Shown here one piece after another: positions 1-41,072 of a stretch of DNA of 41,072 nucleotides (its first letter is position 1; the number at the start of each line of letters is the position of its first letter). The notes beneath the pieces are model-generated. The model saw only the letters and a program-made list of their open reading frames with translations, made no database searches and had not been told where the DNA came from. Source of the stretch: Candidatus Zhuqueibacterota bacterium (lineage in GTDB: Bacteria; Zhuqueibacterota; Zhuqueibacteria; Residuimicrobiales; Residuimicrobiaceae); the NCBI GenBank assembly GCA_963169875.1, contig CAUJEL010000158.1, positions 1-41,072 of the forward strand, given 5' to 3'. The position numbers and the translations under genes were made by a program.

Positions 1-98
1 GTAAGGAACTGCACCTGGTGCCTGTGCCAACGCTCAAGCTCGAAGAAAAAAGCGTACTGGATAAACTCTCCAGGAAATTGGAAAATTGGCAGCGCTGA
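1..98 (+). CDS. C-terminal end of an upstream gene, possibly FtsL-like (partial)
   Basis: An open frame enters from the left edge (codons in phase with base 3) and stops at TGA 96-98, 28 bases before ftsI. The last 31 residues are charged (they end KLENWQR), with no recognisable motif. In dcw clusters the gene just before ftsI is usually ftsL, a small single-pass division protein that binds FtsQ and FtsB, and a short charged tail would fit. That identity rests on position alone, because the membrane segment and coiled coil would lie outside the window. Confidence 0.45.
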   Translation, partial: KELHLVPVPTLKLEEKSVLDKLSRKLENWQR

Positions 99-126
99 GG
101 CGCTGCTTTAATCATTAACTATCGCC

Positions 127-2280
127 ATGATGCCCTCATCCGAAAAATACAAATCGCAACGCGCCGACCAGAGGAGACTGCATCTTTTCTATCTGGCCGC
201 GCTGGCTTTTGTGGCTGTTTTGGTACTGCGACTGATCCAGATTCAAGTTATTCAACGGGAGAAGTATTCTGTGCAGGCCGATATACAGTATAAACATGAG
301 ATCAGGTTGAATCCGGTCCGCGGCGCCATCTACGACCGCCGCCTGCGGCAGTTGGCCATGAATGTGCCCTCGGTATCCATTGTAGCCTATCCTCGTGACA
401 TCAAGGATAAAGCAGCGACGGCACAAAAATTGAGCCGCGTGACCGGCATCTCCAGCGCCAGCCTTGCCGCAAAAATGCATACGCGCAAGGATTTCGTCTA
501 TCTGACGCGACGCGCGACCAAACGCATGGGGCTCGGCGTGGAGGCGCTCGGCCTCAAAGGAATTGGCGTGCTGCAGGAATCCACGCGCCAGTATCCCAAG
601 GGCACGGTTGCTTCACAACTCCTGGGATTCACCGACCCCGATGGACGCGGACTCAGCGGCATCGAAGCCGCCTATAATTACGCCCTCTTTGGAATTGCCG
701 GACGGGCGGTGATGCAAAAAACAGCGAGCGGTAATCGCAATCTATTCAAACGCAGCGAGTATCCAATCAAGGAAGCCAAGGACGGCAATCAGGTTGTCTT
801 GACGATTGATCATGCCTATCAAAGCATCGCCCATCATGAACTGCGACGCACCATTCAGGAGACGAATGCGGATAGCGGCGTGGTCATCATCATGGATCCG
901 AACACGGGCGAAGTGCTGGCCATGGCTTCTGAACCGAGCTTTAATCCGAATAATTACGGCAAATACCCTTCCTCTTCGTACCGGCTGCGGTTTATTACAG
1001 ACATTTTTGAACCCGGCTCTACGTTCAAATTGGTCACCGTGGCCGGACTTCTCAACGAGGGCGTCTATAAACCGGCGGATCGTTTCTTTTGCGAAAACGG
1101 TGAATTCAAAGTGGCCGGGGAAACGATTCATGACGTGCACGGGTATGGTTGGCTCAATTTGCACGACATTCTGGTCAAATCCAGCAATATCGGCATGGCA
1201 AAAAGTGTCCAAAAGCTCGAGGACAAGAGCCTTGTTTATCGCTACGCGCGCAATTTTGGCTTTGGCGCCAGGACCGGCATTGAGCTGCCCGGTGAAGTCA
1301 ATGGTCAACTGCACGACATGTCGAAATGGTCGGGTTTCACGCCTTATGCCATGGCTTACGGTCACGAAGTGGCGGTTTCTCCCATACAAATGTGCAATTT
1401 GTTCTGCACCATCGCCAACGGCGGCGTATTGATGCGGCCCTACATCGTCAAGGAAATTCTTGACCCGCAGGGGCGCGTCATGGAGCGCAATGGCAGCAAG
1501 GCGATCCGCCGCGTCATCGATGAACGCACGGCTGATGTGCTCAAGCTGATGATGGCCGATGTGGTGAAGGAGGGCACCGGCAAACGCGCGGAAATAGATG
1601 GCGTCGACGTATGCGGCAAAACCGGCACCGCCAGAATGGTGCGCAGCAATGGCGGCGGCTATATCAAAGGACAATACATCGCCAATTTCGGGGGATTTTT
1701 GCCCAAGGACAAACCCCGGCTGGCGATTTACGTGATGATTGATAATCCCAAAGGCAGCTATCTGGGTGGAGATGTCGCTGCTCCTTGCTTCAAACGCATA
1801 GCTCAGCAGATCATGTTTCACAAGGGTGTGGATATCGATGCTGAGGAGGGTACCGATTTGGAACTCAAATTTACCCAGGATGACCGGCGCGTCGTTCCCA
1901 ATTTTGTCGGCTATGACCGTTCCACGGCGGAAAAGATCGCCAGCCGGCTCGACCTCGACCTGGCCATCAACGGCCGCCAGGGTGTGATCGTGTCACAACA
2001 GCCCAAGGCAGGTTCAACCGTGAATCAAAACGCCGCTGTACAACTGGTGTGCAAGGATGATGCCGAGGCGGCTCCCCGGCGCGTCGTGCCACGGGTGGTT
2101 GGACTCCCTATCCGAAATGCGATCAATGTGCTCTCCGCCGACGGCATTAATGCGATGGTGACGGGCAGCGGCAAAGTGGTGCAGCAGACGCCGCCACCCG
2201 GCAGGGCGCTGGGACCGCAGGAACAGGTACTCCTCACCTGCGAGACCTCGGTGGACTTGCGCAAATTACTCATCTTCTGA
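127..2280 (+). CDS. ftsI: FtsI/PBP2-type peptidoglycan transpeptidase with two PASTA domains
   Basis: Septal class B penicillin-binding protein that cross-links peptidoglycan with FtsW at the division site. A single membrane anchor lies at about residues 20-40, followed by the PBP dimer domain and the transpeptidase domain. All three catalytic motifs are visible: S298-T-F-K301 (nucleophile Ser and Lys), S352-S-N354 and K498-T-G500. Two PASTA domains follow, at about 587-648 and 652-712, as in SpoVD/PBP2x-type proteins; E. coli FtsI lacks them, so 717 aa is long for the family. Two ATGs lie in tandem at 127 and 130 with no strong ribosome-binding site, so the start may be either. murF begins 4 bases after the stop, with no murE between. 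Confidence 0.95.
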   Translation: MMPSSEKYKSQRADQRRLHLFYLAALAFVAVLVLRLIQIQVIQREKYSVQADIQYKHEIRLNPVRGAIYDRRLRQLAMNVPSVSIVAYPRDIKDKAATAQKLSRVTGISSASLAAKMHTRKDFVYLTRRATKRMGLGVEALGLKGIGVLQESTRQYPKGTVASQLLGFTDPDGRGLSGIEAAYNYALFGIAGRAVMQKTASGNRNLFKRSEYPIKEAKDGNQVVLTIDHAYQSIAHHELRRTIQETNADSGVVIIMDPNTGEVLAMASEPSFNPNNYGKYPSSSYRLRFITDIFEPGSTFKLVTVAGLLNEGVYKPADRFFCENGEFKVAGETIHDVHGYGWLNLHDILVKSSNIGMAKSVQKLEDKSLVYRYARNFGFGARTGIELPGEVNGQLHDMSKWSGFTPYAMAYGHEVAVSPIQMCNLFCTIANGGVLMRPYIVKEILDPQGRVMERNGSKAIRRVIDERTADVLKLMMADVVKEGTGKRAEIDGVDVCGKTGTARMVRSNGGGYIKGQYIANFGGFLPKDKPRLAIYVMIDNPKGSYLGGDVAAPCFKRIAQQIMFHKGVDIDAEEGTDLELKFTQDDRRVVPNFVGYDRSTAEKIASRLDLDLAINGRQGVIVSQQPKAGSTVNQNAAVQLVCKDDAEAAPRRVVPRVVGLPIRNAINVLSADGINAMVTGSGKVVQQTPPPGRALGPQEQVLLTCETSVDLRKLLIF

Positions 2281-2284
2281 GAAA

Positions 2285-3688
2285 ATGATGACTGATGCAA
2301 GATTGACCATACAAGCCATCCTGGGTTGGACACAAGGCGAATGGCTGGGAAGACCTGAGGCGCTGCAGCAGGTGGTCGCAGCAGTTTCGACGGATTCCCG
2401 CACCGCCAAAGCAGGAGAAGTATTTGTGGCTTTGCCGGGAGAGCGCTTCGATGGTCACTCTTTTGTGGCTCAGGTTCTGGAAAAGGGCGTCACAGCCGCC
2501 CTGGTGAGCCGCAGCTGGGCGACAGAGAATCCACCGGCACAAGCAGCAAATTTGATCGTGGTTCCTGATACCCTGACCGCTTTTCAAAATGCAGCGGCGG
2601 CCTATCGTCAGTTATTCAAGATCCCCGCGGTGGCGGTGACCGGCAGCGCCGGAAAAACCACCACCAAGGAAGCCATCTATGCCGTTCTTTCTCAACGCTA
2701 CCATGTGTTGCGCAATAAAAAATCATTCAACAACCACATCGGCGTCCCGGCAACCCTTTTCGAACTAGCGGCGGAACATCAGATCCTCCTGACCGAGTTG
2801 GGCACCAACCATTTTGGCGAGCTGGACCGGCTCAGTTTTCTGGTGCGGCCCGATATCGCAATGATCACCAATATTGGCCATGCCCACCTCGAATTTTTTC
2901 AGGATCTCAAGGGGGTGGCGCGTGCCAAATTTGAAATATTCAACCACTGCGCGGCCAACGGCCTCGCTGTATACAATGCGGATGACGCCATGCTGCGCAT
3001 CCAGCAATTCCCTTTGCAGCGGACCTTTTCCTTTGCGCTGAACCAGCCGGCTGATTTGCGGGCCGAGGTCCTCGGCTGCGATGAACGCGCCGCTTACCAA
3101 ATTCGTCTCCTCGGCCAGACCATTCAGCTGCCGGTCAGCGGACATCATAATGTCTATAATGCACTGGCAGCCGCGGCCATTGGACTGCAGTTCGATATGA
3201 CTCCTTCCGAGATTAAAACGGGGATTGAATCGCTGCAGCCGGTCGAGAAGCGCATGCAGGTTTTACAGGCAGCAGGCATTTTTTTGCTGAATGATACCTA
3301 TAACGCCAATCCCAACAGCTGCGCGGCCGCCTTGCACACGCTGGCTGATCTTTCACCAGCAGGACCCGGCCGCAAGATCGCGGTGCTTGGCGACATGCTC
3401 GAATTGGGTGATGCTTCGGTCATGGAACATCGACGTCTGGCGGAAGAAGTTGAGAAACACCACATCGATCTCTTGCTGCTCTACGGCCGCGAGACCCAGG
3501 CCACACTGGAGCGGGCGGATGAACTGCATCTCGATGTGCACCACTATACAGACAAGGAAACTCTTTTGACCCGGTTGACCGCGCAGCTGCAGCCCGGAGA
3601 TGTCGTGCTCTTCAAGGGATCGCGCGGTATGCAGATGGAAACCCTCGTAGAAGGGGTGAGCCGTTTTTTGGCAGCGAATCCTAATTAG
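2285..3688 (+). CDS. murF: UDP-MurNAc-tripeptide:D-Ala-D-Ala ligase
   Basis: Cytoplasmic ATP-dependent ligase that adds D-Ala-D-Ala to the UDP-MurNAc-tripeptide, the last soluble step before MraY. The N-terminal substrate-binding domain carries the STDSR signature. The Mur ligase P-loop is at residues 120-128 (GSAGKTTTK), the central-domain motif NNHIGVP follows, and a DTYNANPNS motif marks MurF rather than MurC/D/E. At 467 aa it is close to E. coli MurF (452). Tandem ATGs at 2285 and 2288 lie 4 bases after ftsI, suggesting translational coupling. It is the only Mur ligase in this cluster. Confidence 0.95.
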   Translation: MMTDARLTIQAILGWTQGEWLGRPEALQQVVAAVSTDSRTAKAGEVFVALPGERFDGHSFVAQVLEKGVTAALVSRSWATENPPAQAANLIVVPDTLTAFQNAAAAYRQLFKIPAVAVTGSAGKTTTKEAIYAVLSQRYHVLRNKKSFNNHIGVPATLFELAAEHQILLTELGTNHFGELDRLSFLVRPDIAMITNIGHAHLEFFQDLKGVARAKFEIFNHCAANGLAVYNADDAMLRIQQFPLQRTFSFALNQPADLRAEVLGCDERAAYQIRLLGQTIQLPVSGHHNVYNALAAAAIGLQFDMTPSEIKTGIESLQPVEKRMQVLQAAGIFLLNDTYNANPNSCAAALHTLADLSPAGPGRKIAVLGDMLELGDASVMEHRRLAEEVEKHHIDLLLLYGRETQATLERADELHLDVHHYTDKETLLTRLTAQLQPGDVVLFKGSRGMQMETLVEGVSRFLAANPN

Positions 3689-3699
3689 CGGATAGGACC

Positions 3700-4785
3700 A
3701 TGCTCTATTACTTACTTGCACCTCTCAAAGATGATTTTATTCTTTTTAATCTTTTCCGCTACATCACCTTTCGGGCGGCTTCCGCCGCTCTGCTGGCCTT
3801 GTTGATCAGCCTGGTCATCGGGCCGCCCATTATCCGCCGATTGCGGGAGTTGCAGATCGGGGAGGAGATACGCGCGGACGGGCCGAAATCACATCTCAGC
3901 AAGCAGGGAACGCCCAGCATGGGGGGCATCATACTGCTCATCAGCACCCTGGTGCCAACGCTTTTACTGGCCAAAATCGGCGACACGTTCGTCTGGCTGG
4001 TGCTTCTGGTGACGGTGTGGCTGGCCGGATTGGGCCTCCTGGATGATTTTTTAAAGATCGTCAAAAAATATCCCAAGGGTCTCATCGGACGCTACAAACT
4101 GATCGGCCAGATCGCCATCGGTTTGATCGTGGGACTGGTGGTCTATTATTTTCCGGCGGTTGAAAGCGCGCGCTCTTCGACGACGCTGCCCTTTTTCAAA
4201 AATCTGGAACTGGATTTTGGCATTTTTTATATCGCCATCGTCGCTTTCATCATCACCGCCATGTCCAATGGCAGCAATCTCAGCGATGGACTCGACGGCC
4301 TTCTCATCGGGCTCTCCGCCATAGCCGCTCTCTCGTTTGCAGGCATTGCCTATGTGACAGGCCGCGTCGATTTTTCGGATTATCTCAACATCATCTACCT
4401 GCCCCAGGCCGCAGAATTGACCATTTTCTGCGCGGCTCTGTTCGGTGCTTCGCTCGGATTTTTGTGGTACAACGCCTTTCCGGCCCAGGTTTTCATGGGC
4501 GATACCGGTGCATTGGCCATCGGCGGCGCTTTGGGCTGTGTTGCAGTACTCGTCAAGAAAGAACTCTTGCTGCTGCTTATCTGCGCCATCTTTGTGATCG
4601 AGAGCCTCTCGGTCATTATACAGGTCGCCTATTTCAAACGCACCGGAAAACGCGTTTTTCGCATGGCGCCTATACATCATCATTTCGAACTTTTGGGATG
4701 GGCCGAACCGAAAGTGGTAATCAGATTTTGGATCGCAGGTATCATATTGGCATTATTAACTTTAACTACATTTAAAATTAGATGA
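3700..4785 (+). CDS. mraY: Phospho-MurNAc-pentapeptide transferase
   Basis: Integral membrane enzyme that transfers phospho-MurNAc-pentapeptide to undecaprenyl phosphate, giving lipid I. Family signatures are clear: the KQGTPSMGG loop near residue 70, the paired Asp in LGLLDDFLK, NLSDGLDGL, the Mg-binding FMGDTGA stretch, and the HHH triad in APIHHHFELLGW near the C-terminus. About ten membrane helices and 361 aa are both normal. It starts 11 bases after murF and its stop overlaps the ftsW start by 4 bases (ATGA). murD, which normally follows mraY, is missing. Confidence 0.97.
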   Translation: MLYYLLAPLKDDFILFNLFRYITFRAASAALLALLISLVIGPPIIRRLRELQIGEEIRADGPKSHLSKQGTPSMGGIILLISTLVPTLLLAKIGDTFVWLVLLVTVWLAGLGLLDDFLKIVKKYPKGLIGRYKLIGQIAIGLIVGLVVYYFPAVESARSSTTLPFFKNLELDFGIFYIAIVAFIITAMSNGSNLSDGLDGLLIGLSAIAALSFAGIAYVTGRVDFSDYLNIIYLPQAAELTIFCAALFGASLGFLWYNAFPAQVFMGDTGALAIGGALGCVAVLVKKELLLLLICAIFVIESLSVIIQVAYFKRTGKRVFRMAPIHHHFELLGWAEPKVVIRFWIAGIILALLTLTTFKIR

Positions 4786-6029
4786 GCAAAGACTTAAAAA
4801 AGATCGACTGGATGCGCGCCGACTTTTCCCTGCTCGTGAGCGTATTGATCCTGGTTATCCTCGGCGCCGCCAGCGTCTATTCTTCCAGCTCTTTTCTCGC
4901 GGATCAGCGCTATGGCACCAGTTCCTATTATTTTATCCGCCATATGATCCGCGTGGTCATCGGACTGGCGCTGCTGTACTATGTCGTCAAACGGGATTAT
5001 CACTACTGGCTTGAAAATAGCGTGTTATTTTTGGGAATTTCCTGTTTCCTGCTGGCCGTGCTGCTGCTGCATCCGCCATTTATAACGCCGCGCAACGGCG
5101 CCATGAGCTGGATCCAGTTGGGGCCGTTTTCCTTTCAGCCGGCGGATTTTGCCAAGTATGCCCTGATCATGGTGCTATCGCTCAAGCTGTTTGATAAACG
5201 CAATGAACTGGACACGTTCGAAGGATATCTGCGGCTTTTCGCCATCGTGCTGTTGGTGGTAGTGCCGGTGGCATTGCAGCATGACATGGGTACCGCGGCT
5301 CTGATAACCATCATCGCTTTTCTGATGTTCTTTTTCGCCGAGGTGCGCATCTCCTACCTCGGCGCAACAGTCATGACGCTGATGACCGGTGCGTTGGGCT
5401 ACATCATGCTCAATTCCTATCAACAAATGCGTCTGATCGCCTATTTTAAAGGTTTCAGTCAAAAGAGTGAGCTGCCGTACCAGCTGAAACAATCTCTGAT
5501 TGCCCTGGCACAGGGTGGGATTTTCGGACAAGGTATTGGCGAAAGCCGGCAGAAATATCTCTTTCTGCCCGAAGCGCATAACGATTTCATTTTTTCGATG
5601 ATTGGCGAGGAGTACGGATTGATCGGCACGATTGCAGTGCTGGTTCTCTTCATGGTGATCATCCGCCGCGGCATTCTCATTGCCCAGCAGGCCCCGGATG
5701 CGTATGGCCGCTATTTGGCCGCCGGCATAACCGCTTCCATCACGAGCTATGCCCTCATCAACGCCGGCGTGGCCTTGGGTGTGCTGCCGACAACGGGCAT
5801 CCCGATGCCTTTTTTGAGCTACGGAGGTTCGGCGATTATCACCCATCTCGGCGCCATGGGATTGCTCTTGAATATTTCCGCGCAGTCCAGCCCCTCATTC
5901 GCACACAGCCCGGGCTGGCGCGCGTATAAAGACCGCCTGGAAAAGCGTGTATTTACTCCTTCAAGCAGAGCTCTGGTGCGTCGTCCTCAGATGCGGCGGA
6001 CCAGTGCCATGCGGATGAGGGTACGATGA
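4782..6029 (+). CDS. ftsW: FtsW, SEDS-family peptidoglycan polymerase
   Basis: SEDS-family septal glycan polymerase that partners FtsI. It is a polytopic membrane protein of 415 aa. The conserved loop GIGESRQKYLFLPEAHNDF and the following IGEEYGLIG match FtsW/RodA proteins, and the FLSYGGSA motif is near the end. A basic cytoplasmic tail (RRPQMRRTSAMRMRVR) closes the protein. Its placement inside the dcw cluster and immediate linkage to murG argue for FtsW rather than RodA or SpoVE. The start overlaps the mraY stop and the stop overlaps the murG start, each by 4 bases. Confidence 0.95.
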   Translation: MSKDLKKIDWMRADFSLLVSVLILVILGAASVYSSSSFLADQRYGTSSYYFIRHMIRVVIGLALLYYVVKRDYHYWLENSVLFLGISCFLLAVLLLHPPFITPRNGAMSWIQLGPFSFQPADFAKYALIMVLSLKLFDKRNELDTFEGYLRLFAIVLLVVVPVALQHDMGTAALITIIAFLMFFFAEVRISYLGATVMTLMTGALGYIMLNSYQQMRLIAYFKGFSQKSELPYQLKQSLIALAQGGIFGQGIGESRQKYLFLPEAHNDFIFSMIGEEYGLIGTIAVLVLFMVIIRRGILIAQQAPDAYGRYLAAGITASITSYALINAGVALGVLPTTGIPMPFLSYGGSAIITHLGAMGLLLNISAQSSPSFAHSPGWRAYKDRLEKRVFTPSSRALVRRPQMRRTSAMRMRVR

Positions 6030-7168
6030 GCAATCCGTCCCAAAAGCATCCTTCAGGATGTTACCTGTTTGCCGGCGGTGGAACCGGTGGACATCTTTTT
6101 CCGGCACTCGCCATTGCCGAGCAGCTGTTGCTCTGGGATCCTGACACCGAGATTCATTTTGCCGGCACGAGCCGTGGGCTTGAAGCCAAAGTCATTCCGG
6201 AAAAAGGGTTCCCCTTGCATTTAACGGCGGTTCGTGGCTTTGCCCGGAAACGGATTTGGGTGAATGTGACGGTGCCGTTGCGGTTGCTGTGGAGTCTGGT
6301 GCAGTGCGGCTGGATTCTCCACCGCGTCAAACCGCATGCCGTGATCGGCACGGGTGGGTATGTGAGTGGGCCGATGTTATTCATGGCTCATTTTTTGGGG
6401 TATCCAACCCTGATTCAGGAGCAAAACAGTTATCCCGGTGTCACAACCCGATTGCTGGCGCGTTTTGTGGATCGGGTGCATGTCGGGTTTGCGGAAAGCG
6501 TAAAATATTTCAAACGGCAGGAACACATCCATGTGACGGGCAATCCGGTGCGGGATTTGCAGGTCAGTGCCACTCCGCAGCAGGCTCGTCAGCATTTTGG
6601 ATTATTGCCAGACCGGCGCACGCTGCTGGTTTTTGGCGGGAGTCAGGGTGCACGAATCATGAATCGCGCCCTGGCTGCAGTGGTGCAACGTTTGATGACT
6701 GATTCTGATCTTCAGATTCTCTGGAGCAGTGGCAAATGGGATCAGGAAATGGTGCGGCAAGCTGTTGTCGGGTGTGAGGGTCGAGTGGTTGTGATGGATT
6801 TCATCAACGATATGCCCATGGCTTACCGGGCGGCGGATGTGGTTCTGGGACGCGCCGGGGCATTGACGCTGGCTGAAATCAATGTGTGCGGCTTGCCGGC
6901 CATCCTGATCCCTCTGGCCACTGCAGCTGGAAATCATCAGGAGGCCAATGCCAGGACGCTGGCGCAGAATGGGTCAGCCCTGGTGATATTGGAAAAGGAA
7001 CTTTCTGACGTGGATCTAGCGGAGATGATTCTGAAATTGATGGACGATGAAAAGAAACGCCGGGAGATGGGTGCGGCGGCGCGGCGGGCGGCCTTTCTCA
7101 CGGCGCGTGAGGATTTGGCACGGTCGCTGCGTGAATTGGCGGATGGCAAAAAAGGGGAGAAGCTATGA
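6026..7168 (+). CDS. murG: UDP-GlcNAc:lipid I N-acetylglucosaminyltransferase
   Basis: Membrane-associated GT28 glycosyltransferase that converts lipid I to lipid II on the inner leaflet. The N-terminal glycine-rich loop GGGTGGH is at residues 17-23. Other signatures are EQNSYPGVTTR, the second glycine-rich motif GGSQGAR, and the donor-binding segment containing HQEANA. The length of 380 aa is typical. The start is set by the ATGA overlap with ftsW, and the stop overlaps the next gene by 4 bases. No murC or murB follows. Confidence 0.96.
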   Translation: MSNPSQKHPSGCYLFAGGGTGGHLFPALAIAEQLLLWDPDTEIHFAGTSRGLEAKVIPEKGFPLHLTAVRGFARKRIWVNVTVPLRLLWSLVQCGWILHRVKPHAVIGTGGYVSGPMLFMAHFLGYPTLIQEQNSYPGVTTRLLARFVDRVHVGFAESVKYFKRQEHIHVTGNPVRDLQVSATPQQARQHFGLLPDRRTLLVFGGSQGARIMNRALAAVVQRLMTDSDLQILWSSGKWDQEMVRQAVVGCEGRVVVMDFINDMPMAYRAADVVLGRAGALTLAEINVCGLPAILIPLATAAGNHQEANARTLAQNGSALVILEKELSDVDLAEMILKLMDDEKKRREMGAAARRAAFLTAREDLARSLRELADGKKGEKL

Positions 7169-7890
7169 GCAGGCAAGTGGTGAGTTGGGGCAAACAATTT
7201 CTCTTTTTCAGCCTGGCGCTCCTGATCGGATTGTTTCTGACCCAGCGCATGCTGGTGGCCCATTCCTATGAAGAACCCGTGAAAGCGCTCGATCTGATTG
7301 CCACGGAGTCGGTGCAAGACCTCTCCACGGATCAGATCATCAACGGCGATATTTATGAACGCATCCGCCGTTCCGACGAGGAACACAGCCTGCTCAGTTT
7401 GCAGGCGCCGGAAGTCAGACTGCATCTTCGCGAAGTCACCGAAAAAGGAGATCCGGTTGCATTGCTGGCGGTCAAGAAATTGTATGGCGTGGACAGCAGA
7501 GGCCGCGTCAATGCCGTAACCGGACAGGCTGCTGCGCATCTGCCGGTGCTGACCGGGGCCGGGTTGAAATATAATGCCGAAAAACTGCGAGTGGACGGCG
7601 CCCTGTTCCGTGAAGCTATGCTGTTTATTGAAGCGTTGCAGGATTGTGATGATGTGCTGAGTCAACAGCTTTCAGAAGTCAATTGCCATCCGGAACTGGG
7701 CTTGATCGCCTATTTTTCGCACACTGGGGCGCTCCCGGTGTTCATCGGCGTGGGTGATTTGCCGCAAAAGATAAATAATCTGCACCTGTTTTTTGAACAA
7801 TTGGGTACAACCAATCTGATGGGCCAGCTCCGTTATCTGGATGCCCGCTTGGCCGATCAGATTGTGGTCAAAAAAAATAAATCTGAATGA
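7165..7890 (+). CDS. ftsQ: Divergent FtsQ/DivIB-like division protein
   Basis: Single-pass membrane protein of 241 aa in the normal FtsQ position between murG and ftsA. A membrane segment at about residues 10-28 follows a short basic cytoplasmic tail. The C-terminal half (LGLIAYFSHTGALPVFIGVGD, then GQLRYLDARLADQIVV) has the form of the FtsQ beta domain, in which a YIDLR-like strand leads to a basic valine-rich end. The region just after the membrane helix is not an obvious POTRA domain; it is either very divergent or reduced. FtsQ links FtsL/FtsB to FtsK and FtsA in the divisome. The start overlaps the murG stop. The assignment combines position with the C-terminal pattern. Confidence 0.7.
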   Translation: MSRQVVSWGKQFLFFSLALLIGLFLTQRMLVAHSYEEPVKALDLIATESVQDLSTDQIINGDIYERIRRSDEEHSLLSLQAPEVRLHLREVTEKGDPVALLAVKKLYGVDSRGRVNAVTGQAAAHLPVLTGAGLKYNAEKLRVDGALFREAMLFIEALQDCDDVLSQQLSEVNCHPELGLIAYFSHTGALPVFIGVGDLPQKINNLHLFFEQLGTTNLMGQLRYLDARLADQIVVKKNKSE

Positions 7891-7911
7891 GCCATTTTTA
7901 GGGGTACCCCC

Positions 7912-9147
7912 ATGGATGAAGTAGATATCATTGCCGCTCTTGATATCGGCACGACCAAGATTGGCTGTTTCATAGCCGAAATCAATGAGGCTGAAGAAAT
8001 TAAAATTATCGGTGTGGGAACGGCGCCTTCGGAAGGTCTGCGTTACGGGATCGTGGTCGACGCCGAAAAAACCGTGCGTTCCATCAAGTCCGCCGTCGAA
8101 AAAGCGGAAGAGATGGCGGGTGTGGCCGTGGACATGGTTTATGCCGGTATCGCCGGCGATCATATCCGCAGCATCAACGGCCGCGGCGTGGTCGCCATAT
8201 CTGGAGAGGGTAATGAGGTCAGTCCGGATGATGTGCGTCGCGTCATTGATGCCGCCAGGGCCGTGGCTCTACCATTGGACCGCGAGGTGATCCATATCCT
8301 GCCGCAGGAATTCATCGTCGATGATCAGCGCGGCATCCGCGACCCGGTGGGCATGACCGGCGTGCGCCTGGAGGCGGAAGTCCACATTGTCACCGGCGCC
8401 ATCGCTTCGGCGCAGAACATCTATCGCTGCATCGAGAAAGCCGGCTATACCACGGCTGATCTGGTGCTGGAGCCGCTGGCGTCAAGCTATTCGGTGCTGA
8501 CCGAAGATGAGCAAGAGCTTGGCGTCATTCTTGTCGATATCGGCGGTGGCACCAGCGATATCGCGCTGTTCTATGAAGGCTGTATTCGTCATACCGCGGT
8601 TGTGGCTCTCGGCGGCCGCAACGTCACCAATGATCTGGCGATCATGCTGCGGACGCCCATCGATTCGGCTGAAAAACTGAAAATTGATCATGGAAATGCC
8701 CTGCATAGCGAAGGCGATAAGGATCAGATCGTTGAAGTGCCGGGTGTGAACGGCCGGCCGGCACGGCGCATCTCGCGCGGACTGTTGGTCGATATCATCC
8801 AGCCGCGCATGGTCGAGATTTTGACCATGGTATTTGAAGAAGTGAAAAAATCGGAATATGTCAATCTGATGACCACCGGTCTGGTGTTGACCGGCGGTGC
8901 ATCACTGCTGCCCGGAACACTTGAACTGGCGGAAGAAATCTTCAATATGCCGGTGAAGCTGGGCAAACCCTCCGGATTCTCCGGTATGATCTCCGAGGCG
9001 AGCACGCCGCAGTGTGCAACAGGCGTCGGCTTGATCATGTATGCCCTGAAACACCGCGAGGAAGAAGAGCCTGGTTTCGGAGGATCGGAGCAGGGTGTTT
9101 TTGATGGCTTGTTGGATCGTTTCAAAAAAATATTTGGCCGGGGATAA
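7912..9147 (+). CDS. ftsA: FtsA, actin-like membrane tether for FtsZ
   Basis: Actin-fold ATPase that anchors FtsZ filaments to the membrane and recruits late division proteins. The phosphate-1 loop is LDIGTTKIGCFIAE near the N-terminus, the second phosphate loop is DIGGGTSDIALF at about residue 206, and the adenosine motif includes TGGASLLPG. The C-terminus ends with an amphipathic basic helix (GLLDRFKKIFGRG), the expected membrane-targeting sequence. The length of 411 aa is normal. The ATG at 7912 is 21 bases after the ftsQ-like stop and is preceded by GGGG within a perfect 10-bp palindrome (7901-7910). Confidence 0.96.
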   Translation: MDEVDIIAALDIGTTKIGCFIAEINEAEEIKIIGVGTAPSEGLRYGIVVDAEKTVRSIKSAVEKAEEMAGVAVDMVYAGIAGDHIRSINGRGVVAISGEGNEVSPDDVRRVIDAARAVALPLDREVIHILPQEFIVDDQRGIRDPVGMTGVRLEAEVHIVTGAIASAQNIYRCIEKAGYTTADLVLEPLASSYSVLTEDEQELGVILVDIGGGTSDIALFYEGCIRHTAVVALGGRNVTNDLAIMLRTPIDSAEKLKIDHGNALHSEGDKDQIVEVPGVNGRPARRISRGLLVDIIQPRMVEILTMVFEEVKKSEYVNLMTTGLVLTGGASLLPGTLELAEEIFNMPVKLGKPSGFSGMISEASTPQCATGVGLIMYALKHREEEEPGFGGSEQGVFDGLLDRFKKIFGRG

Positions 9148-9225
9148 GAGATGTACGGCCTGTTTATCGACCGGCGGACTTGGGATAGGTTCTCCGGTGG
9201 AATCATTCATTAACAGGAGTGGGAT

Positions 9226-10560
9226 ATGAACTTGACATTTGATTTTGACGATCAGGGCTCCAGCAGCGCTATTCTCAAAGTGGTAGGTGTTGGCGGGGCG
9301 GGTTGTAATGCGGTCAACAGGATGATCGCTGAGGGTTTAAGCGGTGTCGGATTCATCGCCATCAATACCGACGAACAGGCGCTGGAGTACTGCAGCGCAC
9401 CGACCAAAATTCGTATCGGGACCAAGACGACGCAGGGGCTTGGCGCGGGCGCTGATCCCACCAAGGGTCTGAGGGCGGTCGAAGAGGATCGTAATGCCGT
9501 TTATGATGCACTGGCCGATGCTGATCTGGTTTTTGTCACCGTGGGTGAGGGCGGTGGCACGGGTACCGGCGCCGCACCGGTGGTCGCGCAAATCGCGCGC
9601 GACATCGGCGCACTCACCGTCGGCATTGTCACCAAGCCGTTTATTTTTGAGGGCCCGAAGCGCATGAATCGCGCCGAGGATGGCATTGCCGCCCTCAAAG
9701 AGTGTGTGGACACATTGATTGTGGTTCCCAATCAACGCCTTCTCACCATTGTTCCGGAAGATACGCCGCTTGATAAAGCGTTCCGCTATGCAGATGAGAT
9801 TTTGTTCAATGCCACCAAGGGTATCTCCGATTTGATCATGGTGCCCGGCCTGGTCAACCTCGACTTTGCGGATGTCCGTGCGGTCATGAGTGAAATGGGC
9901 GATGCCTTGATGGGCTCCGGCATCGGGCGCGGTGAGAACAAGGCCAAGATCGCCGCGGAGATGGCCATCCACAGCCCGCTGCTGGAGGACGTATCCATTT
10001 CCGGCGCCCTGGGACTCCTGGTCAATGTCACCGGTGGACCGCACATGACGCTCAACGATGTCAACACGGCCACGACGATCATCTTCGAAGAGGCGGGTCC
10101 GCGGGCCAATATCATATTTGGCGCGGTCATCGACAATAACCTGGAAGATGAGATCCGCATCACCGTCATCGCCACCGGATTGTCGAGCAATTACAGCCGC
10201 CGCAGTTTGCAGACGCAGTGGCCGGCTGTCCAGGTACCGCACGGCAGCCAGCTTGGTAAAGAGATTCCGGCGATCAATCGTATCGATGAGATCAACGACC
10301 ATGTGAACAAAGAGATCAGCCGTGATATTTTTAATCCCAAATGGCAGCAACGTTCGGCGGCTGAGGCCTCCCGGCAGACGGCGGGCAATGAAGTGCGCCG
10401 GGAACCAGCGCGACCGATGGCAGAGTCTTTCAGCCGGTCCAACTGGGATAATGTGGAACGCACGCTCCAGGAGGTGCCAGCCAACGGCGACGGCAACGGA
10501 TTGTCCGATTCGGAATTCGACATTCCGGCTTGCCGGCGCAAACGCTGGAATCTGCTTTAA
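9226..10560 (+). CDS. ftsZ: FtsZ, tubulin-like division GTPase (unusual C-terminal peptide)
   Basis: Tubulin-like GTPase that forms the Z ring. The nucleotide loop is [11 protein letters not shown] near the start, the tubulin signature GGGTGTG is at residues 109-115, and the T7 loop [11 protein letters not shown] is intact. AGGAG at 9215-9219 fixes the ATG. The core ends near residue 320 and a long variable linker follows. The tail is odd: DIPA at 10519-10530 is followed by CRRKRWNLL, so the hydrophobic FL pair of the canonical DIPAFLR peptide that binds FtsA/ZipA-type partners is missing. A small deletion, real or from sequencing, could explain it. The length of 444 aa is slightly long. Confidence 0.96.
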
Positions 10561-10588
10561 AATGTTTTGTTGACAGGCGGCTGTGACC

Positions 10589-12220
10589 ATGCGCGATCGT
10601 TTCGGTGCATTCCGGCAACATGCATTTAACCTGCTGGGTGCAGAACACAGCCGTCGCTCTGTATCTATCTCCGGCCCCACTCCGCTGGCGCTCGTCTATC
10701 CCAATAGCTATGCAACGGGTATGGCGAGTCTGGGCTTCCAGACCGTATACCGGTTGTTCAACGAGCAGCCACTTATTAAATGCGAACGGGCTTTCGTTTA
10801 CGAAGGCCCGTTCGCGCATTTTAATCATACCCTCGAATCTCAGCGGCCTCTCAACGAATTCCGCATTGTCGCTTTTTCACTGGCGTTTGAAATGGATTAC
10901 GTCAACACCTTGCTGCTCATGAAAGAGGCGGGGATTCCGCTGTTAGGACGGGAGCGGCGCGAGCGTGATCCCCTCATCGTCATGGGCGGCGTCACGACTT
11001 TCATGAATCCCGCGGTCATGGCGCCCATCGCTGATCTCTTTATGATTGGTGAGGGAGAGGTGCTCATTCCTCAATTTGCGGCCGCGTACGAAGAAACAAT
11101 ACTGTCCGGGAAAAGCAAGCAAGCGCTGCTGCAACTGCTGGCAGGGGTGCCTGGTTTTTACGTCCCGGCCGTGCACGGTGTGAGCCCTGAATCGGCTGTC
11201 GTGACCCGGCAGCATCTCGATATCGGACAGCATCCCCCGGCCACTTCTTTCTGTGTGGCGGCGAAATCACATCTGGATATGTTCCTGGTGGAAGTGGGCC
11301 GCGGCTGCGGTCGCGGCTGCCGTTTCTGTGCTGCCGGACATGTATACCGGCCGTTCCGCTTCTGGCCGGTCGGGGAAATACTTGGAGAAGTGGATCGTTT
11401 TGCGCAAAGGGGCGACCGTGTCGGATTGGTCGGCGCGGCGCTGTCGGATTATCGCGCCCTGGATCAGTTGTGCATGGATTTATTACAGCGCGGTCACAAG
11501 ATCGGTCTTTCTTCTTTGCGCGCGGACCGCATCACAGCACCGTTGCTGCAGGCGCTGGCCGAGAGCGATATCCGGACAGTGACGCTGGCGCCGGAAGCGG
11601 GAACCGAGCGAATGCGCCGCGCTGTGCATAAAAATCTCAGTGACCAGCAGATCATCGACGCAGTTGAACGTATCGCGGCCTCCGGCATGCGCAATCTGAA
11701 ATTCTATTATATGATCGGTTTGCCGGGTGAACAGGAAGAGGATTTGCAGGCGATTATTTCTCTGACGCGGGAATTGGCCGGACGTTTTACAGGCAGGAGC
11801 GGTCGCACCCTGGCGGTCAGCATCAATGCGTTTGTGCCCAAGCCATGGACGCCTTTTCAGTGGTCCGCCATGGCGGCCGAAAAAGAGATCAGGCACAAGC
11901 GCGAATTTGTCAATAAAGGTTTAAAGACGATCCCGGGTGTGGAAGTCTCGCGCAAGAGTGCGCGCGAGGAGCTGCTTCAGGGCGTTTTTTCACTCGGCGA
12001 CCACAAGGTCGGCGAAGACCTGGCTGCACTGGTCTATCGGGAAGAGCCCGTCAATCAGATCTACGCCGCCAACCGCGACTGGCTGCACCGCGATAAAAGC
12101 CAGGGAGAAAGATTGCCGTGGCAATTTATCGATTGCGGTCAGGATCCTGAAAGGCTTTGGAGCGGCTGGCAGCAATCACATCGCAGCATGCAGGAGCCTG
12201 ATGCCTCACCAGCTTCCTGA
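10589..12220 (+). CDS. B12-binding-type radical SAM protein
   Basis: Probable iron-sulfur radical SAM enzyme. The first ~200 residues resemble the cobalamin-binding-like domain found in this family (YPNSYATGMASLGFQTVYRL, then the GEGE segment). The cluster motif C240-x3-C244-x2-C247 follows in GRGCGRGCRFCAAGH. Later motifs include a SAM-binding LAPEAGTERMR and MIGLPGEQEED. The substrate is unknown. I chose the ATG at 10589 because AGGCGG at 10575-10580 is well spaced for it; a GTG at 10583 would add two codons. A strong palindrome lies inside the gene at 10775-10825. The 3' end overlaps the convergent TPM gene by 15 bases. It follows ftsZ by 28 bases and may be read through from it. Confidence 0.85.
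   Translation: MRDRFGAFRQHAFNLLGAEHSRRSVSISGPTPLALVYPNSYATGMASLGFQTVYRLFNEQPLIKCERAFVYEGPFAHFNHTLESQRPLNEFRIVAFSLAFEMDYVNTLLLMKEAGIPLLGRERRERDPLIVMGGVTTFMNPAVMAPIADLFMIGEGEVLIPQFAAAYEETILSGKSKQALLQLLAGVPGFYVPAVHGVSPESAVVTRQHLDIGQHPPATSFCVAAKSHLDMFLVEVGRGCGRGCRFCAAGHVYRPFRFWPVGEILGEVDRFAQRGDRVGLVGAALSDYRALDQLCMDLLQRGHKIGLSSLRADRITAPLLQALAESDIRTVTLAPEAGTERMRRAVHKNLSDQQIIDAVERIAASGMRNLKFYYMIGLPGEQEEDLQAIISLTRELAGRFTGRSGRTLAVSINAFVPKPWTPFQWSAMAAEKEIRHKREFVNKGLKTIPGVEVSRKSAREELLQGVFSLGDHKVGEDLAALVYREEPVNQIYAANRDWLHRDKSQGERLPWQFIDCGQDPERLWSGWQQSHRSMQEPDASPAS
10775..10825 (+). repeat. Long imperfect palindrome inside the radical SAM coding sequence
   Basis: Bases 10782-10796 and 10801-10815 form a 15-bp inverted repeat with one mismatch (a G-U pair in RNA) around a TTTA loop. 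Outer sequences ATTAAATG (10775-10782) and CGCATTTTAAT (10815-10825) extend the pairing to about 22-25 bases with a small offset. It encodes the stretch around CERAFVYEGPFA in the B12-binding-like domain. A hairpin this strong is unusual in coding DNA. Confidence 0.85.
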
Positions 12221-13171
12221 GGCACCACCGCCGCCTGATGATCCACCCCCGCCAGAAAAACTGGACCCACCTGAAGAACTCGATGAACTCCAGCTGCTTC
12301 CCGAACGGCTTGATCCTCCCGTCGTAAAAACAAATCCACCGATGGAAGCCTTGCCCTTGGTGCGCAAGTCTTTTCTGGCTTTCTGGTACCAGGCGGTTTT
12401 CCTGAGCCGAATCTTGGCGACCGGAAAACCGACGAAATAGATCAGCAGCAGGATGAAGGCGCCTTTGGTGCCCACGACAACGATGGGGAACATGGCCCAG
12501 AACGGGATAAGGAAGAAATAGAGGAACCAGCCCACGCCGGGGGTGAGAATGCCGATCACCGTGAACAGGCCGATGATGCCGAATATGAAAGCGCCGATGA
12601 GAATGCGTTCCATGAAACCCAGGTTTGGTCCTTCAAAAAGTTGCCCACCGCTATTTTCGGAATCTTCCTCCTGCGCCGTTTCGGTCAGGGTGCCACCTTC
12701 CAGAACCGAGATGACCTCCCGTGTGCCGTCGAGGATACCGCCATCATAATCGTTGTTTTTGAATTTCGGCGTCATGGTTGAGCGGATAATTTGTCCGGCC
12801 ATGCCATCGGTCAGGGTGGGTTCCAGACCATAGCCGACCTCTATGCGCATGCGGCGGTCATTGGGTGCGACGAGGATGAGGACACCGTTGTCCACGCCTT
12901 TTTGGCCGAGTTTCCACGCTGTAAAGACTCGTACGGCATAATCCTCGATATTTTCGCCCTCCAGGCTGGGGATGGTGAGGATGGCGATCTGGTTGCCATA
13001 ATGGGTTTCATGAGCTTTCAGAGTTTCGCCGAGCGTCCATTTGCTGTCATCCGAAAGAATACCTGCGTTGTCATTGACTCTGCCAGTGAGGTAAGGGACT
13101 TCCAAATCTGCATGCGCACAATGGGTGAGGGCCAGCAGAATCAGCGGCAGGAAAAAGTGTCTGCTTTTCAT
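12206..13171 (-). CDS. TPM-domain membrane protein, YgcG-like
   Basis: Exported protein of 321 aa. A signal peptide (residues 1-21, ending AHA) leads into a TPM domain (about 25-160) with the family features YLTGRVNDNAGILS, QIAILTIPSLEGE, GQKGVDNGVLILVAPNDRR and RIEVGYGLEPTLTD. Two or three membrane helices follow (about 180-255), then a Ser/Gly-rich tail ending GGGGASGSW, typical of YgcG-like proteins. The biochemical role is unsettled; TPM proteins have been linked to acid phosphatase activity and photosystem II repair in plants. The start overlaps the stop of the upstream TPM gene by 4 bases, so the two are co-translated. The 3' end overlaps the radical SAM gene. Confidence 0.88.
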   Translation of the reverse strand: MKSRHFFLPLILLALTHCAHADLEVPYLTGRVNDNAGILSDDSKWTLGETLKAHETHYGNQIAILTIPSLEGENIEDYAVRVFTAWKLGQKGVDNGVLILVAPNDRRMRIEVGYGLEPTLTDGMAGQIIRSTMTPKFKNNDYDGGILDGTREVISVLEGGTLTETAQEEDSENSGGQLFEGPNLGFMERILIGAFIFGIIGLFTVIGILTPGVGWFLYFFLIPFWAMFPIVVVGTKGAFILLLIYFVGFPVAKIRLRKTAWYQKARKDLRTKGKASIGGFVFTTGGSSRSGSSWSSSSSSGGSSFSGGGGSSGGGGASGSW

Positions 13172-13827
13172 AGGCCTTTCTCCACAATGATGTCATCAGC
13201 CAGATGATTTTTCAAAGACCGCGGAATGCGTTCTGTTTTGCTGGCCGCGAGTCTGCGCGTCAGGCTGTTGAGGCCGGTTTCGAGGGCGGTGTTGATGTCA
13301 TTTTTTTTCAGCGCCGGTGTCATTTCCGCAATGATCTCCAGAATCGTCCCACGGTGCAGATGATTTGCAAGTCCAGTGTCCGGGAGAATGATGACGCGGC
13401 GTTCGAAGAGGCTGATGAGGAGCAAAATGCCATTGCGCTGTGAGGTTGCAAAGAGTTCGCGATGGAGGAAAAGGCCCTGGGCGTATTGCCTGACTTCACC
13501 TCTGCTGCGATGTATACTCAGGAAGAGTCGGGCAAAAGGAGGCATGAGGATGCTCAGTAATGCGAAAAGAAGACCGCCGGAGAGGATGATGACAGCCGCG
13601 AGATATCCGCTGATCTGTGATACCCAGTTGAACAGCAGCCAATCCAGCAGGACGGTGAGCAGGCCGGCCAGGGCAGCGCCGAGGGCGAAGGCTTTCCAGG
13701 GAATTTCAGGGTAGGCATCGCTGCGCTTGATCACCGCCAGAACAAATTGGCAATGTGTTGATTCTTCCGCCTCGGCGATGGCTTCGTCCCAGGCTTTTGA
13801 ATTTAGTGGGGCAAAGATACTATCCAT
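13168..13827 (-). CDS. TPM-domain protein with two membrane helices
   Basis: 219 aa. The N-terminal part (WDEAIAEAEESTHCQFVLAVIKRSDAYPE) is the start of a TPM domain. It is interrupted by two membrane helices (about 47-68 and 75-98), after which the rest of the domain continues (RRVIILPDTGLANHL). This split arrangement is known from TPM proteins that lie beside YgcG-like genes. No signal peptide is seen. A GAGAGGG tract precedes the ATG. The gene leads a two-gene operon with the YgcG-like gene. LemA, a frequent partner of such pairs, is not adjacent; rpmB with its own terminator is upstream instead. Confidence 0.8.
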   Translation of the reverse strand: MDSIFAPLNSKAWDEAIAEAEESTHCQFVLAVIKRSDAYPEIPWKAFALGAALAGLLTVLLDWLLFNWVSQISGYLAAVIILSGGLLFALLSILMPPFARLFLSIHRSRGEVRQYAQGLFLHRELFATSQRNGILLLISLFERRVIILPDTGLANHLHRGTILEIIAEMTPALKKNDINTALETGLNSLTRRLAASKTERIPRSLKNHLADDIIVEKGL

Positions 13828-13884
13828 TGTGTCATCCCTCTCGATATATGGAATGGCGCTTTAATCCGCATGCATGGCGCAAAT

Positions 13885-13916
13885 AAAAAAAGCGCCTGTT
13901 GTACAAGCGCTTTTTT
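13885..13916 (-). terminator. Rho-independent terminator of rpmB, possibly bidirectional
   Basis: AGCGC (13891-13895) pairs with GCGCT (13907-13911), and TGT with ACA inside across one mismatch. The stem is flanked by seven A on the left and six T on the right. Read on the minus strand it is a hairpin followed by a T run, 15 bases past the rpmB stop, and the symmetry lets it work both ways. It separates rpmB from the TPM operon. Confidence 0.88.
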
Positions 13917-13931
13917 AAAAACTGTAGATTA

Positions 13932-14123
13932 TCAGATGGCCTTGGTCACCTTGCCGGCACGCAGGCAGCGGTTGCAAACGTAGGCGCGTTTGACGGCGCC
14001 CTTTTCGACGATGCGCATTTTGCTGATGTTCGGCATCCAACGGGTTTTGGTGAGGTTGTGGGCATGGCTGACTTTATTGCCGACCAATGGTCCCTTGCCG
14101 CAGATATCACATTTTTTCGACAT
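13932..14123 (-). CDS. rpmB: 50S ribosomal protein L28, zinc-binding form
   Basis: 63-aa large-subunit ribosomal protein. [26 protein letters not shown] is the L28 signature (see 13932-14123 read on minus). Cysteine pairs C5/C8 and C50/C53 form the zinc-ribbon version, often called C+, rather than the cysteine-free form used in zinc limitation. AGGAG eight bases before the ATG supports the start. It stands alone with its own terminator and probably its own promoter. Confidence 0.96.
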
Positions 14124-14179
14124 CGGTGTAGCTCCTGTACTATATCAAACGATCAAATAATTTTCCGGAATAGCTGATA

Positions 14180-14208
14180 AAGGTATTAAAAAAAAATCAA
14201 AAACGCAA
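14180..14208 (-). promoter_or_regulatory. Candidate promoter for rpmB
   Basis: On the minus strand TTGCGT (14203-14208) and TACCTT (14180-14185) are separated by 17 bases that include a nine-T run. The -35 match is weak but the spacing and AT-richness are right. It would start transcription about 50 bases before rpmB. Confidence 0.35.
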
Positions 14209-14437
14209 GGAGAAAATTCCATGGCGAGCGGAGCATGTGATTCAGGGTTTACAGGTAATTGATGGCTGTAGCGTGGCCATCTCCGCGGTAAGGGCAAGTG
14301 TCGTCCCTCCATGTCATTCTGCAAGAATCTTTTAGGGTTCGCGAACGGAATTGAATGTCTGTGGCGGATTGTCTGCTGGCGGCACGCATTGCCGCTTAAC
14401 CGTATTATTTTTAAAAATGCCGCAACCTATGCAACGA
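14209..14437. other. Non-coding interval between rpmB and the mutarotase gene
   Basis: No gene is supported here. It contains a perfect 10-bp palindrome GTTCGCGAAC (14337-14346) and a small hairpin, GCGGCA/TGCCGC around a 5-base loop (14379-14395). The hairpin lies 43 bases past the end of the mutarotase gene and could help end that operon, although no T run follows. A 13-codon frame at 14221 with a good ribosome-binding site is noted but not called. Confidence 0.5.
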
Positions 14438-15328
14438 TCACAGCGGCGGCAGATCAGATCCATAGCTGATCACCCCGATCTCCGTGCCGAGCACATGCGT
14501 CCCCCCGGGTGCCAGGCTTATCGCATCGTGGATGGTATTGGCGGCTTCGATGCATACAAAATGCTGATAATCTTCATCGCCCAAATCGGGGATGGCCGCG
14601 GAACGTTCCTGCCACGGATTCCAGATCACCGTGGAGCGGCTGCCCTGCTTTTTTACCACCAGCTGCCGGTCATATCCCGGATCATGCAAAATGCAGGTAT
14701 TTTCCGTTTCCCGGTAAATGCGGTTGATCTCCTCGTTGATGACCAGCTTGCCGCGCTGCAATGTCACCCGGTGTTCGGCCAGCGCATCCACATAAAACGT
14801 GTCATCAACCCCGCTGATGTGACAGTGCCTGGAATCTGCCAGGCACAGGTAGGTGTGCAACGCGCCGGTCAGGCTCATGTCTTCCGGCGACAGATTCTCA
14901 GCCTGCAACTCAACGTCCAGCGAAATGCCCACTGAAATTTTCAATCTTAGTGAGAAGGGGTGCGGCCATAGGGAGAGCGTCTGCGGCGTATCACACAGTT
15001 CCAATTCGATGCGGCTTGTGCCATCACTACCCGTATCGGCGCTCAACAGGCGCCATTCCGAGAGCCGGGCAAATCCGTGCGACGGCTTGTTCTTGTCCTC
15101 AGGGTGGGCACCGAACCATGGCCAGCACACGGGGATGCCGCCGCGTATGGCCTGTCCGCGCTCGTACTGACTCCTGCTGCTGACAAACAGGACCTCCTCT
15201 TCGCCATGAGGCCGGAATGACAACACCTGTCCACCGTAAAGCGAAATCAATGCCCGGCTGTGGGGATTCTCCACCTGCAGCATGGGCAAGCCGCCATAGC
15301 CATCAATCGTTTGAATTTCTTTGCTCAT
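14438..15328 (-). CDS. D-hexose-6-phosphate mutarotase (YeaD family)
   Basis: 296-aa aldose-1-epimerase-fold protein of the YeaD type, which interconverts alpha and beta anomers of hexose 6-phosphates in the cytosol. Family landmarks are GGQVLSFRPHGEEEVLFVS, GGIPVCWPWFG, SHGFARLSEW (H84), GALHTYL (likely the catalytic His) and FVCIEAAN (likely the catalytic Glu). No signal peptide. It is the last gene of the seven-gene minus-strand unit, 16 bases after the membrane protein gene. Sugar phosphates from beta-glucan use would be a plausible substrate pool given the GH16 gene at the other end, but that is inference. Confidence 0.92.
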   Translation of the reverse strand: MSKEIQTIDGYGGLPMLQVENPHSRALISLYGGQVLSFRPHGEEEVLFVSSRSQYERGQAIRGGIPVCWPWFGAHPEDKNKPSHGFARLSEWRLLSADTGSDGTSRIELELCDTPQTLSLWPHPFSLRLKISVGISLDVELQAENLSPEDMSLTGALHTYLCLADSRHCHISGVDDTFYVDALAEHRVTLQRGKLVINEEINRIYRETENTCILHDPGYDRQLVVKKQGSRSTVIWNPWQERSAAIPDLGDEDYQHFVCIEAANTIHDAISLAPGGTHVLGTEIGVISYGSDLPPL

Positions 15329-15344
15329 ATCATTCCATTTACAC

Positions 15345-15896
15345 TCAGAGATTGTGATGTCGCGCGGTCTGCAGCCAGGACTGCAACCGCTCGGCCGTTG
15401 GCCACGAATTCATAACGATGTAAACAAACACAATATAGGGCAGCGTGTCCAGCCAGTAGATGCTGTTGGTATAGATGGCGCCCTGGAAGACGGTGAGCAG
15501 AAAGGCGAACCATCCGAGCGAAGCCATCATTTCGTAGAGCACCGCTTTGGTGACGACGGCGCTGCGCACCTTTTGCAGCTGCCAGGCATCAACGTCACTC
15601 TGGTTCAGGTGGGCCGGATTTCTTTTAGCCAGCATGCGCCTGAAGAGCTGCTCGCCCATCCAGAAACCAAACAACGCCAGGGCGATCAGTATCCAGTTGA
15701 TCATGCCGATAAATTTTGGGTCTCCAACGGGCGCTGTTTGTGATTGCGTCCCATTAAAATACAAAAACAATGAAATGGCACCCAGGAACGTGACGCCCAT
15801 GGTTGCGGCGGCATAGATGATCCGCACCGAGCGCAAGATTTCAGGAGGGATGCGGGAAGCAATTGACGAAAAATTTGCTGGGTCCATGATGATCAT
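15345..15896 (-). CDS. Small membrane protein of unknown function
   Basis: 183 aa with about four membrane segments (roughly residues 25-45, 67-85, 125-145 and 150-165 from the chosen start). No family was recognised. The start at 15896 is chosen because its ATG overlaps the TGA of the decarboxylase (ATGA) with GGAAAGG just upstream; an ORF extension to 15941 lies inside the decarboxylase. Tight coupling to the decarboxylase and to the mutarotase suggests a shared transcript. A transporter role cannot be claimed at this size. Confidence 0.75.
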   Translation of the reverse strand: MIIMDPANFSSIASRIPPEILRSVRIIYAAATMGVTFLGAISLFLYFNGTQSQTAPVGDPKFIGMINWILIALALFGFWMGEQLFRRMLAKRNPAHLNQSDVDAWQLQKVRSAVVTKAVLYEMMASLGWFAFLLTVFQGAIYTNSIYWLDTLPYIVFVYIVMNSWPTAERLQSWLQTARHHNL

Positions 15897-17338
15897 GCCT
15901 TTCCGCTTAATTGGGTGGCTGTATGTTTGATCAGCTGCCATGCGTTTTCGACATGCTGGCGCTCTGTTCTGGTCTGTGCGATGCAGAGGCGCAGCGTGAA
16001 GCGGTCATGCAATTTCGTGTGCGAAAAATACATCTTGCCGCTCTGATTGATGCGATCCATGATGGCCTGATTGATCTCATCGCCGCCGCGATGGCGGAAG
16101 CAGACGAGGTTGAGGGGGGCTGGTGCTGCCAATTCAAAATTCTGGTCCGCGCGAACCCATGCGGCAAATTCCTGGGCGAGTTGAATATGACGCCGTATAT
16201 GGTACTGTAATCCTTCGATGCCATAGTGCCGCAGAACCATCCATAATTTCAAGGCGCGGAACCGTCGTCCCAAAGAGACCTGCCAGTCACGGTAATCGAT
16301 GACCGCGCCCGATTCCGTGGCTTTATTGCGCAAATATTCGGGCAGGATGCTCAGCGATTGAATCAGCGCCTTGCGGTCGGCGACAAAAAAACAGTCGCAG
16401 TCAAAATTGGTGAACATCCATTTGTGGGGATTGGTGCAATAGCTGTCGGCGAGATGCAAGCCTTCCTGAAGATGGCGGTATTCCTGGCAGATTGCGGCCA
16501 CGCCGGACATGGCGCCGTCCACATGAAACCACAGGCCGTATTTTTGTGCGATGGCGCCGATCTGCGGCAGCGGATCCATCCCGTTGCTGGCGGTGGTGCC
16601 GATGGTGGCTGAGACGAAGAAGGGTTTTTTCCCGGCGGCGATGTCTGCCTGGATGGCGTGCTCCAGCGCTTCAGGGATCACGGCATGGTTTACATCAACC
16701 TCGATGAGGCGGAGATTGTTGCGGCCGATGCCGGCGATCTTGACCCCTTTTTCAATGGATGAGTGTGCCTGGGTCGAGGCATAAGCGGTTAATTGTCCAT
16801 CGCAGCCGGCTTCATTGCTGTGCAGCTGGTTGATGCGTTCGCGCGCCGCAATGATGGCGCACACCGCCGCACTGGAAGCGGAATCCTGGATGACGCCGCC
16901 ACCCTGGCCCCGCGAGTTGAACTGCTGCGGAAGGCCGAGGGCTTCCACCATCCAATCCATGACGTGGGTCTCCAGCTCGGTACAAGCGGGACTGGTTGCC
17001 CAAAGCATGCCCTGCACGCCCAGACCAGCCGACAGCAGTTCGCCGAGGATGGCGGGGCCGGAGGTATTGGCCGGGAAGTAGGCGAAAAAATTGGGCGATT
17101 GCCAATGGGTGATGCCGGGGAGAATGATGGATTCCAAATCGGCGAAAATGCGCTGCAGATCTTCTCCCTGCTGCGGTGGATGCGGCGGCAGTTTGGCGCG
17201 AATAGCGCCGGGTTGACTCTGCGACAAGACTGGATATTCGTCAGCGCGCTCCTGATAGTCGGCGATCCAGTCGATGAGCCGGTATCCCAGGCGGCGAAAC
17301 GCCTCCGCGGACATGTGGTATGATTTTTGATTTTCCAT
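15893..17338 (-). CDS. Pyridoxal-phosphate aromatic amino acid decarboxylase family
   Basis: 481-aa group II PLP decarboxylase most like aromatic-L-amino-acid (DOPA/tryptophan/tyrosine) decarboxylases. HWQSPNFFAYFPANTSGPAILGE and LWATSPACTELE are strong family marks. The PLP lysine is K306 in NPHKWMFTNFDCD, and the VDGAMSGVA segment carries the cofactor-contacting Asp. The product would be an aromatic amine and CO2; the exact substrate cannot be read from sequence. The protein is cytosolic. It starts 3 bases after the NTF2-like gene and overlaps the membrane protein gene by 4 bases. Confidence 0.93.
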   Translation of the reverse strand: MENQKSYHMSAEAFRRLGYRLIDWIADYQERADEYPVLSQSQPGAIRAKLPPHPPQQGEDLQRIFADLESIILPGITHWQSPNFFAYFPANTSGPAILGELLSAGLGVQGMLWATSPACTELETHVMDWMVEALGLPQQFNSRGQGGGVIQDSASSAAVCAIIAARERINQLHSNEAGCDGQLTAYASTQAHSSIEKGVKIAGIGRNNLRLIEVDVNHAVIPEALEHAIQADIAAGKKPFFVSATIGTTASNGMDPLPQIGAIAQKYGLWFHVDGAMSGVAAICQEYRHLQEGLHLADSYCTNPHKWMFTNFDCDCFFVADRKALIQSLSILPEYLRNKATESGAVIDYRDWQVSLGRRFRALKLWMVLRHYGIEGLQYHIRRHIQLAQEFAAWVRADQNFELAAPAPLNLVCFRHRGGDEINQAIMDRINQSGKMYFSHTKLHDRFTLRLCIAQTRTERQHVENAWQLIKHTATQLSGKA

Positions 17339-17341
17339 TGG

Positions 17342-17902
17342 TTATTCCCGATAGGGCTGTAAATAGCGGTCCGGTATGGCTAATTGATTGCTTTCGAAAT
17401 CAAAGATCAATTGAGAGATCCACCAGCGGTCATCTTTTTTGACCATTTGCCAGCTGCTGATGCCTCTGGCGTACAATGCCCCTGCGGGCGAACCTTTGCG
17501 CACTTCGAAAGCGCTCCAATAGCTGGCGATATGTCCGAATTGATTCATCTTGCCGGCCAACTCTTTTTCATAAAATCCTTCCTGCCGGTAGTAAGTCGTC
17601 ACTCTCAGGATGAATGGTTCGATGCTCAAGGATTCATAGGCAGGTTTGCCGTGATATTTCTGTGAAGCCAGAATGATTTTAGCGCCGGGCAGCCAGAGGT
17701 TACGGAATCGCGTCCAATCCCTTTCCTGACCAACAGGACCGGAGATGGATTCATAGAGGGCGCGGACCAGTGCGTCCGGTGTTGCCGCATCGGCCTTTAA
17801 GGTTTGCCTGGAGGCTTTGGGCGCCTGGGCAATTGCCTGCGTAATAGTCAGACTGGCAGCTATCAACAAGACCCATAGCCTATGACTTGATTTGAAGGAC
17901 AT
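17342..17902 (-). CDS. Exported NTF2/SnoaL-like protein of unknown function
   Basis: 186 aa. The ATG at 17902 is preceded by GGAG at good spacing; an upstream ATG would add five residues. A signal peptide (about residues 1-26, ending AIAQA) is clear. The mature part (PDALVRALYESISGP...WTRFRNLWLPGAKI, then GHIASYWSAFEVRKG, and WQMVKKDDRWWISQLIFD) has the pattern of the NTF2-like/SnoaL-like fold, a small cone-shaped domain used for ligand binding or catalysis. No catalytic residues can be assigned. It sits between an exported hydrolase and the decarboxylase. Confidence 0.75.
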   Translation of the reverse strand: MSFKSSHRLWVLLIAASLTITQAIAQAPKASRQTLKADAATPDALVRALYESISGPVGQERDWTRFRNLWLPGAKIILASQKYHGKPAYESLSIEPFILRVTTYYRQEGFYEKELAGKMNQFGHIASYWSAFEVRKGSPAGALYARGISSWQMVKKDDRWWISQLIFDFESNQLAIPDRYLQPYRE

Positions 17903-17925
17903 TTTATCTCCGTCCACTATTTCTG

Positions 17926-18807
17926 TTATTGTGGCGTTTGGGTGGGATGCTCGGCGGCATCATGGAATTGCCTCTGCAATTCCATCGTCATCCGATCCGC
18001 TTTCACGCTGCGAATCATTTTTATCAGCTGCTCCGCCTCACCATTGAGCAAGAGTTCTCCCAGTTCTTTGCTGGCTGGCGCGCCATCACCGGCATAATGA
18101 TTGGGATATCTGGCATACCACCAGATACCGGTATAGGCATTCTCCAGATCTGCAAGCCGGTTCAAGTCCGAACCGCTTTGCGTGTTTGCCTTTTCAATGT
18201 GAACCAGGTCAGGCCGGTGCGCCAGCATCATGGCGGTCTCGGTCTCGCCGGCGTGGTTATCTGCGGTGGTTTTGCGCAAGGATTTTATCTTTTCAGCCAG
18301 AACCGGATCGCTGACCGGGCGGAAGAAATAGAAAGCATACGGTTTGCGGCTGGCGAGCTGCGCCTGACCAAAGTAGGTGAGGAAATTGTTGTTCCCGCCA
18401 TGGCCGTTGACAATGATTATTTTTGAAAAACCGTTGCGCGCCAGTTCATCACAGGTCTCCTGGAGCATATTCCACATCAGTTGCTGGCTGTAGGCGATGG
18501 TGCCGGGCTGATGTTTGGCCTCGAAAATTTGACCAACGAAGTAGGGCGGAAAGATCACCGCGTACTCTTTGAGCGCAGCGCGGCGTGCGATTTCGCGGGC
18601 ATCGATCAGATCCGTGCCCAATGGGAGGTGCGGACCGTGCTTTTCCATGATCCCCATGGGAATGATGCAGGTTGAATCGGAAGCCTTGAGCGCCGCGGCG
18701 AATTGAACGGCGGTCAGTTCTTCGTAATATATGGAAAGGCTGCGGGTTTGGGCGAACGCGGCGAATGCCGCAATTATAATTAAAAGTATCATGGTGGATT
18801 TTTTCAT
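17926..18807 (-). CDS. Exported creatininase-family amidohydrolase
   Basis: About 293 aa. The family binds two metals and cleaves cyclic amides such as creatinine or FAPy-type compounds. Motifs are MEKHGPHLPLGTDLIDA (E55, H57 and D66 as likely ligands), VNGHGGNNNF and DNHAGETETAMML. A signal peptide (MKKSTMILLIIIAAFAAFA) precedes the domain, unusual because most creatininases are cytosolic. AGGA is 8 bases before the ATG at 18807; an ATG at 18813 overlaps the GNAT stop (ATGA) and is the alternative start. The substrate is unknown. The NTF2-like gene follows after 23 bases. Confidence 0.87.
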   Translation of the reverse strand: MKKSTMILLIIIAAFAAFAQTRSLSIYYEELTAVQFAAALKASDSTCIIPMGIMEKHGPHLPLGTDLIDAREIARRAALKEYAVIFPPYFVGQIFEAKHQPGTIAYSQQLMWNMLQETCDELARNGFSKIIIVNGHGGNNNFLTYFGQAQLASRKPYAFYFFRPVSDPVLAEKIKSLRKTTADNHAGETETAMMLAHRPDLVHIEKANTQSGSDLNRLADLENAYTGIWWYARYPNHYAGDGAPASKELGELLLNGEAEQLIKMIRSVKADRMTMELQRQFHDAAEHPTQTPQ

Positions 18808-18809
18808 AT

Positions 18810-19412
18810 TCATTTTCCTGTATGATGATCCAGCTTGTATCGAAAGACAGGTCTGGTTGGAGAAGGCCTGGAGCATTCATCGAAACCGGCTGCGCGGAAG
18901 GCGCTGGCGAGACCGGTCCAGACAAAGGCATCGGCATAAGGGCCTTTGGCGGGATCAACGGGATAACCTTCGAGAATGCGTCCGCCGTGTCGGGCGGCAT
19001 ATTCCACAGCAGCCTGAATCAGTTTCACACTGACGCCGCGGCGGCGGTAATTCTTGCTGACGAAGAAACAGACGATGGACCAGACGCCTTGGCCATCGAG
19101 TCCCTTGATGAGAGACGAATTCAGCAGTCTGGGAAAATGGGTACGAGGCGCGACTGATATCCAGCCGATGGGGGTGTCGCCGTCGTAGGCGAGGAGACCG
19201 GGGATTTCGCCGTCATCGATCAGGGCTTTCATGGCGCGGCGGTTGCCTTCGCCTTTTTGCTGTTCAAATTCCTTGCGGGTGATGCGCCATGACATGCACC
19301 AGCAGCCGCCGCAGGCGCCGCGGCTGCCAAAGAGCGTCTCGAAATCCTGCCACAGCGCGTCTGTCAGGGGCGCCCAGCGCCAGCGCAGTGTATCGTGGTC
19401 ATTCGTTTTCAT
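18810..19412 (-). CDS. GNAT-family N-acetyltransferase
   Basis: 200 aa. The acetyl-CoA site is visible as the V..FFVSKNYRRRGVSVKLIQAA segment (R/Q-x-x-G-x-G/A type loop), and GLLAYDGDTPIGWISVAPR is the preceding beta strand pair. An N-terminal Cys-rich patch GACGGCWCMSW characterises one uncharacterised GNAT subgroup. The substrate is unknown; an aromatic amine from the decarboxylase in the same operon is a possible acceptor, purely by context. It starts 24 bases after the GH16 gene. The stop overlaps or abuts the creatininase start. Confidence 0.88.
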   Translation of the reverse strand: MKTNDHDTLRWRWAPLTDALWQDFETLFGSRGACGGCWCMSWRITRKEFEQQKGEGNRRAMKALIDDGEIPGLLAYDGDTPIGWISVAPRTHFPRLLNSSLIKGLDGQGVWSIVCFFVSKNYRRRGVSVKLIQAAVEYAARHGGRILEGYPVDPAKGPYADAFVWTGLASAFRAAGFDECSRPSPTRPVFRYKLDHHTGK

Positions 19413-19436
19413 CCTGTTACCGCAAAAGAGGCTGGT

Positions 19437-20270
19437 TCATTCAATGCGTTTATAAACGCGCACATAATCCACGACCATGCGCTGGGGAAAGATGGAATTA
19501 TCGACGCCCTGTGCGCCGCCCCAGTTTCCGCCAACGGCGATGTTGAGCAGCAAATGGAAATCCTTGTCGAAAGGCCAGGTTTCCCAACCCGTATTTTCGT
19601 TGGTGAAGGTGAAGTAGAGACTGTCATCGACAAAGGCTTTCATCTCCGTGGCGCTCCATTCCAATGCGTAGAGGTGGAAGCGGCTCGCGCCATCGACGGT
19701 GTATAGGGTCGCTGTTTTCTGGGTGTTCTTGGGATGGTTGTAAGCCTGGCAATGGATGGAAGCATGGATGACATTCATATTATAGCCAACATGTTCCATG
19801 ATATCGATTTCGCCATTGGCGGGCCAGCCGCCGTCGCCATAGGTCCATTGTGTCGGCAGCATCCAGATGGCGGGCCAGGTGCCACGGCCGGCCGGCAGTT
19901 TCGCACTGATCTCGAAGCGGCCGTAGGTCCAGTCGCCTTTGTTGGTGGTCACCAGCCGCGCTGAAGTGAACTCGTGCCCTTCGAAATTATCACGGCGCGC
20001 TTCGATGATGAGATGGCCGTTTTCGACGCGGGCGTTTTCAGAGCGGTTGGCGTAGTAGTACTGCAGTTCTTTGTTGCCCCAGCCGTGTCCGCCCACATCA
20101 TAGCTCCATTTACTGTCATCGGGAAGGCCGTTTTTGCTGAATTCGTCGGACCAGACCAGGCGCCAGCCCTCTTTGTCCTGCGGATTTTTATTATCGGCGG
20201 ATACCGAATCTTTCTCACAACCGAGAAAACAGAACAAGAGAACAAGCAGATGGAAGCATTCCTTACGCAT
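19437..20270 (-). CDS. GH16 beta-glucanase lipoprotein (laminarinase-like)
   Basis: 277 aa. The signal peptide has a lipobox ending FLGC with C18 as the lipidated residue, so the enzyme should be anchored to a membrane surface. The GH16 domain starts at about residue 35. W-S-Y-D-V-G-G-H-G-W-G-N-K-E-L-Q-Y-Y is typical of endo-1,3-beta-glucanases. The catalytic motif E154-I-D156-I-M-E159 carries nucleophile and acid/base. The protein ends directly after the last beta strand, with no binding module. The ATG at 20270 has AGAGG upstream and makes the signal peptide begin properly; an upstream ATG at 20336 is less likely. It is the first gene of the seven-gene unit. Confidence 0.93.
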   Translation of the reverse strand: MRKECFHLLVLLFCFLGCEKDSVSADNKNPQDKEGWRLVWSDEFSKNGLPDDSKWSYDVGGHGWGNKELQYYYANRSENARVENGHLIIEARRDNFEGHEFTSARLVTTNKGDWTYGRFEISAKLPAGRGTWPAIWMLPTQWTYGDGGWPANGEIDIMEHVGYNMNVIHASIHCQAYNHPKNTQKTATLYTVDGASRFHLYALEWSATEMKAFVDDSLYFTFTNENTGWETWPFDKDFHLLLNIAVGGNWGGAQGVDNSIFPQRMVVDYVRVYKRIE

Positions 20271-20316
20271 AAGACCTCTTATTATGATTGTTGTTTGCTG
20301 GAATTGAATTATGTGA

Positions 20317-20345
20317 AATATACAAATAATGCTCATAAATGTCCA
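20317..20345 (-). promoter_or_regulatory. Candidate promoter of the GH16-to-mutarotase operon
   Basis: On the minus strand TGGACA (20340-20345, five of six to the -35 consensus) and TATATT (20317-20322) are separated by 17 bases. The predicted start of transcription is near 20310, about 40 bases before the GH16 ATG. No other equally good promoter was seen between the following genes, whose gaps are 2-24 bases. Confidence 0.6.
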
Positions 20346-20417
20346 GACTGAGTTTTATCAACGGTCACCCTTGTTGTTGATCGCCGGGAAATCCCTGCAC
20401 GGGGCGGTGGAGTTGAT

Positions 20418-20619
20418 TTAACTTGTGCCGCCGGACCAAAAAGATCCTTGCAGAAACATGATAAAAGTGTCATCCTTGTAAGGAGCTTTTACGTCGAGCG
20501 GGACAATTTGCTGCATGTGCCATGCTACCCTGTGTTGGAGGATCTCTAATTGTCCTTGGACTTTATTCGCGGACGGAAAACATCTTCCAGAGCGCTCAGA
20601 ATGTGGGATATCGCAACTG
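20418..20619 (-). pseudogene. Possible remnant of a protein C-terminus
   Basis: Between trpF and the GH16 promoter an open minus-strand frame of about 66 codons, ending at TAA 20418, reads like real protein (for example KVQGQLEILQHRVAWHMQ and APYKDDTFIMFLQGSFW). It has no plausible start of its own: the frame continues upstream only as a shadow of trpF. The pattern is loosely like the C-terminal helix of sulfatases, but this is a guess. It may be a decayed gene or chance. Confidence 0.22.
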
Positions 20620-21291
20620 TCATACTCCCGCTTTGGCTGCGGCGATGAATGCGCGGCACTTGGCCTCATCCAGTTTGCCGTCGCTGCGGACGCCGCTGCA
20701 GACGTCCACTGCAAAGGGGTGCACCGCGGCAATAGCCTCGCGCACATTCGTCGGATTCAACCCGCCCGCCAGAAACACCGGCACCGGAGAATTTTCTCGA
20801 ATGCACCGGCTCACACGCCAATCATGGACGCGGCCGGTGCCACCGAGTTCTTTGATTGATAACTGCGGCCTGCCCGAATCCAGCAGCAAGGCATCGACCT
20901 GCGGCGCGATGGTCAACGCTTCGTCGATGGATTCCCTGCCCTGCACATGAATCACTTGCACCAGGCGGATGCCCGGCAAGGCGTCGCGCAGGACAGCGTA
21001 TTCATCACCTTCGATACGGTCGACCATCTGGATCACGCTGGTCTTGCAGCGATGGTGCTGGGCGATGATGCCGGCCGCTTTGGTGGCGCTGGTGAGCAGA
21101 AAGGTCGCAACCGGTGGCGGCACAGACAAGGCAATTTGCTCGATCAACGACTCCTCGATGGGGCCCGGACCGCTGGGCATTTTGGCAACGAGTCCCACAG
21201 CATCGGCGCCCGCGGCGATGGCTATCCGGGCTTCTTCCGGAGTCATCATGCAGCATATTTTAACGCGGACGGGCAGGGTGGCTGGATTCAT
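20620..21291 (-). CDS. trpF: Phosphoribosylanthranilate isomerase-like protein
   Basis: 223-aa TIM-barrel protein. TrpF converts phosphoribosylanthranilate to CdRP in tryptophan synthesis. Catalytic Cys/Asp positions fit: KICC with C13 (the usual motif is KICG) and LLLD with D138. Phosphate-binding segments GGTGRVHDW, FLAGGLNPTNV and VDVCSGVR are conserved. The KMPSGPGPI segment marks a divergent TrpF subgroup. No other trp gene is nearby, so an alternative barrel isomerase role is possible. AGGAG supports the ATG. It is the last gene of the minus-strand unit, 34 bases after the antiporter gene. Confidence 0.85.
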   Translation of the reverse strand: MNPATLPVRVKICCMMTPEEARIAIAAGADAVGLVAKMPSGPGPIEESLIEQIALSVPPPVATFLLTSATKAAGIIAQHHRCKTSVIQMVDRIEGDEYAVLRDALPGIRLVQVIHVQGRESIDEALTIAPQVDALLLDSGRPQLSIKELGGTGRVHDWRVSRCIRENSPVPVFLAGGLNPTNVREAIAAVHPFAVDVCSGVRSDGKLDEAKCRAFIAAAKAGV

Positions 21292-21325
21292 TCAGGCGCT
21301 CCTGTTGTTCTGGACACATTTTTTA

Positions 21326-23161
21326 TCACCGGACATCCGGCAGGCAGGTTTCGATGCATTGCTGAGCTGCTTCAGGCGACAATCGCGTCAGGAAAGCGAT
21401 CTCATCACCTGGCTGCCAGATCTGCCCGGAATGGACAACTTCAGCGCTCTGGGCGCGTATGCACAGGACCGGAAGCAGCTCTTCCGGCATTTCCATCTTA
21501 TCCATGGCAGTGGCCAGCCAGGTCTGCGGCACTTTCCACAGTAAATCATGAATTGGATCAGATTCCCAGGCGGAAATCCGGATGGCGCGGCCGAAGCCGA
21601 GTCTGCCTCGGGTATGCTTGAGCAGATCCCCGGCAGTACCTGTGTGCGGACTTTTCAGGGCGAGAAAGGCGCGGCCGATGCCGAAGGATTCCTGGGCGGC
21701 CTGGGCAATGAGTACATTCACCTCGGGATTGGCTGTGACGGCCACGATGGTTTCCGCGTCTTCCAGACCGCTCAGTTCCATTATATTTTCGTCGAGCGCA
21801 TTCCCCTGAACAACGCTCAGATTTTCAGCCGCAGCCGCCTGTGCCATGGTGGGATTGCTATCCACCAGGGTGACCGGCCGGCCATGCCGTGCGATGAGCT
21901 GGGCAATGGCTCTTCCCAAACGATTCGCGCCGACAATGACCACGCGGCGGCCTTCCAGGCTCTGCAGCTTCAGAAGCCGCGCCAATGGTGCAGCGCTGAG
22001 GCCCTGCACCGTGACGGTCATGATGATGGCCAGAAAGGTCAGGGCCGGGAGACGTTCCGCCGCGGCAATGCCAACTTGAGCGAGTGTGAGGCCAAACAGC
22101 GAGGCAACCGAGGCGGCGATGATGCCGCGCGGCCCGATCCAGGCGATGAACAGTTTCTCACGCATGTTCAGTGTGGTTTTCCACAGAGATAGAAACACGG
22201 ATACGGGCCGGATCACAAACATGATGATAGCGACCGTCAAAAAACCACGAACTCCTTCCTGAAGTAACGTGTCCAATTTCAGGTTGGCCGCCAACAGCAC
22301 GAAAAGAACACTGATGCTGAGAATGGTCAGGGTTTCTTTGAAATGGCGCAGCTGCCGTTCACCGGGCAGGGTCTCGCGCTGCAGCAGCAATCCCATAACC
22401 ACCGAAGACATGATGCCCGCTTCACTGTGAAGGACCTCGGCAGCTGCAAACGCAGACCAGACAAAGGCCAGTACTACCAGATTATTGAGTTCCGCGGGGA
22501 TGAGGTGGGGCGTTTTTTGCAATTTGGCCAGCAACACAGCGGCCATGCCGCCCACCACGGCGCCAACGATCAGGCGGCCGAAATAAGCCCACAACGCTGC
22601 AAAAAAACCGACATCACGGGTGATTTGCAGGCCCAAAATCACGTCGAGGGCGGCCACCGCCAGAATGGCACCGATGGGATCGATGAGGATCGCTTCGCCT
22701 TCGAGAATGGCCTTTATGCGTTTGGTGATGTTGAGCCGCTTCAGCAAGGGCTGCACCACGGTGGGCCCCGTAACAGTCATCAATGCGCCGAAGACAATAG
22801 CCAGCGTCCATTGCAGTCCGGCGATGAAATGGGCAGCCAGTGCTGTCAGTATCCAGGTTATGAGAACGCCGAAGGTGGTGAGATTCCTGATCTCCTTGAG
22901 GCTGGATTTGAGAACGGGCAGCCGCAGATTGAGGGCGCCTTCAAACAGAATCACCGCCACAGCGAGTTTGACCATGATGGCCAATCCAGGACCGAGGGCC
23001 GCGGGGTGGACCAGATCCAGCGCCGTCGGCCCCAGCAGCACGCCGCCAAATAGGAGCAGGACGATGGCTGGTATTTGCCAGCGGTGTGCGGCGACCTGGG
23101 CAAAGAGCCCAAATCCCACCGCCCAAACGAGAGTCGCCAATAAGGAAATATTGTGATCCAT
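21326..23161 (-). CDS. CPA1-type cation/proton antiporter with TrkA-N (RCK) domain
   Basis: 611 aa. About twelve membrane helices (residues 1-395) form a CPA1-like antiporter core; FEGALNLR and ILEGEAILIDPIGAI are the family's ion-site helices. A cytosolic Rossmann-type RCK/TrkA-N domain follows (about 400-520), with VGANRLGRAIAQL binding NAD(H) or nucleotide. A final RCK-C-like piece ends with QIWQPGDEIAFLT. RCK domains gate transport by ligand, which suggests K+ or Na+ efflux controlled by nucleotide state. The start has AAAAGG upstream. It lies between the DUF72 and trpF genes on the same strand, with no functional link evident. Confidence 0.9.
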   Translation of the reverse strand: MDHNISLLATLVWAVGFGLFAQVAAHRWQIPAIVLLLFGGVLLGPTALDLVHPAALGPGLAIMVKLAVAVILFEGALNLRLPVLKSSLKEIRNLTTFGVLITWILTALAAHFIAGLQWTLAIVFGALMTVTGPTVVQPLLKRLNITKRIKAILEGEAILIDPIGAILAVAALDVILGLQITRDVGFFAALWAYFGRLIVGAVVGGMAAVLLAKLQKTPHLIPAELNNLVVLAFVWSAFAAAEVLHSEAGIMSSVVMGLLLQRETLPGERQLRHFKETLTILSISVLFVLLAANLKLDTLLQEGVRGFLTVAIIMFVIRPVSVFLSLWKTTLNMREKLFIAWIGPRGIIAASVASLFGLTLAQVGIAAAERLPALTFLAIIMTVTVQGLSAAPLARLLKLQSLEGRRVVIVGANRLGRAIAQLIARHGRPVTLVDSNPTMAQAAAAENLSVVQGNALDENIMELSGLEDAETIVAVTANPEVNVLIAQAAQESFGIGRAFLALKSPHTGTAGDLLKHTRGRLGFGRAIRISAWESDPIHDLLWKVPQTWLATAMDKMEMPEELLPVLCIRAQSAEVVHSGQIWQPGDEIAFLTRLSPEAAQQCIETCLPDVR

Positions 23162-23202
23162 AGAATGCCTTTTCCTGAATGAACAGGGAACGGTTGCGGT
23201 TG

Positions 23203-24057
23203 TCAGATCAGGGCGCGCAGCCGTTCGATGGTCAACGGCGCACAGCCTTCATAGTGATTGTTGATATTGACATAGACTTCCACGCCGGCGCTGAGCAGAT
23301 CTCGAATCATCTCCGCAAGAGCCGGCAGCTCATCCGTCTTTGACCAGATAATCTTGTTCCATTCGCCTCCGCTCTCCTGTTCGATGCCCTGACGATCGCT
23401 CCCCATGAGCCGCAGGATGACCAGGGGATGGGAGACGATCGCGGTGCGCCATTTCTCATACACCTGCGTGATGGGCGGCATCCAGTAGCCCTGCAACAGC
23501 ACCGGCCGCAGATTCTGCTTTTGCAGAAAATCAAAAAAGGAGTCGTTCAGCCAGTTGCCGTTGCGCGTCTCCAGTCCAAAAGCAAGATGTCGGGGCAGCT
23601 TTGCGCTGAATGGGGTCACCAGGTCCTGAAATTGATTTTGCGAGGCCATCTTTAGTTTGTTGAGGTATTCGAATTGCAGAAATACGGCTCCGGTTACCTG
23701 ATGCAGCGGACGAATCAGTTCAAGAAATTGATCCATCAGAGAGAGCGATAAAAAGTGGGGATTCTGCACTATTGTTTTTGCGGTGCCATGAATCTGCGGC
23801 TGGGTGATGCTGTTGGGCACTTTGATGGTGAAACGGAACGTGTCCGGCACAGCCTCGCGGTAGGCCTGTACATCCGCTGACTTGGGCAGTTGAATGCGGT
23901 CCGAAGAAAATAGCGACCAGAACCACTGATCGATTTCAACACTGTCGAATTTGCGGGCGTACTCTTCGAGGTAATTGATGCCCTTAGGCGCGGAGTAGAC
24001 CAGATCCGCCCAGGAGGGATATTTCCAGCTGCAAGTCGCAAAATGAAGTTTGGCCAT
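23203..24057 (-). CDS. DUF72 (YecE-family) protein
   Basis: 284 aa. Starts with the family's CSWKYPSW (residues 8-15), then YLEEYARKFDSVEID, FRFTIKVP, and the C-terminal VYVNINNHYEGCAPLTIERL. DUF72 proteins are TIM-barrel-like with an unknown reaction. GGGAGGAG lies directly before the ATG, a strong ribosome-binding site. It starts 14 bases after the receiver/DUF3052 gene and is probably co-transcribed. Confidence 0.9.
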   Translation of the reverse strand: MAKLHFATCSWKYPSWADLVYSAPKGINYLEEYARKFDSVEIDQWFWSLFSSDRIQLPKSADVQAYREAVPDTFRFTIKVPNSITQPQIHGTAKTIVQNPHFLSLSLMDQFLELIRPLHQVTGAVFLQFEYLNKLKMASQNQFQDLVTPFSAKLPRHLAFGLETRNGNWLNDSFFDFLQKQNLRPVLLQGYWMPPITQVYEKWRTAIVSHPLVILRLMGSDRQGIEQESGGEWNKIIWSKTDELPALAEMIRDLLSAGVEVYVNINNHYEGCAPLTIERLRALI

Positions 24058-24071
24058 CTTCTCCTCCCTTT

Positions 24072-24845
24072 TTATTTTTTGCGCCGGGTGAAGAGCAATG
24101 CGGACCAGTCGCTGTCAATGGCACAGATTTTATAATCCACCCAGCCGGCATCCAGGCCGGTTTTTCGCACCAGAGTCTGGCTGAGGCCGGACACTTTGTT
24201 AGCCGATTTGGGCCATGCGATCCACAGACGACCGCACTGGAGGGTGCGATCGCATTCGGTCATGCAGGTATCCAGTTCTTCCCGGGAACGGACGAACCAG
24301 ATGGTCAGATCGCTGCGTGGATCGAGTGCTGCTAATTTTACGGCGCCTTCCGGCCAGCTGCCCAGCGTGGTGATGAAATTTTCCGGAGCATCGATCAGCG
24401 AAATTAGCAGCTGCGCCTGAATGCCCAGTTTCTTGAGCAGGGGAACGTCTTTGTAACCGGCAAAAGCGCTATCGGGCACAACAGGCTCAAGGACTTTATA
24501 ATTTTTCAGCGATGCCAGCGTTTGCCCTAGCTCAGCTTCGCGGCAGAAGAAGGCGTCCGGAAGAATCGATTTTACCTGATCGACTTTGTCTTGCTCACCA
24601 TTCAGATACAGTAACGGGATATGGCGGGTACCCTTGTTTTTCCGCAGCAAGATGCCGAGGTCGCGGCCCTGGGATGGTAACCGGGTGAGATCGATGAGAA
24701 TGGCCGCAGGCGGATCGCTATGCAAAGCTTTGAGAGATCCCGGACCAGAAAACATAAAATTTTCTATTTCCAGACTTTTTTCTCGCAAGGCAGCAATAAG
24801 TGGATTTTCATCCTTCTTGCGCCAATCGATCCAGATAATGCGCAT
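24072..24845 (-). CDS. Receiver-like domain fused to DUF3052
   Basis: 257 aa. Residues 1-115 look like a degenerate response-regulator receiver domain: MRIIWIDWR at the start, a likely phospho-acceptor position D52 in AAILIDLTRLP, and a RHIPLLYLNGE strand; the usual conserved Lys and Thr/Ser are not obvious. Residues ~120-257 match DUF3052 (AGYKDVPLLKKLGIQ, IWFVRSREELDTC, LWIAWPKSANKVSGLSQTLVRK, VDYKICAIDSDWSALLFTRRK). Most DUF3052 proteins lack such an N-terminal domain. Start 24845 is chosen for GGAGG upstream, though 24860 and 24905 are in frame. The function is unknown. Confidence 0.78.
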   Translation of the reverse strand: MRIIWIDWRKKDENPLIAALREKSLEIENFMFSGPGSLKALHSDPPAAILIDLTRLPSQGRDLGILLRKNKGTRHIPLLYLNGEQDKVDQVKSILPDAFFCREAELGQTLASLKNYKVLEPVVPDSAFAGYKDVPLLKKLGIQAQLLISLIDAPENFITTLGSWPEGAVKLAALDPRSDLTIWFVRSREELDTCMTECDRTLQCGRLWIAWPKSANKVSGLSQTLVRKTGLDAGWVDYKICAIDSDWSALLFTRRKK

Positions 24846-24864
24846 GGACTGGCATGCCTCCATT

Positions 24865-25521
24865 TTAAGGTTCCTCATCTCCGCAGATCTGTTGCAGCAG
24901 CGCATTGAAAGATGGCGCAGGCGGGCAGGTGAGGGACAGGACGCGTCCGCTGAGAGCGGTAAAGGTGATCTGTTCCGCGTGCAGCATCAAACGGCTGTAT
25001 TTTGACTGCTGCGGCAAATCGCCATATCGCAGATCACCGACGATGGCGTGACCGCAGGCATAGAAATGGACTCGTATCTGGTGGCGGCGGCCGCTATGGG
25101 GATAGGCATCCACCAGGGTATAAGCGGAATAATTTTTGCGCACGCGATAGCTGGTCAGGGAAGGCTTGCCGTTGCGCACATCAACGCCCATGCGTCCGGA
25201 TCCGAATTGCCGCAGCGGCTGATTCATCTCGCCTGATATTTCCGGCATGGCGCCATGGATGAGCGCGAGATAGCGCTTTTCAATTTGACGCTGCTCGAAC
25301 GACATGCTGAGCCAGCGATGCGCAGCCGCATGCCTGGCAAAGAGTATGATGCCGCTGACTTCCTTATCCAGACGGTGGACCACGTACAGCTTTTGCGACA
25401 GTTCATCTTGCAGCCGGAAGAGGAGACAATCCAGATTGCCGCCGCGTTCCGGTATCGAGGACAAGCCTTCCGGTTTTGTAGCCGCAAGGAGGTCCTCATC
25501 TGAATAGATAATTGGAATCAT
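24865..25521 (-). CDS. RluA-family RNA pseudouridine synthase
   Basis: 218 aa. The catalytic motif is HRLDKEVSG (D52). The RYLALIHG strand and PHSGRRHQIRVHFYACGHAIVGDLRYG are RluA/RluD-family signatures. The N-terminal S4 RNA-binding domain is absent, as in RluA, RluC-like short forms and TruC. It modifies uridine in rRNA or tRNA; the target cannot be told. The ATG at 25521 is used; a GTG at 25530 would add three codons. It leads the minus-strand unit that continues into the DUF3052 gene. Confidence 0.9.
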   Translation of the reverse strand: MIPIIYSDEDLLAATKPEGLSSIPERGGNLDCLLFRLQDELSQKLYVVHRLDKEVSGIILFARHAAAHRWLSMSFEQRQIEKRYLALIHGAMPEISGEMNQPLRQFGSGRMGVDVRNGKPSLTSYRVRKNYSAYTLVDAYPHSGRRHQIRVHFYACGHAIVGDLRYGDLPQQSKYSRLMLHAEQITFTALSGRVLSLTCPPAPSFNALLQQICGDEEP

Positions 25522-25570
25522 ACCGTGCACCGGTTTGACTTATAAGCCAGGTGAGCATTTGATCAGGTTA

Positions 25571-25598
25571 AATGTAGAAACTTTTTCGGAATAATCAA
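25571..25598 (-). promoter_or_regulatory. Candidate promoter for the rluA-like operon
   Basis: On the minus strand TTGATT (25593-25598) and TACATT (25571-25576) are 16 bases apart. Transcription would begin about 45 bases before the pseudouridine synthase gene. Confidence 0.4.
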
Positions 25599-25627
25599 CA
25601 GGATTTGAATCGGGAATGGGAAAAATG

Positions 25628-25652
25628 GCCAGGATTGGGGGGGGGTGCTGGC
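25628..25652 (-). terminator. Weak terminator-like hairpin after copA, containing a nine-G run
   Basis: On the minus strand GCCAG and CTGGC pair around a 15-base loop that contains nine C (plus-strand G run 25637-25645), and the stem is followed by CATTTTT. It lies 25 bases past the copA stop. The stem is short, so the call is tentative. Confidence 0.35.
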
Positions 25653-25676
25653 GGAGCAGGGGAAAAAGATATAATA

Positions 25677-27932
25677 CTATAATACGTAGTTGACCGCCGC
25701 TGCAGCGGCCTGCCTTCGCAACCGCAGCGAGTTGCTGAGAACGGATACGGAACTGAAGGACATGGCCAGGGCCGCGACCATGGGATCGAGATAACCGAGT
25801 GCGGCGAGGGGTATCCCCAGCGTGTTATAGATAAAAGCCCAAAACAGATTCTGCTTGATGGTGGCGATGGTGCGCCTGGAGAGCTCGATGGCGCTGACCA
25901 CATGCAGCAGATCGCCATGCACCAGGGTGATGGCGGCTGATTCGATGGCCACGTCTGTGCCAGTGCCGATGGCGATGCCGACGTCCGCCTGCGCCAGCGC
26001 GGGCGCATCGTTGATGCCGTCGCCCACCATGGCCACGAGATGCCCTTCTGCCTGTTCCTTTTTGATCGCATCCGCTTTGCCATCGGGCAAAACACCGGCC
26101 ACATAACCATCCACGCCCGCCTGCCTGGCTATGGCCGCGGCGGTGCGTTCATGGTCGCCTGTGAGCATGAGGACGCGCAATCCCCTGGCGCGGAGGGCGG
26201 CAACAGCCGCTTTTGAGGATGGCTTCAAGGGATCGGAAATGGCCACGAGACCGATCGCCCGGCCGTCTGCAGCGGCGTAAATGACGCTTTTGCCCTGTTC
26301 CGACCACTGCAGGGCTTGCGTTTCCCACAGACTGATCTCGATATTCTCAGCTTCCAGGAAGGATTGGCTGCCGATGACCATATCATGCCCATCGACCCGG
26401 CCTTTGACGCCGCCGCCGGTGATGGTGGTGAATGCATCCACGGTTAGCGATGAAAGGTTTTTCTCGCGGGCATACTGAACCAGCGCCTTGGCCAGAGGAT
26501 GTTCGGATTTTTCCTCCAGGCTGGAGATCCAGCGCAGACTCTCCATCTCATCGGCTTCTGTAAAAGCGATGTCGGTCACCTGCGGTTTCCCACTGGTCAA
26601 TGTCCCGGTTTTGTCCAGCACGATGGTATCGAGTTTATGCACCAGTTCGAGGCTTTCCCCATTTTTTATGAGGATGCCGCGGGAGGCTCCGACGCCGGTG
26701 CCCACCATGATGGCGGCGGGCGTGGCCAGTCCCAGCGCACAGGGGCAGGCGATGATCAAGACCGCCACAAAATGTATCAACGCCTTGTCGAATCCGGCCA
26801 TGCCGCCGAGCCACATCCATCCCAGGAAGGTGACCATTGCAATGGCGACAACGGCCGGCACAAATACGGCGGCGATGCGATCCGCCAGACGCTGCATGGG
26901 TGCTTTGGACCCTTGCGCCTCCTCAACCATGCGGACAATTTTTGCGAGCATGCTGTCGCTGCCGGTTGCGGTCACCCGCATCTCAAAATACCCGGCGAGA
27001 TTGATGGTGCCGCCAATGACCGCATCGCCCCTCTTTTTATCCACCGGCATGCTTTCGCCGGTGAGCATGGACTCATCCACACTCGATGAACCGGTCGTCA
27101 AGATTCCGTCGGCAGCGACGCGTTCGCCCGGCCGTACCAGCAAGATATCGCCGCCAGTCACCTGTGCCAACGGTATCTCGATTTCCATTTCTCCGCGGCG
27201 CACGCGTGCGCTGGCGGGCTGCAGCTGCAGGAGGGCGCGGATCTCCGCGCCGGTTTTTTTTCTGGCGCGGTGTTCCAGCCAGCGCCCCATCAAGACCAGC
27301 GTGATGATGACCGCCGCTGAATCGAAATAGACATGGGGTGGCGCTGAACTTTTCGCCAGCCAATCAGGGAACAAGGCCGCCAGGGTGCTGTAGCCATAGG
27401 CCGCGCCGGTGCCGATGGCGACCAGCGAGTTCATGTCGGCGGTGCGTTGTTTGAGGTTTTTCCAAAAGATTTGCATGAACCTTTTGCCGGGAATGAACAT
27501 GACCGGCGTGGTGAGGATCAGGAGAATTTTGTGTGTCGTTTCCGCCGCAAAGGGCCAGACATGGTGAAAAAAGCGGAATTCCATGCCCATGCTGATGACA
27601 AAGATGAAAAAGCTGAAAAATGCGGCGGTGCGCAGATCTGTGCGCAAAGTGACGTCCGACGCATCCTGCGGTTCGCCTGGCGCTGCTGCATTTGCTGTAA
27701 CCTCAGCGGTGCGCAAATGGTAGCCGCTATCCTCAATGGCTTGGGCCACTGTCTCCAGCGGGACATCTTCACTCAGCGAGAATGTGGCCTTTTCGGTCGC
27801 AATATTGACCGCCACATTGGCCACGCCGGGTATTTTATTAAGGGTTTTTTCTACCCGAGCCACACAACTGGCGCAGGTCATGCCTTCGACGGTGAGTGAA
27901 AGTAATTTTGATTTTTCAGCACTTTTTATCAT
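25677..27932 (-). CDS. copA: Copper-exporting P-type ATPase
   Basis: 751-aa P1B-1 ATPase that pumps Cu(I) out of the cytosol. One N-terminal heavy-metal domain has C20-A-S-C23 (GMTCASC). The actuator TGES motif, the ion-site C396-P-C398 in [11 protein letters not shown], the phosphorylated Asp D440 in DKTGTLT, the SEHPLAKA motif and the hinge [10 protein letters not shown] are all intact. Membrane helices 7-8 carry YNTLGIPLA and [15 protein letters not shown], the Cu(I)-type residues. The ATG at 27932 begins 4 bases after copZ, so translation is probably coupled; the ORF extends to 27986 but would overlap copZ. Confidence 0.95.
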
Positions 27933-27936
27933 AACT

Positions 27937-28134
27937 TTACGCCACGCTGTATCCAGCCTCTTCAATGGCGGCGACAATCTGTTCATGGCTTACTTTTGAT
28001 TCATCATATTCGACCTCGGCAGAACCAACATTCACGTTGACGCTGTTGAGATTTATTTGGCTCAATGCCTTGTTGACAGCCATGACGCAATGGTGGCAGG
28101 ACATGCCATCTATTTTGAATGACTCTTTTTTCAT
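27937..28134 (-). CDS. copZ: Copper chaperone / heavy-metal-associated protein
   Basis: 65-aa HMA-domain protein with the metal site M11-S-C13-H-H-C16 and a compact ferredoxin-like fold ([19 protein letters not shown], then [14 protein letters not shown], and [13 protein letters not shown]). It hands Cu(I) to CopA. AGGAG before ATG 28134 sets the start; an ORF extension to 28182 runs through the promoter palindrome and is rejected. It is the first gene of the copZA unit. Confidence 0.9.
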
Positions 28135-28162
28135 CGTCGACTCCTCATGGAATGATTTTGTG

Positions 28163-28193
28163 ACCTCGCGAAGGTTACGCACCTTCGCAAGGT
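28163..28193 (-). repeat. Palindromic repeat copy 1, at the copZA promoter
   Basis: ACCTCGCGAAGGT (28163-28175) and ACCTTCGCAAGGT (28181-28193) form a 13-bp inverted repeat with one mismatch and a 5-base centre; each arm is itself nearly palindromic. It sits just downstream of the -10 and 29-59 bases before the copZ ATG, an operator-like position. A 13-base stretch of it (28183-28195, CTTCGCAAGGTTA) recurs exactly at 31109-31121. Confidence 0.85.
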
Positions 28194-28220
28194 TATATTA
28201 ATTAACAAATATTTTTGCAA
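28192..28220 (-). promoter_or_regulatory. Candidate copZA promoter
   Basis: On the minus strand TTGCAA (28215-28220) and TATAAC (28192-28197) are 17 bases apart. The -10 overlaps the edge of the palindromic repeat, so a protein binding there could block or modulate initiation. Such placement is common for metal-responsive repressor or MerR-type sites, but no regulator gene is in the window. Confidence 0.6.
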
Positions 28221-28229
28221 TTTATTCAC

Positions 28230-28260
28230 AAAAAATCCCGGAGTGGGGTTTACTCCGGGA
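28230..28260 (-). terminator. Rho-independent terminator of sppA
   Basis: TCCCGGAGT (28236-28244) pairs perfectly with ACTCCGGGA (28252-28260) around a 7-base loop. On the minus strand a run of six T follows the hairpin. It lies 36 bases past the sppA stop and upstream of the copZ promoter, so sppA and copZA are separate transcripts. Confidence 0.93.
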
Positions 28261-28295
28261 TTCTTAAAAAGATGCACAATGTCCAAACGATGAAG

Positions 28296-30188
28296 TTATT
28301 TGATCAGGGGCAAGGCCGGCAGGGCGGTGAGCACTTTTTCATGTTCGGACAAATAGTTCAGGAAAAGGAGATAGACCAGTTGTTGTTTAACCGTTTCCGG
28401 CAAGAGCGTCCAGGCCGGCCACGCGGCGGTGAGGCTTTTCGCGTCCAATGCCATTGTCGCATTTTCTGCAACCTTGAACTGGTCGAAGAGTTTCATGAAA
28501 GCGTCCCAGGGGTCTTCGGGTTGCGGATAGAAGCGCAGGCGCACTTTTTGTCCCTCCGGGATGCCGATGCGGCGTTTGGCCATATCCAGGGCCGTCTGGA
28601 AACCGCCCAGGGTGTCGGCCAGGCCGTTTTTTACGGCCGCTTCGCCGCTCCAGACGCGGCCTTTGGCCAGCTCCCGGGTCTGGGGGAAAGTCTTGCCGCG
28701 GCTTTGGGCGACGCGTTCGACAAAACGCTGATAGATGTTTGCGGAGAGGCGGAAAAATTGTCGCTTATCCTGCTCTGTGAAGGGCATCAGCGGATTGAGA
28801 AAGAGCGCAGAGGGTGACGTGGCAATGGTGTCGGTGCTGGCTGATAATTTGCTCAGTGATTGACTGAAATTGGGGATCGCCGAGATCACGCCGATGGAGC
28901 CGGTGACGGTCTGGGCATGTGTGATGATGGTATCGCACGCCATGGCCATGTAGTAGCCGCCGGAGGCCGCCACATCGCTCAGGGAAGCATAGACCGGTTT
29001 GAGTTGTTTCGTTCTTTCTATCTCTTCCCAAATTTCATCAGCCGCCATGACCGAGCCGCCCGGACTGTCGATGCGCAGGATGACGGCTTTTATGCGTTTG
29101 TCATCGCGCGCCTGTTGCAGATAGCGCGCAAAGGTTCGCGAAGCAATATAGGATTCGGAAAAAGCCGGCATGGCCTCCTCATCGCCGGGCAGCATCATGC
29201 CGGAGCCGAAGATGACGGCGATCTGCTTGTCGCGGGCGATGGTTTCCTTGGCGGGCTGTTTATCGTAGCCCTGGATGTAGGTGTTGATCGCAATCATGGT
29301 ATTCTTGTGTTTGCTGCTGTCGCCGCCGTTCGTCAGATGCAGCAAGTGATCTCGCACGTACGATTCTGGGCGGATGGCATCGATAAAATTCAACGCCAGC
29401 AGGGTATCCGCGGTATAAACACCCCGTTTGAGGGCGGCATCTGCGTGCCGCACATCCAGCTTGCGATCGGCGCAGATGGTTTGCAAATAAGCCTGGTAGC
29501 GGGCGCTCAACAACGCCTGGTAGGACTGCCGTGCGAAAGGGCTGAAGCCGGTGCGACTATAGGATTCAGCGGCGGATTTGTATTCTTCGAATTGTTGTAC
29601 ATGGAATCTAATGCCGATTTTTTCCAGCGACTCTTTCCAAAAGATATCCTGGATGGCGAATCCATTCAATTCCATCATGCCCTCTGTTGGCATAAAGATC
29701 GAATCCGCGACGGAGGCAAAATAGTAATCCAGTTCACCGCCCAAATCCAGGTAAGCATGGATGAATTTTCCGGAGGATTTAAAATCTCGCAGAGCTTCCC
29801 GCAGCTCGCTGGCTTTCGCCATGCCGCACTTGAAATCACCGGACCGGTAAAAGAGCCCGAGAATGCGGTCGTCTTCTTTGGCGTGACCAATGGCTGTGAG
29901 CAGGTCGAGGAAGGAGGTTGCGTGACCGCTCTCACTGCTCAGTAGCGCCAGTGGCGCAGTTCGTGCATACTCTTCGATGTAGCCGCGCACATGGAGCTGC
30001 AGAACGGTATTGGATTTTATGCTGACCGGTTTGCTCTCAAACGAACCTCTCAGCAACGCAATAAATCCGACAGCCATGAATATAAAACCGAAAATGAGAA
30101 CGCCAAAAACGATGAGCAATACGATCCACCAGCGGTTTTTTGGACGGGGCGTTGCCGGTGTAGCAGAGGGGTTTGGAACTTGATCCAT
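28296..30188 (-). CDS. sppA: Signal peptide peptidase SppA, 67K type
   Basis: 630-aa membrane-bound serine protease that degrades cleaved signal peptides. One N-terminal membrane helix (about 20-46). Two S49 domains are in tandem, as in the long (E. coli-type) enzyme. The catalytic pair is present: K204 in EEYKSAAE, from the first domain, and S409 in DVAASGGYYMA, from the second, the same number as in E. coli. AVILRIDSPGGS and VTGSIGVISAIPNF are other family marks. AGGAG precedes the ATG. plsC is 44 bases upstream on the same strand, and the sppA transcript ends at the strong hairpin 28230-28260. Confidence 0.95.
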   Translation of the reverse strand: MDQVPNPSATPATPRPKNRWWIVLLIVFGVLIFGFIFMAVGFIALLRGSFESKPVSIKSNTVLQLHVRGYIEEYARTAPLALLSSESGHATSFLDLLTAIGHAKEDDRILGLFYRSGDFKCGMAKASELREALRDFKSSGKFIHAYLDLGGELDYYFASVADSIFMPTEGMMELNGFAIQDIFWKESLEKIGIRFHVQQFEEYKSAAESYSRTGFSPFARQSYQALLSARYQAYLQTICADRKLDVRHADAALKRGVYTADTLLALNFIDAIRPESYVRDHLLHLTNGGDSSKHKNTMIAINTYIQGYDKQPAKETIARDKQIAVIFGSGMMLPGDEEAMPAFSESYIASRTFARYLQQARDDKRIKAVILRIDSPGGSVMAADEIWEEIERTKQLKPVYASLSDVAASGGYYMAMACDTIITHAQTVTGSIGVISAIPNFSQSLSKLSASTDTIATSPSALFLNPLMPFTEQDKRQFFRLSANIYQRFVERVAQSRGKTFPQTRELAKGRVWSGEAAVKNGLADTLGGFQTALDMAKRRIGIPEGQKVRLRFYPQPEDPWDAFMKLFDQFKVAENATMALDAKSLTAAWPAWTLLPETVKQQLVYLLFLNYLSEHEKVLTALPALPLIK

Positions 30189-30232
30189 TTTTATCTCCTG
30201 CGGTCAAACCGTAAACAAAGAAATGCGTCTTG

Positions 30233-31018
30233 TTAGTTGGTCTCCTGGGCGGCCTGGTATAATCCATCCACCGCCTCGATGGGTTGACCACGCCAATTGG
30301 CGATCTGTTCCATGATGGTTTGGCGGGTTCTTTCTCGTAACAGGCCTACATCCTTCGAAGTCATTCCCGTGGTTTCGATGGGGGGAAATATGTGCATACG
30401 CACTTTTTGCGGTGGTCCAAAAATCCACGAATTTTTCGGCAGGCAAGCTCTGGCGCCTTCTATGGCCATGGGGAGAACCGGCAGTTGTGTTTTGATGGCG
30501 AGGTGGAAAGCGCCGTCATTGAAAGCATGAACCTTATCATCCTGCGCACGGGTTCCCTCGGGGAAAAAGAATACGGAGCATTTGTTATCGAGAACCTTCC
30601 TGGCTGCCAGGAGCGCCTGGACGCCACTGCGTTTGCTGCTGCGATCCAAAGGAATGTCGCCTGCAATTCGCATCATCCAGCCCAGAACGGGTGTTTTCAT
30701 CAGGGCTTCTTTGGCCACCCATTTGCATTCCAGGGGCATGCGCGCCAGGAAAGGAATATCCAGAACCGACTGATGGTTAGCGACCACCACATAAGGACGC
30801 CGTGGCTCGGATATTTTCTCACCGGTGATACTCAGATTCCAGGCTGGATTCAATTTTTCGATGGGCAGGGAAAGCCAGCGAAAAAAACGGCCGGTCCGGT
30901 AGTGGGCGGGGTCGCGATCAAACAAACGCACCAGTAACACCAGAGGCAACCACAGGATGATAGCCAGTACAAAAAATCCCCAGATCAGGGCAGATTTCAC
31001 TGCGTTGACGAGTTCCAC
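30233..31018 (-). CDS. plsC: 1-acyl-sn-glycerol-3-phosphate acyltransferase
   Basis: 261 aa. PlsC acylates lysophosphatidic acid to phosphatidic acid at the inner membrane. The HX4D site is N-H82-Q-S-V-L-D87, the substrate motif is FFPEGTRAQDD, and a membrane helix lies at about residues 10-32. The start is GTG at 31018, with AAGGA seven bases upstream. sppA follows after 44 bases on the same strand. Upstream is a 250-base space shared with the divergent CsgG-like gene. Confidence 0.92.
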   Translation of the reverse strand: MELVNAVKSALIWGFFVLAIILWLPLVLLVRLFDRDPAHYRTGRFFRWLSLPIEKLNPAWNLSITGEKISEPRRPYVVVANHQSVLDIPFLARMPLECKWVAKEALMKTPVLGWMMRIAGDIPLDRSSKRSGVQALLAARKVLDNKCSVFFFPEGTRAQDDKVHAFNDGAFHLAIKTQLPVLPMAIEGARACLPKNSWIFGPPQKVRMHIFPPIETTGMTSKDVGLLRERTRQTIMEQIANWRGQPIEAVDGLYQAAQETN

Positions 31019-31068
31019 GTGATGATCCTTTGCCGTTGTTAATTTTATTTATCATTAACCCAAGTTGA

Positions 31069-31131
31069 GCGATTGCTGCACCAAGGCAACCTTGCGCAGG
31101 CTGGGAAACTTCGCAAGGTTAAGGCAATCGC
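31069..31131. repeat. Palindromic repeat copy 2, inside a larger nested palindrome
   Basis: Inner arms AACCTTGCG (31088-31096) and CGCAAGGTT (31112-31120) are perfect over 9 bp. Outer arms GCGATTGC (31069-31076) and GCAATCGC (31124-31131) are perfect over 8 bp. The inner part aligns with the copZ-promoter repeat read on the other strand (AACCTTGCGnAGG...CTTCGCnAGGT). It lies between plsC and the CsgG-like gene, about 70 bases before the latter's promoter. Confidence 0.8.
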
Positions 31132-31199
31132 ACACTTTAGCTATAAAATACTTTCTTTTTGGAACATTTGCAAGCGGCAAAAAATTGCTGAAAAAAACA

Positions 31200-31228
31200 T
31201 TGACTTTTAAGGCGTGGTATGATATTTT
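31200..31228 (+). promoter_or_regulatory. Candidate promoter for the CsgG-TPR-SH3 gene
   Basis: TTGACT (31200-31205) and TATTTT (31223-31228) are 17 bases apart, giving a leader of about 35 bases before the ATG at 31269. This is the best -35 match seen in the window. Confidence 0.65.
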
Positions 31229-31268
31229 AAACTTTCGATTATTTGCTGATATTCATGGAGGTTCCAAA

Positions 31269-32711
31269 ATGATTGCTATGAAAAGTTGTTTGATAATGGT
31301 CATGTTTTTTTCAATCTTTATGTTTTTGGGGATACCTGCACATAACCTTCAGGCTCAGGATCTCAAGTGTTTCATATTGACCCCGCCGGATCAGGTTCTG
31401 GAAGGCATTCAGAAAATCGCCATCGCCGACTTTGTGGTGACATCAACCTATGATGAACAGGCCAAGCCGGGCGGCAGCAAGAATATTGACAAGATTCTTA
31501 ACACCATCGAAAAAGTCTCCAGTGACAAAGCGAGAAAAGACGCACCCCAGCCCTTTCCAGACGCCGGGAAGAAACTGGCGGACCTGATGATTTCCAAGCT
31601 GATGGAAGAGGACCGCGGCGTCAGGGATGTTGGCTCCGGATTTCTCGGTCTGAAGAGAAAAGAAGGCCGGTTTTTCCAGCAAGGGGCGCGGACCAATGTC
31701 TTTGTCGTGGTCGAGCGGGAACGGCTCGATCAAGTGTTGAAAGAGATGGAATTGGGACAGACCGGATTGATCGATGAGAGTCAGGCCAGCGAGGTTGGCA
31801 AGCTCCTGGGCGTGGATGCCATCATCACCGGACAGGTGAACGCGGCGTGCAAGGATTCCTGGAGCAAGGAGACGCGGACGCGGAAAAAAAACAAGGTTGA
31901 AGAGAAATACGAAGTTTGGTGTAACAGCCGCACCGCCACCGCCAGCGCCACGATTCGCATCGTCAATGTCGAGACCGGCCAGTTGATCGGCACGCGCGAA
32001 GCCAGCAACAAACAAAACCTGAAAAAATGCGAAGGGGATTATGGCAGTGATTTGCCGCCTGCAGATCAGACGGTCGAACTTTGCTTGCAGAGTATGGCCG
32101 AGGATCTGGTCAATTATTTCATGCCCAAATTCAAGCAGCAAAAATTTGAATTTGCCAAGGTGGAGACCAGAGAGTTCAAACGCCAGGCTGATCTGGCCAA
32201 GAAAAACATTGAAGTCTATGACCTGAACAGCGCTTTCGTCCAGTTTAGCGCCATGCTGGATCAGGATCCTTACAACCATGCCGCTTTGTACAACCTTGGC
32301 ATGCTGCATGAGGTGGTGGGCAATTACAAACAGGCGGTGGAAAAATACAATATGGCCGCGCAGCTGGTGAGCAAAGAGGATAAATACCGCAAGGCCGTGC
32401 AACGCGTTGCCAAACAGGAACGGTTCTGGGAACAGCTGCGCGCCCTGGGAATTGAATTGAACGAGTACAGCTTTTCCGCCACTGAGGAAGAAAAAGCAGC
32501 CGCTGTCATCCCGCGCATTCAAATCGCAGGTTCCGGATCGGACCGTGTGGAGGTTTACGAGGCGCCCGCCGATGACAGCAAAGTGATGCTGAAGGTGCCC
32601 GGCGGCATCGAACTGGAGACCGTCGCTGAAGAAGAGGACTATTATAAGGTGAAACTGCTCGACGGCCGTCAGGGCTATGTTTCCAAAGAGCAGGCCAAGC
32701 AGCTAAAATAG
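31269..32711 (+). CDS. Exported CsgG-like protein with TPR and SH3 domains
   Basis: 480 aa. A signal peptide (about 1-29, ending LQA-Q) has no lipobox, unlike E. coli CsgG, which is a lipoprotein. The next ~260 residues follow the CsgG-like plan (QKIAIADFV, KLADLMISKLM, FVVVERERLDQVLKEMELGQTGLIDE, GKLLGVDAIITGQV), used in curli secretion and in other envelope proteins. A TPR repeat is at about 338-370 (AALYNLGMLHEVVGNYKQAVEKYNMAAQL) and an SH3-like domain at 425-480. GGAGG sets ATG 31269; the longer frame to 31065 would run through the repeat and promoter. The role is unknown: an envelope scaffold or assembly factor is plausible. Confidence 0.82.
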   Translation: MIAMKSCLIMVMFFSIFMFLGIPAHNLQAQDLKCFILTPPDQVLEGIQKIAIADFVVTSTYDEQAKPGGSKNIDKILNTIEKVSSDKARKDAPQPFPDAGKKLADLMISKLMEEDRGVRDVGSGFLGLKRKEGRFFQQGARTNVFVVVERERLDQVLKEMELGQTGLIDESQASEVGKLLGVDAIITGQVNAACKDSWSKETRTRKKNKVEEKYEVWCNSRTATASATIRIVNVETGQLIGTREASNKQNLKKCEGDYGSDLPPADQTVELCLQSMAEDLVNYFMPKFKQQKFEFAKVETREFKRQADLAKKNIEVYDLNSAFVQFSAMLDQDPYNHAALYNLGMLHEVVGNYKQAVEKYNMAAQLVSKEDKYRKAVQRVAKQERFWEQLRALGIELNEYSFSATEEEKAAAVIPRIQIAGSGSDRVEVYEAPADDSKVMLKVPGGIELETVAEEEDYYKVKLLDGRQGYVSKEQAKQLK

Positions 32712-32914
32712 GATGCTGCATTCGTTGAAACGTCTGCCTGCGTCAGGAATCACATCTGATTAAGACCATGATTTGAACCCAATGATGTCCTGGTTTGTCG
32801 CGATCAAACCCGTGCTGTCTGCGACAGGTTATGGCAGTGCGATAAAAGGGACCTGTTCGCACCCTGCAGCGGCAATCAAAAAAGTATCAGGAGCCTGTTT
32901 TTTACGGATAGAGC
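32712..32914. other. Short non-coding interval before the dehydrogenase gene
   Basis: No gene, promoter of good quality or convincing terminator was seen. A 4-bp CAGG/CCTG hairpin followed by six T at 32890-32906 is too weak to call. Confidence 0.4.
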
Positions 32915-33901
32915 ATGACACCAGGCAAAACACGACAAAAGCAAAAATCCATCGTGGTCATCGACGGATATACTCTTAATCCCGGTGATCTGGATTGGTC
33001 GCCGCTGACCCGTCTGGGTGCGTGCACGGTGTACGATCGCACGGAAGCGGATCAAGTCATCGCACGCGCGGCCGAGGCGGATATCATCATCACCAACAAG
33101 GTGATGTTCAGTCGCGCGCATTTCGAACAGCTCCCCGGGCTGCGCTATCTGGGGGTGACGGCCACAGGATATGATATCGTTGATGTGGAAGCCGCGAAGA
33201 AGTTCAACATCGTGGTGACCAATGTGCCGGCCTACAGCACCTTGTCGGTGGCGCAGCTGACAATGGCGTTGCTGCTGGAGATTACCCATCAGGTGGGTGC
33301 CCACAGCACCGGGGTTCGCCAGGGCAAGTGGAGTCATGTAAAGGATTTCTGCTACTGGGAGTATCCGCTCATCGAATTGCAGGATCGGACACTTGGCATC
33401 ATTGGTTTTGGCCGGATCGGCAGGGCCGTTGCGAAAATCGCCATGGCTCTGGGCATGAATGTCCTGGTTTATGATGCGAATCCACCCGCCAACACACGGG
33501 ACGTCATCGTTTGTTCCACCGTGGACGAGATTTTTGCGCAGAGCGATGTAGTGACCCTGCATTGTCCGTTGACACCACAGACGCATCATCTGGTCAACGC
33601 GGCGCGTCTGGCCCTGATGCAGCCGCACGCCATTTTGCTCAACACCAGCCGCGGGCCGCTGGTTGATGAACAGGCTCTGGCGCAGGCCCTTCACACCGGA
33701 AGAATAGCGGCAGCGGGTCTTGATGTCCTCAGCCAGGAACCACCGTCACCAGAGCATCCGCTTCTTGCAGCGCCCAACTGTATCATCACTCCGCATTTTG
33801 CCTGGGCGACGCGCGCGGCGCGGCAACGGCTTCTGGAAGTCGCCGCCGACAATGTCGCCGCGTTTCTTGCCGGGCAGCCGCGCAATGTGGTGCAGGCGTG
33901 A
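32915..33901 (+). CDS. D-2-hydroxyacid dehydrogenase, probably hydroxypyruvate reductase
   Basis: 328 aa, NAD(P)-dependent. The opening VVIDGYTLNPGDLDW is typical of glycerate dehydrogenase (hydroxypyruvate reductase) sequences. The nucleotide site is G164-F-G-R-I-G169. The catalytic residues are R246 (NTSRGPLVD), E275 (DVLSQEP) and H294 (TPHFAW). The reaction would be hydroxypyruvate + NADH to D-glycerate. A glycerate kinase gene 2.4 kb downstream fits that pathway. No clear ribosome-binding site is visible; the N-terminal nine residues are non-conserved. It ends 143 bases before a convergent gene. Confidence 0.88.
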   Translation: MTPGKTRQKQKSIVVIDGYTLNPGDLDWSPLTRLGACTVYDRTEADQVIARAAEADIIITNKVMFSRAHFEQLPGLRYLGVTATGYDIVDVEAAKKFNIVVTNVPAYSTLSVAQLTMALLLEITHQVGAHSTGVRQGKWSHVKDFCYWEYPLIELQDRTLGIIGFGRIGRAVAKIAMALGMNVLVYDANPPANTRDVIVCSTVDEIFAQSDVVTLHCPLTPQTHHLVNAARLALMQPHAILLNTSRGPLVDEQALAQALHTGRIAAAGLDVLSQEPPSPEHPLLAAPNCIITPHFAWATRAARQRLLEVAADNVAAFLAGQPRNVVQA

Positions 33902-33911
33902 TTGAGCTCAT

Positions 33912-33977
33912 GAGGCGCAAATATCGATTCGTGCGCCTCGTGGTTTGGCTTGATTCAAGCGAGCCATATGCCAAACC
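33912..33977. terminator. Double hairpin between convergent genes
   Basis: GAGGCGCA (33912-33919) pairs with TGCGCCTC (33932-33939). GGTTTGGC (33942-33949) pairs with GCCAAACC (33970-33977), with an inner CTTG/CAAG. Both are perfect 8-bp stems, back to back, just past the dehydrogenase stop. No long T run follows, so they could be atypical terminators or the structured part of a small RNA. Confidence 0.55.
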
Positions 33978-34044
33978 TTTGTAACGCTCATTTATGCCGC
34001 TGTCTTCGTCCCCCCATGCATTTGTGCGATTCCCGATCCTCTTC

Positions 34045-34644
34045 CTAATCCGTTGCGGTTTGCGTCACCCTTCCGAGCTTGAGCACGCCCTTTTCGATTA
34101 ATGCGGGCGACTGGGCGATATCCTGCGGCGTGGTGAAGGCGTCACTGACTCCCTTTTTCAGATCGATTCCCACCGAATTATAGATTTGCGCCACATAGGC
34201 GGAGCAGAATAATTTCTGCTCGCGCCGCAAGTCATCTCTGACTTCGCGTTTCCAGCGGAAGAGGAGCTGCAAACCCAGCCAAATCGCCCTGAGTAACGCA
34301 TATTCCTTTCCCAACTCTTCCTGGGCGAAAATGACCATCCGGGTTCGTTCATCCTGGGAAAGTTCGCGTTTGCTGCTGAACCAGTGCACATGCCCATGGT
34401 ACTGTTCGATGTTGGCGGACAGGGGTATGATGATCACACCCCGGCCCACAGCGTCCATGGCCATCAGCCGTTCATTCCACCACACCGCAATGCCGGCATG
34501 GGAGTAGCGGGATTTGGTAACCCGTTTGATGAACCACGAATGGATGGTACTTCCTTCATAAAGCAATATATCACCATTGCGAATATGGTCGCGGTTGTCT
34601 CCATAGCTCACGCCTGCCGGATGCCTTTTTTCTCGCCACTTCAT
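34045..34644 (-). CDS. YiiX/NlpC-P60-like cysteine hydrolase
   Basis: 199 aa. Permuted papain-fold enzymes of the YiiX/YaeF group use a His early and a Cys late in the chain. Here H49 lies in SRYSHAGIAVWWNERLMAMD, after the GDILLYEG strand, and C147 in FCSAYVAQIYNSVG. The group is thought to cleave amide or thioester bonds, possibly in peptidoglycan or lipids. No signal peptide was recognised. AGGAG before ATG 34644 sets the start; the ORF extends to 34755 into the next gene. It is 17 bases after the zinc-ribbon gene and probably co-transcribed. Confidence 0.8.
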   Translation of the reverse strand: MKWREKRHPAGVSYGDNRDHIRNGDILLYEGSTIHSWFIKRVTKSRYSHAGIAVWWNERLMAMDAVGRGVIIIPLSANIEQYHGHVHWFSSKRELSQDERTRMVIFAQEELGKEYALLRAIWLGLQLLFRWKREVRDDLRREQKLFCSAYVAQIYNSVGIDLKKGVSDAFTTPQDIAQSPALIEKGVLKLGRVTQTATD

Positions 34645-34661
34645 GGCTTCTCCTGAATAGA

Positions 34662-35138
34662 TTACATCGCATCGATCATACTTTGCGCCACCAGTTGTCC
34701 GCCGTGGATGATCGTGGCATTGGGGCAATCGATGCGGTTGCAGACCACAACACAATCGCTAAAATCAGCCTGCGGTTGCAGGAACAAGGCGATCATTTCT
34801 CCACCGCAGCTCGGACAGGCCGAATGCACCGGCAAGGCCATGTCACAGGCCGGGCAATGGAGGTGCACCAGCTCACCGGCTTCCAGATCGATTTCCAGTG
34901 CCAGCCGCACTTTTTCTCCATAAACCGGGCTGAGCGCGATCAGGCCTTTGCGCTCGTCCGCTGTGACGCCGAGAACCAATCCGGGGTAACCATTGAACGA
35001 CGCGCGCCGGGAGATCAGGTCATGTCCCTGCGGACAAAAACAGTGGGTTATGACCAGGAGATTGGCTGCTTGTATCATGCGTGGCTGGCGCGGATTCGGG
35101 ATGATCAACATGCCTTTTTCATCAAAACGTTCGCCCAT
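34662..35138 (-). CDS. Zinc-ribbon protein of unknown function
   Basis: 158 aa. Cys pairs C95/C98 and C108/C111 (HCPACDM...SACPSCGGEM) form a zinc ribbon. Further cysteines C33, C35, C129, C133 and C138 suggest a second metal site. No known family was named with confidence. GGAGG six bases before the ATG at 35138 sets the start; the longer ORF to 35258 overlaps corA. It lies between corA and the YiiX-like gene, all on the minus strand. Confidence 0.75.
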   Translation of the reverse strand: MGERFDEKGMLIIPNPRQPRMIQAANLLVITHCFCPQGHDLISRRASFNGYPGLVLGVTADERKGLIALSPVYGEKVRLALEIDLEAGELVHLHCPACDMALPVHSACPSCGGEMIALFLQPQADFSDCVVVCNRIDCPNATIIHGGQLVAQSMIDAM

Positions 35139-35227
35139 GATTTGCCTCCATTTTTTCGAAACAGGAGATTTGCTGGCTTTGCGGGTAAAGTTGTGTGCCT
35201 GGTATAAGGGTGAATCGACCACAACGA

Positions 35228-36136
35228 TTACCCCAGCCACCCCTTGCGGCGGAACCATTTATAGATGGCAAGAGCGATGAAAAGCATTACAATGATGACC
35301 GCCGGGTACCCAAACGGATGATTCAATTCGGGCATGAAGTGAAAGTTCATCCCGTAAATCCCAACGATAAACGTGAGTGGCATGAAAAAGACCGAAAAAA
35401 GCGTCAGGATGCGCATCACCTCATTGGTGCGATGGGATGAAAGTGAGATGTGCAGATTCAGCAGGGTGGTTGTATTTTCCAGCAGTTGGTCCGCCAGAAA
35501 AAAGAGCCGGTCCGCGGTTTCTTGCAGATCTTGCAGCAGGGGACGATGCTGCCGTGATTCCAGAGCGAGGGCGTTGAGGATATCCTTGCTGAGAAAAATC
35601 ATCTTTTTAAAGACCGTGGCTTTGCGTTTCAGCAGATAGAGCTCCTGCAGCATCCATGCCTCTGTGCGTTCCACAAAGATCTTTTCTTCAAATTGGTCCA
35701 GATGCTCATTTGCGGCCAGCAGGGGCGCCTCATAGCTCAGCAGGATGCGTTTGAGCAAATCATGCAAGATGTGAAAGGAATTTGCCGGGTGGGATGCGCT
35801 TGAACGCCAGGCATCACGCACTTTGCCCATATACGCCTGGTCCTGGCGATGAATGGTGATGAAAAATTGATGATTCCAGAATATGGCAATTTTCCGGGTG
35901 AGTTCCTGAACGGAATCAGCATCGTCAGGCGCTTCTTCGTCGTAGGCCCGGGCGATGAGAAACAGGGCGTTATCGAATTTTTCGAATTTGGGCAGATGCT
36001 CAGGTTGCAGACAATCCTGCACCGAAGTTGGATGCAGCTCATAGGCCGCCGCAATATCACCCAATTCTTCCGGCGTCGGGAGAATAAAATCCAGCCAGCG
36101 AAAGTGACCGGCTATTTCCACTATCGTGTTGACCAT
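35228..36136 (-). CDS. corA: CorA-family magnesium/cobalt transporter
   Basis: 302 aa. Two C-terminal membrane helices flank the selectivity motif G262-M-N264 in GIYGMNFHFMPEL, the CorA signature. The large N-terminal cytosolic funnel domain includes LPKFEKFDNALFLIARAYDEE and a long helix (DLQETADRLFFLADQLLENTTTLLNLHISL). The pentamer passes Mg2+ or related ions. A short basic tail (KWFRRKGWLG) ends the protein. It is divergent from the glycerate kinase gene across 171 bases and lies 89 bases upstream of the zinc-ribbon gene. Confidence 0.95.
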   Translation of the reverse strand: MVNTIVEIAGHFRWLDFILPTPEELGDIAAAYELHPTSVQDCLQPEHLPKFEKFDNALFLIARAYDEEAPDDADSVQELTRKIAIFWNHQFFITIHRQDQAYMGKVRDAWRSSASHPANSFHILHDLLKRILLSYEAPLLAANEHLDQFEEKIFVERTEAWMLQELYLLKRKATVFKKMIFLSKDILNALALESRQHRPLLQDLQETADRLFFLADQLLENTTTLLNLHISLSSHRTNEVMRILTLFSVFFMPLTFIVGIYGMNFHFMPELNHPFGYPAVIIVMLFIALAIYKWFRRKGWLG

Positions 36137-36236
36137 TGCTGATTTTCCAGATTAACTTCGATTAAGATATCCTTTTAATTTAAGTATTATCGGTGATGAA
36201 AAAAAGTACTTTTAGCTCGGGAGCGCGAAAAATCCC

Positions 36237-36265
36237 TTGCGGCGCGCTTTAAAAAACTGTATTTT
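36237..36265 (+). promoter_or_regulatory. Candidate promoter for the glycerate kinase gene
   Basis: TTGCGG (36237-36242) and TATTTT (36260-36265) are 17 bases apart, placing the start of transcription about 35 bases before the ATG at 36308. The -10 hexamer matches that of the CsgG-like gene. Confidence 0.5.
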
Positions 36266-36307
36266 CATGAGAATAATTGAGCACATTGCACGCATGCGAA
36301 AGCGATC

Positions 36308-37504
36308 ATGGACGCTTCACAGCTGAAAATCATTTTGGCGCCGGACTCCTTCAAGGGCAGCCTCTCCGCCCGGGAGGTATGTTCCGCATTCACGGCAGGA
36401 ATTCTTTCCGCTTTCCCGCAGGCAGAACTCATGGCGCTGCCGATGGCGGATGGCGGCGAGGGCACTCTGGATGTCCTTTTACTGGCGGCGGGCGGACGCA
36501 AAATCCGCGTGCCAGCGGCGGATGCCCTGGGACGCCCCATCGCAGCGGATATCGCGGTGCTGGCCGACGGCAAAACGGCGGTGGTTGAAACCGCACAGTC
36601 AGCGGGTCTGACGCTGTTAACGCCTGAAGAACGCGATCCGATGCGGACCAGCAGCTATGGCAGCGGTGTTTTGATGCGGGCGGCCCTGGCTGAGAAACCG
36701 CAGCGTCTGATCGTATGTCTGGGTGGTTCAGCCACCAGCGAGGGCGGGCTCGGGCTTGCACAGGCACTGGGGGTGCGCTTTTACAAAAAAGACGGCGCCG
36801 AGATTGAACACCCGATCACGGGTGCAGATCTATCCTGCATCGCTTCCTGCGATGCCAGCCGGATGGATCCTCGTCTTGCCGCGTGTGAGCTGCTCATAGC
36901 CCACGATGTGCAAAATCCTCTACTGGGACCACAAGGTGCGGTCATGACCTTTGCGGCGCAAAAGGGCGCCACGGCAGAAGGACAGATCGAGCTGGAAAAA
37001 GGCATGGCCCATGCCTTCTCAATCATCGAACGGCAGATGTCCAGGGGGGTGCACGAACTGCCGGGCAGCGGCGCTGCGGGCGGCATGGCCGCGGCATTGT
37101 GCGCCTTCACTTCAGCCCGGCTTGTTCCGGGCATCGATCTGATCCTGGATGCCTGGAATTTTACAAACATTATTCAAGGTGCCGATCTCATCCTGACCGG
37201 TGAGGGCCGCCTCGATGGCCAAACGTTGTCCGGCAAGGTGATCGCCGGTGTGAGTCGCGCCGCTCTGCCACAAGGCATCCCCGTCATTGCGATCGCGGGT
37301 GCGCATACCGATGATTGTCAGGCGCTCTATGAAATGGGATTGACCGCTTTTTTTTCTATTTGCCCGGGCCCGGCGGATCTGCAGGAGGCCATGCGCCATG
37401 CCGGCGATTGGGTTCGTACCAGAACAGAGCAAGTTCTGCGACTCTGGGCAGCCGCGTGGCTTTGTAAAACAAGGAAAAATCTCCACGACATGCCTTTGGC
37501 ATAA
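36308..37504 (+). CDS. glxK: Glycerate 2-kinase (GlxK/GarK type)
   Basis: 398 aa, class II glycerate kinase of the GarK/GlxK kind, giving 2-phosphoglycerate. Family motifs are APDSFKGSLSA at residues 11-21, PMADGGEGTLD, LGGSATSEGGLG, the DVQNPLLGPQGA segment, GSGAAGGMAAAL, and LILTGEGRLDGQTLSGK near the end. The C-terminus carries about 20 extra residues (KTRKNLHDMPLA) beyond the usual end, which may be a frame extension. It pairs functionally with the dehydrogenase at 32915. The large secreted protease gene follows after 69 bases. Confidence 0.94.
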   Translation: MDASQLKIILAPDSFKGSLSAREVCSAFTAGILSAFPQAELMALPMADGGEGTLDVLLLAAGGRKIRVPAADALGRPIAADIAVLADGKTAVVETAQSAGLTLLTPEERDPMRTSSYGSGVLMRAALAEKPQRLIVCLGGSATSEGGLGLAQALGVRFYKKDGAEIEHPITGADLSCIASCDASRMDPRLAACELLIAHDVQNPLLGPQGAVMTFAAQKGATAEGQIELEKGMAHAFSIIERQMSRGVHELPGSGAAGGMAAALCAFTSARLVPGIDLILDAWNFTNIIQGADLILTGEGRLDGQTLSGKVIAGVSRAALPQGIPVIAIAGAHTDDCQALYEMGLTAFFSICPGPADLQEAMRHAGDWVRTRTEQVLRLWAAAWLCKTRKNLHDMPLA

Positions 37505-37573
37505 AGCGTTTTTTACCTGTCCGGCAGCACATTGGCCGAATGAGAACCATTCACGATCTATCAAGGAACCTGT

Positions 37574-40500
37574 ATGATGAAAAAAGCTTATTCCCTGGCG
37601 CTTGTTGTTTCGCTCCTGTTCGGCATGGATGGCTATGCCAAAGAACCTGTGCATGGATTGGCCGGTGTAGCCCTTGACGAGTATGAGGGAAGAACCTGCG
37701 GAACACCCTATCTTCTCGAACACGCAGATCAGATTTTGGAAAATACCCTGCGTTTGAACCCTCAGCCGCCGGCGGCTCTGGCCAAGGAAACCCGCACTAA
37801 TTTTGAGGTCGGCGACACGCTTTCGTTTATTACCGCCAATTGGGTCACCAACGTCTACGAAACCACGCTGGCTTACTGCCGTTTCAAATCTGAAGAAACC
37901 TATATTTTTGTGGGCGCCAACGAATTTGACGAAGGAAAGATCACGCAGGCTGCAGTGGACAGCTTTTATAATTATTTTGAATTGCGCACACCCTCCACAT
38001 CCGTCAACCCCAACAAGGGAATACGCGCACTCGAAAATGAGTATTTTGGCAAGACGCCCAACAAATCGGGCGATGGCTACGTCTATATCCTGATTTATGA
38101 CATCAATGATGGCTACGATCCGGGCAGCGGCAAAAAAGTCTACATTGCCGGGTATTTCAGTCCGAACGATCAGGGCAACAGCAGCTACAGCAATAAAAAA
38201 GATTTGATTTATGTGGATTGTTACCCGCAAAATCCCATCAGCAAAGGCGCGCTGGCGACGGTGGCGCACGAATTTCAGCATCTCATTCACTATGGACTGG
38301 ATCGCGACGAGGATTCATGGGTCAATGAAGGAGCCTCGGAATACACAGAAGTATTGTGCGGATTTTCACTGCGATCGCCGGGCTATTATCTGCAGCATCC
38401 GGAACGGAGTCTCCTGGAATTTGACGCATTGAATGAAAACCTCTGGGATTACCAAAAAGTTGCCCTGTGGACTTATTATCTGGCGGAAAAATTCGGCAAT
38501 GAATTCGTCGGAGAGATCGTTCGTAATCCGGGCAATGGGGTTGAAGGGGTCCGCAACGCCATCACCAGGCGGGGAATCAGCCTCAGTTTTGAGGATATTT
38601 TCTCGAATTTTGTCATCGCCAATTACGCGGATGATCCGGCGTTGGGAGCCAATGGTTATTACGCCTACAATTCTATTCGGCTGCCCGTTTTGCCGGGCTC
38701 GACCGTTCATTCAGCCTATCCTCTTGCGGATCAAAGCAAAAACCTGCCCAAGTATAGCGCGCGCTATGTGAGATTGACCGGCGTCGATTCCACGGCAGTC
38801 CTGCATGTCACGGCGCAATCCGGCAGTAATTATCGCGGCCGCGTCTTCGAATCGGGTTCCAGCCCGGTTGTCAATTCCATCGCATTTGACAGTAATATGA
38901 TGGGCAGTTATGCCTTGCAGTCGATTGGACGCACGGCTGATGCGGATATTTTCATGAGTATAAGTTTGGGTTCCAACAATTTGTATACCTACTCTGTTTC
39001 GACAGAATTAAAAGATGTCAGTCCGCCGGTCATTCTCAGCGGGCCCATGGAGGTGGTACCCACTGCCAGATCGATCACCATCACCTGGGAAACCGACGAG
39101 CTCTCCACCAGCCTTGTCGAATACGGCTTGACCAGCGGCTATGGTTCTGTCATGCGCGATACCACCTACAGCAAAATGCACGCGGTAACTTTGCTGAATC
39201 TGCAACCCAATTTGACCTATCACTATCGGGTGGGGTCCACCGATGTGCAAGGGAACGGTCCCCGCTACAGCGCAGATTTTGTATTCACCACCTCCAGTTC
39301 GCAGGTAAAAACCGTGGCGCAGCTGCAGCAAGCCCACTCCTTTGGCTACTACGGCCGCAGCCTGGCGCGCACCCCCGATGGGATGCTGCACCTTTTATAT
39401 CATGAATTGGATGAAGACCGGCGTTTAATACATCACGTCTCGAGCAGCGATAATGGCGCCACCTGGTCGGAAGCGAATGTGCTGGGTGAATCGCTCTATC
39501 ATAGTGGCATGCCCTCTCTGGCTGTGGACAAGTTGGGAAGACTGCATGCGTCGTGGCATGCCCGGGCGCAATCGCCTGACAAGTTGGCCATCTATTACAG
39601 CCGTTCGGATGACTCGGGATTCACCTGGAGTCAGCCCTTGCGCATCAGTTCGGACATGGAGGGAAAAGATGTGCTCTATGCCGCCGCGGCGGTGGATCAT
39701 AATGACAATCCTCATGTCGTCTGGAATTTGGCGCTGTATGAAGATGACTATGCAGGAGACATCTATTATAATTATTCATCCGATGGCGGCGTTTCCTGGC
39801 ATGTGGACCGGCTGGTCAGCAGCGGCGAAGGTACGCGACGCTGTTTTGTCCCCACCATTGATTTCACACCCGCGGGCCAAGCCTGGGTCTTCTGGGTGGA
39901 TGGACAATTTGAAAATCAATCGCGCAAGGTTTATTACGCGTCCAGCAGCAATTATACCTCCTGGAGTTATCCGGAAGCCGTCTCCACATCCGGTGTCCTC
40001 TATGATCGCAATCACGCGATGGTGATAGATAATCAGGGACAGGTTCATGTCGCCTATGCGGATAACTATACCCCGGGTGATATCCGCATTATGTACAGAG
40101 TCTTTGCCAACGGGCAGTGGGGATCTGAAACCCCGGTGGCAAAATCGCTGAGCGGCAATGTCTTGATGCCCTCTCTTTCCTGTGATCCTGCGGATAATCT
40201 CTATATGTTATATCTGGACGATCAAGGGACCACCGCCTTGGGAAAAAATATTTCCGCGCCGCCACAGCAGGACGAACTGGTTCTGCAGAAAAACAGCAGT
40301 GCGGTAATCTATGACGTCTTTTTGTCCGCCACGCAGGCCGGGAGCTGGATGCCGAGCGCCAACATCAGCAACGATGCGCAGAATAACCTCTACGCCGAAT
40401 TGCCGCGCCGGGTTCTCGCCGGCAGCGTTGATGCAATCTGGATGACGGAACGAAGCGCGACCCGGAACGATCTGCAGTATTTTTACATCACCACCACCAT

Positions 40501-41072
40501 GCCGGCCAGTACGAAACCTCTGGCCGTGACCTCCGTCTATCCGGCGGCAGGGACAACGGGTGTGCCCTATTTCAAGCAGTCTTTTTATATCACCATCGAT
40601 TTTGATCAACGCGTCATTACCGATTCCCTGACGGCCAATAATTTTACCGTGACCAGCGCTGCCGCCGGAACCATTTCCGGCCTCATCAGCTATGATGCCA
40701 GCCAGCGCCGCCTCAAGTTCATCGTCAGTCAGAATCTGCCGCCCGATGATGTCATCACCGTCCGGCTCCGGGGCAATGTGGCACAAATGGATGGCGTTGG
40801 TCTTGATGGCAATGGCAATGGAGTTGCCGAGAATGCACCCGTGGATGACTATATCTGGTCGTTTGCAACCAGCAGCCCGGATGTCACCTCGCCGAGCTTC
40901 ACCATCGGTGTGCTGCAAAATCCTGTCTTCAGCCGCTACCTGGATATCTATGTGATCGGCTCGGAGATGTTGATAACAACCCCCGAACTGAAAATTTCCG
41001 GGGTTGAAGCCCCCGTACGCCTGGTCCCTGGAGAATTGCCCATCTACAAAGCGGATTACCGGCTTGAGAGCA
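37574..41072 (+). CDS. Large secreted metallopeptidase with FN3, Asp-box and Big_5-like segments (partial)
   Basis: Open at the right edge, at least 1166 codons. AAGGA precedes tandem ATGs at 37574 and 37577. A signal peptide (about 1-25) comes first. A peptidase domain (about 30-460) holds H232-E-F-Q-H236 and W-V-N-E252-G-A-S-E-Y, the zinc ligands of an M30/M6-like or gluzincin-type enzyme. An FN3-like domain spans about 483-577 (SITITWETDELSTSLVEYG). Three Asp-box motifs (SSDNGATW, SDDSGFTW, SSDGGVSW) mark a sialidase-like propeller, about 580-960. A Big_5 (SbsA-type Ig) domain begins near 985. Likely cell-surface or exported; sorting signals lie beyond the window. Confidence 0.88.
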   Translation, partial: MMKKAYSLALVVSLLFGMDGYAKEPVHGLAGVALDEYEGRTCGTPYLLEHADQILENTLRLNPQPPAALAKETRTNFEVGDTLSFITANWVTNVYETTLAYCRFKSEETYIFVGANEFDEGKITQAAVDSFYNYFELRTPSTSVNPNKGIRALENEYFGKTPNKSGDGYVYILIYDINDGYDPGSGKKVYIAGYFSPNDQGNSSYSNKKDLIYVDCYPQNPISKGALATVAHEFQHLIHYGLDRDEDSWVNEGASEYTEVLCGFSLRSPGYYLQHPERSLLEFDALNENLWDYQKVALWTYYLAEKFGNEFVGEIVRNPGNGVEGVRNAITRRGISLSFEDIFSNFVIANYADDPALGANGYYAYNSIRLPVLPGSTVHSAYPLADQSKNLPKYSARYVRLTGVDSTAVLHVTAQSGSNYRGRVFESGSSPVVNSIAFDSNMMGSYALQSIGRTADADIFMSISLGSNNLYTYSVSTELKDVSPPVILSGPMEVVPTARSITITWETDELSTSLVEYGLTSGYGSVMRDTTYSKMHAVTLLNLQPNLTYHYRVGSTDVQGNGPRYSADFVFTTSSSQVKTVAQLQQAHSFGYYGRSLARTPDGMLHLLYHELDEDRRLIHHVSSSDNGATWSEANVLGESLYHSGMPSLAVDKLGRLHASWHARAQSPDKLAIYYSRSDDSGFTWSQPLRISSDMEGKDVLYAAAAVDHNDNPHVVWNLALYEDDYAGDIYYNYSSDGGVSWHVDRLVSSGEGTRRCFVPTIDFTPAGQAWVFWVDGQFENQSRKVYYASSSNYTSWSYPEAVSTSGVLYDRNHAMVIDNQGQVHVAYADNYTPGDIRIMYRVFANGQWGSETPVAKSLSGNVLMPSLSCDPADNLYMLYLDDQGTTALGKNISAPPQQDELVLQKNSSAVIYDVFLSATQAGSWMPSANISNDAQNNLYAELPRRVLAGSVDAIWMTERSATRNDLQYFYITTTMPASTKPLAVTSVYPAAGTTGVPYFKQSFYITIDFDQRVITDSLTANNFTVTSAAAGTISGLISYDASQRRLKFIVSQNLPPDDVITVRLRGNVAQMDGVGLDGNGNGVAENAPVDDYIWSFATSSPDVTSPSFTIGVLQNPVFSRYLDIYVIGSEMLITTPELKISGVEAPVRLVPGELPIYKADYRLES

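Follow-up and report, generated by a model that had tools for sequence, protein, structure and literature searches.

Classical REPs are defined by a GTAG/GTGG foot, and the transposases E. coli TnpA-REP and IS608 TnpA bind a folded hairpin on single-stranded DNA. The residues named for reading GTAG are W94, Q95, E100, H101 and R104 (Quentin 2018, PMC6006769). TIRYT/TIRtrons comprise a TnpA-REP-like gene with flanking non-GTAG inverted repeats, some of which are self-complementary and repeated in the genome (Di Nocera 2013, PMC3733652). They mostly fall in subclass 2.1 of a later classification, which describes no REP-like structures at that subclass; its subclass 2.6 of TnpA-Y1 proteins is associated with atypical hairpins in Bacteroidetes and has a median HuH-Y spacing of 82 (Quentin 2018, PMC6006769).

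The window considered here, the whole stretch of 41,072 nucleotides that was analyzed, belongs to a 5.0 Mb draft genome (G000; 95.6% complete) placed among KSB1 relatives. As a sequence-only reading had stated, the 13-mer CTTCGCAAGGTTA occurs exactly at 28183-28195 and 31109-31121 (both on the plus strand), and these sites are the right arms of one 33-bp hairpin, AACCTTGCGAAGGTT-NNN-AACCTTCGCAAGGTT. The opposite left arm, AACCTTGCGnAGG, which had been said to align as well, is exact in copy 2 and carries two differences in copy 1. Copy 1 (28162-28194, no strand; GACCTCGCGAAGG TTACGCA CCTTCGCAAGGTT) is a bare REP-like hairpin without MITE ends, and copy 2 (31088-31120, no strand; AACCTTGCGCAGG CTGGGAA ACTTCGCAAGGTT) is a REP-like hairpin forming the core of a MITE. 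Folded as single-stranded DNA, copy 1 yields -11 kcal/mol (z = -5.3, 5-nt loop) and copy 2 yields -9.9 kcal/mol (z = -2.4, 9-nt loop). Both are intergenic hairpins, as had been proposed: copy 1 lies approximately 28 bp upstream of a gene for a heavy-metal-associated (HMA) protein (PF00403; 27937-28134, minus strand, start near 28134), which is downstream of the hairpin, and plsC and a CsgG-like gene flank copy 2. Even when as many as 10 mismatches to the 33-bp consensus were allowed, the window yielded no third copy, again in agreement with the earlier reading.

The congener G001 possesses the same HMA gene with no hairpin there; copy 1 and the remainder of that intergenic stretch are both missing, and the G001 region is shorter. 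Two further features were observed in this part of the window. A heavy-metal P-type ATPase with an HMA domain lies beside the small HMA protein (25677-28134), in a gene order that is the same in G001, and a stem (AATCCCGGAGT..ACTCCGGGATT; 28231-28266) between SppA and copy 1 resembles, by eye, a possible terminator that the scan did not list.

At the genome scale, CTTCGCNAGGTT was found exactly 54 times, against 3 occurrences of the reversed control pattern, and the full hairpin with up to 3 mismatches at 45 sites, against 0 for the control. With neighboring matches read in addition to those sites, the genome holds approximately 50 distinct copies, which bears out the suggestion of a dispersed family and contrasts with the outcome named as its refutation, namely two genome copies only, both near regulated promoters. 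Among the placed copies, 38 of 46 lie outside called ORFs, whereas approximately 81% of random positions lie inside; in other phyla 73 of 88 copies lie outside, and over both sets 81-83% of random positions lie inside, all of these figures being approximate because the ORF calling was simple. Across the phylum, the hairpin is present in 25 of 69 searched genomes, patchily and with 1-39 copies each. The hairpin has no match in Rfam, and within the literature covered the motif turned up only in work on eukaryotic topics that have no relation to it.

A scan of public genomes with the pattern CCTTGCGAAGG-N7-CCTTCGCAAGG retrieved at least 112 stretches. The matches listed include Anaerolineae and other Chloroflexota, KSB1, Calditrichota, Ignavibacteriae, Cloacimonadota, Poribacteria, Neomarinimicrobiota, Bacteroidota and Opitutales; all matched genomes are metagenome-assembled, and single odd phylum assignments may therefore be contamination. 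Among these listed matches, letters outside the query remain paired: the outer pair -1 is Watson-Crick in 92/115 (AT 60, TA 15, CG 11, GC 6; shuffle maximum 63) and the first inner pair in 102/115 (TA 82, CG 19; shuffle maximum 83). The true extent, in the same set, reaches two outer and two inner pairs past the query, and beyond the second outer pair the flanks are neither paired nor conserved. Doubly compensated stems recur in relatives. Because unqueried pairs covary and compensated stems occur, the unit has a stem of 15 bp and a loop of 3 nt, and its pairing is kept as well as its sequence. Each arm is itself nearly palindromic (AACCTT-GCG-AAGGTT), and template-switch correction of palindromes, instead of selection, could be an alternative source of the compensatory changes.

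Covarying stem pairs would also be expected of an RNA element, such as a transcription terminator, mRNA stabilizer or attenuator, kept for its function in the transcript, and proximity to gene ends fits the same idea, since 58 of 86 facing gene 3' ends in the cross-phylum set lie within 50 bp of the hairpin. We nevertheless consider this explanation very improbable: the hairpin is symmetrical, lacks a T-tract and stands in every gene orientation, its copy number is patchy among relatives, and Rfam holds nothing that matches it.

In KSB1 OFTM177, a pair of hairpins separated by 631 bp encloses one gene, located at L244:1501-2064, whose 188-aa product belongs to the Y1 transposases: it exceeds the PF01797 (Y1_Tnp) cut-off and carries the HUH motif and the catalytic Tyr. 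This protein is homologous to E. coli TnpA-REP (4ER8), weakly so by sequence (E = 0.004), and this type of transposase scores 76.6 bits against NCBIfam NF047646, just under the 80-bit cut-off. When the OFTM177 protein was searched at E <= 1e-10 in 53 genomes, nearly all of them picked for holding the hairpin, a homologue was found in 32 and none in 21; the window genome yielded none. Six of the 30 fetched loci have this hairpin on both sides of the gene (L244, L245, L249, L253, L254 and L255) and three carry it on one side only (L252, L271 and L273), compared with approximately 0.02 hairpin-at-transposase cases expected by chance. At loci with readable gene ends, the hairpin stands approximately 20 nt from the start or stop codon. 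The hairpin thus flanks transposase genes closely in several phyla, with sharp boundaries and covarying stem pairs. Since it brackets Y1 (HUH) genes of the RAYT kind in these genomes, its earlier description as REP-like and RAYT-linked is supported, with three departures: the hairpin is GTAG-less, no cognate RAYT was found in the draft genome of the window, and a MITE carries about half of the copies there.

Different, equally symmetrical hairpins enclose further homologues within this protein group. Such transposases were read at L246, L248, L250, L257, L258, L260, L263-L267 and L272 (e.g., GTGACNGTCAC, AGACCTCCGAGGTCT and GCCACGCACC), and each of these hairpins probably represents a separate repeat family. 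The HuH-Y spacing is 60 in nearly all group members read, and LF[QE]GR-like motifs are common to the proteins; L269 has approximately 35 extra residues between HuH and Tyr. Phylogenetically, one strict clade of the proteins flanked by this hairpin is not supported (p-AU 0.034), and they are grouped only together with close variants (support 69/89). At L273, the hairpin (~1502-1533) lies within or at a broken RAYT-like gene.

Alignment with 4ER8 places F, Q, K, H and V at the five GTAG-reading positions of the hairpin's transposase, so that three of the five residues are lost (W94, E100 and R104 replaced by F, K and V), and the hairpins have no GTAG/GTGG tetranucleotide at the 5' foot. The sole RAYT of the window genome (G000:C146, locus L158:1411-1914) has W, Q, D, H and R at these positions and adjoins another REP family of the GTAG type (GTAGGAG repeats; GTAGGAGGCCTCTCCAGAGGCC and related). 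Protein and repeat therefore agree on both sides, F, Q, K, H, V going with the GTAG-less hairpin and W, Q, D, H, R with the GTAGGAG repeats. The resident RAYT was rejected as the driver of this hairpin, as it adjoins a different REP.

Copy 2 differs in kind from copy 1. It is central in an 83-bp MITE (31059-31141, no strand; ends CCCAAGTTGAGCGATTG ... CAATCGCACACTTTAGC) with a left terminal inverted repeat at 31059-31075 (plus strand, 2 mismatches to CCTRAAYTGAGCGATTG) and a right one at 31125-31141 (minus strand, 3 mismatches). A left remnant of the 5-bp target duplication, ATTAA (31054-31058, plus strand), faces TATAA on the right (31142-31146), 3/5 identical. The sequence-only reading was right that the two are copies of one palindromic repeat; they are not equivalent, however, one being a bare hairpin and the other the core of a MITE with 17-bp ends and 5-bp duplications. 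The MITE family measures 83-85 bp, has 17-bp inverted ends CCTRAAYTGAGCGATTG and contains no ORF. Approximately 20 of the ~50 genome copies are the center of a full MITE, approximately 11 have one end (two of them doubtful) and approximately 19 are bare. For 21 full MITEs, the 5-bp flanks match at 0.81 (shuffled mean 0.456, maximum 0.60), and duplications of other lengths are at chance level in the same elements. In G001, the intergenic region of copy 2 aligns on both sides and the MITE is absent, which represents an empty site in one congener at one site.

MITEs with these ends are found throughout the phylum, and their cores differ: G003 has this hairpin, G001 another palindrome, and OFTM177 a GTAG-type REP doublet (143 bp), a REP that is also found outside MITEs. 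No GTAG-type RAYT was matched, in the loci fetched, beside the GTAG REPs of G031, a member of the same class as the window genome that is taken as OFTM177. That the same ends carry several cores suggests that the MITE repeatedly captured REP-type palindromes. An empty 46-bp precursor with the same ends and no hairpin was not found in G000-G005. A 71-73-bp form with the same MITE ends and no hairpin was observed at G000 loci L204-L207 and L179, with apparently three in tandem at C136. As for a parent insertion sequence, the ends are present in many relatives, and no transposase was seen between the end pairs read; those standing 563-877 bp apart in G115/G116, considered as a candidate autonomous parent, hold no transposase recognizable by eye.

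It might be argued that all genome copies derive from the MITE, that the bare hairpins are MITEs whose ends have decayed, and that the RAYT link is secondary, in keeping with the approximately 31 of 50 copies that retain one or both MITE ends (the two doubtful one-ended copies included). This origin appears highly unlikely, because in many phyla, and at transposase genes, the hairpin has no MITE ends around it, because the loops of bare copies vary whereas those of MITE hairpins are mostly GGG/CCC, and because no 5-bp duplication is seen by eye around bare copies. The loop pattern instead fits a single capture with subsequent amplification of the MITE. That the hairpins are operators of a conserved regulator, for example a copper-responsive one at copy 1, is slightly less credible still: copy 1 does lie shortly upstream of a gene for a metal-binding protein, and it overlaps a promoter candidate picked out by eye (TTGCAA-17-TATAAC, minus strand), but the candidate is absent from the promoter-scan list, the ~50 copies stand beside unrelated genes, changes in the stem are compensated, and the congener with the same HMA gene has no hairpin copy at all, so that a dedicated copper operator was rejected on copy number and on G001, copper operator function for copy 1 is unlikely, and the doubt already voiced in the sequence-only reading is upheld.

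We favor, with considerable confidence, a GTAG-less REP of a RAYT-like Y1/HUH transposase, whose dispersed copies are now non-autonomous and of which one hairpin was captured and multiplied by a MITE. The DNA hairpin would be the recognition element of this transposase across FCB-group phyla and Chloroflexota, and the enzyme would bind it folded on single-stranded DNA and cut near its foot, thereby seeding dispersed copies. Because the draft genome yielded no cognate transposase, the copies in this lineage are presumed to be non-autonomous at present, and we infer mobilization of the hairpin from its anatomy and the known biochemistry of TnpA-REP. One hairpin would then have ended up in the center of a MITE of 84 bp, with inverted ends of 17 bp and a 5-bp target duplication, that was multiplied by a putative, probably DDE-type transposase, leaving copy 2 as a MITE composite and copy 1 as a bare hairpin. 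Any effects on nearby genes, such as transcript hairpins, would be incidental, and a selfish repeat, captured and re-amplified, is the most likely nature of the family.

With no more than middling confidence, a broader pattern may be proposed. One MITE family (ends CCTRAAYTGAGCGATT, 5-bp target duplication) may repeatedly take RAYT-type palindromes as cargo (the AACCTTGCGAAGG hairpin in G000 and G003, the GTAG REP doublet in KSB1 OFTM177, and another palindrome in G001), producing composites with two independent modes of spread; alongside it, a poorly described RAYT-like group, with LF[QE]GR replacing WQxRFxEH, may use symmetrical hairpins without a guide tetranucleotide, one hairpin sequence being kept across phyla. 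REP-like repeats outside the GTAG rule are hereby documented with cognate transposases in Chloroflexota and FCB-group phyla, and the question of what determines where a RAYT cuts, given a symmetrical hairpin and the loss of the residues that read GTAG, is opened to testing. Multiplication of REP-type palindromes by an unrelated MITE family would constitute a second route of REP spread where the transposase is absent.

Compared with known systems, the family resembles classical REPs and REPINs as a short palindrome with many dispersed intergenic copies, and the REPtron of E. coli TnpA-REP (PDB 4ER8) in that dispersed intergenic hairpins also bracket a Y1/HUH gene with a homologous protein. It differs in its symmetrical 15-bp stem without a GTAG/GTGG foot and in the lack of a cognate RAYT found in the same genome (a 95.6% complete draft), while the flanked transposase departs from classical RAYTs in the three replaced residues and the NF047646 score. 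Size, inverted ends, 5-bp target duplication and lack of coding capacity match the MITEs of DDE-type insertion sequences, in contrast to the REP-like hairpin core and the parent insertion sequence, which was not found. The nearest known kinds are TIRtrons and subclass 2.6, neither of which fits every tested point. TIRtrons share the non-GTAG repeats that flank a TnpA-REP-like gene and in some cases recur in the genome, although the members scanned here lack the HTH/DnaA_C C-terminal domain and the GGGGWSAS motif was not seen; subclass 2.6, despite its median HuH-Y spacing of 82 against the 60 found here, likewise has atypical GTAG-less structures that are found beside the gene and are repeated in the genome.
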